Positions 1-64,000 of a stretch of 64,000 nucleotides of DNA are shown piece by piece. Below the pieces are notes generated by a model that did no database searches, was not told the DNA's origin, and saw only the letters and a program-made list of their open reading frames with translations. Position 1 is the first letter of the stretch. Each line of letters opens with the position of its first letter. This DNA is from Sphaerochaeta sp. Lineage in GTDB: Bacteria > Spirochaetota > Spirochaetia > Sphaerochaetales > Sphaerochaetaceae. The position numbers were made by a program, and so were the translations under genes. The stretch is taken from contig JAKVPA010000010.1 in NCBI GenBank assembly GCA_022482495.1, forward strand, positions 1 through 64,000, given 5' to 3'.

Positions 1-60
1 GCTGGCTAGGGCATCGGCTTTGCAAGCCGAGGGTCGGGGGTTCGAACCCCCCTGCCTCCA
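1..60 (+). tRNA. tRNA-Ala(UGC), 3' part, cut by window start
   Basis: The D-arm remnant, an anticodon loop reading TTTGCAA (anticodon TGC), a T-arm with GGTTCGAACC and a 3' acceptor strand TGCCTCC followed by discriminator A are visible. CCA is not encoded. It sits about 45 nt before the 23S rRNA, the usual place for a spacer tRNA between 16S and 23S. The 5' end lies outside the window. Confidence 0.9.
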
Positions 61-104
61 GTGGAAGGTTTTTTTACAGTTGAGCGAGAGGACGGGAAGG
101 ATGA

Positions 105-3050
<2,946 letters not shown>

Positions 3051-3116
3051 TCATCGTTCCCGCCGTCGCGGGGAGGCTCGGGGGGCGTCCGTCCTGCGGA
3101 CGGACCCGGAGCCGGC

Positions 3117-3227
3117 CCGGTGGCCACAGCAAGGCGGACATACCCGTTCCCATCCCGAACACGGTCGTCAAGCGCCTTCGCGCCGATGGTACTGCGGTTC
3201 TTCCGCGGGAGAGTAGGTAGCCGCCGG
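3117..3227 (+). rRNA. rrf: 5S ribosomal RNA, copy 1
   Basis: A 5S rRNA with closing helix CCGGTGGC/GCCGCCGG, internal CCCATCCCGAACACGG and GAGAGTAGGTAGC. It follows the 23S by about 65 nt of GC-rich spacer able to form hairpins. It is identical over its length to the second copy 204 nt downstream. Confidence 0.95.
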
Positions 3228-3320
3228 GCCCTTTCTTTTTCCTTCCTGTTTTTGTTTTCGGTTTTCAATGACCGAAGATCTTCGTGGAGCGTGCTCCTCG
3301 TGGATGTTTGGTTATTTGTT

Positions 3321-3431
3321 CCGGTGGCCACAGCAAGGCGGACATACCCGTTCCCATCCCGAACACGGTCGTCAAGCGCCTTCGCGCCGATGGTACTGCG
3401 GTTCTTCCGCGGGAGAGTAGGTAGCCGCCGG
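3321..3431 (+). rRNA. rrf: 5S ribosomal RNA, copy 2
   Basis: An exact tandem duplicate of the preceding 5S gene, separated by about 93 nt of T-rich spacer that contains small hairpins (TTCGGT/ACCGAA, GGAGC/GCTCC). A T-rich run (AATTTTTTTTATCTTTTT) follows directly after the closing helix and probably ends transcription of the rRNA operon. Confidence 0.95.
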
Positions 3432-3483
3432 AATTTTTTTTATCTTTTTCCTCTGACAATATCTGGTGATACTGAATTCCTTG

Positions 3484-3512
3484 TGGCAACAGAACGAAAG
3501 AACGGGTATACT
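3484..3512 (+). promoter_or_regulatory. candidate promoter of the DegT-like/nadK/recN operon
   Basis: A -10 TATACT (3507-3512) lies 17 nt after a weak -35 TGGCAA. It places the start of transcription near 3519, upstream of SD-like GGTGAGG and the ATG at 3530. It also rules out the in-frame TTG at 3512 as the start codon. Confidence 0.5.
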
Positions 3513-3529
3513 TGCCGGTGAGGAAGCAC

Positions 3530-4555
3530 ATGATCCGATTCTACAAACCTACCATTCGAAGAAAAGACATGAACGCCGTCCTGCAGACGATGGTGGACGA
3601 AAAGATTGGCCCGGGAGAACGCAAACGGCAATTTGCCGGATTGCTTTCCCAGCAGTTGGGCAAATCGCACTGCGTCCCTCTTCGTTCGTATGTCGACGCG
3701 ATCCGTTTGTCCTATGTGGCATGCCAGGTCGGCAACGGCTCTCTGGTGGGTATGAGCGTGCTCTCTCCGGAAATCCATCGGTACGCGGCGACGATGCTCG
3801 GCGCATCCGTTCTTCTCGGGGATGTGGACCCCGCTACAGGGTGTCTCTCCGCAGATGAAGCGAAACGCCTGGAAGGGGAAGGGTGCTGCTGCGTCATCCT
3901 TGATGAACCGGTGGGCATGATTCCCTACCAACAGGATTATTCCTCGCTTTCCGTTCCTCTGATTGAAGATGTCACCCAAAGCATCGGTTCTGTGTATGAT
4001 ACGGAGAAAGCGGGATCGCGGGGAAAGATCCTCGTCTCCGCGTTCGAGGAACCGGATGTGATCAGCGCGGCGGGGGGTGCGGCCATTCTGACCAATGACC
4101 AGAAGATCCGCGACGCGGTGCTTTCGTCCATCGCCAGCGTCCGGCCGTTCATGGAACTGCCGGATCTCAACGCGGCGTTGGGGATCATCCAATGTGAGAC
4201 GTTTCCGGAACAATTGGAGAAACGGCGGACGTTCTACCGGTTGTTCCAGAAAGGATTGCTGAAGACCCACCACAAGCTGTTCGGCATCACCAACCCGGAA
4301 TTCGAGATCAACGGCTACGGGTTCGCCGTCCAGCTTGATTCGAAGATTGAAGAGGTGATGGATTTCGCCACCCGCTATCAAGTATCGACACGAAGAACGT
4401 TCGCCTCGTGCGTCGGTGCCGACAAGGTGGAGGATTTCGACCATTTCCCTGTGGCGATTCCTGCCATCCTCCGGTGTGTCTCGTTTCCCATTTACCCGTT
4501 CATCAGCCAGGCAGACAGTGATGTGCTGCTGAAAGTAATCTCCCATCTCCCATAA
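3530..4555 (+). CDS. DegT/DnrJ/EryC1-like protein lacking the PLP lysine
   Basis: 341 aa. The N-terminal segment (IRFYKPTIRRKDMNAV...IGPGE), the central DEPVGMIP and LIEDVTQSIG, and the GGAAILTND block resemble the fold type I sugar aminotransferase family (DegT/DnrJ/EryC1/StrS). In active members a lysine about ten residues before GGA...TND binds PLP; here the stretch reads SAFEEPDVISAAGGAA, with no lysine. A usual aminotransferase reaction is therefore doubtful; the protein may be a PLP-independent relative or have a non-catalytic role. The ATG at 3530 is chosen because the candidate promoter and SD precede it. It is first in an apparent operon with nadK (11 nt gap) and recN. The substrate is unknown. 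Confidence 0.75.
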   Translation: MIRFYKPTIRRKDMNAVLQTMVDEKIGPGERKRQFAGLLSQQLGKSHCVPLRSYVDAIRLSYVACQVGNGSLVGMSVLSPEIHRYAATMLGASVLLGDVDPATGCLSADEAKRLEGEGCCCVILDEPVGMIPYQQDYSSLSVPLIEDVTQSIGSVYDTEKAGSRGKILVSAFEEPDVISAAGGAAILTNDQKIRDAVLSSIASVRPFMELPDLNAALGIIQCETFPEQLEKRRTFYRLFQKGLLKTHHKLFGITNPEFEINGYGFAVQLDSKIEEVMDFATRYQVSTRRTFASCVGADKVEDFDHFPVAIPAILRCVSFPIYPFISQADSDVLLKVISHLP

Positions 4556-4566
4556 AGGAACATGTC

Positions 4567-5418
4567 ATGGTAACCCATATCCTGATCATCGCGAACTGGA
4601 ACAAACCGGAAAGCCATCCGCTGGCGGCGGAGATTTCCCGTTACATCATCAGCAAAGGGCTGATCTGTTCCATTTCCATCACGTCGGACGACGTCAGGGA
4701 TCTGATCGTGCCTCCTGGCACCGATCTTGCCATCAGCCTTGGCGGTGACGGGACGGTGCTGTACTGCGCCCGGTTCCTGCATGATCTGGGAATCCCCATC
4801 ATGGCGGTGAACCTGGGCACATTCGGGTACATCACCGAAGTGGGCAAGGATGAATGGAAGGAAGAGCTTGAGTTGTTCCTTGCCGGGAAGACCAAACTCT
4901 CACGCAGGCTGATGATCCGGGTGGAAGTGGTCCGCCAGGGCCGGAAAGTGTTCCAGTGCCATGGACTGAATGAGATGGTGGTCACCTCCAGCGGCATCAG
5001 CAAGGTGGTGAACCTCTCCGTAAACATGGATGGGGTGTTCGGCGGGATCTTCCGCGCTGACGGCATCATTGTCGCAACCCCGACCGGATCCACCGGCTAC
5101 AGCCTGGCGGCCGGCGGTCCGATCCTGGACGCCGGTCTGTCCGACCTGATCGTCACTCCGGTCTGTCCGTTCACCCTGTCCAACCGGCCTTTGGTCGTTG
5201 ACGGGGAGACGGAGATCTCTTTGGAAGTGTTGCCCAAACAACGGACCGGTCTGATGCTGACGGTGGACGGACAACAGAATTTTCCCCTCCATGAAGGGGA
5301 TGTGATCACCGTGGAGAAGGCGCGCAGCAAAGCGTTGATCGTCTCCAGCGGCAAACGCTCCTACATCGAGGTGATCAGGGAGAAACTCCACTGGTCACGG
5401 GGAGGGTTCCATGCTTGA
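4567..5418 (+). CDS. nadK: NAD kinase
   Basis: 283 aa, normal for the family. Phosphorylates NAD to NADP in the cytoplasm. The diacylglycerol-kinase-like GGDGTVLY motif is at about residues 59-66, NLGTFGYI follows, and the conserved ADGIIVATPTGSTGYSLAAGG block is near residues 164-184. The start ATG follows AAAGGAACATGTC. It overlaps the recN start by 8 nt, so the two genes are probably translationally coupled. The nadK-recN pairing is common in bacteria. Confidence 0.95.
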   Translation: MVTHILIIANWNKPESHPLAAEISRYIISKGLICSISITSDDVRDLIVPPGTDLAISLGGDGTVLYCARFLHDLGIPIMAVNLGTFGYITEVGKDEWKEELELFLAGKTKLSRRLMIRVEVVRQGRKVFQCHGLNEMVVTSSGISKVVNLSVNMDGVFGGIFRADGIIVATPTGSTGYSLAAGGPILDAGLSDLIVTPVCPFTLSNRPLVVDGETEISLEVLPKQRTGLMLTVDGQQNFPLHEGDVITVEKARSKALIVSSGKRSYIEVIREKLHWSRGGFHA

Positions 5419-7093
5419 AAGCCTTTCCATCCGACATTACGCGCTCATCGATGACGCCCAGATCGAATTCGGTCCGGGTGTGACCGTCCTGACCGGTGAG
5501 ACCGGAGCGGGGAAGTCAATCATCATGGGGGCGCTTTCCTTGCTGTTGGGGGACAAGGCGGAAAACCAAGTGATCCGCACCGGTTGTGACTCCGCATCGG
5601 TCAGCGCCACCTTTTCGTTCACCAATCCCTGGGAAGCGCTCCGTCACGCGTTGGATGAGATGGGGCTCTCCCTGGAAGACGGGGTTTTGGTGCTCTCCCG
5701 GACGTTGAAATCCAACGGACGGTCGACGATCACCATCCAGGGCGTGGCGAAGACCCGCTCGGAACTTGCTCTGCTTGGATCCCTTTTGGTGGATGTCTCC
5801 GCCCAACGTGACCATCAAAGCCTGTTTCTGCCCGCCAAACAACGCGATGTGCTGGACGCTTACGCCAGGGATGAAAAGGAACGCGTCGCCTATCGCACCC
5901 ATTGGGATGCGTTGCAGGGACTCCTTCGGGAGAAGGATGAACTGACAACGGCGCTGAAGGACGCGGTACGGGAGACGGACTATCTTTCCTTCGCCGTCCA
6001 GGAGATCGAACACGCCGACATCAAGGACGGTGAGGATGAGGCGGTTGCCGAGGAAGTCCGGGTCGCCGGCTCGTACGAACAGATTCATACCCGTCTGGAG
6101 ACGGTGGAGTCGCTGTTGGGCGGGGAGGGTGAGAGCAGGGGTGCGGTGCTTTCCCTGAAGGACGCGGCCAGGGAGATGAACGGCGCATCCCGTCTGGATG
6201 CTTCCCTTGCCGAATTGGCATCCCGATTGGAGAGCGCGTCCATCGAATGTGATGATATCGCCGAGACCATCCGCGACCGGCTGGGGCGGATGCGCTTCAG
6301 CCAGGAGAAGCTGGATGAACTGCAGGCGCGCCTTTCCCTGTTGCAACGACTGAAAAAGAAGTATGGACCGACGCTCTCCGATGTGCTTGCGTTTCTTGAC
6401 GCATCCCGCCGGAAGCTGGACGCAGGTCTTCACGGACAGGAACGCCTGTCCGTGATTGAGAAGCGGATCATTGACGAGGAACACCAGTTGGCTGCGGCCG
6501 CTGAGGCGCTTACGTCCCGTCGGATGGCTGCCGCCAAGGACCTGGCAGCCAAGATCCAGAAAAACCTGCGTGTGTTGGGGATGGAAAAAGCGGTGTTCAC
6601 CATTTTGGTGCAGCCTGCGGAGCGTTCCGCCTGGGGGGCTGATGACATCTCCTTCTCCCTGTGCGCCAACCCCGGCATGGAAAGCCGACCCATCGCGGAA
6701 GTGGCCAGCGGAGGCGAATTGTCCCGTGTCCTGCTGGCGTTGAAGACCACGTTGGAAGCGGATGATGAGGTGGGTACGCTGGTGTTTGACGAGATTGACG
6801 CCGGCATCGGAGGGGCGGTGGCGCTTTCCGTCGGAGGACAGCTTGCCCGTCTTGGAGCCGGGCACCAGGTGATCGTCATCACCCACCTGGCTTCCATCGC
6901 CGCCATGGCGAACGGACACCTGGTCGTTTCCAAAGAAGTGGAAAACGGCGCTTCCTATACCCATATTCGTCCGGTACACGGGGATGAACGGGTCAAGGAG
7001 ATCGCGCGGATGCTCAGTGGCGATACGTCAGAGATCAGCCTTGCGCACGCTCGAGTGTTGGTGCAAAGTTCAGGTCATATCCTAGATTCCTGA
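5411..7093 (+). CDS. recN: DNA repair protein RecN
   Basis: 560 aa SMC-like ATPase acting in double-strand break repair. Walker A GETGAGKS is near residue 29, a long coiled-coil middle (about 150-350) is rich in Glu/Leu/Arg, the ABC signature VASGGELSRVLLALK is near 435, and Walker B LVFDEIDAGIGG is near 456. The length matches the family. The 3' end overlaps the convergent GH57 gene by 59 nt. The reading frame is intact. Confidence 0.95.
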   Translation: MLESLSIRHYALIDDAQIEFGPGVTVLTGETGAGKSIIMGALSLLLGDKAENQVIRTGCDSASVSATFSFTNPWEALRHALDEMGLSLEDGVLVLSRTLKSNGRSTITIQGVAKTRSELALLGSLLVDVSAQRDHQSLFLPAKQRDVLDAYARDEKERVAYRTHWDALQGLLREKDELTTALKDAVRETDYLSFAVQEIEHADIKDGEDEAVAEEVRVAGSYEQIHTRLETVESLLGGEGESRGAVLSLKDAAREMNGASRLDASLAELASRLESASIECDDIAETIRDRLGRMRFSQEKLDELQARLSLLQRLKKKYGPTLSDVLAFLDASRRKLDAGLHGQERLSVIEKRIIDEEHQLAAAAEALTSRRMAAAKDLAAKIQKNLRVLGMEKAVFTILVQPAERSAWGADDISFSLCANPGMESRPIAEVASGGELSRVLLALKTTLEADDEVGTLVFDEIDAGIGGAVALSVGGQLARLGAGHQVIVITHLASIAAMANGHLVVSKEVENGASYTHIRPVHGDERVKEIARMLSGDTSEISLAHARVLVQSSGHILDS

Positions 7094-9356
7094 CTTCCTC
7101 CGAGCAGGTTCCGCAGAGGGCGGGGAAGATCACTTCCTGCAACTGTGTCAGATCTGGTTGGACGCCTTCTGCGCGCACCATGGAAAGAAACTCCTTCAGA
7201 GTGACGGCGAATTCGTCGTCGATTGTATTGTTTCGTCCCATCAGTACTTGGGTGATCACCGAAATGCCGAAATTGACCAATGCGGCAAGCCGTTCCTTGT
7301 CCACAGCCCGACGGGAGTGCGAGACGAAACGGGTCAGGCGGAAGAACGCCTCCTTCACTTCCATCCAATTGTCCTGCCGGTAACGGAGGAAGATGCTGAC
7401 CAAGGCGTTGAACGCCAGCCCCATGGTCTGAACCTCCACCAAAGGATCCATCGGATAGGGGCTGTCATCGGCGAAATATCCGAATTTCTGGATTTCATCG
7501 GCGATGCGCATGATGTCTTCGTAGGGAAGGGTGGCGAAATCCATCCCGACTTTCTTGTTGAAGTAGATGAACATCGATTGCGGGATGGATGCGTTGGTAA
7601 CCGTCTGTTGGGAGATTTTCTTTCCCATCCGGTCGGTGATCGTCACCACCAGGTTGATGATCCCGGACCCTTGGGGTGATTTGTCTTCCACGTAGGCGTT
7701 CCAATGGGTCAGCAACTCCGTGTCGTACAGCAGGAACGCCGGACCGTCGGCCGATTCCAACAGGTAGTTCCCATACCGTTTCTCCCCATCTCCGAACCGG
7801 GCGGCGAGATGGAAGAACAATGTCGCTTCCGTCATGCCGGACAGCTGCATCCATTCCTTCGCGGCGATGGTCATGCCGTTGCCGTCCTGGGGACGGTTGC
7901 ATTTGGCCTGCTGCAGGTCGATCAAAAAGGAAGGAAGCACCGCTTCTCCGGTCAGCTCCTGGTACAGGGAGACGGACATCAGCGCGTAGGCGATGTTCTG
8001 ACGAGGCTCGATGCCTCCCAGGTCGGAGAAGAACCAACCGCAACTGGTGAACGAATACATGGAGAACATGTAGCAGACGAACATACCGGCAAGTTCCTGC
8101 CGGTTCGCCTCATCAAACGGATGGGTTTCGTTCAATTGGTCCAGGAACGCATCCATCGTCATCTGCTTCGCGGCGACCGGTCCGAAGTGGGAGAGGATAT
8201 GGTGCAGGTCCACTCCTTCCCCAAACACCCGGCCGACCGTTTCCTGGCAGAGCTCCATCACCTTGGCGTGCATGGTGCGGAACGCCGTGCGAAGGGGAAG
8301 GCGCCATTTCTGGTTCCAGCCTTCCTCACCTCCGGTGTGGCAACCACAGTCCTTGTACCAACGGGAAACGCCATGGACACAGGACCATGAGGTTCCTTTG
8401 TCGTCTTCTCCTGGCAGAAGGACGGCGTGCCGCTTGGCCGGATGATTGGCCAGATAGGTGGCATAATTGGTAAAGGTGAAGTCTGACCGGCTCTCCACTT
8501 TCTTGATCAAGGCGCAGAGGGCCATGTCACCGAACGGTTCATGATGTCCGTAGATCTCCCCGTCGGTGGCCGTATGGATCAGACGGGTGTTGTCGCTTGC
8601 CTTGATGGAAAGCAGCTGGTTGTACAGATTGTCGGCGTCCCGGAGCAGATGCCCGAAACTGATGCCTCCGGCAAGACCTGGATGATAGAAGAACGCGCTG
8701 ACGGTGCCGCCTTTCTCTCCGGTAAGGATGAACGGCTCGTCGTAGGGAGCCGGTTTGCCGGAGAGATCGATCATGTCGCCATGGGAATCCTCGACGCTTT
8801 TGCACTGCCACGGTGAGAGAATGACGAACTTCACGCCACAGGAGGAGAGGATGTCGATCACCGCAGGGTTGATCGCCGCCTCCGGGCACCACAGCCCTTC
8901 GCTGTCACGTCCGAACCAGGTACGGAACGCCTCCAGCCCCCATTCCACCTGGATCCGGGCATCTTCGGGATCATCCAGCGGAAGAATGGTGTGGTTGAAC
9001 CCCTGGGCGATGGCGTTGCCGTGTCCAAGCCGTTTTACGCTGTCTTTGTCCGCCTGGATGATCGCCTCCATGGTGGCGGGATGGTTCTCCTCCATCCAGG
9101 AAAGAAGGGTCGCTCCGAAGTTGAAGCTGATATGTGCGTAGTTGTTGCTGATGCTCTCGATCTGACCGGTCGAGTTGAGGTATCGGCTATGCGCGTTTGC
9201 CCGGTAACAGGAAGCCCAGATGCGTTCGTTCCAGTCACGATACGGAGCTGCGCTGTCCTGCACCTCAACGATGTCCGTCCTGGGGTTTTCCCGGGGCGGC
9301 TGGTAAAAGTGGCCATGGAGGATCAAATCTGTCGGGTATGTCGTTGGAGTATTCAT
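7035..9356 (-). CDS. glycoside hydrolase family 57 protein (DUF3536-type)
   Basis: About 773 aa. The N-terminus LILHGHFYQPPRENPR is the GH57 strand-1 motif. A GLWCPEAA block fits the nucleophile Glu motif, and TDGEIYGHHEPFGDMAL fits the region carrying the catalytic Asp. The long C-terminal half (TDRMGKKI..., MDPLVEVQTMGLAF...) looks like the DUF3536 extension. The family acts on alpha-glucans, but the exact reaction (amylase, 4-alpha-glucanotransferase or other) cannot be read here. No signal peptide is seen, so it is probably cytoplasmic. The start is placed at MNTPTTYPT; an upstream in-frame ATG pair near 9380 adds only eight residues. It overlaps recN tail to tail. Confidence 0.85.
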   Translation of the reverse strand: MNTPTTYPTDLILHGHFYQPPRENPRTDIVEVQDSAAPYRDWNERIWASCYRANAHSRYLNSTGQIESISNNYAHISFNFGATLLSWMEENHPATMEAIIQADKDSVKRLGHGNAIAQGFNHTILPLDDPEDARIQVEWGLEAFRTWFGRDSEGLWCPEAAINPAVIDILSSCGVKFVILSPWQCKSVEDSHGDMIDLSGKPAPYDEPFILTGEKGGTVSAFFYHPGLAGGISFGHLLRDADNLYNQLLSIKASDNTRLIHTATDGEIYGHHEPFGDMALCALIKKVESRSDFTFTNYATYLANHPAKRHAVLLPGEDDKGTSWSCVHGVSRWYKDCGCHTGGEEGWNQKWRLPLRTAFRTMHAKVMELCQETVGRVFGEGVDLHHILSHFGPVAAKQMTMDAFLDQLNETHPFDEANRQELAGMFVCYMFSMYSFTSCGWFFSDLGGIEPRQNIAYALMSVSLYQELTGEAVLPSFLIDLQQAKCNRPQDGNGMTIAAKEWMQLSGMTEATLFFHLAARFGDGEKRYGNYLLESADGPAFLLYDTELLTHWNAYVEDKSPQGSGIINLVVTITDRMGKKISQQTVTNASIPQSMFIYFNKKVGMDFATLPYEDIMRIADEIQKFGYFADDSPYPMDPLVEVQTMGLAFNALVSIFLRYRQDNWMEVKEAFFRLTRFVSHSRRAVDKERLAALVNFGISVITQVLMGRNNTIDDEFAVTLKEFLSMVRAEGVQPDLTQLQEVIFPALCGTCSEEVRNLGYDLNFAPTLERAQG

Positions 9357-9423
9357 GAGTATTTGTTTTCCCATCATACCATGAAGCGATGCGCTTGTCT
9401 GCAATTCCTTTGTCGTTTTGCTG

Positions 9424-9436
9424 TATACTGCCCGCA
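9424..9436 (+). promoter_or_regulatory. -10 element directly before a start codon (possible leaderless mRNA)
   Basis: TATACT at 9424-9429 is separated by six bases from the ATG at 9436, so transcription would begin at or next to the start codon. No Shine-Dalgarno sequence precedes the gene. The -35 region is poor. Confidence 0.4.
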
Positions 9437-10191
9437 TGAACAAATCCTGGAATGCGCAAGAGTACCAGAACCAATGCATGTTCGTCCCTTCTTACGGGAA
9501 GGGATTGTTGCCTTTGATGGGGGATGTACGGGGAAAGACGGTGTTGGATATCGGATGCGGCAGTGGAGTTTTGACTGAGGAAATCCACAAGATGGGGGCC
9601 GTCGTCCACGGCATCGACGCATCGGTTTCGATGATCGCGTTGGCAAAGTCCCAGTTTCCCGATCTTGACCTGAGCGTCGCCGATGCGTTGTCCCTTCCGT
9701 TTCAGGACGCCTTCGACGTGGTCTTCTCCAACGCCGTCTTCCACTGGGTGGAAGGGGGAAAGCAGCAAACGTTGCTCAGCGGGGTGCGGAAGGCGCTCCA
9801 CCTTGGCGGGACGCTGGTGTGTGAGATGGGCGGAAAAGGATGCGGGGAATCGGTGCACCATGCCTTGTCCGAGGGGTTCGCCCGTCGGGGTTTCCATTAT
9901 GTGCATCCGTTCTATTTCCCCAGCATCGGGCAGTACGCCCCGATTTTGGAGGCATGCCACCTGCAACCAGTGTTGATGCAATGGTTTCCCCGGCCGACGA
10001 AGATGAACGGTCGTGACGGGCTGAAGAACTGGATCTCCATGTTCGTCACCGCGCCGTTCGCCGGCATGGAAGAAGAGATGCGCCAAACCATCATCCAGGA
10101 GGCGGAAGACCGCCTCCGGAATCAGTTGTTTGATGGTACGGACTGGATCATCGACTACACACGGCTCAGGGTCGTCGCCACGGCCGTCTGA
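9436..10191 (+). CDS. class I SAM-dependent methyltransferase
   Basis: 251 aa. Motif I VLDIGCGSGVLTEEI is near residue 35, followed by VHGIDAS (motif post-I) and FDVVFSNAVFHWV (motif II). This is the trans-aconitate methyltransferase-like/BioC-like arrangement of a Methyltransf_11 or _25 domain. The substrate cannot be determined. It lies between, and is not co-directional with, the GH57 gene and dpaL. It has no SD; see the -10 element next to its ATG. Confidence 0.85.
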   Translation: MNKSWNAQEYQNQCMFVPSYGKGLLPLMGDVRGKTVLDIGCGSGVLTEEIHKMGAVVHGIDASVSMIALAKSQFPDLDLSVADALSLPFQDAFDVVFSNAVFHWVEGGKQQTLLSGVRKALHLGGTLVCEMGGKGCGESVHHALSEGFARRGFHYVHPFYFPSIGQYAPILEACHLQPVLMQWFPRPTKMNGRDGLKNWISMFVTAPFAGMEEEMRQTIIQEAEDRLRNQLFDGTDWIIDYTRLRVVATAV

Positions 10192-10194
10192 CCG

Positions 10195-11439
10195 CTATCG
10201 CTGCGTCCAGTATTTCTTCGGCACGGGGTCGCATCCGTCCCAGATGATCTGCCGGAAGTGGGTGGGGTCGGTGTTTCCCTCCGTGTTGAGGAACAGGATG
10301 TGGCTGTCAGGCCCGATCCCCAGGGAATCGACCAGTTCTTCAGCTTTCGGCTCGGTCATCAGAGAGTAGAACGCCCCAAGCGTGATTGCCCCGCTTTCGC
10401 CGCTGATGATGAACTCGTCCCCCTTGAGCGGAACGGCGTAGATACGCATGCCACGCGCCGCCACGTAATCGGGAACCTTCATGAACACGTCGGCGTCTTC
10501 CTTCAAAATACCCCAGGCAAGCGGACTGGGATCCCCGCAGGCCAGGCCCGCGCAGATGGTGTCCAGATCCCCGGTCACCGAATGCGGTTTGCCGTCATTG
10601 GCAAGGGCGGATGCGTAGATGCACGCCGCCTTCTCCGGTTCCACCACGACGCATTTGGGCGGATTGTCCGGGAACAGGGCGTGATAGAACCCGACGACGG
10701 AGGCCGCCAAGGCTCCGACGCCTGCCTGGACAAACACGTGGGTGGGCTTGATCAACCCAAGTCCGGACAGTTGTTCCTGGGCTTCCAGCAGCATGGTGGT
10801 GTAGCCCTGCATGATCCAGGTGGGGATTTCCGTATAGCCGTCCCACGAAGTGTCGCTGATGATCTCCCAACCATATTTCTTGGCGTCAATGGCGATCTGC
10901 CGGACGGCGTTGTCGTAGTTGCCGGGAATCACCTTGACCGTCGCGCCATAACTCTTGATGGCGTTGATCCGTGCCTGGGACGTTTCGCTGTGGACGTAGA
11001 TGACGCATTTGTGCCCCAGTTTTCCCGCAGCCCAGGCGATGCCCCGTCCATGGTTGCCGTCCGTCGCGGCGGCGAAGGTCAACGTGCCGGTCTTCGCTTT
11101 GGCTTCCGGGCTGGTCAGATAGGCATAACTCATTTTCTCGTCGCTGATGCCCAGCCGTTTCTGCAGGAACCGGAACAGGGCGAACGAGCCTCCCATCACC
11201 TTGAAGCTGTTCAGCTCCAGGCGCTGTGACTCATCCTTCACGTAGATTCCGCCCACTCCGAGCATGTGCGAGAGGGAGGGGAGGCTGACCAGGCGGGTGA
11301 GATTGTACCCGGGAATCTGGCGATGGAACGCCCGCGCGATGCGGGCCGTTTCGATGGGGAACATCGCCTTCGCCTGGGTGATGTCCTTGTGCTGATGGCT
11401 CCTGATGATCCAGGAAAAATCCAATTGCTCTGTTTCCAT
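10195..11439 (-). CDS. dpaL: diaminopropionate ammonia-lyase
   Basis: 414 aa, fold type II PLP enzyme that converts 2,3-diaminopropionate to pyruvate and ammonia. IYVKDESQR...LNSFKVMGG carries the PLP lysine, FAAATDGNHGRGIAWAA is the conserved Asn-Gly-Asn loop region, and SGESGAITLGAF lies near the C-terminus. Length and motifs match the YgeX/DpaL family. The start is taken at METEQLDF because AAGGA precedes it by nine bases; an in-frame ATG at 11466 lies upstream of the predicted transcription start. Confidence 0.9.
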   Translation of the reverse strand: METEQLDFSWIIRSHQHKDITQAKAMFPIETARIARAFHRQIPGYNLTRLVSLPSLSHMLGVGGIYVKDESQRLELNSFKVMGGSFALFRFLQKRLGISDEKMSYAYLTSPEAKAKTGTLTFAAATDGNHGRGIAWAAGKLGHKCVIYVHSETSQARINAIKSYGATVKVIPGNYDNAVRQIAIDAKKYGWEIISDTSWDGYTEIPTWIMQGYTTMLLEAQEQLSGLGLIKPTHVFVQAGVGALAASVVGFYHALFPDNPPKCVVVEPEKAACIYASALANDGKPHSVTGDLDTICAGLACGDPSPLAWGILKEDADVFMKVPDYVAARGMRIYAVPLKGDEFIISGESGAITLGAFYSLMTEPKAEELVDSLGIGPDSHILFLNTEGNTDPTHFRQIIWDGCDPVPKKYWTQR

Positions 11440-11469
11440 AGGTTGTTGTCCTTCTTGGTTGGTCATTCT

Positions 11470-11498
11470 ATCATAGAATGGAATCAGAAAGTTTTCAA
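11470..11498 (-). promoter_or_regulatory. promoter of dpaL
   Basis: On the minus strand TTGAAA (11498-11493), a 17-base spacer and TATGAT (11475-11470). Predicted start near 11463, about 24 nt before the chosen dpaL start codon. Confidence 0.6.
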
Positions 11499-11634
11499 TA
11501 TGCTCAGTATCAAAAAGAAGAATTGCTCATATCATCAAAAAGTGTGAAAATATCTGAAAAATACCGTGATTCGTGTGATAGCGTGTAACTACCGTGGAAC
11601 GCTTGTGCGGAATCAGCCCCCGATGACTGAATTG

Positions 11635-11663
11635 TTGACTAGTTCTTGCTTTTTCCCTACAGT
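11635..11663 (+). promoter_or_regulatory. promoter of the DUF4912/branching enzyme operon
   Basis: TTGACT (11635-11640), 17-base spacer, TACAGT (11658-11663). Start near 11670, followed by SD AAGGGG and the ATG at 11694. Confidence 0.6.
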
Positions 11664-11693
11664 TATCGTAACAACACACAAGGGGAACGCCAC

Positions 11694-12422
11694 ATGGTTT
11701 TGATTCATCTGGAATTGTTGTCGGACGCTGAACTTCGGTACATCGCCCGACAGGAAGGCTTTTCCGATTGGGAGAGTCTGGACCGCGATGAGCTGATCGA
11801 GCAACTCCAGGAAAAATATGAGGATGAAGACGACCAAAACCCGATCGCGCGGGATACGGTAAGCCAGAAGCGTTTCCTTACATCATTGACCGACTTTGGT
11901 TCTCCCGACAAGAAGAACGGCATGCTTCCCGGACTGGAAGAGTTGCCGAAAGCCTATAACGAGACTTCCGTCCATCTGCTTCTGCGTGACCCCCAATGGG
12001 CGTACGCCTACTGGTCCCTCTCCGCGGCGACCAGGACGGAGATCACCTCCGAGATGGAGAACCCGGAATTGCTTCTCAGAGTTTCGATGCATGATCCCCA
12101 GAGTGGGGAGAAAGCTTCGTTCGACATCTCCATCGGCCTTGCCGATGACCAGTGGAACATCAACCTGCCCCGGCTGGGGGGCGTATACGGTGTCTCGATC
12201 CTCTGGCGCAAGGCGGATGGATCGACCATTACGCTTGCCCAGTCAAAAACAGTTGAGACGTTCCCTTCCTATTGGGAGGAACACTACGACGAGATCTCGA
12301 TGGACAAGGACAAGTTCAACGTGATGTTCTCGTCGGTGCTCTCCAATGAAGGGGAGGTCGCCGATAATCCGATGCTTCGTTCCGTGGCGCGGATCCTGAG
12401 CAAAGGGGTGCTTGAATCATGA
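11694..12422 (+). CDS. DUF4912 domain protein with Rho-N/SAP-like N-terminus
   Basis: 242 aa. Residues 6-40 (LLSDAELRYIARQEGF...LDRDELIEQL) look like a small helical Rho-N or SAP-type module. Residues about 95-200 (VHLLLRDPQWAYAYWSLS...GVYGVSILW) match DUF4912, a beta-rich domain often found beside GH57 or glycogen genes. The exact role is unknown. Its stop overlaps the ATG of the branching enzyme gene (ATGA), so both are co-translated; I infer it assists glucan metabolism, possibly by carbohydrate binding. Confidence 0.8.
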   Translation: MVLIHLELLSDAELRYIARQEGFSDWESLDRDELIEQLQEKYEDEDDQNPIARDTVSQKRFLTSLTDFGSPDKKNGMLPGLEELPKAYNETSVHLLLRDPQWAYAYWSLSAATRTEITSEMENPELLLRVSMHDPQSGEKASFDISIGLADDQWNINLPRLGGVYGVSILWRKADGSTITLAQSKTVETFPSYWEEHYDEISMDKDKFNVMFSSVLSNEGEVADNPMLRSVARILSKGVLES

Positions 12423-14011
12423 AACCAACCAATGTCGCCATTGTCCTCAACGCCCATCTGCCGTATGTCCGTCATCTGGAGTATCCTCGCTTTCTTGAGG
12501 AAGACTGGTTGTATGAGGCGATCAGCGAGACGTATCTTCCGCTGGCGCGGATGCTGGCACGGATGGCCCATGAGCATTATCCCGTCAAACTGACCATCAG
12601 CATGAGTCCCACGCTGACCTGCATGCTTGCCGACGAACCACTGCAGCAACGGTTCATCTCCTATCTGAACATGCACAGGGAGCTGGGGGAGAAAGAAGTC
12701 CGCAGGACGGAGACGGAGCAGCCTGAATACGCCGAAATGGCCCGGTGGTACCTGAACCGGTACCAGCAGAACCTGGATGATTTCGAGGCGTGCGGGCACA
12801 ACATCCTTACCCTTTTCCGCAGGTTGGAGGAGGAAGGGGTGGTGGAGTTGATCACCACCTGCGCCACCCATGCATACCTGCCGTTGTATCAGGAATATCC
12901 CCAGGCGATCAACGCGCAGATCGAACTGGGCATCCAGTCCCATCTGAACGCGTTCGGCCATATCTCACGTGGCTTCTGGCTGCCGGAGTGCGGATACTTC
13001 CCCGGTCTTGAACAGTATCTGAAAAGCAAAGGGGTCTCTTGGTTCCAGACGGCCAGCCAAAGCATGCTGCTCTCTCCGGACAAGGTGGAGGACGGTACGT
13101 TCCGTCCGGTGCGCTGCCCCAACGGCCTGGTGGCGTTTCCCCGGGACTATGAAGCGACCAGTCTGGTGTGGTCCAACACCAGCGGGTATCCGTGCGATCC
13201 CCGCTACCGTGAGTTCTACCGGGATATCGGCTATGATCTTCCGATGGACTATATCGGTCCGTACGTCGAAGAAGATGGAAACCGTATCTTCACCGGATTC
13301 AAGTACTGTGCCATCACCGGGGCGGGCAATGAGAAACGGCCGTACCGGCTTTCCGAAGGAAGGATGCTGGTCAAGGAACACGCGGCGAATTTCCTGTACA
13401 ACATCACCAACAAGAACTCCCGCATCGCCCGGACGATCGGCATGGATCCGCTTTCCACGCTCTGTTTTGACTGTGAGCTGTTCGGTCACTGGTGGTTCGA
13501 AGGCATCGATTGGCTGGAGGAAGTGCTCCGCCAGGGATGCCAGGGAGAAAACCACGTGGCGTTCATCACCCCCACACAGTTCCTGGAGTCAAATCCCGAT
13601 CTGGAGACTGCGCGGCCGGCATTCTCATCCTGGGGGCAGGGCGGGTTCAGTTCCACCTGGCTTGATGGATCGAACGCGTGGGTGTACCGGCACATCCACC
13701 AGAGTCTGGAGCGGATGGGCGAACTGGCCGAGCGTTTCCCTGACCAGATCAGCCTGAAACGGCGTTTCCTCAACCAGGCGGCCCGCGAAGTGTTGCTTGC
13801 CATGGACAGCGACTGGCCGTTCATCATGTACCACCGCACCGGCGGGGCGTATGCCCAGAAACGGCTGGAAGAGCATCTGCAGAACTTCAACGTGGTGTAC
13901 AGCAACATGTGCAAGAACGCCGTGAACACCGAATGGCTGGTCAAGGCGGAGAAGAAGGATGTGATCTTCAAGGACATCGATTACAACATCTTCGCCCCCA
14001 AACGCCACTGA
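12419..14011 (+). CDS. GH57-type 1,4-alpha-glucan branching enzyme
   Basis: 530 aa, the size of GH57 branching enzymes with a DUF1957 C-terminal domain. The N-terminal VAIVLNAHLPYVRH is the family His motif (HxPxxxH type). SRGFWLPECGYFPG near residue 185 carries the putative nucleophile Glu, and STLCFDCELFGHWWFEG near residue 347 carries the general-acid Asp. The C-terminal block SDWPFIMYHRTGGAYAQKR is typical. It introduces alpha-1,6 branches into glycogen-like polymers in the cytoplasm. Followed by a clear terminator. Confidence 0.88.
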   Translation: MKPTNVAIVLNAHLPYVRHLEYPRFLEEDWLYEAISETYLPLARMLARMAHEHYPVKLTISMSPTLTCMLADEPLQQRFISYLNMHRELGEKEVRRTETEQPEYAEMARWYLNRYQQNLDDFEACGHNILTLFRRLEEEGVVELITTCATHAYLPLYQEYPQAINAQIELGIQSHLNAFGHISRGFWLPECGYFPGLEQYLKSKGVSWFQTASQSMLLSPDKVEDGTFRPVRCPNGLVAFPRDYEATSLVWSNTSGYPCDPRYREFYRDIGYDLPMDYIGPYVEEDGNRIFTGFKYCAITGAGNEKRPYRLSEGRMLVKEHAANFLYNITNKNSRIARTIGMDPLSTLCFDCELFGHWWFEGIDWLEEVLRQGCQGENHVAFITPTQFLESNPDLETARPAFSSWGQGGFSSTWLDGSNAWVYRHIHQSLERMGELAERFPDQISLKRRFLNQAAREVLLAMDSDWPFIMYHRTGGAYAQKRLEEHLQNFNVVYSNMCKNAVNTEWLVKAEKKDVIFKDIDYNIFAPKRH

Positions 14012-14028
14012 GCGCACCCTTCTTTCAA

Positions 14029-14056
14029 TGAGCCCCCAGGTGGGGCTCTTTTTTTT
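14029..14056 (+). terminator. rho-independent terminator after the branching enzyme gene
   Basis: Stem GAGCCCC/GGGGCTC with a short loop, followed by eight T. Confidence 0.9.
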
Positions 14057-14174
14057 GTCTCTGTTGGCGCCAGAGTTTCTCTTTTTCCGTCTATTTTCTC
14101 CTCTGTGTAAACTTTCGTTAAGTGGAAAAGTCGCGATTTCTCTCGGACAACCGGAAAAACGCCCATGACCGTCC

Positions 14175-14220
14175 TTGTGCCTTGGTGGGGCGAAGTGTAG
14201 ATTATTGGTAGAAAGTGGGA
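14175..14220 (+). promoter_or_regulatory. promoter of the division/cell-wall operon, with GTGGG boxes
   Basis: TTGTGC (14175-14180), 17-base spacer, TAGATT (14198-14203). GGTGGGG at about 14184 and GTGGGA at 14215 and near 14258 resemble the TGGG-type repeats bound by MraZ. They are not spaced at a regular ten bases, so autoregulation by MraZ is only a suggestion. Confidence 0.5.
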
Positions 14221-14264
14221 GAAAATCCCATTTTGTTGGCGTATCAAGAGGAGATTGTGGGAAG

Positions 14265-14717
14265 ATGCTGACGGGTGAATTCAGAGTCACCATTGACGAA
14301 AAAGGCCGCATTCTCATCCCGTCCCGGCTTCGGGTGGAGATGGATGGGGACGGTCTGTACGTCACCCGCGGTCTGGAGAATTGTCTTTGGATGTTCCTTC
14401 CCCAAGGTTTTGAAAACCTGATGCGCACCATCATCAACGGACCGGGAGCGGTGTTCAACGCCAACAGAAGGTTGCTCCAACGGAACATCATCAGTCCCGC
14501 CCAGCTCTGTGAAATTGACCGCAGCGGGAGGATCAACATCCCGCCGACACTCCGTGAGTTCGCGAAACTGGAATTGAAGGAGGAGTGCACCCTGCTCGGC
14601 TCGGGAACCTATCTTGAGTTGTGGAACACGACGGCGTTTGACGCCTACCTGACGGCGATGGATCCGAAGTTCACCCAGGCCGCCCAGGAATTCGGCGATA
14701 CCTTGGGAGGTGTGTGA
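14265..14717 (+). CDS. mraZ: transcriptional regulator MraZ
   Basis: 150 aa with two SpoVT-AbrB-like MraZ repeats: LTGEFRVTIDEKGRILIPS at the N-terminus and a second around AQLCEIDRSGRINIPPTLRE (about residues 77-98). It is first gene of the division cluster, as in most bacteria. MraZ binds repeats upstream of itself and controls the cluster. The stop shares one base with the rsmH start (TGATG). Confidence 0.93.
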   Translation: MLTGEFRVTIDEKGRILIPSRLRVEMDGDGLYVTRGLENCLWMFLPQGFENLMRTIINGPGAVFNANRRLLQRNIISPAQLCEIDRSGRINIPPTLREFAKLELKEECTLLGSGTYLELWNTTAFDAYLTAMDPKFTQAAQEFGDTLGGV

Positions 14718-15604
14718 TGGAATTCGTCCACTATCCCGTGATGCATGCCGAAGTGCTCTCATATCTGGTACCCACCCGGTCCAACGCCGAGATGGTCGAC
14801 GCGACCACCGGGGAGGGCGGGCACACCAAACTGTTTCTGGAGACTTATCCGGATCTGCACGTCACCGGTCTTGACCGGGATGCCGGCATCCAAAAGAAAG
14901 CCATCGAGCGGCTCAAGCCGTTCGGAGCGCGCTTCACCCCGGTGAACACGTGGTTCGACACGTTCTTCACCGACTACCACGGGCCTCTGCTCGATCTGGT
15001 GCTGTTTGACCTGGGAATCTCCTCCTATCACTTTGAAGAATCGGAACGGGGCTTCTCGTTCCTGAAGGATGAGTCGCTTGATATGCGGCTGGATACCACG
15101 GCGGCGAAAACCGCCGCCGATGTGGTCAACGGATATGACGAACAACGGCTTGCCGATGTGATTTGGAAGTACGGTGAAGAACGGTACTCCCGACGCATCG
15201 CGAAAGCCATCGTTCTGGCACGCAAGCGTGGCGGAATACGCACGAGCAACGAACTTGCCCAGATCATCTGGGAAGCCGTCCCTCCGCCGTACCGGTATGG
15301 ACACATCCATCCGGCGACACGCTCGTTCCAGGCGATCCGCATCGAGGTGAACCAGGAATTGGACCGCATCACGCCGGCAATCCGCGGGGCGGTGGCCGCC
15401 CTTCGGTCCGGAGGGAGGCTGGCGGTCATCAGCTTCCATTCCCTGGAGGACAGGCCGGTGAAATGGCTGTTCCGGGAACTGGCACAAGGGGAGGCGCCAA
15501 CGGTACGTATCCTGACGAAAAAACCGGTGGTGCCCAGTGAAACGGAAGATGCGGAAAACGCACCGTCACGGAGCGCAAAGCTGCGCGTCGTGGAAAAAGT
15601 GTAG
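14717..15604 (+). CDS. rsmH: 16S rRNA (cytosine-1402-N4)-methyltransferase RsmH
   Basis: 295 aa. HYPVMHAEVLSYL at the N-terminus, the SAM-binding VDATTGEGGHTKLFL near residue 30, FDLGISSYHFEESERGFSF near 100, and ISFHSLEDRPVKWLFRE near 238 are diagnostic. It methylates the ribosomal decoding site. The start ATG at 14717 follows GGGAGG; a GTG one codon earlier is less likely. Confidence 0.95.
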   Translation: MEFVHYPVMHAEVLSYLVPTRSNAEMVDATTGEGGHTKLFLETYPDLHVTGLDRDAGIQKKAIERLKPFGARFTPVNTWFDTFFTDYHGPLLDLVLFDLGISSYHFEESERGFSFLKDESLDMRLDTTAAKTAADVVNGYDEQRLADVIWKYGEERYSRRIAKAIVLARKRGGIRTSNELAQIIWEAVPPPYRYGHIHPATRSFQAIRIEVNQELDRITPAIRGAVAALRSGGRLAVISFHSLEDRPVKWLFRELAQGEAPTVRILTKKPVVPSETEDAENAPSRSAKLRVVEKV

Positions 15605-15613
15605 GAGGACGAC

Positions 15614-15970
15614 ATGAATTCGTTGATCGATCGTGATTTTGATGTGAATGACATTTCGCAACCCATAGAGAAGGGCCATGAAGCCACCGTCTCAAAGTTC
15701 AGTCATGCCGTCGCCATCGCGATGCTGGTCTTCATCTTGGCGGTCGTCTTCGCCGTGGTCTGGATGGAAGGGGTGGACCATACCCTGCAGACCGACGTAA
15801 CCGATCTGGAGTCCCAGATCTCCCAGCTTGAGGAGCAGCACCGGTCACTGCGCGCCCGTCTGGCCATCCAGGGGATGCCGGAGGATCTGGTGCGGAGGGC
15901 CATTATCGAAGGGGTGACGTTTGAGCGCATCGACGCCCCGGACATCCTGCTGGTGGGCGGGGAGGGCTGA
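15614..15970 (+). CDS. ftsL: FtsL-like cell division protein
   Basis: 118 aa. One membrane segment (about residues 33-52, VAIAMLVFILAVVFAVVW), a short cytoplasmic N-terminus and a following coiled coil (TDLESQISQLEEQHRSLRARL). Sequence identity to FtsL is weak, as is usual; the call rests on topology and on its place between rsmH and murF. SD GGAGGA precedes the ATG. It would link the divisome in the periplasm with FtsQ/FtsB partners. Confidence 0.7.
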   Translation: MNSLIDRDFDVNDISQPIEKGHEATVSKFSHAVAIAMLVFILAVVFAVVWMEGVDHTLQTDVTDLESQISQLEEQHRSLRARLAIQGMPEDLVRRAIIEGVTFERIDAPDILLVGGEG

Positions 15971-15971
15971 G

Positions 15972-17330
15972 ATGAAGCTGTCCGTCGCGTATGATTTCAA
16001 GGAAGCCGCCCGCATGCTGGGCGCCATCCGGACCATCGGTGAAGGGTCGGTGATCACTTCGGTGGAGACTGACTCCCGTTTGGTGCGTCCCGGTTCCCTG
16101 TTCGTCGCGCTCGCGGGTTCCGTCTGCGATGGTTCCCGCTACCTCCCCCAGGCAAAGGCGGCCGGAGCGGCCGCCGCCGTCGTCTCCCAACATCATGTGG
16201 ACCAGACTGTTGTTTCCGTCGGATTGCCGCTTATCATCGTGGACGATTCCCTCAAGGCGTTGTGGAAGTTCTCCCACGCCCATCTGTCCCGGTTTTCCGG
16301 GGTCACCTATGCCGGCGTCACCGGTTCTTGTGGAAAAAGCACCACCAAAGAGGCGCTTTCCGCCATCCTGTCCCAACAGGGACGGACGGTGAAGACGCCG
16401 GGAAACCTTAATTCGGAAATCGGCATGCCCCTTTCCGTGCTTTCCGTAGGGAATGGGACGAAATACGGGGTGTTCGAGATGGGTGTCGACCATGCCGGCG
16501 AGATGGACCACATGTTTTCCGTGCTCAAGCCGGACGTGGGTATTCTGACCAACATTGGCATCTCCCATCTGGAGAAATTCGGTACCCGGAGCGCCATCGC
16601 CCATGAGAAAGGCCGTCTGTTCCACAGAGATATCCAGGCGGGATTCATCTCCCGCGGCTGTCCGTTCATCCGTCAGATCGAACGGGAGAGCGGCATCATG
16701 CTCCGTTCGTATGACCTTTCGTCGCTGCATGCCGCGGACCGGGGGCTTTCCGGATGGGACCTTGTCATTGGAAATCACCCCTGCCACGTCAACGCCGTAG
16801 GCGCGCACCTCCTCTCCGATATCGCCGGCGCCGTCGAAACGGCCCGGTTCCTTGGGGTGGCGGATGACGCCATCGCCGCGGGACTGGAGGGATTCACGCC
16901 CATGGAAGGACGTTCCACCGTGCTTTCCGGTGGCGTGACGATCATCGAGGACTGCTATAACGCCAGTCTGGATTCCACGCGTTCCATTCTGGAATGCGTC
17001 AACGCGCTTTCCTGGAACGGCCGCAAGAAAGCGGTGTTGGGACCGATGAAGGAACTGGGCTCGGAGAGCCGGAAGGCCCACGAGGAGATCGCCCGGAAAA
17101 TCCTCCATTCGGACATGCATTCCGTCTTCCTGTTCGGAAAAGAGACGGAGGATGCCTATCTTCTGCTCAGACGGGCCGGTTGGAAAGGGGAACTCTCGTT
17201 CACCGAGGATTTCGCCACGCTGGAGGACGAAGTTGCCTCTTCCGCCAGCCACGGAGATCTTTTTCTGGTAAAAGGCTCCCGAGCCGCGTCCATGGAGCGG
17301 TTGATTCCACTGCTCAAGGCTGCAGGATGA
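15972..17330 (+). CDS. murF: UDP-N-acetylmuramoyl-tripeptide--D-alanyl-D-alanine ligase MurF
   Basis: 452 aa Mur ligase. TDSRLVRPGSLFVALAG is the N-terminal substrate motif (about residues 34-50). GVTGSCGKSTTKEAL is the P-loop near residue 115, followed by TPGNLNSEIGMPLSVL, typical of MurF, and EDCYNASLDSTRSIL near 328. Acts in the cytoplasm on the precursor that MraY then transfers to lipid. It starts one base after the ftsL stop. No murE or murD lies in this cluster. Confidence 0.92.
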   Translation: MKLSVAYDFKEAARMLGAIRTIGEGSVITSVETDSRLVRPGSLFVALAGSVCDGSRYLPQAKAAGAAAAVVSQHHVDQTVVSVGLPLIIVDDSLKALWKFSHAHLSRFSGVTYAGVTGSCGKSTTKEALSAILSQQGRTVKTPGNLNSEIGMPLSVLSVGNGTKYGVFEMGVDHAGEMDHMFSVLKPDVGILTNIGISHLEKFGTRSAIAHEKGRLFHRDIQAGFISRGCPFIRQIERESGIMLRSYDLSSLHAADRGLSGWDLVIGNHPCHVNAVGAHLLSDIAGAVETARFLGVADDAIAAGLEGFTPMEGRSTVLSGGVTIIEDCYNASLDSTRSILECVNALSWNGRKKAVLGPMKELGSESRKAHEEIARKILHSDMHSVFLFGKETEDAYLLLRRAGWKGELSFTEDFATLEDEVASSASHGDLFLVKGSRAASMERLIPLLKAAG

Positions 17331-17340
17331 GGAGGGGAGG

Positions 17341-18240
17341 ATGCACATGATCATTGCGTGCGCAGGCATCGGTTTCATTGTCACCTTCGTCATCTCCCGC
17401 ACCATGCTGCAGGGGGAGCGGAAACTGGTGGTGCGGATCAAGCCGGAACTCCAGGATGTCCAGGGAGAGAAGGCGGGAACCCCGACCATCGGGGGGATCG
17501 CTTTCTGCGTCGGCACGACGGTGGCCAACCTCGCCACCGGCATCAACCCGGTGTTGCTGCTCAGCATGTGGCTGTTCTGCCTGATCGGGTTGTGGGATGA
17601 TGTGGAAAAGACCCATACCCTGAATGGTGACGGCCTTTCCCCGCGCACCAAACTGCTGTCCCAGCTGTTTGTTTCCGTATTGGTCGTCTCCACCCTGGCC
17701 GTATCGGGCAACCTCCATACGACGATGTTCGGCCACAACTGGGGAGTGTGGTACGGACTGTTCGCCATCCTGTACCTGATGTTCTTTGTCAATGCGGTGA
17801 ACATCACCGACGGCTTGGACGGCCTTGCAGGCTTGGTCTCCATCCTCCCGTTGATCCTTCTGTGCGTCATCGGGGCCAATCCGTTCCTCTACGCGTTCAT
17901 CGGTTCCCTTGCCGCGTTCTTGGTGTTCAATCTCAAGCCGGCCAAGTACTTCATGGGGGACGCGGGCAGCCATGCAATTGGTGCGGTGCTCGCCACGACG
18001 GCGTTGATGGACAAGACGGAAGTGGTGACGTTGATCGCCAGTTCCGCGTTGGTCATCGAACTCTTTTCCTCGCTGGTGCAGATCATCTTCATCCGGACGC
18101 TGGGAAAGAAGGTCTTCTCCATCGCGCCGCTGCACCATGCGTTCGAGAAAAAAGGAATCGCCGAGCGTACCATTGTCACGGGGTACACGTTGCTGACCGT
18201 ACTGGTGTCTTTGGTCGCCTATCTGGTCTACAGGGGGTAG
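17341..18240 (+). CDS. mraY: phospho-N-acetylmuramoyl-pentapeptide transferase MraY
   Basis: 299 aa, shorter than the usual 320-360. Polytopic membrane protein that makes lipid I. Motifs: GTPTIGGIAF near residue 45, NAVNITDGLDGLAGL near 153 with the Asp pair, KYFMGDAGSHAIGA near 201, and IAPLHHAFEKKG near 262. The C-terminus ends soon after the last helix. ATG 17341 and ATG 17347 are both served by the GGAGGGGAGG tract. Confidence 0.92.
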   Translation: MHMIIACAGIGFIVTFVISRTMLQGERKLVVRIKPELQDVQGEKAGTPTIGGIAFCVGTTVANLATGINPVLLLSMWLFCLIGLWDDVEKTHTLNGDGLSPRTKLLSQLFVSVLVVSTLAVSGNLHTTMFGHNWGVWYGLFAILYLMFFVNAVNITDGLDGLAGLVSILPLILLCVIGANPFLYAFIGSLAAFLVFNLKPAKYFMGDAGSHAIGAVLATTALMDKTEVVTLIASSALVIELFSSLVQIIFIRTLGKKVFSIAPLHHAFEKKGIAERTIVTGYTLLTVLVSLVAYLVYRG

Positions 18241-18244
18241 AGGA

Positions 18245-19486
18245 ATGGATCGACGACGGCAGTTTGACGATTGGAACATTACCTATCAGGCCGAGGAAGT
18301 GGAATCGGAGAAGGAAGGGACGAACAGCGCGTTCACGTTTCTGTGCGTTCTGTTGCTGCTCACCGGCTTCGGGTTGATCATGCTGTACAGCGCCTCCTAC
18401 GATGAGGCGATCCGTCACGCGCTTCCCCATTACTACTACGTGGCCCGTCAGGCAATGTTCGCCATCGCCGGCCTTGTGGTTGGCCTGGCCATCCGGTTCG
18501 TTCCCGTCCGTTGGTTTTCCGCCTTGTCCGTTCCGATGTTGCTGCTGTCCCTGATGTTGATGCTCCTCACGTTGTTCTCGCCGCTGGGGTCGACTGTTCT
18601 GGGAGCGCGCCGCTGGCTGCGCTTCGGTCCGTTGTCCCTCCAACCGGTGGAAGTGGTGAAGTTTTCCGTCGTGCTGTTCCTTGCCTTTTGGTTCCGTGAC
18701 GAAAAGCGCAAAGGAATCAATCGTTTCCTGGTTCCCGTGCTGGTCATGCTGGGCTTTTCCGCCCTGATCATCCTGCAACGGGATTTCAGCTCGACGGTGG
18801 TGTTCATCGGACTGTGCCTGGCCATGTTCGTCGCTGGTGGCATCGGCTTCGGCCATCTGGCGCTGCTCATCGCTTCGCTTGCCGTCCCGACTGCGGTCAT
18901 CATGCTTTCCGCGCCGTACCGGGTGCGGAGGATCGCCAGTTTCCTGATGCCGGGGCTGGACGATGCCTCGATGAATTATCAAGTGTCAACCGCGCTGAAG
19001 GCGATCAAGGCAGGGGGATTCTTTGGCGTTGGGCTGGGCAAGGGGACGTACAAGCTCGGCCTGCTTCCGGAAGTGCAGAATGATTTCATCTTCGCCAACA
19101 TGTGCGAGGAGACCGGGTTCGTCTGGGTGATGTTCCTGATGGCGATGTTCGTCATCTTCGCCATTCTTGGGTACAAGACATACCAGCGAGCCAAACGTCA
19201 GGACCTGTTCCTTTCCTATCTGGCATTCGGCTACACCACGATGATCGTCTGGCAGGCGGTCATCAACATCGCCGTAGTCGTCGGGTTGCTGCCGCCTACC
19301 GGCATCCCGCTTCCGTTCTTCAGCCAGGGAGGGACCAACCTGTTCGTCGTTCTGGTTTCCTCCTCTCTCATCTACCGTGTCATGCTGATCTGTTCCGGCC
19401 GCATCCCATTGGAGAAAAGCAACCTTTCCAAGGATGAACGCAGGCTGGTTGAATTTCCCGCTTCCGGTGAGGAACCTCGTTCATGA
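18245..19486 (+). CDS. ftsW: SEDS peptidoglycan polymerase FtsW
   Basis: 413 aa, about ten membrane helices. FGLIMLYSASYDEA near residue 40, GARRWLRFGPLSLQPVEVVKFS near 120 and LPPTGIPLPFFSQGGTNL near 346 are SEDS signatures. Its place in the division cluster identifies FtsW rather than RodA. It polymerises septal glycan with a class B PBP; the only PBP in this window (28214-29882) is interrupted. Confidence 0.93.
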   Translation: MDRRRQFDDWNITYQAEEVESEKEGTNSAFTFLCVLLLLTGFGLIMLYSASYDEAIRHALPHYYYVARQAMFAIAGLVVGLAIRFVPVRWFSALSVPMLLLSLMLMLLTLFSPLGSTVLGARRWLRFGPLSLQPVEVVKFSVVLFLAFWFRDEKRKGINRFLVPVLVMLGFSALIILQRDFSSTVVFIGLCLAMFVAGGIGFGHLALLIASLAVPTAVIMLSAPYRVRRIASFLMPGLDDASMNYQVSTALKAIKAGGFFGVGLGKGTYKLGLLPEVQNDFIFANMCEETGFVWVMFLMAMFVIFAILGYKTYQRAKRQDLFLSYLAFGYTTMIVWQAVINIAVVVGLLPPTGIPLPFFSQGGTNLFVVLVSSSLIYRVMLICSGRIPLEKSNLSKDERRLVEFPASGEEPRS

Positions 19487-20235
19487 ACGTACGCAGGCTT
19501 CTGTTGGTGCTCTGCCTTTTCGGCGTTCTCATCTTGATTGTCCGCTTTTCCCTGCAGTTCATCCCCGCCTTCGTCATCCGGGAGATCCGGGTGACGGAAA
19601 ACCCGGCGGGCTACTCCATCCCCGCTTCCGCGGTCCGGGTGATGCAGTCGTGGAATGGAAAGAACGCGTTCTCCTTTACCCGGGCAGAGATGGAGCGGGC
19701 GTTGTCGTCCGATCCCTTGATTCTCAAAGCACAGGTGCGTCGTCGGGGCGCCGGTGTGGTTGCGGTGAGCTTGAGGATCCGGAAGGCCGACGCGGTGATC
19801 CTCTGCACGAAAGAGGGTCAGGTGGTGGATTCCCTGGTGGTGACGGATACGGGAATCCTGCCGCTTGCCGAAGATGAGCGGGATGTGTACCCCGAGCGGG
19901 TGGTCCGGGTGGAGGTCAGCGATTCCTATGGCCAAATGATGCGCCACTACGGTGTGGACGACGCCTTCCGCTCCGTCCTTGCCATGGTGGGATCCATATC
20001 CGGCGATACATCCTTGATAACCACCGTGAAATACGATAATAATAGTAGCAACAGTTTCGGAAACGTCGTTCTCGTTCTCGAGCCCCTGAACGCGCTGGTC
20101 TCCGTCCGTGAAAAGATTGATGCGTCACGCCTGTCCCAGGCGCTGGAAGTGGTCAAGAGGGAACAGGTGGGCAGCATCCCTTCACGGGAGCCGACCCGTT
20201 ACGATGTGTACGGTTCCGGAATGGTTCGCCGATAG
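19483..20235 (+). CDS. ftsQ: FtsQ/DivIB-like division protein
   Basis: 250 aa. One N-terminal membrane helix (about 5-24, LLLVLCLFGVLILIVRFSL), then a POTRA-like segment (FVIREIRVTENPAGYSIPAS...), and a periplasmic beta domain. Identity rests on topology and position between ftsW (ATGA overlap) and ftsA. It would bridge early and late divisome proteins. Confidence 0.72.
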   Translation: MNVRRLLLVLCLFGVLILIVRFSLQFIPAFVIREIRVTENPAGYSIPASAVRVMQSWNGKNAFSFTRAEMERALSSDPLILKAQVRRRGAGVVAVSLRIRKADAVILCTKEGQVVDSLVVTDTGILPLAEDERDVYPERVVRVEVSDSYGQMMRHYGVDDAFRSVLAMVGSISGDTSLITTVKYDNNSSNSFGNVVLVLEPLNALVSVREKIDASRLSQALEVVKREQVGSIPSREPTRYDVYGSGMVRR

Positions 20236-20248
20236 CGGAGGTTGCAGG

Positions 20249-21496
20249 ATGGCTGGGGACAAAATGTTGATGGGGCTGGATATCGGCTCGAGCAAAATCC
20301 GATGCGTGATCGGTTCGGTCGATCATGACGGACAGCTCATGGTCGATTCCCTGTGCGAACGCCCAAGCGAAGGCGTCCGCGCCGGTTCCATCGTCAACAT
20401 CGAACAGACTCTGAAGACCATTTCCAGCGTAACCAATGAAGCCGAGCTCCAGGCAGGGGCGGAAGTGACCGACGTGGTCATCGGCATCGGAGGGGAGAAC
20501 ATCATCGGCGTGCCCAGCAACGGGGTGGTGGGCATCAACAGCAAGGACCAAGAGATCAAGCGGGAGGATATCTTCCGCTCCCTGGAAGTCGCCCGTGCGT
20601 TCGAGCTTCCCCAGGACAGGGAAATCCTCCACACGTTGGTCCAGGAATTCCGCATTGACGGACAGAGTGGCATCAAGGATCCGGTGGACATGCTGGGACA
20701 CCGTCTGGAAAGCCGGGTGTTGATCGTCACTGCCAGTTCTTCCATCTGCCAGAACGAGCGCAAGTGCATCACCCGCGCCGGACTGTCCGTGCGTCGGATG
20801 GTGCTGCAGAGCGTCGCCGACGCCGAGGTGGTCCTCAGCCCGGAAGAGAAGGAGATGGGCGCCATTCTGATCAACATCGGTGGCGGGACAAGCAACATGA
20901 TCGCCTACAGTCATGGGGCGCCGATCTACACCGGAGGCATCAACCTCGGCGGGGATTCGGTGACCAGCGACCTGGCGTACATCCTGAACAAGACGAAGAC
21001 GGTGGCCGAGCAGATCAAATGTGAGTGCGGGCACAGTTATGTCCCGTCCGTGCCTGCCGACCAGATGGTCGTCATCCCCCAGGTTCAGGGGCTGCCGTCC
21101 ATCAGGATGCCCAAACGGGAATTGTCACGGATCATTGAACCTCGTATGGCGGAGATTTTCAGCAGGCTCCAGGCAAACCTGAACAAGACAGGGGTGCAGG
21201 GGGCCTACGGTGGCGGAGTGGTGCTGGTCGGTGGCGGCGCGCTCCTGTCCGGGGTGACGGAACTTGCCAGCGAGATTTTCGGGATTCCCGCTCGGCTCGG
21301 GTTCCCCGAAGCGATCGGGGGTTTGGATCGTTCGTACATTAATCCCTGTTACACCACCGTGCTGGGATTGTTGAAGAGTGAAGCGAAACGGGTGAAGGAC
21401 GAGGGTCCGCAACCGAAGAAACGCAGGGAACAGGAACGGAGCGGGGAAGGTGGCGCTTTCTCCCGAGTCAAAGGCTTTTTCAGGACGCTTTTTTGA
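20249..21496 (+). CDS. ftsA: cell division protein FtsA
   Basis: 415 aa actin-like ATPase that anchors FtsZ to the membrane. MGLDIGSSKIRCVIG is phosphate motif 1, AEVVLSPEEKEMGAILINIGGGTSNMI contains phosphate 2, and VVLVGGGALLSGVTELA is the adenosine motif. The C-terminus (SRVKGFFRTLF) fits the amphipathic membrane-targeting helix. SD GCGGAGG precedes the chosen ATG; longer in-frame extension upstream is inside ftsQ. Confidence 0.94.
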   Translation: MAGDKMLMGLDIGSSKIRCVIGSVDHDGQLMVDSLCERPSEGVRAGSIVNIEQTLKTISSVTNEAELQAGAEVTDVVIGIGGENIIGVPSNGVVGINSKDQEIKREDIFRSLEVARAFELPQDREILHTLVQEFRIDGQSGIKDPVDMLGHRLESRVLIVTASSSICQNERKCITRAGLSVRRMVLQSVADAEVVLSPEEKEMGAILINIGGGTSNMIAYSHGAPIYTGGINLGGDSVTSDLAYILNKTKTVAEQIKCECGHSYVPSVPADQMVVIPQVQGLPSIRMPKRELSRIIEPRMAEIFSRLQANLNKTGVQGAYGGGVVLVGGGALLSGVTELASEIFGIPARLGFPEAIGGLDRSYINPCYTTVLGLLKSEAKRVKDEGPQPKKRREQERSGEGGAFSRVKGFFRTLF

Positions 21497-21507
21497 GAGG
21501 CTGGTCA

Positions 21508-22803
21508 ATGGATAACAACAAACAGACACCAATGGATTTTGGCATGTTCGATGTGGAAGACATGGTCAAGGACGAGCAGACAGCCGCCACCGTCATCAAG
21601 GTGGTGGGCGTCGGTGGCGGCGGCGGAAACGCCGTGAACCGGATGATCGCGAGCGGCCTGAAGAAAGTGCAGTTCGTGGCGATGAACACCGACATGCAGG
21701 CCCTGCAGCGCTCCAACGCCCAGGTACGCCTTCCGTTGGGTCGCGAACTGACCGGAGGCCTGGGAGCCGGTGGAATGCCGGAAGTCGGGGAAAAAGCCGC
21801 TCAGGAAAGCAAGGAAGACATCAAGAAAGAGCTGGAGAACGCCGACATGGTGTTCATTACGGCGGGCATGGGAGGCGGAACCGGTACGGGAGCCGCCCCG
21901 GTGGTCGCCGAGATCGCCAAGAGCTGCAACGCCCTTACCGTCGCCGTGGTGACCACCCCGTTCGCCTTTGAAGGCAAGAAGAAGATGATGCTTGCCCAGG
22001 CAGGGATTGAAAAGCTGCGCAAGAACGTCGACACCCTGATCATCATCCCCAACCAGTACCTGTTGAAGGTGGTGGAGAACAACACGCCGATCAAACAGGC
22101 GTTTTTGATGGCTGATGAAGTGCTGTTCATGGGCGTGCAGGGCATCAGCGAGCTGATCACCGAACCAGGGGAAATCAACATCGATTTCGCCGATGTACGC
22201 ACCGTGATGAAAGGCAAAGGGGACGCCCTGATGGGCATCGGCTTCGGAGAAGGGGCCAACCGCGCCGTGGACGCGGCCCGGCAGGCCATCAGCAACCCGC
22301 TTCTGGAGAACGCCTCGATCGCCGGAGCGAAGAGCGTATTGGTCAACCTTTCCGGATCGGAGAACCTCACCCTGCAGGAATACGAGGATGTCGTTGAGCT
22401 GATCACCCAGAACTGTGACGAGAACGCGCTGATCATCGCCGGCCAGGCGTTCAACCCGGAGCTGGGCGACCGGATCAAGGTCACCGTGGTGGCCACCGGG
22501 TTCGAACACAAGGAAGAGGTGGTGGGCGCCGAGACGGATACCATTTCGGCGGCCAAGCGGTTCACCATCCCCACCGCCAGCCAGACAGCGCCGCTTTCCG
22601 CGCAGAAACCGGCTGAAGGGGAGAAACCCGCCGCTGCCCAGCCCAACCCCGCAGGCACCATCCAGATCAACCGATGGCAGGATCTGCAGAAGCAGATCGG
22701 CAAAGCGCCTCAGGGAACGGGGAACGATTTCAGCATTCCTGCCGTCCTCAGGTACGGACAGCATGATGGATCTCAGGATCAAGGGCCGAACAGCGGGTCA
22801 TGA
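21508..22803 (+). CDS. ftsZ: cell division GTPase FtsZ
   Basis: 431 aa tubulin homologue forming the Z ring. [16 protein letters not shown] near residue 32, tubulin signature [10 protein letters not shown] near 124 and the T7 loop [11 protein letters not shown] near 226 are present. The C-terminal peptide that binds FtsA is recognisable as SIPAVLR, but 16 polar residues follow it instead of the usual near-terminal position. The last bases overlap the xerD start (ATGA). Confidence 0.96.
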
Positions 22804-23702
22804 ACGGACAGGATCTCGATCTCTCCGAACAGTTCAAGGAATACCTGTTTGTGCAACGTCGCCTTTCCCGGGCGACGGTTGCCGTATATCTGCCGGTGAT
22901 CACCTCGTTTTTGTCGTTTCTTGAGGATCAACACCTTTGTGTGGAAACGGTATCGTTGGATGACATCCAGCGTTATTTGATCACCCGACGCGAGGCGACC
23001 GGCGATGGGGGACGCACCATGGGCAAGTATCTTTCCGCCCTTCGGACGTTCTTCTCGTTCCTCGTCCAGGAACGGATCCGTGAGGATAATGTGGCGCGCC
23101 GGATCAAGGCGCCCAAAACGGCGCCCCCGCTTCCCACCGCGGTGACGGTGGACGACGTGGACACCCTGCTTGGGGTGATTCCGACGGACGATGACCTGGG
23201 TTACCGGGACCGGACGATGTTCGAGTTGATCTACAGTTGCGGGCTTCGGGTCAGCGAGGCGACGGGGCTTCTGGTCGGCAGCATCGACAACGGAAGCATC
23301 CGGGTGCTGGGCAAGCGAAGCAAAATGCGCCTGATCCCCCTGGGGGATGTGGCCCGTTCCTACCTGGATACATACCTTTCCCAGGTACGGCCCCGCCTGG
23401 TGCGGACGCGCCCGTTTGAGAAGCGCCTGTTCGTCGGAAAAGACGGCAGGCCGCTGACCCGTCAGGCGGTGGCCAAACGGTTTGACCAGTACCGGGACCA
23501 GGCCGGGATGCCCACCGTCCACATCCATACGCTTCGCCACAGTTTCGCCACCCATCTTCTGGAAGGTGGGGCGGACCTGAGGAGCGTGCAGACCCTGCTC
23601 GGCCACAGTGACATCAAGACGACGCAGATTTACACCCATGTCAGCACCAAGGACATGCGGGATGCCTATGATGCGTTCCACAAGGAGGAGAAGGATGATT
23701 GA
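22800..23702 (+). CDS. xerD: tyrosine recombinase XerD-like
   Basis: 300 aa with SAM-like N-terminal core-binding domain and catalytic domain. Catalytic residues are visible: Arg in [11 protein letters not shown], His-Leu-Arg-His in [15 protein letters not shown], His in [16 protein letters not shown], with the nucleophile Tyr in that last block. With XerC it would resolve chromosome dimers at dif. Its coupling to ftsZ by ATGA overlap fits a role at division. Confidence 0.9.
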
Positions 23703-24447
23703 TCTTCACATCCTGTGGGCGCTCTGCCCGCTGGTATTCCTTGCCGGGGTGATCGACTCCATCGCCGGTGGCGGTGGGCTGGTCAGCCTGACGGCCTACG
23801 CTGCCTTCGGGCTCCCGCCGACGATGGCGCTGGGAAACAACAAGTTCTCCTCCACCTGCGGCACGACGATCGCGACGATCCGGTACGCGAAGAACAAGGA
23901 CATCGACTGGTCGGTGGCGGTGGTGGCGTTCGTCTGTTCCATCTGCGGCTCGCTTCTTGGCAGCCGCCTCGCCTTGATCTTGGATGGTGTCTACCTGCAG
24001 TACCTGCTGTTGTTCCTCGTTCCGGTCATCGCCGTGCTGACGTTGGTCAAACCGGATTTTGGCAAGGCGAAGGAGTGCAGGCACAAACTGTTGGTCAGCG
24101 CCATCACAGGGCTTGTCGTTGGTTGCTATGATGGTTTCTTCGGTCCGGGAACCGGGATGTTCCTCACTTGGATATTTTCCGCCGTGGTGGGGCTGGAGCT
24201 GCTCAAGGCGGTGGGGACGACCAAGGTGGTCAATCTGTCCAGCAACATCGCCGCTCTGGTGACGTTCGCAATAAGCGGCAACATCGACTACCGCATCGGA
24301 ATTCCCTGCGCGCTCTCTTCCATCGCCGGAGGATACATCGGCAGCGGGCTTGCCGTCCGCAACGGTGCCAAGGTGATCAAGCCGATGCTGGTCGTCGTCC
24401 TGGCGCTCTTGTTGGTAAAAGTGGTGGTCAATCTGTTCGTTTCCTGA
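23695..24447 (+). CDS. TSUP family (TauE/SafE) membrane transporter
   Basis: 250 aa, about eight hydrophobic segments. [18 protein letters not shown] near residue 20 and [15 protein letters not shown] near 142 are the two inverted-repeat signatures of the sulfite/organosulfonate exporter family (TSUP). The substrate is unknown. It overlaps xerD by 8 nt, and SD AAGGAGGAGAAGG precedes the ATG. Confidence 0.88.
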
Positions 24448-24491
24448 AGCAAACACACGAATTGCGTGGTAGATCCGGCATGGAGTGGGAA

Positions 24492-25190
24492 ATGGCATGC
24501 GCGTTTGTCGCCGATCCTTCGCCCAACCGGACGAAGACGACCCGTCTTCTCCATGGCGGGTCGTTTGCGTTCACTCCGCGTGCCCGGGAGATGTCCCGGA
24601 TGCTCGGTGAACGGTCCCTTGCCATCTGCGCCATTGGGGATGACTCCTATCCCGTTTCGTTACGGGATCTTCCTGATCCTCCTGCCTTCCTGCTGGTCCA
24701 TGGCGCGCCAATCCCTCCGGCTCCCATCATTTCCATCGCCGCTCCGTTGTACGGGACGGCGACGTCGTGGCGGGATGGAGTCTCGTTGGTACGTCTCTTC
24801 TCCGGCCATGGCTTTGCCGTCGCCATGGGGGATGTCTCCGTGATGGAGCGGAATCTGGCGAAAGCCGTGCTGGATTCTGGTGGCCGGGCGATCATCGTGA
24901 CGGACAATCTGGACAAAGAAGGTTGGGATCCCCGGCTTTGTGTGCTCAGCCCGTTTCTGCCTGGCTCCTCCTGTCCTTCGGATTTCCATCATTCCCTGTG
25001 GAACATCGTGACGGGATTGTCCCAATTGACGGTGTTGATCCCGCCACCTACCGGAACGGTCATGTCCCGTTTCGCCTCCGAGGCGCTGGACATCGGCCGG
25101 GATGTGTTCCTGCTGGGGGGAAGCGGACCGTGGTATGAAGGTGGATGGGATCTGTACCAGTCCGGCTGTCCCGTCTTTCCCCTGGGATGA
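24492..25190 (+). CDS. divergent DprA/Smf-like protein
   Basis: About 232 aa, well short of the roughly 290-370 aa of DprA. IGDDSYPVSLRDLPDPPAFLLVHG is the DprA entry motif, and DVFLLGG...GWDLYQSGCPVF resembles the C-terminal PG...G...LI..GA segment. The nucleotide-type Rossmann motif (VGTR...YG) is replaced by SIAAPLYGTATSW, and the usual ISE.P block is not clear. Its place before xerC and hslVU matches dprA in other spirochaetes, as I recall T. pallidum. DNA-processing function may be reduced or altered. The start is set by GGAG six bases upstream; an ATG at 24480 is possible. Confidence 0.65.
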   Translation: MACAFVADPSPNRTKTTRLLHGGSFAFTPRAREMSRMLGERSLAICAIGDDSYPVSLRDLPDPPAFLLVHGAPIPPAPIISIAAPLYGTATSWRDGVSLVRLFSGHGFAVAMGDVSVMERNLAKAVLDSGGRAIIVTDNLDKEGWDPRLCVLSPFLPGSSCPSDFHHSLWNIVTGLSQLTVLIPPPTGTVMSRFASEALDIGRDVFLLGGSGPWYEGGWDLYQSGCPVFPLG

Positions 25191-25199
25191 AAGCTGTGG

Positions 25200-25212
25200 T
25201 ACGATACAGGCA
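25200..25212 (+). promoter_or_regulatory. -10 element directly before xerC ATG (possible leaderless mRNA)
   Basis: TACGAT at 25200-25205 is followed by six bases and the ATG at 25212, the same geometry as before the methyltransferase and murG genes. No SD sequence is seen. The -35 region is weak. Confidence 0.35.
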
Positions 25213-26120
25213 TGGATATGGATCTGGTGGAGGAATTTCTCATCTATCTGAAGGATCTCCGCTCGTACAGCGCCCACACCGTCACGGCGTACGGGACGGA
25301 TATCCGCGAGTTCGGGACGTTTTGCGCCTCCCTCAATCTGGACTATCCTGAGGTGGCGGTGCAGGATGCCCGGATGTACATCGGATCGCTGCGCTCCAGC
25401 GGAGAGCACAGCGAAGCGTCCATCAACCGGGCGCTGTCAGCGCTCCGGACGTTCTACGCCTATCTGTGGGACCGAAAGATTGTCACAAAGAACCCGTTTT
25501 CCGATATCGCCGTCCATGCGAGCAGGGATCATCTTCCCTCGGTGCTTACCCCCGAGGAAGTGCACCAGCTCCTTTCCTTGCCCCACGATGATTTCCCCTC
25601 CAGCCGGGACCATCTGCTGTTCCTGTTTTTGTTTGATACGGGATGCCGTATCAGCGAGGCGCTTTCCGTCACCGAAGAGATGCTTGAGATGGACGCGCGC
25701 CGCATCCGCATCATCGGAAAAGGGGGCAAGACGCGGTATGTGTTCTTCACTGAAACGACCAAGAACGCCATTGCGGAGTATCTGCCCCGGAAACGGGAAC
25801 TGCAACAGGAAAAAGGGGTGAGTGATCCCCAGGAGCTTTCCCTGTTGTTTGTCTCCAATAAAGGGAAACGCTTGCCGATGAGTACGGTTCATACTATGTT
25901 TGATACGTATCGGTTGCGGTTGGGTTGGCAGAAGGCATTCACTCCGCATGTGCTCCGTCACAGTTTCGCGACGGATCTTCTGGAAGAGGGCGCGGATATC
26001 CGTACCGTCCAGGAGATGTTGGGACATGCGAGCATTTCGACGACGCAGATTTACACCCACGTGACCCAACAGCGACTTTTGAAGGTGGTGAAGGATTGCC
26101 ACCCTCATGGAAGGAAGTGA
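25212..26120 (+). CDS. xerC: tyrosine recombinase XerC-like
   Basis: 302 aa. N-terminal core-binding domain ([26 protein letters not shown]) and catalytic domain with Arg in [38 protein letters not shown]. Partner of the XerD-like protein encoded 2.4 kb upstream, or a CodV-type homologue, since in many bacteria xerC/codV precedes hslVU (codWX) as here. Confidence 0.9.
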
Positions 26121-26124
26121 ACGA

Positions 26125-26673
26125 ATGGAACAACTCAAAGGAACGACCATCATCGCCGTACGACGCGGCGGAACCGTCGCCATCGCCGGTGACGGACAGG
26201 TGACCCAGGGAAACACTGTTGTGCTGAAGGGGAATGCCCACAAGGTGCGCCGGCTGTACAACGGAAAGATCATCATCGGGTTCGCCGGGGGGACGGCGGA
26301 CGCATTCACCCTCAGCGAACTGTTCGAACAGAAACTCAAGCAGTTCTCCGGGGACATCACCCGGGCTGCGGTGGATCTGGCCAAACAGTGGCGGACGGAC
26401 AAACAGATGCGCCAGATGGAAGCGATGATGCTGGCCACCGACGGCGACAAGATCTTTCTGATTGATGGAGTCGGGGATGTGATCGACCCGGAAGGGGATG
26501 CCATCGGCATCGGTAGTGGCGGGGAATACGCCTATGCCGCGGCGCTTGCCTATCTGGACTCCTCCAAAGAGATGACCGCCGCCCAGATCGCCCGCAAGAG
26601 CATCGAGATCGCCAGCCAGATCTGCATCTTCACCAACACCAACATCATTGTGGAGGAACAGAACGCATCATGA
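26125..26673 (+). CDS. hslV: ATP-dependent protease subunit HslV
   Basis: 182 aa. N-terminal nucleophile peptidase forming dodecamers with HslU. The [10 protein letters not shown] motif carries the catalytic Thr, but six residues (MEQLKG) precede it, so a short propeptide must be removed rather than only Met. [22 protein letters not shown] and [13 protein letters not shown] are family blocks. Confidence 0.94.
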
Positions 26674-28037
26674 ACGCATTGCCAGGAATCAAAACACTCG
26701 ACGAAATGAAGCCCCGCGAAATCGTCGCGGAGCTGGACAAATACATCATCGGCCAGGATGAGGCCAAGCGCACCATCGCCGTGGCCATCCGTAACCGCAC
26801 CCGACGAAAGCGCCTTCCCCCGGAGATCCGGGATGAGGTGTCGCCGAAGAACATCATTCTGATCGGTCCCACCGGGGTGGGCAAGACGGAGATCGCGCGC
26901 AGGATCGCAAAGTTGTCCAATGCACCGTTCATCAAGGTGGAGGCGACCAAGTACACCGAGGTTGGCTATGTCGGTCGCGATGTCGAGTCGATCATCCGGG
27001 ATCTGATGGGCATCGCCGTCAACCAGGTGAAGCAGGAGCTGGCGTGCAACGTCAGCGATGTGGTGAAACAACGGGTGGAGGATCGTCTGCTGGACCTGCT
27101 GGTCAGCCCGATGCCTGCTGCTCCCAAGCCGGATGGTTCGTTCACCCAGTACGTGGACACCACACGGGAACAGTTCCGCCAGATGCTTCGCGACGGAAAG
27201 CTGGAGGACAAGGAAGTGGAGATGGCCGTCCCCAACAAACCGCAGATGGGCATTGAGATGTTCGGCTCCGGCAATGGGGATGACATCCGCAACGCCATGG
27301 AAAGCCTCAGCTCGATGTTCGGCGGCGCTGGGGCGAAGAAACGGAAGATGACGGTCCACCGAGCCCGGGAGATCATCCAGGAACAGGAAGTGGAGAAGAG
27401 CGTCGATCCTGACAAAGCGGTGGATATCGCCAAGGACAGGGTGGAGCAGATGGGGATCGTCTTCATCGACGAAATCGACAAGATCGCCAACGCCGGTCCG
27501 ACCGGAGGCAATCTTGACGTCTCCCGGGAAGGCGTCCAGCGTGACATCCTTCCCATCGTCGAAGGAACCAAGGTGAGCACCAAATGGGGGGTGGTGGACA
27601 CCACCCACATCCTGTTCATCGCAAGTGGCGCGTTCCATGTCTCCAAACCAAGCGATCTGATCCCTGAGCTTCAGGGGCGGTTCCCCCTCAGGGTGGAGCT
27701 GAACGAGCTGAAGGAGAACGATTTCTTCCGGATCCTCACCGAACCGGAGAACGCCATCACCAAGCAGTACCAGCAACTGATGAAGACGGAAGGCGTGGAC
27801 CTGCAGTTCACCGACGAGGCGCTTCACCGCATCAGCCAGATCGCGTTCCAGATGAACACGACCAACGACAACATCGGGGCCCGCAGATTGTTCACCATCA
27901 TGGAGAAACTGCTGGAAGATCTGTCGTTCCATGCGGATGAGCTGGACGGAGAGACGGTATCCATCGGCAAACAGTATGTGGATGACCATCTGAAGGGGAT
28001 CCTGGAGGACCAGGATCTGTCACGGTACATCCTATGA
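26670..28037 (+). CDS. hslU: ATP-dependent protease ATPase subunit HslU
   Basis: 455 aa Clp/HSP100 family ATPase that unfolds substrates for HslV. TPREIV-type N-terminus ([21 protein letters not shown]), Walker [13 protein letters not shown] near residue 67, I-domain at about 110-240, Walker [12 protein letters not shown] near 265, and the C-terminal SRYIL that inserts into HslV. ATGA overlap with hslV. Confidence 0.96.
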
Positions 28038-28242
28038 GCCTGAACCTTGCTTTCCGTCATTCGGATCGGATTACGACGCCGCGTTGAAGCAGGCTCGTGA
28101 GACGTACGGGTCGGCGATCCGCATCCAAAGCCGCCGGGATTTCACCCGGCGCAAACTGTTCTCCACCCGCCACTTCTGCGAGATTTCCTTCTACTTGGTG
28201 GAAACGCCGGAAGTCAAGGAAGCGGACGGGAAAGAGAGCTGA
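28034..28242 (+). pseudogene. frameshifted small ORF with FlhF N-terminal-like segment
   Basis: An ATG overlapping the hslU stop (ATGA) opens a frame [10 protein letters not shown] that ends within 18 codons. Another frame continues without a start codon as GSDYDAALKQARETYG...IRIQSRRDF and ends at 28242. A single missing base near 28050 would join them into a protein of about 69 residues. The ALKQARETYG...I block resembles the N-terminal part of flagellar GTPase FlhF, but no GTPase domain follows. It may be a remnant of flagellar genes, a real short protein with a sequencing error, or chance. The 3' end overlaps the PBP gene by 29 nt. Confidence 0.45.
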
Positions 28243-29882
28243 TCACTTTCCCTTGGCTGACCAGGCCTTTGATCACCTCCCCGACGGCCGGGCTGGCGAT
28301 GTTGGCACCCCAGATGGTGTCCCCTTTGGGGTTCCCCGCGGCGATGTAGATGATGTACTTCGGATCGTCCGCAGGGACCAGCGCCAGCGTGGATGCCAGT
28401 ACCGAGCCGTCGGCGTAACTGTTGGTCTGGGGGTTGAGGATCTGCGCCGTGCCGGTCTTCGCCGCGACCTGGACTCCGGGGACGGCAGCTTTCACCGCCG
28501 TTCCGCCTTCCTCGGTGGCGCTCTGCATGTAGGAGAGGATTGTTTTGGCCACTTCCGGAGAGGTGACGGTTGCGCCCTGTTCCACCGTGCGCTCAAAGCG
28601 GACCGTACCTTGCGTACCGGTTGCTGTTCCATCACTCCGTTGGAGGATCAGATGGGGGAGCAGTACCGTGCCGCTGTTGGCGAACGCCGTGGCCGCGACG
28701 GCCAGGTGGAGCGCCGTGACGGACAGCTCCTGCCCGAAGCTGATCGTCGCCTGGCTGCGGAGCGACCATTTGGAAGGATCGTTGATGCGCGCTCGGCTTC
28801 GGGATGGAAGACCAATGTCGTACGAACCGTTAAACCCAAATGCACAAAGCTTTTCGTAGAATGCCTGGGGGTCGGTCTGCATGCTCCAATGGGCGATCGC
28901 CCCGTTGCAACTCTTTGCGATCATCTCCCGTGGGGTGACGACGCCGTGAGGTTCATGGCAGTTTATGGTGATGCCGGAGAACGTGTAGCTGCCGTCGCAG
29001 ACAAACGGCGTGTTGAGATCCGCCTGTCCGATCTCCATGTCGGAAGCCAGGGAGAACACCTTGAACACCGAGCCTGGTTCGTACAGGTAGTTCACCGCGT
29101 GGTTGATCCGTGACGTCTCGGTTGAGGAGGAGATGCGGGATGCGTCATACCACGGATAGCTTCCCATGGCCAGGATGTCCCCGCTCTTGGCGTCCAGCAC
29201 GATGCCGACGGCATAGTCTGGGTGCTGGGTGTCGGCGATCTGCTGCAACTGGAGATCCACCAGATATTGAATGTCCACGTCCAGCGTCAACATGATGTCC
29301 TGTCCGTAGGTGGTCGCCTCCGTGCCGACTTGGGGGGTGGGGGAAAGCAGATTGTTCTGTGTGTACTCAATTCCTTCCAAACCATTGTTCTGGCTGTCGA
29401 CGAATCCGACCAGCTGGGAAGCGTGGAAGCTTGCCGGATAGGTGCGTCCGGTATGGTTTTCCACCGATACCTGCTGGGTCAAGCCCTTCCGAGGTGATGA
29501 CCTTCCTCAGTGCTTCCAATTGGGTGGGATCGATCTCTTTCTTGATCAACGCATAGGTGGTGTACTTGCCGGCCTGCGCCTTGATCTCGTCGACGCTCAT
29601 GCCAAGGTACGGAGAGAGAAGCGTCGCCAAACCATCCATATCCTTGATCTTTGAAAGATGGAAATACAGACTGGAATAGGGCGTCTCGATGGCAAGGATC
29701 CTGCCGTTGCGGTCGATGATCGTCCCCCGCACAACACGTGGGGAGACTACCGGATCCTGATATGTTTTGCGTTTGGCGGCCGGAAGGATGACAAACAGAA
29801 GGCGAAGTGCAAGAATAAGAAAAGCGATCAACGTGGCGGAAAGAAATACCTGATAGACTGTTTTGCTTTGACTCCGGCCCAT
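28214..29882 (-). pseudogene. class B penicillin-binding protein (FtsI/PBP2-like), frameshifted
   Basis: The N-terminal part (29882 to about 29485) has a membrane helix (about 10-33) and VVRGTIIDRNGRILA, the class B PBP dimerisation motif. The downstream frame holds the transpeptidase domain: active-site EPGSVFKVFSLA (Ser-x-x-Lys), KSCNGAIAHW (SxN), and AAKTGTAQ (KTG). Deleting one G of the GGG run at plus-strand 29484-29486 (CCC) joins the frames as SEGLTQQVSVEN and gives about 555 aa, a normal length. Either the gene is broken or the consensus has an extra base. It is the only transpeptidase in the window and would partner FtsW. Divergent from the LysM gene with about 40 nt between. Confidence 0.85.
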
Positions 29883-29923
29883 GATTGCTTTATAGTACTC
29901 ACAAGGAGACGGATTGTCGAGGT

Positions 29924-31033
29924 ATGGGAAGAGACAGCTACGATGACATGCAGGAACGAAACGACGGCAACAAAACCGCCTGGCAACCCAAGGGGAACAA
30001 CCGGGTCCGCGTCATTGCCATTGTGCTGAGTATCGGCATTTCCGCCTTGTTGCTGATTCTCTGGTGGAATTCGTTGTATCCCGCTGAAAAAAACCAATCA
30101 TCCGGCACCACCACGGCGGAGCAGGCGGTTGTCACACCGGTTCCTCCGGCAAGCCCCACCGTCGAGGTGGTCTCTGAAGCGCCTGTGGTGCAAGCACCCC
30201 AACAACTGGTACAGCCAGCAGCGCCTGCGGCGAGCGCGGCGCAACCCGTACCTTCTTCCACGACCGCAGTCAGTCTTTCCGACACAAGGAAGCGTGGCGC
30301 TTCGAAGAACAGTGTTCAGTATCTCGATCATGTGGTGGCTGATGGCGAGGACCTGACATCCATCGCTGCACAATATGGGCTGAAGACCCAGACGATCATC
30401 TCGGTCAACCAGGTGAGGAACGTCAATGCCATCAAACCGGGGAAGACCCTGAGGATTCCTGACCGTGACGGACAATTATATGAAGTGAAAAGCGGAGACA
30501 TGCTCTCCACCATCGCGCGAACGTACCACATGGGGTGGAAGACCCTGATGGAGGTCAATGCGCTTACCAGCGAGATCATCAGGCCGGGCCAGACCTTGTT
30601 CATCCCTGATGTGACGCAACCTGGTTCCACAGACGCGGAAATCTCCACGGTCTCGTTCCAGAAACCGGCGCAGGGAAGCATCGTCGGAGCGTTCGGGCAA
30701 CCCAGCGTCGATCCTTCCGACGAGGGAAGCCTTGATGGCGTGTTGATCCAAGGTTCTGCGGGAACTGCCGTGTATGCCGCAGCCGATGGTGATGTGGTGG
30801 ATGCCGGATACGAACAGAAAGGGCGGGGACGGTTCGTCGTGATCAGTCACGCTGATGGCTATCGGACCAATTACGCCCATCTGGAAAACGTTGATGTAAA
30901 AAGCGGGGTGAAAGTCGCCAAGGGACAGGTGATCGGTTCCATGGGAAGCAGTGGGACGGAATTCATCGAACCGACGTTGTATTTTGCCATCGAACAAAAC
31001 GGGATCAGTCTGAATCCCGCCGATTTCTTCTAA
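29924..31033 (+). CDS. LysM protein with degenerate LytM (M23) domain, NlpD-like
   Basis: 369 aa. Membrane anchor at about residues 31-53, a Pro/Ala/Val/Thr-rich linker (about 58-115), two LysM peptidoglycan-binding repeats (about 130-178 and 187-230), and a C-terminal M23-type fold (about 262-360). The M23 zinc ligands are missing: the HxGxD position reads LDGVLIQG, and the HLHF position reads TLYF; only the YAH of TNYAHL remains. It is therefore probably not a peptidase but an amidase activator like NlpD/EnvC. The start is uncertain (ATG 29924 or 29945). Confidence 0.8.
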   Translation: MGRDSYDDMQERNDGNKTAWQPKGNNRVRVIAIVLSIGISALLLILWWNSLYPAEKNQSSGTTTAEQAVVTPVPPASPTVEVVSEAPVVQAPQQLVQPAAPAASAAQPVPSSTTAVSLSDTRKRGASKNSVQYLDHVVADGEDLTSIAAQYGLKTQTIISVNQVRNVNAIKPGKTLRIPDRDGQLYEVKSGDMLSTIARTYHMGWKTLMEVNALTSEIIRPGQTLFIPDVTQPGSTDAEISTVSFQKPAQGSIVGAFGQPSVDPSDEGSLDGVLIQGSAGTAVYAAADGDVVDAGYEQKGRGRFVVISHADGYRTNYAHLENVDVKSGVKVAKGQVIGSMGSSGTEFIEPTLYFAIEQNGISLNPADFF

Positions 31034-31043
31034 CGGAAACCGC

Positions 31044-31853
31044 ATGAAAGAACAACCAAACCAAGAAAAAATCCTGCATTTTGTACCCAAAGACGCCAGA
31101 GAAGCGAATGGCTCCGGCAACACTCCGGAAGCGGTGCTTGAAAAAGCGCGGTTGTGCATGGAAAACCGTGATTACAAGATGGCGAACACGTATGCCAAGA
31201 CATGTCTGGAGCGGGATCCGGATAATCTCGCCGCGCAGACCGTCTATGCCATGACGGTGATCAACGACAAGGAAAGCGAAGAGCAATTTGATCTTTTCCT
31301 TAAAAAAGCCGTCACGCGTATGCAGCGCGAACGATGGGATGTGGGTGATGAACGGTTTGCGGCGTATCTGCAGATGCGGGGAGAGTATGGGAATTTGCTT
31401 ACCGAGGAAGGGAAGTATCATCTTGCCTGCCACCAGTATGAGGCGATTTTGGAAGCGGATCCCTTGGATAGGCAGAAACACCGCTACCGGCTGGCGTCCC
31501 TGTATGCCATTTTGGAGCAAAGAGAACGCCTGGAGACGCTGTTACAGAAGTACCCCTCACAAGAAGAGAGCCCGTTCTTCCAGTTTCCGCTGGCTGTGGC
31601 AGCCTTCAAGGAAAGTGATTATGCCGTAGCAGACCGTCTGATGCGTTCCCTGTGCAAACGGTCAAAACACTGGGCGGACGCATTCCGCCAGGATATGTTC
31701 GTCACGTTGACCGACCATATGGACGATTATGACAAACAAGGATACCAGCCCGGCACGTTTGACGAGATGCTTGCCGTTCTTGACTGCAATGCCATTTTGC
31801 TGGTCACGACGCCAGGCTTCACCGATTACGGCATCAGCCTGACGTATCTCTGA
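31044..31853 (+). CDS. TPR-like repeat protein of unknown function
   Basis: 269 aa, no signal peptide. Helical repeats read like tetratricopeptide units: EAVLEKARLCMENRDYKMANTYAKTCLERDPDNLAAQ (about 28-66) and LLTEEGKYHLACHQYEAILEADPLDRQKHRYRLA (about 118-152), then a further helical region. It follows the NlpD-like gene after 10 nt and probably shares its mRNA. A protein-protein interaction role is likely; nothing shows a specific partner. Confidence 0.7.
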   Translation: MKEQPNQEKILHFVPKDAREANGSGNTPEAVLEKARLCMENRDYKMANTYAKTCLERDPDNLAAQTVYAMTVINDKESEEQFDLFLKKAVTRMQRERWDVGDERFAAYLQMRGEYGNLLTEEGKYHLACHQYEAILEADPLDRQKHRYRLASLYAILEQRERLETLLQKYPSQEESPFFQFPLAVAAFKESDYAVADRLMRSLCKRSKHWADAFRQDMFVTLTDHMDDYDKQGYQPGTFDEMLAVLDCNAILLVTTPGFTDYGISLTYL

Positions 31854-31863
31854 CCCCTGTCCC

Positions 31864-34620
31864 TTACTGGTACCGTCCGCAACAGTTCTTGTACTTCTTC
31901 CCGCTTCCGCAGGGGCATGGATCGTTGCGTCCGATCTTTGGGCCGCTGCGGCGGATTGTCGTGTTGGCGGCTTCTCCTGCGCCTCCCTGGGTTCGCTGCG
32001 CCTGGGGATTGCTTTCTTTGGCGAAGGATGTTTGCGCCGCATGGCTCTCCACGACCCGTCTGCTTTGGCGGTTTGCCGGGGTGGGGCTTTCTCTCCGGGT
32101 GATCTGCACACGCACAAGGAGCTGGGCCATGAACAGCGAGATGTTGTCCAGCATTTTCTGGAAGATTTCGAAGCCTTCCACTTTGTATTCAACCAACGGG
32201 TTCTTCTGGGCGTAGGTCCTCAGCCCCACCGCTCCGCGGAGTTCTTCCAGCATGTTCAGGTGGTCCTGCCAGCGAAGGTCGATCTGCCTGAGGTAGTTGA
32301 ACCGCAGGAACTCGTTGAATTGCTCCTTGCTGACGATGGCCAGTTTCTCCTGGACGTTCTGGTCGATCAGGGAGTGGAGGTGATTCTTCCAGTCATCCAC
32401 CGTCGCGCTGGTTTCCAGCGGGGTGATCTCCAGGAAGAACTGGTTCTTCATCTCCTCGACGATCGTCTTGACCGGTTCATCCTTCTTGAACGCGTCATCA
32501 CAGATCTGGTCGGTCAGGTCATCGCAGTGATCCAGCACCCGGTCGACAAGATCGGTGGAAAGGAGGATTTCATCCCGTTGCTCGTACAGGTAATTGCGCT
32601 GTTCGTTCAGGACGTCATCGTACTCCAGCAGGTTTTTCCGGATTTCAAAGTTTCGCTCCTCAACCCGTTTCTGCGCCTTTTCGATGGCGTTGGTCAGCAT
32701 CTTGTGCTCGATCGGCTCGCCATCCTGCATGCCGATCCTTCCCAGCATCGCCTTGACGTTGTCGCTGGCGAACAGACGCATCAGGTTGTCGTCCAGCGAG
32801 ACGAAGAACCGGCTGGTGCCGGGATCACCCTGTCGTCCTGAACGTCCGCGCAGCTGGTTGTCGATACGGCGTGACTCATGCCGCTCCGTACCCATGACGT
32901 ACAGTCCGCCCAGTTCCTTGACCCGTTCGTACCTTGTCTTCCATTCCGGCATCACCTTGGCAAGCGCTTCCTTCATCTCTTCCGGGCTTGCGTCGGTCCC
33001 CACCAGTTTGCGGGCCATCGACTCGGGGCTGCCGCCCAGCTTGATGTCCGTGCCACGACCGGCCATGTTGGTGGCGATGGTCACCGCCCCCTCTGCTCCG
33101 GCGTTTTCGATGATCAACGCCTCCCGTGCGTGGTTCTTTGCGTTGAGCACCTCATGGCGGATGCCCATCTTCATCAGAAGGGAGGAGAGCAGTTCGCTCT
33201 TCTCGATGCTGATCGTGCCGACGAGGATCGGCTGTCCGGTGGCATGGATCCGTTTGATCTCATTGCAGATCGCCTGGTACTTGAACTGTTCGTTGTAGTA
33301 GACCAAGTCACCCAAATCCTTGCGTTGGCAGGGGACGTTGGTCGGGATGACGACGACATCCAGCTTGTAGATGTTCATGAATTCCGGCGCTTCGGTATCC
33401 GCCGTACCGGTCATGCCGGAGAGTTTGTCGTACATGCGGAAGAAGTTCTGGAACGTGATGGTGGCCAGTGTCTTGTTCTGGGCCAGCACCTTGATGCCTT
33501 CCTTCGCCTCGATGGCCTGATGCAGGCCGTCGCTGTACCGGCGTCCGACCAGGATACGGCCGGTGAACTCGTCGACGATCTGGACCTTGCCATCGGCGAC
33601 GACGTAATCAACGTCCTTGTGGAACAGCTTCAGGGCCCGCACCGCTTGGGTGACATAGTGGACGAACTCGAAGTTCTCGTCGTCGTACAGGCTGCCGGTG
33701 ATGATGTGGTTGCGCTGCAAAAGCTCTTCCATATGGGTCATGCCTTCACTGGTGAAGGAGACGCTCTTCTGCTTTTCATCCAGTTTGTAATCACCATGGG
33801 CGTCGAACGGCGCTGCGTTCTTGTCGAACCGGGAAAGCGGGTCTTCCTCGTAGTATTCCCCGGTGGCGGGATCCTTCTCGCATTCCTTCAGATACGGGGC
33901 GACGACTTTCGCGCCATGGACTTCCTTGGTGTCATCCTCCGCCTGTCCGCTGATGATCAACGGGGTTCTCGCCTCGTCGATCAAAATGGAGTCGATCTCA
34001 TCGATGATGCAGTAGTGGTGTTTCGGCTGGATCTTTTCGGCGGCTGACCACTTCATGTTGTCCCTGAGGTAGTCGAAGCCGAATTCATTGTTCGTCCCAT
34101 AGGTAACGTCGCAGGCGTAGTTTGTCCTGCGCGCCTCGTTGTCCATCTCGGAGAGGATCACGCCGACACTCAGGCCAAGAAAGCGGTAGATCGGTCCCAT
34201 CCATGCGCTGTCACGGCCGGCAAGATAGTCGTTGACGGTGACGATGTGTACCCCTTTGCCTTCCAATGCGTTCAGATACGCGGCCGGCACACAGGAAAGC
34301 GTTTTTCCTTCACCGGTCTTCATTTCCATGATCTTCCCTTGATGCAGGACGATGGCGCCCATGATCTGCACGTCGAACTGCCGCTGGCCAAGCACCCGCC
34401 AGGATGCCTCACGGGCCAGGGCGAATGCTTTGGGCAGGAGGGCGTCCAACTGGGCTCCTTGGGCGATCTGTTGTCGGAAACTGGCCGTTTGGGCGGGGAA
34501 ATCCTCGTCCTTCAGACTCTTCGCCCATGTTTCCTCCGCGTTGACGTTCTTGACAATCGGCCAAAGGGCCTTCAGGTCCTTTTCCTGTTTGGTGCCAAAC
34601 AATGTTTCAAATAATCCCAT
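31864..34620 (-). CDS. secA: preprotein translocase ATPase SecA
   Basis: 918 aa. Drives Sec-dependent export at the membrane. Walker [10 protein letters not shown] near residue 99, [19 protein letters not shown] near 206, [13 protein letters not shown] near 390, [14 protein letters not shown] near 510, and a C-terminal zinc-binding tail [17 protein letters not shown] that contacts SecB and ribosomes. The reading frame is intact. Convergent with the TPR gene (10 nt gap). Confidence 0.97.
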
Positions 34621-34671
34621 TGGGGTGTCTCTCTTTGTGGTTGATTTTGCAAAGCATGAAAACCATCTTCA

Positions 34672-34699
34672 AGTATACAAAAACTAACGGCATGTGGAA
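34672..34699 (-). promoter_or_regulatory. candidate secA promoter
   Basis: Minus-strand -10 TATACT (34677-34672) preceded by a weak TTCCAC 16 bases upstream. It lies about 52 bases before the secA start. Confidence 0.4.
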
Positions 34700-34738
34700 A
34701 GCGGTATGACGCATGATGGCAAACATACCGGATTCTGT

Positions 34739-34751
34739 TATAGTTGGAACA
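34739..34751 (+). promoter_or_regulatory. -10 element directly before murG ATG (possible leaderless mRNA)
   Basis: TATAGT at 34739-34744, then TGGAAC and the ATG at 34751. A -35-like ATGGCA lies 17 bases upstream. Start of transcription would coincide with the start codon. Confidence 0.4.
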
Positions 34752-35818
34752 TGCGTGTCTGTTATGTCGGAGGAGGAACCATGGGACATGTCAACCCGGC
34801 GTTGGCTGTCCACCAGGTGCTGAAGGACGAGGATGGATACTCCTGCCTGTTTCTGGGAAGCCGCCGAAGGGCGGAACGGGAAGCGGTGGAGCGGCAGGGA
34901 CTTCCGTTCGTACCCCTGTTCAGCGGGAAACTCCGCAGGTATTTCTCCCTGAAGAATCTCACCGACATTCCGTTGATCATCCTGGGGTTCTGCCAGGCAT
35001 GGTGCGTGCTTCTGCGTTACCGGCCTGATGTGGTGTTTTCCAAGGGCGGGTACGTAAGCGTTCCCGTCGTAGCCGCGGCGCATCTGTTGCGGATTCCGGT
35101 GGTCACCCATGAGTCCGACGCCTGTCCCGGCCTGGCTACCAAAATCATCAGCCGCTGCGCGAAGAAGGTGTGCGTGGCGTTCCCCGAGGCCGGGGATGGG
35201 TTGCCACAGGAGAAGGTGGTGGTGACGGGAAACCCGGTGCGTCCTGAGTTGTTTCTTCCTCCCAAGGTGGATATGAAACGGAGGTTGGGGACGGACAAGC
35301 CGCTCTTGCTGGTGCTGGGCGGCAGCCAGGGGGCGCGGGAGATCAACGAACTGGTATGGGACAATCTGGACGAACTGACCGGCATGGCATTCATCTATCA
35401 TCAGTGCGGGCAAGGGCAGTGGAAACCGCTTCGTCATGACGGCTACCGTGCCGTACCGTACATCGGGGAGGAGCTGAACGACCTGTATCATGCCGCCGAC
35501 CTGGTCGTTTCCCGAAGCGGGGCCGGCGCGGTGGGGGAGATCTGCCACTATGGCAAGCCATCCCTGCTTGTCCCCCTGTCCACTGCATCCAGCCGTGGGG
35601 ACCAGGTGCGCAACGCAGAGCGAATGGAACGTCTGGGGGCTGCGGTGGTGTACCATCCCGGGGATGATTTTCCAAAAATGGTGCATTCCCTGTTGGAAGA
35701 TGGGGAAAAACGGAGTAAGCTTGGAACCAAGGCACGCGCATGTGCGACGGATGACGCTGCGGCGTCTCTTGCCCGCGTAATCAGGGAATGCATGTACACA
35801 CAGGAGAAAAGACCATGA
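34751..35818 (+). CDS. murG: UDP-GlcNAc:lipid I N-acetylglucosaminyltransferase MurG
   Basis: 355 aa GT28 enzyme making lipid II at the inner membrane face. GGGTMGHVNPALAV is the N-terminal G-loop, VVFSKGGYVSVPVVAAAHLLRIPVV and VTGNPVRPELF are family motifs, LVLGGSQGAREINELV is the second domain loop, and VVSRSGAGAVGEICHYGKPSLLVPL binds UDP-GlcNAc. It lies away from the main division cluster, coupled to cvpA by ATGA. The start at MRVCYVGGG is chosen from family alignment. Confidence 0.95.
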   Translation: MRVCYVGGGTMGHVNPALAVHQVLKDEDGYSCLFLGSRRRAEREAVERQGLPFVPLFSGKLRRYFSLKNLTDIPLIILGFCQAWCVLLRYRPDVVFSKGGYVSVPVVAAAHLLRIPVVTHESDACPGLATKIISRCAKKVCVAFPEAGDGLPQEKVVVTGNPVRPELFLPPKVDMKRRLGTDKPLLLVLGGSQGAREINELVWDNLDELTGMAFIYHQCGQGQWKPLRHDGYRAVPYIGEELNDLYHAADLVVSRSGAGAVGEICHYGKPSLLVPLSTASSRGDQVRNAERMERLGAAVVYHPGDDFPKMVHSLLEDGEKRSKLGTKARACATDDAAASLARVIRECMYTQEKRP

Positions 35819-36327
35819 CCATGACCATTGGGTTTGCCGGTTTCAATACGGTGGATATCGTCATTATGGTGTTGTTGTTGATCGGGGGCATCGGTGGGGC
35901 CATCACCGGTTTCGCCATCTCGTTTTCCCGGACGGCCGGGTATGTCGCCGGCTTGTTCCTGGCTCTGGCGTTCACCACTCAGATTTCCGCGAAACTGGCC
36001 CAGACCTTCACCATGAAACCGGTGCTTTCCTCACTGTGCGCGTTTCTTTTGTTGTTCATCATCGGATATGTGCTCCTGGCCATCCTCGGCTCGACGCTTG
36101 AGAAGATTTTCCAGCTGGGAAGCGGGCTTGAGGCGCTGAACCGTATCCTCGGCTTCTTCTGGAGCATGCTGTTGATGTTCTTCATCATCGTGGTGATCTG
36201 CTACTTCTTGAAAAACCAGACGTTGTGGAACGTCAAGGATTCCTTCAGCCAGAGCCAGTTCATCACCCGTTTGATTGATCCTCTGACACCCAACGCAGAG
36301 AAGTTGATCACCAAGGCGCTGCAGTGA
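35815..36327 (+). CDS. CvpA family membrane protein
   Basis: 170 aa with four membrane segments (about 13-33, 35-50, 68-93, 113-137). FNTVDIVIMVLLLIGGIGGAITGF is the typical CvpA N-terminus. Members affect colicin V export, envelope homeostasis or biofilm, but the molecular role is not settled. SD AGGAG precedes the ATG. Sits between murG and the delta'-like gene with overlapping stops and starts. Confidence 0.8.
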   Translation: MTMTIGFAGFNTVDIVIMVLLLIGGIGGAITGFAISFSRTAGYVAGLFLALAFTTQISAKLAQTFTMKPVLSSLCAFLLLFIIGYVLLAILGSTLEKIFQLGSGLEALNRILGFFWSMLLMFFIIVVICYFLKNQTLWNVKDSFSQSQFITRLIDPLTPNAEKLITKALQ

Positions 36328-37508
36328 TGTTCGGATCCCTCGCCCCGTATCAGCCTGCAGTCTGCAGGGAATTGTCTGACGCCATCCACAACGGCACGCT
36401 GGGACAGGCCAACTTGTTCGCCGGCCCCCCATACAGCCTGCGGATGACCATGGCGCTGGAACTGGCCCGTGTGCTCTCCTGCGCCAAGGGCGGGGAAGAC
36501 GGATGCAACTGCCCCTCATGCGCGTCGTTCTCCGACCTTTCGATGGACAATGTGGTCATCATCAGCCAACGGGACCACCGGAGCATCATCGAGACATCCC
36601 TATCGTTGTTTGAGAAGAACCGTACCGCTTTTTCCCGGGCGTTCCTCACCCGGAACATCAGGACCTGCCTGCTGGCCTACCATGGGGCGTTGCTGGCGAC
36701 GGCGGAAAAAGCCCAGAATGCCGCATACGGAGCGGCCGGCAAGGTGGACGACCTGCTTCGGGATCTTTCCCAGGAAGGACAGGACCTTACCGCGAAGACG
36801 GCATCCGAATACGCCAAGGCCCTTCGGGAGGGAATGAAGACGTTGTATGATGCGGAGAAGAAAGACACCTCCCTGTCCATCGCCCAGACCCGGGCGCTGG
36901 ATGCCTGGAGCAGGGAGACGACCGTCGGAGGACAGAAACGCTTCGTCATCATCGAGGATGTGGAGGACGCCAATGTCGGCGCCCGCAACAGCCTGCTGAA
37001 GATTCTGGAGGAACCGCCACAAGGGGTGTATTTCACGTTGGTCAGCTCCCATGCCGAGCGGATCATGCGCACCATTCTTTCCCGGGTGCGGAAGTTCACC
37101 TTCGCTCCGCTTTCCACCGAAGCGGTGAACCAGTTGCTCCAGCCATGCTTCCTTCCGTCTCCCGTGACGGATTTCGAGAGTTTCTTCCTTGCGTTCAGCG
37201 GAGTGGACACCACAGAGTTGGGGCAGATGGCGAAGAGTGTAGCCACGTCGGTCCTGTCCGGCAGGATGCTCCCCCAGAAAACGTTCGATGACATGCTGCA
37301 GCGTCTGACGCTTCCCAGCCAGATCACCTATTTCCTGGAACGGCTGTTGGAGTGTTTTGAGGATGCGTTCCTTGCGGGATCCCTTCCGATGGAGCGTGCC
37401 AGGGATCTTGAGCGAACCGTCTCCCGGATGCAGCGGGAAGCGGCGCTGTTCAACCAGAACGGCAAACTGCTGTTGGAAAACCTGTACCTGCATTTGCTGG
37501 AGGTCTGA
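36327..37508 (+). CDS. holB: DNA polymerase III delta'-like clamp-loader subunit
   Basis: 393 aa. Zinc-site cysteines CAKGGEDGCNCPSC near residue 51, then a long insert (about 85-185), and the AAA+ block KRFVIIEDVEDANVGARNSLLKILEEPPQGVYFTLVS near 204-240 with the SRV..F motif (ILSRVRKFTFAPL). No Walker A lysine is present, as in delta' subunits. It would help load the sliding clamp. The insertion makes it longer than most HolB proteins. Confidence 0.8.
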   Translation: MFGSLAPYQPAVCRELSDAIHNGTLGQANLFAGPPYSLRMTMALELARVLSCAKGGEDGCNCPSCASFSDLSMDNVVIISQRDHRSIIETSLSLFEKNRTAFSRAFLTRNIRTCLLAYHGALLATAEKAQNAAYGAAGKVDDLLRDLSQEGQDLTAKTASEYAKALREGMKTLYDAEKKDTSLSIAQTRALDAWSRETTVGGQKRFVIIEDVEDANVGARNSLLKILEEPPQGVYFTLVSSHAERIMRTILSRVRKFTFAPLSTEAVNQLLQPCFLPSPVTDFESFFLAFSGVDTTELGQMAKSVATSVLSGRMLPQKTFDDMLQRLTLPSQITYFLERLLECFEDAFLAGSLPMERARDLERTVSRMQREAALFNQNGKLLLENLYLHLLEV

Positions 37509-37509
37509 G

Positions 37510-38715
37510 ATGAACCGATTCGTTTCCCGCGCCATCCGGAAGATCGACCAGATGGATACCAAGCAGATCATCACGATCATCAACAATCTGGATGGGGACG
37601 TCAGGATGCTGGAAGCGGTGCTGGATTCCCTGCAGGAAGGGTTGATCCTCTGCAAGAACGATCGTTCCGTCGTCTATGCCAACGGAAAGTGCCAGCAGAT
37701 GATCCCGATGTTCCTTCCCGCCCGGTGGGGGTACGAAGGGATGGCGTTCCGTGACGTGGTGGATGACAAGGAGATGATCGCCTACGTGGAGGCGTGCCTG
37801 AAGACGACAAGCCGTGATGACGCGAAGGAGTTCGATTATCCCTGGGGTGGCGGGGTGCGGACGATCAGCGTGCGCGTCGTGGAGTCCGACGAACTGAAGA
37901 ACAATTCGTTCCTTGTCATCTTCACCGATGTGACGGAGAAGAACCAGGCTTCGGCGCGCCTGCACCAGAGCGAATACCTGGCGTCGATGACGACGATGGC
38001 CGCCTCGATCGCCCATGAGATCAAGAACCCGCTGGCAGCGATGAGCATCCATCTGCAACTGCTGAAGAAACTGTTCGTCCGCAAAGGCAGCCTGACGATG
38101 GACGACGCCAAGCGGTACATCGATGTGCTGGATGAGGAGATTGACCGGCTGAACTCCATCGTGGTGGATTTCCTGTTCGCCGTCCGGCCGATGACGACGG
38201 TGTTGAAGCTGGGTGATCTTTCCACCGTGGTTGAGGATGTCATCCAGTTTGTTTCCCCGGAAATTTCCGAGCAACAGATGACCATCCGGATGGAGAGGAA
38301 AGGATTCATTCCCCAGGTGGAGTTTGATGAAAAACTGATCAAGCAGGTGCTGCTCAACCTGGTGAAGAACGCGATGAACGCGATGAAGCCGGGCGGGAAC
38401 GTGACGGTGACGTTGGAACTGGATGGGGACAACCTGCTGTGCAAGGTGACGGACACGGGATGCGGCATCCCGCCGGAAAACCTGTCCAAGATCTTCGAAC
38501 CGTACTTCACGACGAAGAGCACCGGGACCGGACTGGGGTTGACCGTCGTCTACAAAGTAATGAAAGAGCATCATGGAGACGTGCGAGTGGAAAGCAAAGT
38601 GGGGGTGGGTACCTGTTTCACCCTGGTGTTCCCTGTCCCCGCAAGCCAGCGCATGTCCCTTCCAAAGAAGAATGAGGTGTCCCTGCCGGACGCCGGATTT
38701 GAGGTGAAGGAATGA
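37510..38715 (+). CDS. PAS-containing sensor histidine kinase (NtrB-like)
   Basis: 401 aa, no membrane segment, so a cytoplasmic sensor. PAS-like domain at about 35-150 (VLDSLQEGLILCKNDRSVVYANGK), HisKA domain with phospho-accepting His in SIAHEIKNPLAAM near residue 170, and HATPase domain with LVKNAMNAM (N box), DTGCGIPP (G1), FEPYFTTKSTGTGLGLTVV (F/G2). Coupled by ATGA overlap to the sigma-54 activator gene that it most likely phosphorylates. Confidence 0.9.
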   Translation: MNRFVSRAIRKIDQMDTKQIITIINNLDGDVRMLEAVLDSLQEGLILCKNDRSVVYANGKCQQMIPMFLPARWGYEGMAFRDVVDDKEMIAYVEACLKTTSRDDAKEFDYPWGGGVRTISVRVVESDELKNNSFLVIFTDVTEKNQASARLHQSEYLASMTTMAASIAHEIKNPLAAMSIHLQLLKKLFVRKGSLTMDDAKRYIDVLDEEIDRLNSIVVDFLFAVRPMTTVLKLGDLSTVVEDVIQFVSPEISEQQMTIRMERKGFIPQVEFDEKLIKQVLLNLVKNAMNAMKPGGNVTVTLELDGDNLLCKVTDTGCGIPPENLSKIFEPYFTTKSTGTGLGLTVVYKVMKEHHGDVRVESKVGVGTCFTLVFPVPASQRMSLPKKNEVSLPDAGFEVKE

Positions 38716-40088
38716 AACGGACCATACTGATCTGTGACGATGAAAAGAACATTCGAGAGGGGCTTGCCCTGGCGATGCAAGGAGAAGGATACGCCACACT
38801 GACGGCGGAGAACGCCGAGAAGGCGTGGGATCTGGTCAACAAGGAAGACGTGGATCTGGTGATCACCGACCTCAGGATGGACGGGATGGGGGGCGAGGAG
38901 CTCCTCAAGCGCATCCATGGGGCCTACCCCCAGCTTCCGGTGATCATCCTCACCGGGCATGGGACCATCGAGACGGCTGTCGTCGCCATGCGAGACGGAG
39001 CCATCGATTTCTTCACCAAGCCGGTTGATCTGGATCGTCTGACGCTGGTGGTGGGCAAGGCGCTGAAGAACCGGGACCTGCAGGCGGAACACGATGAGAT
39101 GAAGCAGGAACTGGACGACTACAAGGCCCGGGACAAGTACAACAAGGTGATCATCGGCAAGAGCCAGAAGATGACCCATCTGATGGACACCATCGCCCAG
39201 ATCGCACCGACGGTCATTCCGGTGTTGATCACCGGGGAGAGCGGGGTGGGCAAGGAACTTGCCGCCGACGCCATCGAGGAGTTTTCCAAACGGCATGGAA
39301 AACCGTTCATCAAGCTGCACTGCGCCTCTCTTCCCGACACCTTGCTGGAGGACGCCCTGTTCGGCCACGAGAAAGGGGCGTTCACCGGGGCGGTGGACCA
39401 GCGCAAAGGCCGATTCGAGGATGCCGATGGTGGCACGTTGTTCCTGGATGAGATCGGGGAGATATCCAAATCCACCCAGGTGAAACTCCTCAGGATTTTG
39501 CAGGAGAAACAGTTTGAGCGGCTGGGCGGAAACAAGACGATCACGGTGGATGTGCGGATCATCAGCGCCACCAACCGCAACCTTGAGGAAGCCATCAAGG
39601 ACGGATCATTCCGGGAAGATCTGTACTACCGGATCAAAGGCGTGGAGATCAACGTACCGCCCCTCAGGGAGCGGAAGGAAGACATCCCCCTGTTGATTGC
39701 CAGTTTCCTGGACAAGTTCAACAAGGAGAACGACCGGAACGTAGAGGGATTCACCGAAAAGGCAAAGCATGCCTTGTACAGTTATGACTGGCCGGGGAAC
39801 ATCAGGGAGTTGCAGAACTGCATCATGGGGGCGGCGGCCATCTGCCGCACCTCGTTGATCGACGTCGGTGATCTTCCGCCGACGGTGACCAAGGCTGAAG
39901 CGGCGTCCACCGTCAACATGGACGTGGGCATCACGCTGGCCGAAGGGGAGAAGCGGTTGATCATCTCCACGCTGGAGAAATGCGGCGGCAACAAGACGAA
40001 AGCCGCCCAGGTGCTGGATATCGGACGCAAGACCCTGCATCGGAAACTGCAGGAATACCAGATCGAAGACAACGATGACGATCAATGA
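38712..40088 (+). CDS. sigma-54-dependent response regulator (NtrC family)
   Basis: 458 aa. Receiver domain (1-120) with phospho-acceptor Asp in LVITDLRMDGMGG. AAA+ domain with Walker A GESGVGKELAA, the sigma-54 contact motif GAFTGA, Walker B GGTLFLDEIGE and arginine-finger region YYRIKGVEINVPPLRER. Fis-type HTH at the C-terminus (NKTKAAQVLDIGRKTLHRKL). It activates sigma-54 promoters; a consensus one lies 3 kb downstream at 43255. The gene overlaps the DinG gene by 14 nt. Confidence 0.93.
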   Translation: MKRTILICDDEKNIREGLALAMQGEGYATLTAENAEKAWDLVNKEDVDLVITDLRMDGMGGEELLKRIHGAYPQLPVIILTGHGTIETAVVAMRDGAIDFFTKPVDLDRLTLVVGKALKNRDLQAEHDEMKQELDDYKARDKYNKVIIGKSQKMTHLMDTIAQIAPTVIPVLITGESGVGKELAADAIEEFSKRHGKPFIKLHCASLPDTLLEDALFGHEKGAFTGAVDQRKGRFEDADGGTLFLDEIGEISKSTQVKLLRILQEKQFERLGGNKTITVDVRIISATNRNLEEAIKDGSFREDLYYRIKGVEINVPPLRERKEDIPLLIASFLDKFNKENDRNVEGFTEKAKHALYSYDWPGNIRELQNCIMGAAAICRTSLIDVGDLPPTVTKAEAASTVNMDVGITLAEGEKRLIISTLEKCGGNKTKAAQVLDIGRKTLHRKLQEYQIEDNDDDQ

Positions 40089-42177
40089 CATCTATTCCAT
40101 CTTCGATGCCGGGGGCGTGCTGTCCAAAGGCTTTTCCGGGTATGAATACCGGGAAGGCCAGCTGAAGATGGCCGAACTGGTCCGCCAGGCGTACGAACAG
40201 CACGCCATCCTTGCCGTCGAGGCGGGGACGGGTATCGGCAAATCGTTCGCCTATCTGGTGCCGGCGCTATACAACGCCATGGAGAATCCGGATGAACGGA
40301 CCGTCATCGCCACCAGTACGATCAATCTGCAACGGCAATTGTACGAAAAAGACATTCCGATGCTGTTCCGCCTTTTGGGGCGAAGCTGCAAGGTCGCGTT
40401 GGCTGTCGGACGGTCAAACTACCTGTGCATCCGCCGCTTCCTGCAGAAGAAAGAGGAATCGGCATTGCTGGCTACCGATCCGAACAGCGACCTGTATCGG
40501 ATCGACCAATGGGCCAGGGAGACGGAGACGGGACTGCGCAGCGACTATCCGTACGCTATGCCGATGGATCTCTGGCTGGACATCAACAGTGACAGCGACC
40601 TGTGCCAGGGACACACTTGTCCGTACTTCACCCAATGCTTCCACACCAAGGCGAAACTCAGGTGCAAGGAGGCGAAGATCATTGTCAGCAACCACCACCT
40701 GCTGTTCAGTGACGCGGCAAGCCGCCTGGAAAGCCAGGCGGATTTTGATGGGGACGGGGTACTCCCCGGATTCTCCCGCCTGATCATCGACGAGGCGCAC
40801 AACATCGAGGACAACGCGACGGAGTATTTCACCCAGACGTATGATCCCAAGGAGATGCGACGCCAGATGGGGATCATCGAACGGCGCAGCGGTTCCTCAT
40901 CCCTGCTGGAATCGTTGGCTCCGTATGCCGAAGACCAGCATCTGGTGGACGCCATCCACGATGATATCGCATTGCTCGCCTCCCAGGTGGACACGTTGGA
41001 TCAACTGCTGTTGGCGTTGTTCGCCCGAACGGACTACCAGCCCCTGCTGGTCAAACGTGAGTATGAGGAGAAGCTTTCCGGATTCAAAACAGCCGCGTTG
41101 GATGTGGCCGCCACCAGCGGCCGGCTTGCGGCGAAGATCAACACGCTGGTGGAGCACAACAGCGCTCCGGATGAGTTTGAGACGCGGATCACCGAACTGA
41201 GGGTCCGGGGAACACGGGTCCAGGTGATGGGGGAAGTGCTTTCCACCTTCTGCAATTTCGCCGGTTGGAACGACGACATCCATTGGTTCAATACGGAGAT
41301 CAGCCGGAACAATATGCGGCGGGTGCAGGTGTTGATCACCCCGCTGGACATCTCCTCTCTTTTGGTTGAGGCGATCTTCAAGAAGCTTGCCACGGTGGTG
41401 TGCACTTCCGCAACACTGTGCATCGGTGACAGTTTTGCGTTCTGGGGAAGCAGGGTGGGGTTGCCGTATGACGAGGAACGCCCGTTCCTCACCGGGGTGT
41501 TCCCGTCTCCGTTTGATTTCAAGCGGCGTCTTCTCTTGCTTACTCCGATGGACGCCGTCATCACCGCGCCCAAACAGGACCAGGAACCATATGTCAGCTA
41601 TATCTCGGAAACGATCTACCAATGCATCCGCTCCTCCGAAGGAGGTGCGTTGGTGTTGTTCACCAGCTACGCCATGCTGAAGCAGGTCAAGGAGCGTATC
41701 CGTGACCGGATGGCGGAGAATCACCTCTCGATGTACTGCCAGGGGGAGGCGGACCGGTACACCCTGCTGTCCAAGTTCATCCAGGAGAACGACAGCTCGC
41801 TGCTTGCCACCAGCAGCTTCTGGGAAGGCGTTGACGCGCCGGGGCAGACGCTCCGCATGGTGATCATCGTCAAGCTTCCGTTCCAGGTTCCCTCCGACCC
41901 GGTGTTCAAGGCGCGGTGTGACGCATTGGACGCCCAAGGGGGGAGTGGATTCGGCCAGTTGGGGATCCCATCGGCGACGATGCGGCTGAAACAAGGGTTC
42001 GGACGGCTCCTCCGCACCAAGGACGACCGGGGCATCGTGTTGATCCTGGACGGCCGCTTGATGACCAAAGGATACGGGGTTACGATGCTCCGCGCCCTTC
42101 CTCCCTGTTTTCATCCTGAGTCGGTGACATCGACGCTGGGGGAGAAAATCGAGGATTTCCTGTTTGGCGGGACATGA
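40075..42177 (+). CDS. DinG-family ATP-dependent DNA helicase
   Basis: 700 aa XPD-like superfamily 2 helicase. Walker A AVEAGTGIGKSFAYLVPAL near residue 47, four Fe-S type cysteines spaced through CIRRFL, CQGHTCPYFTQC near 118-190, DEAH box IIDEAHNIEDNA near 237, and motifs V/VI SSFWEGVDAPG...KQGFGRLLRTKDDRG near 580-660. Functions in unwinding R-loops or D-loops, based on family. Ends at a bidirectional terminator shared with groES. Confidence 0.88.
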   Translation: MTINDIYSIFDAGGVLSKGFSGYEYREGQLKMAELVRQAYEQHAILAVEAGTGIGKSFAYLVPALYNAMENPDERTVIATSTINLQRQLYEKDIPMLFRLLGRSCKVALAVGRSNYLCIRRFLQKKEESALLATDPNSDLYRIDQWARETETGLRSDYPYAMPMDLWLDINSDSDLCQGHTCPYFTQCFHTKAKLRCKEAKIIVSNHHLLFSDAASRLESQADFDGDGVLPGFSRLIIDEAHNIEDNATEYFTQTYDPKEMRRQMGIIERRSGSSSLLESLAPYAEDQHLVDAIHDDIALLASQVDTLDQLLLALFARTDYQPLLVKREYEEKLSGFKTAALDVAATSGRLAAKINTLVEHNSAPDEFETRITELRVRGTRVQVMGEVLSTFCNFAGWNDDIHWFNTEISRNNMRRVQVLITPLDISSLLVEAIFKKLATVVCTSATLCIGDSFAFWGSRVGLPYDEERPFLTGVFPSPFDFKRRLLLLTPMDAVITAPKQDQEPYVSYISETIYQCIRSSEGGALVLFTSYAMLKQVKERIRDRMAENHLSMYCQGEADRYTLLSKFIQENDSSLLATSSFWEGVDAPGQTLRMVIIVKLPFQVPSDPVFKARCDALDAQGGSGFGQLGIPSATMRLKQGFGRLLRTKDDRGIVLILDGRLMTKGYGVTMLRALPPCFHPESVTSTLGEKIEDFLFGGT

Positions 42178-42212
42178 AAAAACGGAACCGTTGCGTGGGT
42201 TCCGTTTTTTTT
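42177..42212. terminator. bidirectional terminator between dinG and groES
   Basis: Stem CGGAACC/GGTTCCG flanked by an A run on the left and a T run on the right, so it can work for both convergent genes. Confidence 0.9.
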
Positions 42213-42229
42213 CTTGCCGATGGACTGGA

Positions 42230-42502
42230 TCAGTCGATCACAGCCAGAATGTCATCCATTTTCAGAATCAGGTACTCTTCGTTGCCGTCCTTGACGGATA
42301 CGCCGGCGAACTTGTCATGGATGATGCGGTCACCGACCTTGACGGTCATCTTGACCTTGTCGGTACCCTCACCAACGGCGACGACCTTTCCGATCTGGGT
42401 CTTCTCTTGGGCGGTCTCAGGAATGTAGATGCCGCTTGCGGTCTTCGCCTGTACCTCTTCGCTCTTGACGAGCACTCTGTCAGCCAACGGTTTAATTGTC
42501 AT
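42230..42502 (-). CDS. groES: co-chaperonin GroES
   Basis: 90 aa, full length. IKPLADRVLVKSEE N-terminus, mobile loop around EVQAKTASGIYIPETAQEK, and VGDRIIHDKFAGV. It caps the GroEL ring. No groEL is adjacent, so the two are split in this genome. GGAGG lies eight bases before the ATG. I see no CIRCE operator. Confidence 0.95.
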   Translation of the reverse strand: MTIKPLADRVLVKSEEVQAKTASGIYIPETAQEKTQIGKVVAVGEGTDKVKMTVKVGDRIIHDKFAGVSVKDGNEEYLILKMDDILAVID

Positions 42503-42559
42503 GTTTGTTCCTCCAAACGATGTGTGTTGATGTATGGGTCCTTTCCGGACACCTTTCGT

Positions 42560-42588
42560 AATATACTCAAACCACGCGGAAAGGGCAA
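42560..42588 (-). promoter_or_regulatory. groES promoter
   Basis: Minus strand TTGCCC (42588-42583), 17-base spacer, TATATT (42565-42560). The spacer end and -10 (TTTCCG...GAGTATATT) closely match the divergent promoter at 42635-42664. Confidence 0.6.
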
Positions 42589-42634
42589 CAGAAAACCGGT
42601 TTGGGTGCGCAAATAGTGCTCAGTGTGAAAACAC

Positions 42635-42664
42635 TTGCCGTTGCTTTCCGTCCATGAGTATATT
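42635..42664 (+). promoter_or_regulatory. promoter of the 130-aa hypothetical gene
   Basis: TTGCCG (42635-42640), 18-base spacer, TATATT (42659-42664), start near 42671. This excludes the ATG at 42656 and supports the ATG at 42684. It shares the TTTCCG...GAGTATATT core with the groES promoter. Confidence 0.6.
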
Positions 42665-42683
42665 GCAGGTGAGGAAAGCGGAT

Positions 42684-43076
42684 ATGGAACGCAAGGAGAC
42701 GGAAAACAACCAGCTGATGGTGATGCCGGAGAAAGAGGTGGGGAACTACCTGTACCGAAAAGCCATCGCCTACGCCCGTGAGAAGAACATCTATGAATCC
42801 TTGATGTGCTACGTGGACGCGTTCCTTCTCCGGAGCGAGGAAAGTCATTGCGATGACAAGAATTGGCTGGATTTCTTCCGCCTTGAGTTCATCATTTATC
42901 TGCTGGGGAAGAAACAGGTGTGCTGTTCGCTGTGCGAAGGGGACATGATCCACGACTGGCTGAAGGACGAATACCAGCGCCTGATGGACTCCCTCAGCCA
43001 AAGCGAGATCCCGTTCAAGGGGAATCTGCACGAATGGTTCGCCTCATTGGAGCTTTCGTTTCCCTGGATGTTCTGA
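42684..43076 (+). CDS. conserved-looking hypothetical protein, 130 aa
   Basis: I do not recognise a family. The protein is mostly helical by eye, hydrophilic, without signal peptide or membrane segment; a pair of cysteines (CCSLC) is near residue 88. The N-terminal half (YLYRKAIAYAREKNIYESLMCYVDAFLLR) resembles a single TPR-like helix pair. GAGG precedes the ATG by nine bases. Its promoter resembles that of the divergent groES, which suggests shared control. It ends just before the sigma-54 promoter region. Confidence 0.7.
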   Translation: MERKETENNQLMVMPEKEVGNYLYRKAIAYAREKNIYESLMCYVDAFLLRSEESHCDDKNWLDFFRLEFIIYLLGKKQVCCSLCEGDMIHDWLKDEYQRLMDSLSQSEIPFKGNLHEWFASLELSFPWMF

Positions 43077-43083
43077 AAAGTGG

Positions 43084-43135
43084 GTCAAAATGAACCCATC
43101 CCAAAGGGTGTTTTCCTTAGTTGTATCATTTTGAC
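43084..43135. promoter_or_regulatory. inverted 10-bp motif upstream of sigma-54 promoter (candidate enhancer)
   Basis: GTCAAAATGA at 43084-43093 and its exact reverse complement TCATTTTGAC at 43126-43135. Their centres are about 42 bases apart (four helical turns) and lie roughly 125-170 bases before the -24 element, the usual distance for NtrC-type activator sites. The first copy also sits inside a GGGT...ACCC palindrome. A second palindrome GGTGGG...CCCACC lies near 43161-43182. Confidence 0.4.
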
Positions 43136-43254
43136 ACGTTTTTGGGTCCTCTTCCCGTATGGTGGGTCGGTTTATCCCACCGAGGGAAAAGCCATTTGTT
43201 GTCATAATAAATATAATTCTATATATTATAACAAATAATAATGTTCTCAGAAAG

Positions 43255-43271
43255 TTGGCACGTCTCTTGCT
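43255..43271 (+). promoter_or_regulatory. sigma-54 (-24/-12) promoter of the sigma-70 family gene
   Basis: TTGGCACG, four bases (TCTC), TTGCT: an exact match to the core consensus TGGCACG-N4-TTGCW with GG and GC twelve bases apart. Expected start near 43282, fifteen bases before the ATG, with SD GGAGG between. The upstream 50 bases are very AT-rich, as expected for DNA bending. Confidence 0.85.
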
Positions 43272-43296
43272 TGGTATATGGCATGGAGGCACCACA

Positions 43297-44175
43297 ATGA
43301 GTGACGCAATGTTGGACAGTGAGATGCACAATGACAATTACGAAGAATCTGGACTCCTTTCCTTATATCTGAAGGAGATTAACAGGATTCCGCTCCTGAC
43401 CCAGGAAGAAGAGTACAACCTTGCCGTGCGTGCCAAACAGGGTGATGAGATCGCGCGGAAGAAACTGATCGAAGCGAACCTTCGCTTCGTGGTGAATGTC
43501 GCGAAGAAATATCAGAACCAGGGTATCCCTCTCAATGATTTGATCGATGAAGGGAATATCGGGTTGATGACGGCGGTGGAGAAGTTCGAGCCTTCCATGG
43601 GCTATCACTTCATCAGCTACGCCGTATGGTGGATCCGCCAGTCGATCGTCAAGGCGCTGTGCGAGAAGAGCCGTGCGGTACGGCTTCCGCTGAACCGGAC
43701 CAATGAGCTGATGCAGATCAAGAAGGCCCAGAAGAACCTGATGCACGAGTATGGCAGGGAAGCGAACACCGCGGAGATTGGAGAGATGACCGGCTTGGAT
43801 CCGGATCTGGTGAAGAATCTGCTCTCCATTTCCCGTGACATGGTCAGTCTGGACAGCCCGATGACCAACGGGGACAAAGGTTCCCAGTCGACGTTCGGTG
43901 ATTTTGTCGAGGATGATTCCCCCTCTCCGGAGGATCGCCTGATGGAGAGCAGCCTGAAGGAAGACATCCAGAAGGTGCTGGGGACGCTGACCGACAAGGA
44001 GCGGGATGTCATCGAGCTTCGCTTCGGTCTGAACGGACGCGCTCCGATGAGCCTGAAGGAGATCGGCGAGCTGTACAGCCTGACCAAGGAACGGATTCGC
44101 CAGATTGAGAAGAAGGCGTTGGAGAAACTGCAGAACCCCGCACGCAGCAGAATGCTGGAAAGCTACACTGCGTAA
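43297..44175 (+). CDS. sigma-70 family RNA polymerase sigma factor (group 2, RpoS/RpoD-like)
   Basis: 292 aa. Lacks region 1.1. Region 1.2 (LSLYLKEINRIPLLTQEEEYNLA), region 2 (LIEANLRFVVNVAKKYQ...FISYAVWWIRQSI) with intact -10 recognition residues, region 3 (RLPLNRTNELMQIKK) and region 4 HTH (SLKEIGELYSLTKERIRQIEKKAL). Its length fits alternative group 2 sigmas rather than a full primary RpoD of about 600 aa. It is transcribed from a sigma-54 promoter, which suggests it is a conditional sigma in a RpoN-dependent cascade. A housekeeping role is less likely for that reason. Confidence 0.88.
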   Translation: MSDAMLDSEMHNDNYEESGLLSLYLKEINRIPLLTQEEEYNLAVRAKQGDEIARKKLIEANLRFVVNVAKKYQNQGIPLNDLIDEGNIGLMTAVEKFEPSMGYHFISYAVWWIRQSIVKALCEKSRAVRLPLNRTNELMQIKKAQKNLMHEYGREANTAEIGEMTGLDPDLVKNLLSISRDMVSLDSPMTNGDKGSQSTFGDFVEDDSPSPEDRLMESSLKEDIQKVLGTLTDKERDVIELRFGLNGRAPMSLKEIGELYSLTKERIRQIEKKALEKLQNPARSRMLESYTA

Positions 44176-44183
44176 GGGATGGA

Positions 44184-44217
44184 AAGCGACCGGTTGGTTT
44201 CCGGCCGCTTTTTTTTG
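44184..44217 (+). terminator. terminator after the sigma factor gene
   Basis: Stem AGCG-CCGG/CCGG-CGCT with one mismatch, followed by eight T. Confidence 0.75.
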
Positions 44218-44230
44218 CCTTCGTAAAGGG

Positions 44231-44259
44231 TTCACAAACCACCGGTTATCGGCTAGTAT
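44231..44259 (+). promoter_or_regulatory. kduI promoter
   Basis: TTCACA (44231-44236), 17-base spacer, TAGTAT (44254-44259). Start near 44266, then SD AAGGAG and the ATG at 44299. Confidence 0.6.
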
Positions 44260-44298
44260 GGGAAGTGGAACATGATTCCGTTTTACAAGGAGTAGGTA

Positions 44299-45141
44299 AT
44301 GGATATTCGTTATTCAACAGGAAAGGAGCCGTTCTCCCGGATGAACACCGAGGAGTTGCGGAAAGAGTTTCTGATTCAGAACATATTCAAGGCTGATGAC
44401 GTCAGTGGCGTCTATTCCCACGTCGACCGTATTGTGACGCTGGGATGCATGCCGGTCAAACAGACCGTCTCCCTTGGCAAGAACATCGATCCGATGAAGG
44501 ATTTTGGTGTCAATTACTTCTTGGAGCGCAGGGAGCTGGGGATGATCAACATTGGCGGCGCCGGCGAGGTGACCGTTGACGGACAGGCCTACCAGCTGGC
44601 GCAGTACGACGGCATGTACGTTGGTCAGGGCGCCAAGGAAGTGACCTTCTCCAGCAAGGATCCCAAGAATCCGGCGAAGTTCTACATGAACAGTTGCCCG
44701 GCACACTGCCATTATCCCACCAAGCTGGTCACCTACAAGGACGCCATCCACAAGAAGATGGGTTCCCTGGAGGAGAGCAACGCCCGGACGATCAACCAGT
44801 ACATCCATCCGGATGTCCTCCAGACCTGCCAGCTTTCCATGGGCATGACTGCCCTGGAGCCGGGTTCCGTCTGGAACACGATGCCGGCCCATACCCACGA
44901 GCGCCGTATGGAAGTGTATTTCTATTTCAACGTCGCACCGGACCAGGTGGTGTTCCACTTCATGGGCGAACCTCAGCAGACCCGTCACATCGTGATGCAC
45001 AACGAGGAAGCGGTGATCAATCCGTCATGGTCGATCCATGCCGGATGCGGCACGAAGAACTACATCTTCATCTGGTCGATGTGCGGTGAAAACCGGACCT
45101 ACACCGATATGGATGCGGTGAAGACGCCGGATCTTCGCTGA
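44299..45141 (+). CDS. kduI: 5-dehydro-4-deoxy-D-glucuronate isomerase
   Basis: 280 aa, full length. Cupin isomerase that converts 5-keto-4-deoxyuronate to 2,5-diketo-3-deoxygluconate in pectin and hexuronate breakdown. [16 protein letters not shown] is a family block; metal ligands lie in [17 protein letters not shown] near residue 195 and in [21 protein letters not shown] near 240. It stands alone with its own promoter and terminator; no other uronate gene is in the window. Confidence 0.95.
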
Positions 45142-45159
45142 GTCACATTTTCATCAAAA

Positions 45160-45188
45160 GGGGGAGCGGGGTAGTCCGCTCCCTTTTT
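45160..45188 (+). terminator. terminator after kduI
   Basis: Stem GGGAGCGG/CCGCTCCC followed by six T. Confidence 0.85.
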
Positions 45189-45267
45189 TAATGCGAATAT
45201 GGAACATTGTTTCAACAATTTGATGGGTTGTCGTGATTTGCGTCTCGTAACAATGGAGTTGCGTACA

Positions 45268-45296
45268 TTGACAGTGATGCAAAGTATGGGTACGAT
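45268..45296 (+). promoter_or_regulatory. ppdK promoter
   Basis: TTGACA (45268-45273), 17-base spacer, TACGAT (45291-45296). Start near 45303; a 50-base leader with AGGAAGGAAG precedes the ATG at 45354. Confidence 0.65.
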
Positions 45297-45353
45297 TCAA
45301 TTCTACGAAATGAAGTTTTGAAAGAACATTGAAAGCATTAGGAAGGAAGATTC

Positions 45354-48069
45354 ATGTCGGATAAAACACAGTACGTGTACTTCTTCGGGAACGGAAAGGC
45401 GGACGGTACGGCGCAGATGCGCGACATCCTCGGGGGCAAAGGCGCTAACCTCGCCGAAATGACCAGCATCGGGCTTCCCGTCCCTCCAGGATTCACCATC
45501 AGCGCTGAGGTTTGCCAGTACTTCAACGACCACAAAGGGGGCTACCCCGACGGACTCCGCGAAGAGGTGATGAAGAACCTGAAGAAACTTGAGACCGTCA
45601 TGGGAAAGAAATTCGGGGACAAGAAAGATCCCCTGTTGGTTTCGGTGCGCAGCGGCGCCGCCCAGTCCATGCCGGGCATGATGGATACCATCCTGAACCT
45701 GGGATTGAATCCGGACACGGTTTCCGGCATGATCGCCAAAACGAACAATGAGCGGTTTGTCTGGGACAGCTATCGCAGATTCATCCAGATGTTCGGTGAT
45801 GTGGTGATGGGTGTTCCCCACAGCGAGTTCGAGAGCGCGCTGCAGGACGTGAAGGACGAGAACCACAAGACGTACGATATTGAGCTGGACAGCGCCAACC
45901 TGCAGGAAGTCATCGCACGGTACAAGCGGATCTACCGCCGGTATACCGGAGAGGATTTTCCCCACCGATCCGATCGACCAGCTGTTCAAGGCGATCAACG
46001 CCGTGTTTCGCAGCTGGAACAACGAACGGGCCATCAAGTACCGCCAGATGTATGACATCCGCGGTTTGCTGGGAACGGCCGTCAACGTCCAGTCGATGGT
46101 GTTCGGAAACATGGGCGATACCAGCGGCACCGGTGTCGCGTTCACCCGTGACCCGTCCACCGGAGAGAACCGCTTCTATGGTGAGTTCCTAATGAACGCC
46201 CAGGGCGAAGACGTCGTCGCCGGCATCCGGACCCCCCAGCCGATCGAAACCCTCAAGGCGATCAACCCGGAGGTGTACGACGAATTGGTCGGCATCCGCT
46301 CCAAACTGGAGAAACATTACCACGACATGCAGGATCTGGAGTTCACCGTCCAGGAAGGCAAGCTGTACATGCTGCAGACCCGCGGTGGAAAGCGTACCAT
46401 TTTCAGCTGGCTCCGCAGCCAGGTGGAGATGGTGGAGGAAGGCTTGATCACCAAGGAGACGGCTGTCTCCCGTGTTCCTGCCGCTGAGTTCTCCAAGCTG
46501 TTCGCCCCGATCCTCGACCAGAAGATCATCCGCGATCTCTCCCTGAAGGAGATCACCCACGGATTGAACGCCTCTCCCGGTGGCGCCTGTGGCCAGGTGT
46601 ATTTCACCGCGGCAAAGGCTGAGGAAGTCGCCGCGACCGGCAAGGACGTCATTTTGGTCCGTACGGAGACCAGTCCGGAGGATATTGGTGGCATGGCCGT
46701 TTCCAAAGGCGTCATCACCTGCCGTGGTGGCATGACCAGCCACGCGGCGGTCGTCGCCCGCGGCATGGGTTGCCCCTGTGTCTCCGGTGCCAGTGAGATT
46801 CATGTCAATGAGCCGAAGAAGTATCTGGAAGTCAACGGTGTGACGGTGAAGGAAGGGGACTACATGTCCATTGACGGATTCACCGGAGCCATCTACGCCA
46901 CAAAGATTCCCGTAAAACCCAGCGAGATCGTCCAGGTTCTGGACGGCCAGATGCGGGAGAGTGAATCGGTGGTGTTCCAGAACTACAAGAAGTTCATGGG
47001 CTACGTCAATGAGCTGAAGACGATGGAAGTGTACACCAACGCCGATACGCCGAAAGACACCCACCACGCAAAACTGCTGGGTGCGGAAGGCATCGGACTG
47101 TGCCGCACCGAACACATGTTCTTTGGCGGAAACCGGATCATGTGCGTACGGAAGATGATTCTTGCCAACAACACGGTGGAGCGGAAGAAGGCGCTTGATG
47201 AGCTGCTTCCGATGCAGCGCAGTGACTTCGAGGCGATGTTCACCGAGCTGGACGGGCTTCCGTTCACCATTCGTCTGTTGGATCCTCCGCTCCATGAGTT
47301 CCTTCCCAATGACCATACCAGCCGCCATGAACTGGCGCTCCAGATGGGCATCAGCGTGGAGGAAGTGGCGCAGAAGACGGCGTCGATGCACGAGTTCAAC
47401 CCGATGCTCGGCTTCCGTGGCTGCCGGCTTGGCATCATCTATCCGGAGATCCTGCAGATGCAGGTGAGGGCCATCATCGAGGCGGCCATCAACGTGCAGA
47501 AGAAAGGCATCAAGGTGCAACCGGAGATCATGTTCCCACTGGTAGGCAACTACAAGGAATTCCTGTACTGCAAGAACAAGGCGAAGGAAGTGATCGACGA
47601 GATCTTCAACGCGACCAGCAGTCACGTCGACTATCTGATGGGTACGATGATCGAAGTACCGCGTGCCGCCATCACCGCCGACGAGATTGCCAAAGCCGGC
47701 GCCCAGTTCTTTAGCTTCGGTACCAACGACCTGACCCAGATGACCTGCGGATTCAGCCGTGATGACGCTGCTTCGTTCCTTGGACATTATGTCCAGGATC
47801 CGGACAAGCAGTTCTACGACTACGATCCGTTCGCCACGATTGACGAAGGTGGTGTGGGCAAGATGGTGAAGATCGCTGTGGAACTTGGCCGTGGCGTCAA
47901 CAAGGATCTGATCCTTGGCATCTGCGGCGAACATGGCGGGGATCCCAAGACGATTGACTTCTGCCAGCGTGTCGGCCTGGACTACGTTTCCTGCTCTCCG
48001 TTCCGCGTGCCCATCGCACGCCTTGCGGCGGCGCAGGCGGCCATCAACGCTCGTCAGAAAGCGAAATAA
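45354..48069 (+). pseudogene. ppdK: pyruvate phosphate dikinase, one-base frameshift
   Basis: Interconverts pyruvate + ATP + Pi and phosphoenolpyruvate + AMP + PPi. The first frame (45354-45960) carries GGKGANLAEMTSIGLPVPPGFTIS and SVRSGAAQSMPGMMDTILNLG. The rest (about 45961-48069) carries the catalytic-His motif CRGGMTSHAAVVARGMGCPCVSG and the PEP-binding end FGTNDLTQM...GICGEHGGDP. The break is at a CCCC run (45960-45963): with three C the protein reads GEDFPTDPIDQLF and is about 904 aa, a normal length. A consensus error is at least as likely as a true mutation. Confidence 0.93.
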
Positions 48070-48092
48070 CGGTTCTTTCCCTCTTGGATTTC

Positions 48093-48127
48093 AATCCCCG
48101 CCCTTCATCGGACGGGGATTTTCCTTT
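48093..48127 (+). terminator. terminator after ppdK
   Basis: Stem AATCCCCG/CGGGGATT with a 12-base loop and a T-rich tail. Confidence 0.75.
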
Positions 48128-48248
48128 TGTGGGAATGGAAAGAAACGATTTCAATCGGTTCCTGGCAGGTGGTGAAACAGATCTCGTGGATGTGTTGCTT
48201 TGTGGTTGGCTATCCCATATCGGATGCAATTGGTCGCACAACAAAAAA

Positions 48249-48283
48249 CAACCCTTCTTAACGTGTTGTGTTAAAAAGGGTTG
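48249..48283 (-). terminator. terminator of the tRNA-Thr gene
   Basis: On the minus strand, CAACCC...GTTAAC-type hairpin (arms 48270-48283 and 48249-48262) followed by TTTTTT. Confidence 0.75.
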
Positions 48284-48298
48284 CATTGTTTTGTGTAC

Positions 48299-48370
48299 AG
48301 CCGAAGAAGGGAGTTGAACTCTTGACCTGCTCATTACGAGTGAGCTGCTCTACCACTGAGCTACTTCGGC
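48299..48370 (-). tRNA. tRNA-Thr(CGU)
   Basis: Acceptor GCCGAAG/CTTCGGC, D-arm GCTCAGTGGTAGAGC, anticodon stem GCTCA/TGAGC with loop CTCGTAA (anticodon CGT), T-arm with GTTCAACTC. CCA is not encoded. A promoter lies directly upstream on the minus strand. Confidence 0.93.
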
Positions 48371-48379
48371 GTGCAGAAG

Positions 48380-48409
48380 TATCTAACACCATTTTTCCAG
48401 GTAAATCAA
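48380..48409 (-). promoter_or_regulatory. promoter of tRNA-Thr
   Basis: Minus strand TTGATT (48409-48404), 18-base spacer, TAGATA (48385-48380), start close to the tRNA 5' end. Confidence 0.6.
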
Positions 48410-48506
48410 GTCCTTTTGGAATTTTTGTTGCGCCTTGGTGCCGCTTGATCCGGATTGCATTGACTTGCCATCTGTTTCTCAGTAGTGTTAGGTGCAGGAG
48501 AAACAC

Positions 48507-48800
48507 TTGAAAGCCAACAAACTGGACGTACGCTTCATTCCGAACGAGTATGTGGTGCTGGTGAAGACGAAACAGCGCAGGTCTGCGCCTGAGGTGGGCC
48601 AGGGATGGCAGCCACAGGTCGCGCAGTTCCTCCTTGACATGTTTCCGTCGGCTTTGGAGAGTGGTATCGGATTGTCCGACTTGTACCGTCTGGCCACCAT
48701 GACGAATCCTGTGGAGATCAGTGACGCCTTGGATGACCTTGATTTGTTGTTCGACGACGATGACGAGCAGGACGACCCGGATGATGACGAGGAAGTATGA
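48507..48800 (+). CDS. small hypothetical protein with acidic tail
   Basis: 97 aa, unrecognised family. Basic N-terminal half (KANKLDVRFIPNEYVVLVKTKQRR), a middle segment (VAQFLLDMFPSALESGIGLSDLYRLATM), and a run of about 17 Asp/Glu at the end. TTG at 48507 is preferred because GGAG lies six bases upstream; a GTG at 48492 is possible. Its stop overlaps tsaD (ATGA), so it is co-translated with a tRNA-modification gene, but no function can be inferred. Confidence 0.65.
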   Translation: MKANKLDVRFIPNEYVVLVKTKQRRSAPEVGQGWQPQVAQFLLDMFPSALESGIGLSDLYRLATMTNPVEISDALDDLDLLFDDDDEQDDPDDDEEV

Positions 48801-49813
48801 ACGTATTGGGTATAGAGACGAGCTGCGATGAATGCAGCTCGGCAGTGGTGCGTGACGGTCACGAGATTCTCAGCAATGTCATTGCGACGCAGATCGAATT
48901 GCACAAACCGTATGAAGGGGTGGTGCCGGAGCTTGCCAGCAGACTGCACACCGAATGGATCGAACAGGTCGTGCAGGCGGCCATCAGCAAAGCGGGTTTG
49001 CAGACCAAGGACATTGACGCCGTTGCGGTCACCAGCCGTCCCGGTCTGATGGGGTCGCTCCTCGTCGGCGTGAACTTCGCCAAAGCGTTCGCCGCGACAC
49101 GGGGAATCCCCATCATTTCCATCGACCACATCAGGGCGCACCTGTATGCTTCCCAGATCGAAAATCCTCTGGAGTATCCGTACCTTGGCGTTTTGGTCTC
49201 TGGAGGCCATACCGTGATCTGCAAGGTGAACGGGTATGATCAGATCGATGTGTTGGGTACGACGATCGACGACGCCATCGGGGAAGCGTTCGACAAGGTG
49301 GCGAAACACTATGGCCTTGGCTATCCCGGCGGGGTGGTGATCGACCGGCTTTCAAAGACGGGCAATCCCACGGCGTTCCTGTTTCCCGGCAACGCGTTGG
49401 ATGAAGCGCATCCGTACGATATTTCTTACAGCGGTCTGAAGAGCGCGGTGATCAACCAGCTGGACAAGTACTGGGATGGCAAGAGCGAGAAGAGCAACGA
49501 GAACATCGCCGCTTCGTTCCAGCGTTGCGCCGTTGGCATGCTGGTCCGGAGGGTCAAGCTTGCCTTGGCGGATACCGGGTTGAAACGGCTTTCCGCAGGT
49601 GGCGGGGTGGCTGCCAACAGCTTGCTCCGCAGTGAGTTGAAGGATCTGGAGAAGGGTGGCATCCAGACCAGTTTCCCGTCCCTGAAACTGTGCACGGACA
49701 ACGGGGCAATGGTGGCGGGTCTTGGGTACCGGTATCTCTCCGATGGCATCCACGATGATTTCTCATTTGGAGCCAGCGCCAGGGTCAGCGCGTTCAAGAA
49801 ACAGTACGACTAA
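48797..49813 (+). CDS. tsaD: tRNA N6-adenosine threonylcarbamoyltransferase TsaD
   Basis: 338 aa ASKHA-fold enzyme of t6A37 biosynthesis. VLGIETSCDECSSAVV at the N-terminus, metal ligands HxxxH in ISIDHIRAHLYAS near residue 110, LVSGGHTVI near 133, GEAFDKVAKHYGLGYPGG near 158, and SAGGGVAANSLLR near 267. Full length. Confidence 0.96.
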   Translation: MNVLGIETSCDECSSAVVRDGHEILSNVIATQIELHKPYEGVVPELASRLHTEWIEQVVQAAISKAGLQTKDIDAVAVTSRPGLMGSLLVGVNFAKAFAATRGIPIISIDHIRAHLYASQIENPLEYPYLGVLVSGGHTVICKVNGYDQIDVLGTTIDDAIGEAFDKVAKHYGLGYPGGVVIDRLSKTGNPTAFLFPGNALDEAHPYDISYSGLKSAVINQLDKYWDGKSEKSNENIAASFQRCAVGMLVRRVKLALADTGLKRLSAGGGVAANSLLRSELKDLEKGGIQTSFPSLKLCTDNGAMVAGLGYRYLSDGIHDDFSFGASARVSAFKKQYD

Positions 49814-49824
49814 GGTTTTTCCCC

Positions 49825-49853
49825 TTGACATGGATCGGGTTTTTTCCTATCCT
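49825..49853 (+). promoter_or_regulatory. promoter of the tRNA-Gln/tRNA-Glu pair
   Basis: TTGACA (49825-49830), 17-base spacer, TATCCT (49848-49853). Start near 49860, ten bases before tRNA-Gln. Confidence 0.75.
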
Positions 49854-49870
49854 TGCTAAGGATTTCTGAT

Positions 49871-49941
49871 TGGGATGTAGTGTAATGGTAACACTGCAGA
49901 TTCTGGTTCTGCCTTTAGGGGTTCGAATCCCTTCATCCCAG
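49871..49941 (+). tRNA. tRNA-Gln(CUG)
   Basis: Acceptor TGGGATG/CATCCCA with discriminator G, anticodon stem GCAGA/TCTGC with loop TTCTGGT (anticodon CTG), T-loop GTTCGAATC. CCA is not encoded. Confidence 0.92.
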
Positions 49942-49946
49942 ACGTC

Positions 49947-50018
49947 GGTTCCTTCGTCTAATGGTTAGGACAGGAGATTCTCAGTCTCTAAATATGGGTT
50001 CGATTCCCGTAGGAACTA
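49947..50018 (+). tRNA. tRNA-Glu(CUC)
   Basis: Acceptor GGTTCCT/AGGAACT, D-arm TCGTCTAATGGTTAGGACA, loop TTCTCAG (anticodon CTC), T-loop GTTCGATTC. Five bases separate it from tRNA-Gln, so both share one transcript. Confidence 0.92.
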
Positions 50019-50032
50019 TGAAACATGATGGA

Positions 50033-50060
50033 GGGCAACCGGGGGTGGTTGCCTTTTTTT
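50033..50060 (+). terminator. terminator after the tRNA pair
   Basis: Stem GGCAACC/GGTTGCC followed by seven T. Confidence 0.88.
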
Positions 50061-50096
50061 ATGCACGAACACACAATGAACCATAAGGATTGAGTG

Positions 50097-51734
50097 ATGA
50101 TTACAGCGAGCAACATTTCCCTTGCATACGGATCTCAGGTACTGTTCAAGGACGTGAACCTGAAATTCACCCCTGGCAACTGCTACGGGATCATCGGCGC
50201 AAACGGTGCCGGTAAATCCACGTTTCTCAAGATTCTCTCCGGAGAACTGGAACCGGACAGCGGGGAAGTGATCGTCACTCCCGGCCAGCGGCTTGCCGTG
50301 CTTCGTCAGGATCACTTCGCGTTCAACCAGTACACCGTGATGGAAACGGTGATCATGGGATATCCCAAGCTGTACCAGACGATGAAGGACCGTGACGCCA
50401 TCTACGCAAAGGCGGATTTCACCGAGGAAGACGGCATCAAGGCGGCGGAACTGGAATCCACGTTCAGCGAGCTGGGTGGCTGGGAGAGCGAAGCGCAGGC
50501 CGGCCAGTTGCTGGATGGCCTTGGGATTCCCGCCGACATGCATGAGAAGCTGATGGGGGACGTGGAGGACAACATCAAGGTGCGGGTGTTGCTTGCCCAG
50601 GCGCTGTTCGGCAACCCGGACATTCTGCTTCTGGATGAGCCCACCAACCACCTTGACCTGGAGTCCATCACCTGGTTGGAAGGATTCCTGGAAGATTTCG
50701 AGAATACGGTGATCGTCGTTTCCCACGACCGTCACTTCCTCAACTCGGTGTGCACCCACATTGTGGACATCGATTATTCCAGGGCTACGTTGTACGTCGG
50801 AAACTATGATTTCTGGTACATGTCCAGCCAGCTTGCCGCCAAGCAGATGAAGGATGAGAAGAAACGGAACGACGAGAAGATCGCCGAACTGAAAGAATTC
50901 ATCCAGCGGTTCGCCAGCAACGCGGCAAAAAGCAAGCAGGCCACCAGCCGGAAGAAGTTGATCGACAAACTGACCATCGATGACATCAAGCCGTCAAGCA
51001 GACGGTTCCCATACGTCGGTTTCCGCCCGCTCAGGGAACCTGGGAAGAACATCCTGGAAGTGAAGGACCTGTCCAAAACGATTGACGGGGTGAAGGTTCT
51101 GGATCACTTCAACCTGATGGTCAACAACGGTGACAAGATCGCGTTCGTCGGACCGGAACATTTTTCAAAAACGGTATTGTTCGAGATTCTTGCCGGGAAC
51201 ATGGAACCGGACGAAGGCTCCTACCAATGGGGCGTGACCACTTCGCTTTCCTACTTTCCCAAGGACAATACCAAGTTGTTCCAGGAGCACGTGTCCATCA
51301 CCGACTGGCTGATGCCGTTCTCCCCGGAAAAGGATGAGACGTACGTTCGCTCGTTCCTTGGCCGCATGCTGTTCTCCGGCGATGAAGCCCTGAAGGATTG
51401 CACCGTGCTCTCCGGTGGAGAGAAGGTCAGGGTGGTGCTGGCAAAGATGATGATGGAGCAGGCAAACTGCATGATCTTCGATGAGCCGACCAGCCATCTC
51501 GATCTGGAATCCATCTCGGCGTTGAACGATGGGTTGATCGACTACAAGGGAATCCTGTTGTTCAACACCCATGACCATCAGTTCATCGACACCATCGCCA
51601 ACCGGATCATCGAGATCACGCCGAACGGCGTCATCGACAAGATGATGCGCTTCGAGGATTACCTGGCTGACGCGTCCGTCAAGGCGCTTCGTGACGAGCT
51701 GTACCAGGGCCAGCAGCACAAACTCGCCCTGTAG
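50097..51734 (+). CDS. ABC-F family ATPase (YbiT-like)
   Basis: 545 aa with two ABC domains and no membrane part. First domain: Walker A GANGAGKST, signature near DVEDNIKVRVLLAQAL, Walker B ILLLDEPTNHLDLESI. Linker helices (KQMKDEKKRNDEKIAELKEF...). Second domain: degenerate P-loop VGPEHFSKTVL instead of GxxGxGKS, with intact LSGGEKVRVVLAKMMM and IFDEPTSHLDLES. The degenerate second P-loop is typical of some YbiT members. ABC-F proteins act on the ribosomal E site. AAGGA precedes ATG 50097. Confidence 0.88.
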   Translation: MITASNISLAYGSQVLFKDVNLKFTPGNCYGIIGANGAGKSTFLKILSGELEPDSGEVIVTPGQRLAVLRQDHFAFNQYTVMETVIMGYPKLYQTMKDRDAIYAKADFTEEDGIKAAELESTFSELGGWESEAQAGQLLDGLGIPADMHEKLMGDVEDNIKVRVLLAQALFGNPDILLLDEPTNHLDLESITWLEGFLEDFENTVIVVSHDRHFLNSVCTHIVDIDYSRATLYVGNYDFWYMSSQLAAKQMKDEKKRNDEKIAELKEFIQRFASNAAKSKQATSRKKLIDKLTIDDIKPSSRRFPYVGFRPLREPGKNILEVKDLSKTIDGVKVLDHFNLMVNNGDKIAFVGPEHFSKTVLFEILAGNMEPDEGSYQWGVTTSLSYFPKDNTKLFQEHVSITDWLMPFSPEKDETYVRSFLGRMLFSGDEALKDCTVLSGGEKVRVVLAKMMMEQANCMIFDEPTSHLDLESISALNDGLIDYKGILLFNTHDHQFIDTIANRIIEITPNGVIDKMMRFEDYLADASVKALRDELYQGQQHKLAL

Positions 51735-51743
51735 GAGGAGATC

Positions 51744-52508
51744 ATGTTCTTCGCGGTTGACATCGGGAACACCAACATCGTCCTTGCCGTACATGACGGC
51801 AAGCAGTGGGTGCAGACGTTTCGTGTGTACAGTGACCAGGCAAAGACGGGAGACGAATACTTCGTTATTCTGGATTCGTTGTTTTCCCATGCCGGCGTGC
51901 TGAAGGAGAACGTGGAACGCGCCGCCATCTCCAGCGTCGTGCCGAATCTTTCCCGCTCCCTGCAGAAAAACGTTGTCCGTCTGTTTGACGTCAACCCGTT
52001 GATGATCACCAACAAGGTGAAGACGGGACTGAAGAGCGAGAGCATACCGCCGGAACTGGGAAGCGATTTGCTGTGCAATGCGGCGCAGGCACACTATGCC
52101 CATCCGGGAAAAGCGGTGATGGTCTGTGATTTTGGTACTGCCCTTACGTTCACTACCGTCTCCGGTGACGGTTCCGTGCTGGGGGCCGCCATCACCCCAG
52201 GGTTGATCACGGCGATGCGGGCGTTGTTCCATGGCACCGCCCAGTTGCCGCAGGTTGAGCTGTTGATCCCTTCCACGGTGATCGGCCGCAACAGTGAGGA
52301 ATCCATCCGGGCTGGCATCATGTACGGCTACGCCGGTTTGGTCCAGCACATGATCGACCGGACCGAGGCGGAGATCGGGGAGAAACTGTACGTCATCGCA
52401 ACCGGTGGCCTGTCACGGACCATCAGCCCGATCATCCCCCGGATCGACGAGATCAGTCCAACCCAGACGGTGGACGGCATCAAGTTGATCAGTGACCTGA
52501 ACAGCTGA
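51744..52508 (+). CDS. coaX: type III pantothenate kinase
   Basis: 254 aa ASKHA-fold kinase, first step of coenzyme A synthesis. FFAVDIGNTNIVLAVHD at the N-terminus, PPELGSDLLCNAAQAHY near residue 97, VMVCDFGTALTFTTVSGDG near 122 and GAAITPGLITAMRALFHGTAQLP near 145 are diagnostic. SD GGAGGAGATC. Ends directly next to the convergent M29 peptidase gene. Confidence 0.95.
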   Translation: MFFAVDIGNTNIVLAVHDGKQWVQTFRVYSDQAKTGDEYFVILDSLFSHAGVLKENVERAAISSVVPNLSRSLQKNVVRLFDVNPLMITNKVKTGLKSESIPPELGSDLLCNAAQAHYAHPGKAVMVCDFGTALTFTTVSGDGSVLGAAITPGLITAMRALFHGTAQLPQVELLIPSTVIGRNSEESIRAGIMYGYAGLVQHMIDRTEAEIGEKLYVIATGGLSRTISPIIPRIDEISPTQTVDGIKLISDLNS

Positions 52509-53707
52509 TCAGCGGACGAATTTCCCGTTCACCATGATGGGGATCTCCCTGCCATCCATCCGGATGGCGGTGATGGTCATATCCGAGGATCCCACCATGA
52601 AATCCACATGCATCAGGCTCTTGTTGCACCCTTCCTTGTACGGGTCCTTGGACCCGACAAGGCAGTTGGGATAGCCCGCGCCGAGGGCCAGGTGGCACGA
52701 CGCGTTCTCATCGTACAGCCCGCTTGCGAACAGCAGGCCGCTTTTCCCAATGGGATTGGTTTCCTCCACCAGGGCGCATTCACCCAGATGCCGGGTTCCT
52801 TCATCGATGGCGAAGTAGCGGTCCATGGCTTCTTGTCCCCGTTTTGCTGTGCAGAATACGACAGCCCCTTCGTGGAACTGCAGGGTGACTTCCTCGGTCA
52901 TTTCGTCCAGGACGGAGACCGGTTTTGTCGTCGTCACATATCCTTCAGCGAGATTACGATTCGGAGTGGTGAACAACTCTTCTGTTGGAATGTTGGGCAG
53001 AAACCTTCTTCCGTCCGGCAGGACGGAATCCCCACCAAGAAACCTACTGGTCGGACACAGTCCGACGACCAGGTCGGTCCTGGGGCTCTGGTAGTGAAGT
53101 TTGATGATGCCCAGGGCGTTCAGCATCCGGGCGTGTTCCTGCATCTTCACGCAGGCGTCCTTTCCAGGCCTTCGTCGGGTTGGGTGAATCCAAAAGCAGA
53201 ATCGGAGTGAGCGTTTCCCATAATTCTTCTTCCGTATGATCTTTTCCCAGAACTGTGTTCGGCCCAGCGCGGCGTGGGCGCGGCGATGACGCACCAGGGG
53301 AGGGAGTCCACCATGAACCGGTCATGGATGGCATGGTGGAACGAACGGGCAGCTTTGCGGTACCGTTGGTTCTTCGCTTGGTCCAGCTGCACCTGTTTCA
53401 GACGGTCGTCGATCGGCTCGATCTGAATGTACGCCCATTCCTCCGTACAAATCTGGTAGTCCAGGATTTTTTCGAAATCAGGGAAGGTGGCGAGCTCTTT
53501 GTCACTCTGGTTCTTCAGCCGGGAGGCGAGGATCTCGTTGTCTGAGATCACAATGTGGACGTACCCCGCCTTGTGGCGATAGGCGCTCTTGGCCAGGGCG
53601 CGCGCCATTGGGTAGGTCGCCTCATCGCAATTGACCAAAAGGTTCTGGCCTTTCTTCAGGTTCACACCCGCTTCAATGACCAGGTCGGCGTAGCGATCGA
53701 TGATCAT
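52509..53707 (-). pseudogene. M29 family aminopeptidase, two frameshifts
   Basis: The gene reads MIIDRYADLVIEAGVNLKKGQNL...LPWCVIAAPTPRWAE, shifts near 53251-53260 into VLGKDHTEEELWETLTPILLLDSPNPTKAW, and shifts again near 53158-53163 into DACVKMQEHARMLNAL...LMHVDFMVG. Each break is an extra base; removing both gives about 398 aa, the M29 (aminopeptidase T, PepS, AmpS) length. The C-terminal half contains the metal-ligand stretch AVVFCTAKRG...HLGECALVEETNPI. It is a paralogue of the intact M29 gene upstream, with ATGA overlap. Confidence 0.85.
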
Positions 53708-54903
53708 GTCGCTTCCTCCTCACTGAACACCCCTTCATCGACCAGAATGTGCCGGGTTCCGTCCGGATCCACCGCGGTGACGGAAAGGCTTCGGGATCCC
53801 ATCGGAACATCCATTCTTACCAGAGACTGGTTGAGGTGGAGGGATGCAAGCTCTTCTTCGGTGATATGACGGGACAGCGTGTCCAGAGCGAATCCTCCGA
53901 ACCCCACATGGGTGGTCATCGCCTTGTTGAACAGGGGATGGACGCCACGGGAGAGGTGCCGGCTTTCCAACGTATCCTCGTCGGCGAGTGACAGCTCGCT
54001 GAGTACCCGCGCCCCGTCATCGATGGTGAAGAACGCGTCCAGCGCTTCAGCGCCTTTCTCTGCGGACCAAGCAATGGCTTTGCCGTCCTTCAACGTGAAC
54101 GAGGCGCCTACAACCTGTTTGCCCAGAAGCAAAAACGGGCGGGTGCTCGCCAACGTCCCGTTGGCTGATGTTCCGTCGATCGTCGCATACAAATGTTGGA
54201 CGGGAAGGGTGCTGTAGAACGTACGGTTGCTGCTGGTACGCTGTTCCCCTCCGGTCCATTCGGTGGCTTTGGCCAATGCGCAGGTGAAACTCCAGCCGTC
54301 TCCCACCACTTCCAGTTTCTCCGGTTTGATGGCATTCAGTCGTTTCTTCCGGTAGGCGAGCATCAGTCCCTGGTCTTCCCAGAACCGGTCAGGATCCTTG
54401 GTGTCCAACCGATACAGGGCGGTGAACAGATTCCACAGGTCGTCCTCCGTCGCCGTTTCCCCCAAATACTGCAAGCCCCAGTTGGCTCCAGGATAGGGGA
54501 TGTTCGCCCAGGGGTAGGCGAGTCTCCGGTCCAGCTCCACCGGTTCGGCAAGCAAGCCGAATTTTCCCAGTTGCACCACATCCTTTGCAATATCTACAGG
54601 GCTTTCCTCGCTGTAGTACGGGCAGTCGTCAAGATCGACGATGTGGCACATCACCAGTCCGGTCGTTTTCGGCCGGAGGGCTTCGTTTTCCTTGGGTTCG
54701 ATCGGATAGACCTGCTTGATGCGTCCCTTTTCCGTCTCGACGATCTGCACCGCCTGGATGGTCACTTCCGCGGCCAGTTTGCCCAAAAGTCGTGCGAATT
54801 CGATGGTGGAGCTTTCCGTGTTGATGGAAAGCGCCTCACCACGCCGTAACTGGAGCTGGCGTTTGATGACGAGCTCCGCATATTTCATTTCCCTTTGATC
54901 CAT
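53704..54903 (-). CDS. M29 family metallo-aminopeptidase
   Basis: 399 aa, full length. N-terminal RAEL-type (MKYAELVIKRQLQLRRGEAL) start; WANIPYPGANWGLQYLG, RVLSELSLADEDT, HPLFNKAMTTHVGFGGFA and LNQSLVRMDVPMGS carry the family's Glu/His/Asp metal ligands. A cytoplasmic peptidase that removes N-terminal residues. The start is set to MDQREMKY; a shorter start at MKYAEL (54888) is possible. Confidence 0.88.
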   Translation of the reverse strand: MDQREMKYAELVIKRQLQLRRGEALSINTESSTIEFARLLGKLAAEVTIQAVQIVETEKGRIKQVYPIEPKENEALRPKTTGLVMCHIVDLDDCPYYSEESPVDIAKDVVQLGKFGLLAEPVELDRRLAYPWANIPYPGANWGLQYLGETATEDDLWNLFTALYRLDTKDPDRFWEDQGLMLAYRKKRLNAIKPEKLEVVGDGWSFTCALAKATEWTGGEQRTSSNRTFYSTLPVQHLYATIDGTSANGTLASTRPFLLLGKQVVGASFTLKDGKAIAWSAEKGAEALDAFFTIDDGARVLSELSLADEDTLESRHLSRGVHPLFNKAMTTHVGFGGFALDTLSRHITEEELASLHLNQSLVRMDVPMGSRSLSVTAVDPDGTRHILVDEGVFSEEEAT

Positions 54904-54911
54904 ACCACGCA

Positions 54912-54940
54912 ATCATAGTCGATTCATTCCCGACGGACAA
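54912..54940 (-). promoter_or_regulatory. promoter of the M29 peptidase operon (near-leaderless)
   Basis: Minus strand TTGTCC (54940-54935), 17-base spacer, TATGAT (54917-54912). Only eight bases separate the -10 from the ATG at 54903, and no SD is present. Confidence 0.5.
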
Positions 54941-54953
54941 GGGATGGTCACAC

Positions 54954-54982
54954 TTGCAGGATACGCAAAGGAATGGTAACAT
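54954..54982 (+). promoter_or_regulatory. promoter of the 52-aa proline-rich ORF
   Basis: TTGCAG (54954-54959), 17-base spacer, TAACAT (54977-54982), followed by AAGGAG and the ATG at 55005. Confidence 0.5.
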
Positions 54983-55004
54983 ACGTTAAGTATAAGGAGC
55001 GCCT

Positions 55005-55163
55005 ATGGAAACAACACCAAACGTACCACGCAATCCCCAACCAGCAGGTATCCCGCATCCAGAGCAGGGAAAGAAACCCAACCCAGCACCCAAGTCCACC
55101 GCATCAACCGGTACCCTGGCCTGGTATGCCGCTGCATTCGGGGGAAGGGCTCCGGATGAGTGA
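55005..55163 (+). CDS. small proline-rich hypothetical protein, 52 aa
   Basis: METTPNVPRNPQPAGIPHPE... is rich in Pro, Asn and Lys for the first 35 residues, then ends TGTLAWYAAAFGGRAPDE. A strong SD (AAGGAG, six bases before ATG) and a plausible promoter support translation. No family is recognised. It stands between the M29 operon and the CRISPR locus, just before the base composition drops; whether it belongs to the acquired block is unclear. Confidence 0.55.
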   Translation: METTPNVPRNPQPAGIPHPEQGKKPNPAPKSTASTGTLAWYAAAFGGRAPDE

Positions 55164-55268
55164 GGCTGGTATTTTGGTTCATACCATTTCAGCAGATAGA
55201 TAATTGCCAAAATCCCAATCTTATAGCGATATAAGTATGTGTATTTGAGAAATCTGTGATATACTTAC

Positions 55269-55376
55269 AAAAAAGAGCCACATTTCTGTGACTCTCAACG
55301 CCTGAGCGTTGTCAGTTGCCTGACGGGAAAGCTTCCGCTTTGTTTTAACGAAGTAAGGTAATACTTCATTGATGTC
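55269..55376 (-). ncRNA. tracrRNA of the type II-A CRISPR system
   Basis: Read on the minus strand: an anti-repeat (55375-55342) complementary to nearly all of the CRISPR repeat with small bulges, the nexus hairpin AAAGC-GGAA-GCTTT, two further hairpins (GTCA/TGAC and CAACGC/GCGTTG), and a terminator stem GAGYCACA/TGTGRCTC followed by six T at 55274-55269. Length about 108 nt. The crRNA is read from the plus strand, so this anti-repeat is on the correct strand. Confidence 0.9.
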
Positions 55377-55382
55377 ATCTTT

Positions 55383-55412
55383 AGTATATGCACGCTTGTA
55401 AGGAGGAGTCAA
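55383..55412 (-). promoter_or_regulatory. tracrRNA promoter overlapping cas9 ribosome binding site
   Basis: Minus strand TTGACT (55412-55407), 18-base spacer, TATACT (55388-55383), start near 55376, exactly at the anti-repeat. The spacer contains the plus-strand AAGGAGG that serves cas9, whose ATG is at 55416. Confidence 0.75.
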
Positions 55413-55415
55413 GTC

Positions 55416-58400
55416 ATGAAAAAGAGCAAGGATGTGGAATCGTACGCAATTGGATGCGATATGGGTACTGGCTCGTTTGGGTGGTGTGTCACAGATGAAA
55501 ATGGTGAATTGGTTTCTTTTCGCCATCAACCGATGTGGGGCGTGCGTTTGTTTGAAACAGGGAAGACCGCTGAAGAACGGAGACAGTTCCGCTCTACGCG
55601 GAGAAGACTTGCCCGACGTGTCCAGCGACTCCAATGGCTGCGTGATCTTCTTGGGTCGGAAGTAGAGAAGGTGGATCCTGATTTTTTCAAGCGTTTGCAG
55701 TATTCCTCTGTTTCGCCTCATGATTCCCAATGGGAAGCCCTGCGTGAGCTTTTTGCGAGTGATGGATATTGTTCCAATCTCTATGAGAAAAAATATCCTA
55801 CCATTTACCATCTGCGGAAAGCGCTCGCAGAAGAAACACAGAAAGCGGATTTCCGACTGATTTACCTGGCAATCCATCACATCATCAAATACCGGGGGAA
55901 TTTTTTACATGAAGGGGAAATGCAGATTCATGGAGGAGTTGACCTGAAAAGTTCCGTCTCTGCATTACTTTCTTTGGTAATCGATGGAGATACGGAAATA
56001 TCTGAAGCAGTTTCTTCCATCACTGATACACTAAAAGATGAAAAGAAATCCGCTTTTGACAAACAAAAAGTGATTCAGATCGCACTTCAATCCGTAACGG
56101 ATGATCAAGACAAGAAGTTCTGCGCAGAGTTATCAAAAGCCATCCTTGGCCGGAGTGCCGATTATACCCAAATATTCCCAACGTTGGGAGAAAAGAAAAT
56201 ATCTGTTTCATTGGATGACGAAGCAGCTTGTGAACAATTCTCAGAGAATTTGGGGGATACTGAACTGGAAGTGTTCCAGGTGTTGCAAAAACTTTATGCA
56301 GACTATACGCTCGCGATGCTTCTTTCAGGCAACGTATCAACGATCTCTGATGTGTATATCAATCGATACAACCAGCATGCGCAAGATTTACGTACGTTGA
56401 AACGTATTGTTCGTGCAAAGTGCCCCCATGAAACGTATCATGATCTCTTCAATGGCAAGCAATCATGGTATGAACGGTATCGGCTGAACAACAGCAAGGA
56501 TTCTTCGTACGATAATTTGATTAAATCAATCAAGAAAATCCTTGAATCCATTGAGAATTCCGTACATGATGATGATGTTTCATATTGCATGAAACGGATT
56601 GAAGAAGGAGAGTTCCTCAAAAAACCCAAAAGCAGTGAGAATGGCGCAATTCCCAACCAGTTGCATTGTGAGGAACTGAAAGCGATTCTTGATCACCAAA
56701 AAAGATTCTATCCCGTTTTGGCTGAAAATGAACAGAAACTGCTTCAGATAGCCTCATATCGTATCCCATACTACGTCGGACCGTTGTCACCTCAGGCTAC
56801 AAAATATGGGTGGGCTCAACGAAAAGAACAGGGACCTGTCACACCATGGAATTTTACCGACAAGATAGATGTCATGGCTTCGGCGGAGCGTTTTATCACG
56901 CAGAGAACGGATACCTGCCAATTCCTCTATGGCGAACCAGTTTTGCCAAAGAATTCTTTGTTGTATGGCGAATACTGTGTGTTGAACGAATTGAATGGGA
57001 TTCGTCTTGATGGAAAACGGCTGAGTGTCGATGTAAAACAACAGATCTTCCATGAGTTGTTCCAGACGCAGAAAACAGTCACAAAAGGAACTTTGAGCAA
57101 ATGGTTGTACGAACATCGGTATGCCTCACATGAGAAGGGCCTGGACCTGACCGGATTCCAGAAAGAGGACGAATTTGCATCAAATCTTTCTTCCTGGATT
57201 GACTTCTCTCGTATTTTTGGTGGTATCCGGGAACAAGACAAGGAGATGATCGAAAACCTTATTCTTTGGAACACACTGTTTACGGATAAAAAAATACTGA
57301 AAGCGAAAATTCGAAAGAGTTACCCAACCTTGGCTGATCCGACGGTCGTAGCTATCTGCAGATTGAATTACCAAGGGTGGGGCAGATTATCCCAAAAACT
57401 CCTGACGGGCATTTCTACGTTGGATGCCCAAGGAAGGGTTTGGACCGTCATGGATTTGCTTTGGGAAACCAATCAACTCTTTATGGAAATCATTTTTGAT
57501 GAGACCTATGGTTTCCAACAAAAAATCGAAACAGCAAACAAACAGAACAAGCCGGAAACATCATTGAATGCATATGATACTGCTTTCCCTGATGTTCCTA
57601 TGTCTCCTTCGGTAAAGAAATCGGCTTGGCAAGGATTACAGGTGATTCGTGAGATTGTGCAGGTGATGGGGAAGGAACCAAAACGTATCTATGTGGAATT
57701 TACCCGAGGTGATGAAGAGAAAAAACGCACGATAAGCCGGTATTATGCACTTGAGAAGATTTATAAACGACTGAAGGATGACCCGTCCTTTGAAAAGGTA
57801 TATGAAGAACTGACATCAAGAAAAGAAGAGTACAAGAAACAAAACGGGCCATTGAAGATTATGCGATTGTACCTCTATTTCTTACAGAATGGGAAATGTA
57901 TGTATTCTGGACAGACTTTGGATATTCAACGTTTGGGTGATTACCAGATCGATCATATTCTTCCGCAAGCGTACATCAAAAACAACAGCATCGATAACTT
58001 GGTATTGGTGAAATCCAAGGAAAACCAACGAAAACGAGATTCTTTGCTTTTGGATGATACTATCATCACAAAGCAAAAACCCTTCTGGAAAACGTTACGG
58101 AAAAACGGGTTGATCTCTTCAAAGAAATTCCATGCGCTGATCAGAGAAGAGGTTTCTGAGAATGATTACATTGGATTTATCAATCGACAAATTGTCGAGA
58201 CAAGCCAAGCGGTCAAGATCCTGAGTGATGTGCTGAAGGAGGCGTTTCCGACAACAACCGTAATGGGGATCAAAGCAGGGCTTGTCTCATGATTTTCGTG
58301 CTCAAAATGGGTTGTACAAGGTTCGTGAGGTCAATGACTATCATCATGCACATGATGCCTTGCTTGCCTGCCAGGTTGGGAGGTTTCTTGCTGGTCCTTT

Positions 58401-59388
58401 CGGACAAATGATAAAGAACAAGGAAGCCTTCATTGATTTTCAAAATGCTCTTCAAGATGATACATCCAATGCGCGAGACGAAAAATATGGGTTTGTCATT
58501 CATTGCATGAGCAGAGAATATGGTTCATGGCATGGATATGCCGTTGTTGAATACTTGAGGAAAGTGTTTGGATATCATCATTACTTCCTCTCAAGGAAAA
58601 CGGAAGAAATGCGAGGTGCGTTCTACAATCAAATGTTGATGCCAAAAGGAGAAAAGGGTGGAGCAACCGTTCCTTCAAAAGAAGGAAAAGATTTTGTGGT
58701 GTACGGTGGTTATTCTGGAGAAAATCTCGCGCATTTTGATATCATTGAATATTCCAAAGGAAAGAAGCGATATCGCAAGCTTGTAGGAATTCCCATCCGC
58801 ATCATAGCTTTGGAAGAAACGCAAAAAGGTGCGGTAACCCGATACCTATCATCGCTGTATAAAGATCCTGTGGTCATCAAAGCGGGAATCCGAAAGTATC
58901 AATACATCAGATACCCTGAAAAAGATGGTTCATTGAATGAGTTTTATATTGTTAGTGATGGGGAGGTGATCAACGCTCGCGAACTCATCCTTTCTCAAGA
59001 CACCATAGCCCATCTTGCTCTGTTTGATCGTCTTGAAGTGATAGAAAAACAAAAACTGTTTGGAGAATTGTGTGACAAGATGAAGAAGTATCCCTGTTAC
59101 AGAGGAATTGCTGAAAATCTTCTCCTTCATGTAGGCGATTTTGGTGAAATGAATTCGTTACAACAGAAGAAATGCATTCAAGGGATTTTGGTTTATATGC
59201 AGGCAAATTCTTCGAGATTTGATTTTGGGAAAGAATTCGGAGCCTCTTGGAAGAATGTTTCCAGCAATCGGTTGATCAAATCACTTGATCCCAACCAAAT
59301 TGAATTTATCGATCACTCAGTAACAGGAATGTATGAGAGGAGATACCATCTTGGGCTTTCGAACCGTGGTGATCACAAAACATGTTAA
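55416..59388 (+). pseudogene. cas9: Cas9 endonuclease (type II-A), one-base frameshift before RuvC-III
   Basis: Joined length about 1323 aa. RuvC-I YAIGCDMGTGSFGW with Asp15; arginine-rich bridge helix RRQFRSTRRRLARRVQRL (about 56-75); REC lobe to about 740; RuvC-II RIYVEFTRGDE with Glu761; HNH YQIDHILPQAY with His847; RuvC-III REVNDYHHAHDA with His977 and Asp980; then the PAM-interacting C-terminus. Frame one stops at 58290-58292 after GLVS; frame two goes on as DFRAQNGLYKVREV. Removing T58290 restores LVSDFR, as in other Cas9s. As written, the protein lacks RuvC-III and the PAM domain. SD AAGGAGG. It overlaps cas1. Confidence 0.93.
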
Positions 59389-60223
59389 GTGTTATTACAA
59401 GAATGATTACCTGGTAGTGCAGGGCGATACTCAGAAGATGGTACATCTTTCTGAGATTGATGCGGTAATATTTGACACTACGGCAATGACCGTCACCGGG
59501 GTTATCCTGACCGAATTGGTCAAGTGGAAAATCGCCGTAGTGTTTTGTGATGAGCGTCATATTCCCTCTTGTTACTTATTGCCTCTTACGGCCAATTTCA
59601 TTTCAACAAAACGAATATTTGCTCAAATGCAATGGGATGAGAAAAGAAAAGATTACCTTTGGGGGGTAATCGTGAAATACAAGATTGAAAAGCAGGCGTT
59701 CGTGTTGCAAAAGAAGCATTTGGAAGCCGAAAAACAGGTAAGTTCTTACGGAATGGCCGTCCAGGACGGAGATGTAACGAATAGGGAGGCTTTTGCCGCG
59801 AAAGTGTATTTTAATGCGCTCTTTGGAAAAGACTTTTCTCGCGATGGTGACAGTTCGTTGAACGCCATGTTAAACTACGGGTATTCCATTTTGGTTTCTT
59901 TGATCACCAAAGAGGTTGTGGCTGCTGGGTATCTTCCTCAAATAGGGATCCATCATTGCAGTGAATATAATCCATACAATCTTGTTTGTGATCTTATGGA
60001 GCCTTTTCGTCCTATTGTGGATGATGTGGTTTTTGAAAACAGAGCGCAGGGAAAACTTACTCTTCTTGTAAAAGAACAATTTTGGGGAATGTTGCAGATG
60101 CAGTTTGTATATGGAGGTGCGTTGAGATACTTATCAACGATTTTGCACCTGTATGTCCATGAATGTATGGCTTTTCTCGAGAATGGAGAAGTCAAGGAAC
60201 TTTTGATGTACGAGAAGATATGA
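59351..60223 (+). CDS. cas1: CRISPR adaptation integrase Cas1
   Basis: 290 aa, the type II-A length. MGFRTVVITKHVKCYYKNDYLVVQ is the usual N-terminus; the TTG start at 59351 has GAGGAG eight bases before it, while an in-frame ATG at 59333 would add six residues. FVLQKKHLEAEK and the metal-binding Glu...His...Asp set (near NREAFAAKVYF, IHHCSEYNPYNLVCDLMEPFRPIVD) are visible. Works with Cas2, Csn2 and Cas9 in spacer acquisition. It overlaps the cas9 3' end. Confidence 0.93.
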   Translation: MGFRTVVITKHVKCYYKNDYLVVQGDTQKMVHLSEIDAVIFDTTAMTVTGVILTELVKWKIAVVFCDERHIPSCYLLPLTANFISTKRIFAQMQWDEKRKDYLWGVIVKYKIEKQAFVLQKKHLEAEKQVSSYGMAVQDGDVTNREAFAAKVYFNALFGKDFSRDGDSSLNAMLNYGYSILVSLITKEVVAAGYLPQIGIHHCSEYNPYNLVCDLMEPFRPIVDDVVFENRAQGKLTLLVKEQFWGMLQMQFVYGGALRYLSTILHLYVHECMAFLENGEVKELLMYEKI

Positions 60224-60540
60224 GCAGCCAGATTATGAGATTACTTGTGTTTTTTGATTTGCCGGTTCTTACAGCCAAGAATCGGCATGATTACTCCCAA
60301 TTTAGGAAATTCTTGATCAAAGAAGGGTATTTGCAGATGCAAGAATCCGTCTATTCAAAAATTGTACTCAGTCAAACGACAGAGGAACTTGAAAGAGCAA
60401 AACTCGAAAAAAAGCTTCCTCCGAAAGGATTGGTACAGTTGCTTGTGGTGACAGAAAAACAATATGCTTCAATTCAATTTCTGGTTGGCAGCAAAGAGCA
60501 TGATGAAATTGATTCTACCAGTAGGTTGGTTATCTTATGA
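60220..60540 (+). CDS. cas2: CRISPR adaptation protein Cas2
   Basis: 106 aa. IMRLLVFFDLPVLTAKNRHDYSQFRKFLIKEGYLQMQESVYSK is the ferredoxin-like first strand with its Asp, and the C-terminus has the Val-Thr-Glu-Lys-Gln-Tyr segment common in type II. ATGA overlaps join it to cas1 and csn2. It bridges two Cas1 dimers in the integration complex. Confidence 0.93.
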   Translation: MSSQIMRLLVFFDLPVLTAKNRHDYSQFRKFLIKEGYLQMQESVYSKIVLSQTTEELERAKLEKKLPPKGLVQLLVVTEKQYASIQFLVGSKEHDEIDSTSRLVIL

Positions 60541-61280
60541 TTACAGCCAGTTTTCCCCAGCTTGAGAAATCTATTATCATTGATCCTATTACAACTATAG
60601 ATTTTACGAACCCTTCAATGTTTGCTTCTTTCATTACTTGCTTGAATGCGAACCTGCTTGGGTTTGGTGAAGAAGATGAGATTCGTTTGTTTGATGAGCA
60701 TGACAAGCAGATACCTCTTTCTGGGCTTTTGTTCGTATATGATGTATTGACGTTTGATTTCAACGCTCGCCCAATAACTACTGCTATTCAGAAAAACTTG
60801 CAAAAACGAGTAAGCGAAGAGGCAGAGTCATGGGAACCAATGAGATTGGAATTACAGAAATTAGATGATGCTATGAATAATTTTCTCCTTGATGATCCTC
60901 TTGAATTGGAAGTCGATGATGAATGGGACATCAATAGACTCTGCAAGGTGTATGGAGTGAAATTGAAGTGTGATCCTTTATTGTCATGCCTTGAGCGTGC
61001 GGAGAAGATAATTGAAGTTACCAATACTCTTCATTTGGCTCATTTGATTGTATTTAAGAATCTCTCCCGGATATTTTCGGAATTGGAAAGGAAGCAACTC
61101 TATTTATTCGCACTGAATGAAACTGTTCCATTGCTTGTTTTGGAGTCCGGAGAAATCAAATCGAATGAGTTGGAAACTGTCATCCAGATTGATGCCGATT
61201 ATTATGAAAAAGAGTTGCCAAAAACCCCTCTAAAAAACGATAAATCTGAAAAACTTGACTTCATTGAGGTTTTAGAGTAA
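60537..61280 (+). CDS. csn2: Csn2 family adaptation protein (type II-A)
   Basis: 247 aa. Low similarity but recognisable: the C-terminal HLIVFKNLSRIFSELERKQLYLFALNETVPLLVLES (about 165-200) matches the Csn2 conserved region, and a middle helical lid is at about 80-135. Csn2 forms DNA-end-binding rings needed for spacer acquisition and defines subtype II-A. The last four codons (GTT TTA GAG TAA) are the first twelve bases of the first CRISPR repeat. Confidence 0.82.
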   Translation: MITASFPQLEKSIIIDPITTIDFTNPSMFASFITCLNANLLGFGEEDEIRLFDEHDKQIPLSGLLFVYDVLTFDFNARPITTAIQKNLQKRVSEEAESWEPMRLELQKLDDAMNNFLLDDPLELEVDDEWDINRLCKVYGVKLKCDPLLSCLERAEKIIEVTNTLHLAHLIVFKNLSRIFSELERKQLYLFALNETVPLLVLESGEIKSNELETVIQIDADYYEKELPKTPLKNDKSEKLDFIEVLE

Positions 61281-63356
61281 GGTAATTCTTGATTGATGTC
61301 GAACAAGGCTCAGGTGGAACGCATCAACAAGCGGGTTTTAGAGTAAGGTAATTCTTGATTGATGTCGAACTCATTTCTCAAGACCCTTGCAGTCGGTGTC
61401 GTTTTAGAGTAAGGTAATTCTTGATTGATGTCGAACCGAGCTTTGCACTCGCTATGAGCCTGTCGTGTTTTAGAGTAAGGTAATTCTTGATTGATGTCGA
61501 ACAATCCTCACTATTGAGATATGTTCCGGCATGTTTTAGAGTAAGGTAATTCTTGATTGATGTCGAACTTGCCTTTATCTCTTCAATCTTTGCGGAGAGT
61601 TTTAGAGTAAGGTAATTCTTGATTGATGTCGAACAGACGATTTTCTGATGTGGAACGGTATTCTGTTTTAGAGTAAGGTAATTCTTGATTGATGTCGAAC
61701 TCGATGGGGATGAATATGTTCGGCAGCCGGGTTTTAGAGTAAGGTAATTCTTGATTGATGTCGAACCGAGCTTCTTGACTCCCGTCACTCCAACGTGTTT
61801 TAGAGTAAGGTAATTCTTGATTGATGTCGAACGATAGAGAAAATCAAGGAGGAGTTGAAAAAGTTTTAGAGTAAGGTAATTCTTGATTGATGTCGAACCA
61901 GTTTCAATCGCGTGAAAAGCTACTCTCAGTTTTAGAGTAAGGTAATTCTTGATTGATGTCGAACTTATGCGATAAGTGATGGCGATGTTACATGCGTTTT
62001 AGAGTAAGGTAATTCTTGATTGATGTCGAACGGATAGTAATATTACTTTGCTATCACGCCAGTTTTAGAGTAAGGTAATTCTTGATTGATGTCGAACAGC
62101 GTAAATATTATTCAAGAGAGGGAGAAAGTTTTAGAGTAAGGTAATTCTTGATTGATGTCGAACTAAAATTTTACTACAGAGGAGAAAAGATTAGTTTTAG
62201 AGTAAGGTAATTCTTGATTGATGTCGAACTTTTGGTTTTCCGATCGGTGTGAAACCTGCGTTTTAGAGTAAGGTAATTCTTGATTGATGTCGAACTGTCC
62301 AACATCCATTGCTTGCCAATTCCCTGTTTTAGAGTAAGGTAATTCTTGATTGATGTCGAACTCCGCTCCGCCGTAAGAAGCGTCAATGTGAGTTTTAGAG
62401 TAAGGTAATTCTTGATTGATGTCGAACTATACCAGGAGCTTCAGAACATTCGTACCAGTTTTAGAGTAAGGTAATTCTTGATTGATGTCGAACTATCTCG
62501 TTGTAGTGGTTCTGTACATGTGTGTTTTAGAGTAAGGTAATTCTTGATTGATGTCGAACAATAATGGCGAGACACAACAAACAGATTACGTTTTAGAGTA
62601 AGGTAATTCTTGATTGATGTCGAACAGCAGACGAAGTGCATGTGTGCGGCAATGTGTTTTAGAGTAAGGTAATTCTTGATTGATGTCGAACTGAATACGA
62701 CGTTTTAGCAGACTATGGCTAGTTTTAGAGTAAGGTAATTCTTGATTGATGTCGAACCGTTGCTTGCAATACCCGAAAACTTGGCGGGTTTTAGAGTAAG
62801 GTAATTCTTGATTGATGTCGAACCGAAAACAGTGTGCATGTGATGAATGACAAGTTTTAGAGTAAGGTAATTCTTGATTGATGTCGAACTCGGGAACGAA
62901 TTGTATCAAGATTGTATCAGTTTTAGAGTAAGGTAATTCTTGATTGATGTCGAACTTGGGCTGTCCGTACTTGGCTATCTCGGCTGTTTTAGAGTAAGGT
63001 AATTCTTGATTGATGTCGAACCTCAAGTCTGACATCAGGAAAGCGTTATCGGTTTTAGAGTAAGGTAATTCTTGATTGATGTCGAACCAGGACTCCCTTG
63101 TGACCGTCTCCAAGTCTGTTTTAGAGTAAGGTAATTCTTGATTGATGTCGAACTGAGGCAGGAGCCGAGCCGAGCTTGTCGGTAACATGTTTTAGAGTAA
63201 GGTAATTCTTGATTGATGTCGAACAAAACACGCATATTCTTTCCTGCATAGTGAGTTTTAGAGTAAGGTAATTCTTGATTGATGTCGAACCGTTTTTTCG
63301 TCCACCGGTACAACATTAATGTTTTAGAGTAAGGTAATTCTTGATTGATGTCGAAC
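61269..63356 (+). CRISPR. type II-A CRISPR array, 32 repeats, 31 spacers
   Basis: The 36-base repeat starts GTTTTAGAGTAAGG and ends GATTGATGTCGAAC; all 32 copies look identical, including the last. Spacers are 30 bases, except spacer 11 (31 bases, 61965-61995) and spacer 29 (35 bases, 63154-63188). The repeat starts GTTTTAGAG as in other type II-A systems, and the tracrRNA anti-repeat fixes transcription on the plus strand. There is no intergenic leader: the first repeat begins inside csn2, preceded by CATTGAG. Confidence 0.98.
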
Positions 63357-63403
63357 TGCAAGGTGAACTGCCAGTCAATGTTAACTTCCTAAAAAAGTAA
63401 ACC
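63357..63403. other. junction between CRISPR array and IS element
   Basis: Forty-seven bases after the last repeat, AT-rich, with a weak hairpin GTTAACTT/AAGTAAAC near 63380-63402. It probably contains the end of the insertion sequence, but I cannot place the terminal inverted repeat without its partner. Confidence 0.4.
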
Positions 63404-63616
63404 TCAAAGCTCAATGAACCTCAGGATTTCATCAAAAGACTTACCTTTTTTTGCCATTGCCTTAAGCAAAATATCTGCTTGAATTCTGTTTCTTTCTTCA
63501 AGCAAAGCCTTCAGTTCACTGCAGGCTGTTTCATATTCAAGTTTGGTACTTTGCACCTTCTGTTCTGCTTTTTGAATTTTCTCTTCTATGGGTATGTTTT
63601 TCTTAGGTCTTGCCAT
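63404..63616 (-). CDS. small coiled-coil protein downstream of transposase
   Basis: 70 aa, MARPKKNIPIEEKIQKAEQK... with a basic AT-hook-like start and a long charged helix. Its ATG shares bases with the transposase stop (TAATG), so the two are translationally coupled and it is probably an IS accessory protein. The role is unknown. Confidence 0.6.
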   Translation of the reverse strand: MARPKKNIPIEEKIQKAEQKVQSTKLEYETACSELKALLEERNRIQADILLKAMAKKGKSFDEILRFIEL

Positions 63617-64000
63617 TAGATTGCCTCCTTTTCTCTGAGCTGTTTGCTGATTGCAATAGATAATTGCTTTACCATGTCTGCATCAAGTCCAAAGCATTTA
63701 AGGATATCTTTCTGTTTCTTTGTCACAGCATGATCAAGCCGGTAGATACCATCATAATCACGGCTCATCTCTATCTTCTCCAGCTCACGAATCGCAGCCG
63801 GCACAGTTGCATAGTTTGGTTTCGCCACCACATCCTTAAAAGTGTCTTTGATGTATGTGTACAAACGGCATCTTATGATAAGTGCCACAAACTCAATGAG
63901 TATCTTGGAGGTTGTGGATCTGTCTGAATACACTCTCATGGATTTGTTTCCAAGATAGGATTTGTCTCCTCTGAAGAGCTTTTCATTCTCATCACGGGAT
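63616..64000 (-). mobile_element. IS transposase C-terminus (IS4/IS1634-like), cut by window end
   Basis: The frame is open through the window end. It reads ENEKLFRGDKSYLGNKSMRVYSDRS...SKILIEFVALIIRCRLYTYIKD, the C-terminal part of DDE transposases of the IS1634/IS4 type (YxGN..FRVHSD...FIEF.ALI). An ATG at 63939 is internal. Catalytic residues lie outside the window. Confidence 0.75.

Follow-up and report, generated by a model that had tools for sequence, protein, structure and literature searches.

The window, that is, the whole stretch of 64,000 nucleotides of Sphaerochaeta sp. that was analysed, carries a CRISPR-Cas locus of type II-A in which cas9, cas1, cas2 and csn2 lie in one operon, cas9 being frameshifted in the assembly. 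Besides this gene content, the locus has the other features of the class: a tracrRNA with an anti-repeat near cas9, an array located 3' of csn2, a leader on the csn2 side and a degenerate distal repeat. The elements of the locus are the following:

55273-55383, minus strand: tracrRNA, with the anti-repeat at 55342-55380, a promoter-like TTGACT-18-TATACT (55412-55383) and a terminator hairpin (55296-55273)
55416-59388, plus strand: cas9, with a +1 frameshift at about 58285-58292 (open reading frames 55416-58292 and 58282-59388)
59333-60223, plus strand: cas1 of type II (TIGR03639, E=1e-84)
60163-60540, plus strand: cas2 (TIGR01573, E=4e-16)
60537-61280, plus strand: csn2, 247 amino acids, with a conserved core to about residue 226-230 and a putatively leader-derived C-terminal extension after it
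61216-61268, plus strand: leader, translated as C-terminal codons of Csn2, with the 3' end CTTGACTTCATTGAG; its last 16 nt match the intergenic leader of the relative L051
61269-61304, plus strand: repeat 1, GTTTTAGAGTAAGGTAATTCTTGATTGATGTCGAAC, whose nucleotides 1-12 supply csn2 with its last three codons and its stop
61269-63356, plus strand: CRISPR array, 32 identical repeats of 36 nt and spacers of 30 nt with two exceptions
63617-64000 (start), minus strand: IS elements interrupting the array, the remainder of which lies on contig C1:2206-2307

The identity of Csn2 is given by family models (PF09711, E=1e-16; TIGR01866, E=2e-26). The first open reading frame of cas9 encodes the REC and HNH regions, and the second one the end of RuvC and the PAM-interacting domain; an extra base near 58289 (GTCTCA T GATTTT) falls between the HNH region and RuvC-III. 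This split looks like either a broken gene or an assembly error. Robust spacer acquisition in type II-A systems requires Cas9 (PMC6895254), so a genuine frameshift would probably make the system incapable of acquiring spacers at present.

Of 2540 windows compared in the region, the anti-repeat of the tracrRNA gives the best pairing with the repeat (nucleotides 1-33, -36.6 kcal/mol), and the orientation of this pairing implies that crRNAs are read from the plus strand of the array. No family was matched in an Rfam search of the tracrRNA/CRISPR region. The two off-length spacers, of 31 and 35 nt, are located at 61965-61995 and 63154-63188; comparison of the spacers with a phage collection gave no matches, and the repeat was not found in viral contigs. 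A cluster of apparent IS elements breaks up the array (63357-64000, contig C10 as far as 68227, and C1:1-2307), with transposase reading frames that by eye resemble the IS4, IS256 and IS21 types.

Overlap of csn2 with the first repeat and polarity of the array

The csn2 reading frame ends ...GAC TTC ATT GAG GTT TTA GAG TAA, and its stop codon (61278-61280) is formed by nucleotides 10-12 of repeat 1. The original prediction, according to which the closing GTT TTA GAG TAA is the first 12 nt of repeat 1 and no intergenic leader exists, is exact in the sequence: the csn2 frame runs into repeat 1 and there is no gap between them. As sequenced, this overlap is correct. The repeat contains stop codons in all three frames, so a csn2 gene without a stop of its own must end in repeat 1 in any frame. 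Across 61 distinct 36-nt repeats surveyed, 21 are closed in the three frames and 136 of the 183 frames contain a stop. A stop supplied by the repeat is therefore nearly forced and needs no special explanation, and the idea of a striking coincidence was dropped for this reason. The informative feature is the missing stop and leader gap, rather than the fact that the repeat provides the stop.

A degenerate terminal repeat is the mark of the old end of an array. The other genomic copies of the repeat are found only at C1:2206-2307, adjoining another IS end, and the last of them is degenerate in its 3' part (GATGTTAATA in place of GATGTCGAAC). The array is unassembled between contigs C10 and C1, and the uniqueness of the repeat points to their being joined. 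Because the degenerate repeat occurs only at the end distal to csn2, the csn2 side is the leader side, as it is in other type II-A systems, in agreement with the predicted insertion of spacers at the csn2 end; the orientation of the tracrRNA also fits transcription of the plus strand. It is scarcely credible that the leader really lies at the 63.4 kb end and that the csn2-proximal repeat is the old one. This arrangement could be argued from the absence of intergenic space after csn2 and from the repeat at 63321-63356, which is still perfect, but the true distal end is found beyond the IS elements, where the last repeat is degenerate, and both the tracrRNA orientation and all the relatives place the leader next to csn2. 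Given a csn2-side leader, the further claim that each new repeat preserves the csn2 terminus follows from the known mechanism of insertion at the junction.

Recurrence of the fusion in other type II-A loci

The original prediction named relatives as the place to look for the same fusion. No close relative shares it, but a fusion of this kind, rare yet recurrent, is found in a member of the same family but another genus (L045, from genome G005) and in four Eggerthellaceae species. Among the 77 type II-A loci surveyed, which come from spirochaetes, Bacillota, Actinomycetota and other groups, the csn2 stop lies 16-241 nt before repeat 1 in 73 loci, and the two overlap in four (the window, L045, L100 and L108). 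A family-wide search of the Eggerthellaceae gave 26 loci with arrays, 22 unfused and four fused in the same frame (L137, which is L100; L138, which is L108; L139; and L156; all from Adlercreutzia sp. and relatives). Survey and search together comprise six fused genomes in at least three lineages, a distribution indicating that the fusion arose at least three times: in the window, in L045 and in the Eggerthellaceae.

As in the window, the csn2 frame of the fused Eggerthellaceae crosses the leader and meets its stop within repeat 1, but there the stop is TGA at repeat nucleotides 21-23 instead of TAA at nucleotides 10-12, and the frame is another one. These loci differ from the window in their separate origin, in the conservation of the layout over four species and in a strong pairing between leader and repeat 1. 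Their sister loci contain homologous leader DNA that is not translated. The csn2 tree of the family neither supports nor rejects a single origin of the four fused species. One unfused member, L142, has its csn2 stop within the leader, at a distance of 16 nt from repeat 1, which is intermediate between the free and fused layouts. In L045 the csn2 stop (TGA) is also within repeat 1, although it occupies nucleotides 4-6, the leader ends ATTTGAG and the leader-repeat hairpin is stronger than that of the window; the sister genomes L046 and L047 have leaders of 48 and 26 nt. At about 8730-8790 of L045 (csn2 on the plus strand) the start of repeat 1, TTTGAGTAGT, has an inverted counterpart in the translated leader, ACTACTCAAGGATTTGAG. 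The fused relatives L045, L100 and L108 show the same array polarity as the window; in L100 and L108, the two Eggerthellaceae loci checked for it, only the far-end repeat is degenerate.

Most relatives of the window have an intergenic leader of 26-130 nt (overall range 16-130 nt), and the nearest related system, G023, whose Cas1 is 49-58% identical, has an ordinary one of 51 nt. The cas1 gene of the latter is present in two separated pieces (G023:C81:709-4153), so this locus is decayed. No close relatives of the window's system were found in searches of the family, class and phylum or in a scan of genome contigs (best Cas9 about 40%). Since the relatives have ordinary leaders, the fused layout is derived in the window's lineage. 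Homologous csn2 genes ending before an ordinary leader, which the original prediction had set against the fusion, thus do exist; they date the change and leave the fusion standing.

Related to this, the type II-A systems of S. thermophilus CRISPR1 and S. pyogenes share with the window the gene order, the tracrRNA and a same-strand array 3' of csn2 (PMC5382924, PMC6895254), as well as a leader end ...TTGAG beside a GTTTTAGAG repeat and the same array polarity. Their leader, however, is a separate intergenic element, whereas in the window the end of csn2 serves as leader and the stop comes from repeat 1. The leaders of 167 type II-A loci have been taken from the region 3' of csn2 (PMC5382924). 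No published description of a csn2-repeat overlap was found in the open-access literature, and the loss of a stop codon through a compact leader is probably a variant of the known type II-A arrangement for which we found no earlier description.

The leader as the translated end of csn2

The match of Csn2 to TIGR01866 spans residues 6-224 of 247, and the tail that remains corresponds to the intergenic leaders of relatives, which bears out the claim that the leader lies within csn2. When 43 Csn2 proteins are aligned, the unfused members end a few residues past a conserved IDxD motif, whereas the Csn2 of the window continues for about 20 residues, an extension confined to the fused proteins. The last 16 nt of the leader match the intergenic leader of the relative L051 at 14 of 16 positions, which no csn2-internal window equals, and the extra codons stand where most relatives of the same family have a leader of 26-58 nt. 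The simplest reading of these comparisons is that the last ~20 codons of csn2 are a former leader, translated because the usual stop was lost. The bases before repeat 1, CATTGAG, agree at only five of seven positions with the published ATTTGAG and retain the GAG/GTTT junction; Group 1 type II-A leaders have an ATTTGAG/GTTT junction (PMC5382924), and a TTGAG leader end is common to most relatives of the same phylum. In S. thermophilus, integration into the type II-A array is directed by 10 bp of leader (PMC6895254), so a leader of the size found in the window would suffice in principle.

The original prediction also placed the leader under double constraint and proposed comparing synonymous sites at the csn2 end. 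This was done in the four fused Eggerthellaceae as a stand-in for the window, which has no close relative. Of the third positions, 6 of 15 are variable in the leader, whereas in the csn2 core 199 of 227 are (Fisher P=5e-5), and the leader differences are evenly spread over codon positions 1, 2 and 3 (22/15/19). What is conserved in the translated leader of these species is the nucleic acid, DNA or RNA, and nothing points to added constraint on the protein. The double constraint is hence borne out in the four fused Eggerthellaceae but not demonstrable in the window's own genome.

The same data bear on another possibility, a very improbable one: that the extension serves Csn2 as a functional domain under selection for its protein sequence, its overlap with leader and repeat being incidental. 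The tail is charged and AlphaFold2 gives a weak helix at 236-246. Nevertheless, pLDDT exceeds 90 as far as about residue 230 but averages 73 and then 58 over the two final blocks, the extension is absent from every unfused Csn2 of the alignment, and the even spread over codon positions in the Eggerthellaceae tails is the pattern of DNA constraint and not of protein constraint. The ~20 residues that the former leader adds lie outside the Csn2 fold and are probably tolerated as a dispensable tail.

The leader could also act as RNA. In the accounts of Liao et al. 2022 given in PMC13187072 and PMC12080349, type II-A leader RNA pairs with repeat 1, blocking extraneous crRNA and favouring the newest spacer. 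The window resembles the leader RNA so described in having a stretch before the repeat able to pair with repeat 1:

61210-61300, plus strand: candidate leader-repeat 1 hairpin, in which AAGAGUUGCC (61210-61219) pairs with GGUAAUUCUU, and CUCUAAAA with UUUUAGAG of repeat 1

It differs from those accounts in that the pairing stretch consists of csn2 codons, and support for the pairing is weak in the window (P 0.05-0.17). The predicted pairing has an energy of -17.5 kcal/mol; dinucleotide shuffling gives P=0.047 and synonymous shuffling 0.17. Although the csn2 codons around 61210-61235 pair with repeat 1 better than all 200 csn2 windows compared, the hairpin of the window is suggestive only. In the Eggerthellaceae, each leader pairs with its own repeat more strongly than in swapped combinations (0 of 5000 permutations as strong), and the fused members retain this pairing. 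The leaders of this family (L137-L166) carry an inverted copy of the repeat, degenerate in sequence, and where the repeat changes this copy changes too, so that the leader-repeat 1 hairpin appears to covary.

Possible sequencing error, proposed origin and meaning of the fusion

The fusion in the window's organism rests on one assembly, with probable homopolymer indels in the vicinity. It could be an artefact in which a one-base homopolymer error at 61207-61237 conceals a real csn2 end at about residue 231-235 and an ordinary leader of 28-37 nt. Taking one base out of a run of A or C at 61207-61228 would bring the end to residue 231, a typical Csn2 length, and one-base changes in the runs at 61207-61253 mostly restore an ordinary end at residue 231-240. 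Besides, the gene for pyruvate phosphate dikinase (PPDK), located 15 kb away, has at 45956-45963 one base more in a TTTTCCCC run than both congeners, apparently through a recent mutation or an error of the assembly in the homopolymer, cas9 also carries a +1, and a neighbouring aminopeptidase paralogue is split too. On the other hand, PPDK is the single such frameshift in a comparison with congeners across 41 kb of conserved coding sequence. For homopolymer runs of 4 or more, of which the window has 858, this amounts to roughly 0.2-0.4% per run, or about 1% for the relevant runs, against about 5% of truly fused type II-A loci. For this reason an artefact is unlikely, though not negligible, and this genome quite likely contains a true fusion; in the organism itself the fusion is probably real. 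As the Eggerthellaceae fusions share one frame in four species, they are not errors of this kind, and the phenomenon is independent of the window's genome. The split gene, aminopeptidase-like, lies in several frames at 52509-53719 on the minus strand and adjoins an intact paralogue at 53704-54912.

The overlap, the array polarity, the likeness of the tail to intergenic leaders and the recurrence in other lineages make likely the following explanation as a whole. In a type II-A locus of the order tracrRNA/cas9-cas1-cas2-csn2/array, csn2 would have lost its ordinary stop, and translation would cross the former leader of ~40-50 nt and halt at the first stop, within repeat 1. The leader would keep its role as DNA, its last ~10 bp and the start of repeat 1 being the expected recognition site of Cas1-Cas2. 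New spacers would enter at the leader-repeat junction, where duplication of the repeat would recreate the same csn2 end. We infer both this use of the csn2-internal leader as integration site and the co-transcription of cas genes and array, the cas mRNA and the pre-crRNA being probably one continuous transcript; a promoter search within csn2 gave one weak site, not above the number given by shuffled sequences. Pairing of the tracrRNA at repeat 1 would cover the csn2 stop codon. The fusion originally proposed is therefore retained as regards the leader inside csn2, but it is a derived layout, with extra codons outside the Csn2 fold and a nearly forced stop.

A further step, which is speculative and rather doubtful, would give the ~50-nt stretch of the fused loci three functions at once: Csn2 codons, landing site of Cas1-Cas2 and leader RNA arm masking repeat 1. 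Ribosomes ending csn2 would then melt the hairpin and occupy the part of the repeat that pairs with the tracrRNA, so that Csn2 synthesis and first-repeat processing would control each other. If this coupling were true, extraneous crRNA and the priority of the newest spacer would be tied to Csn2 synthesis.

In more general terms, a CRISPR leader can be coding, with the site of spacer insertion inside a cas gene, and such a site would stay correctly copied because the duplicated repeat restores the gene end. Fused loci would be missed by leader annotation starting from the csn2 stop codon. These natural fusions may offer a ready test of the minimal type II-A leader and of the effect of translation on the handling of the first repeat.
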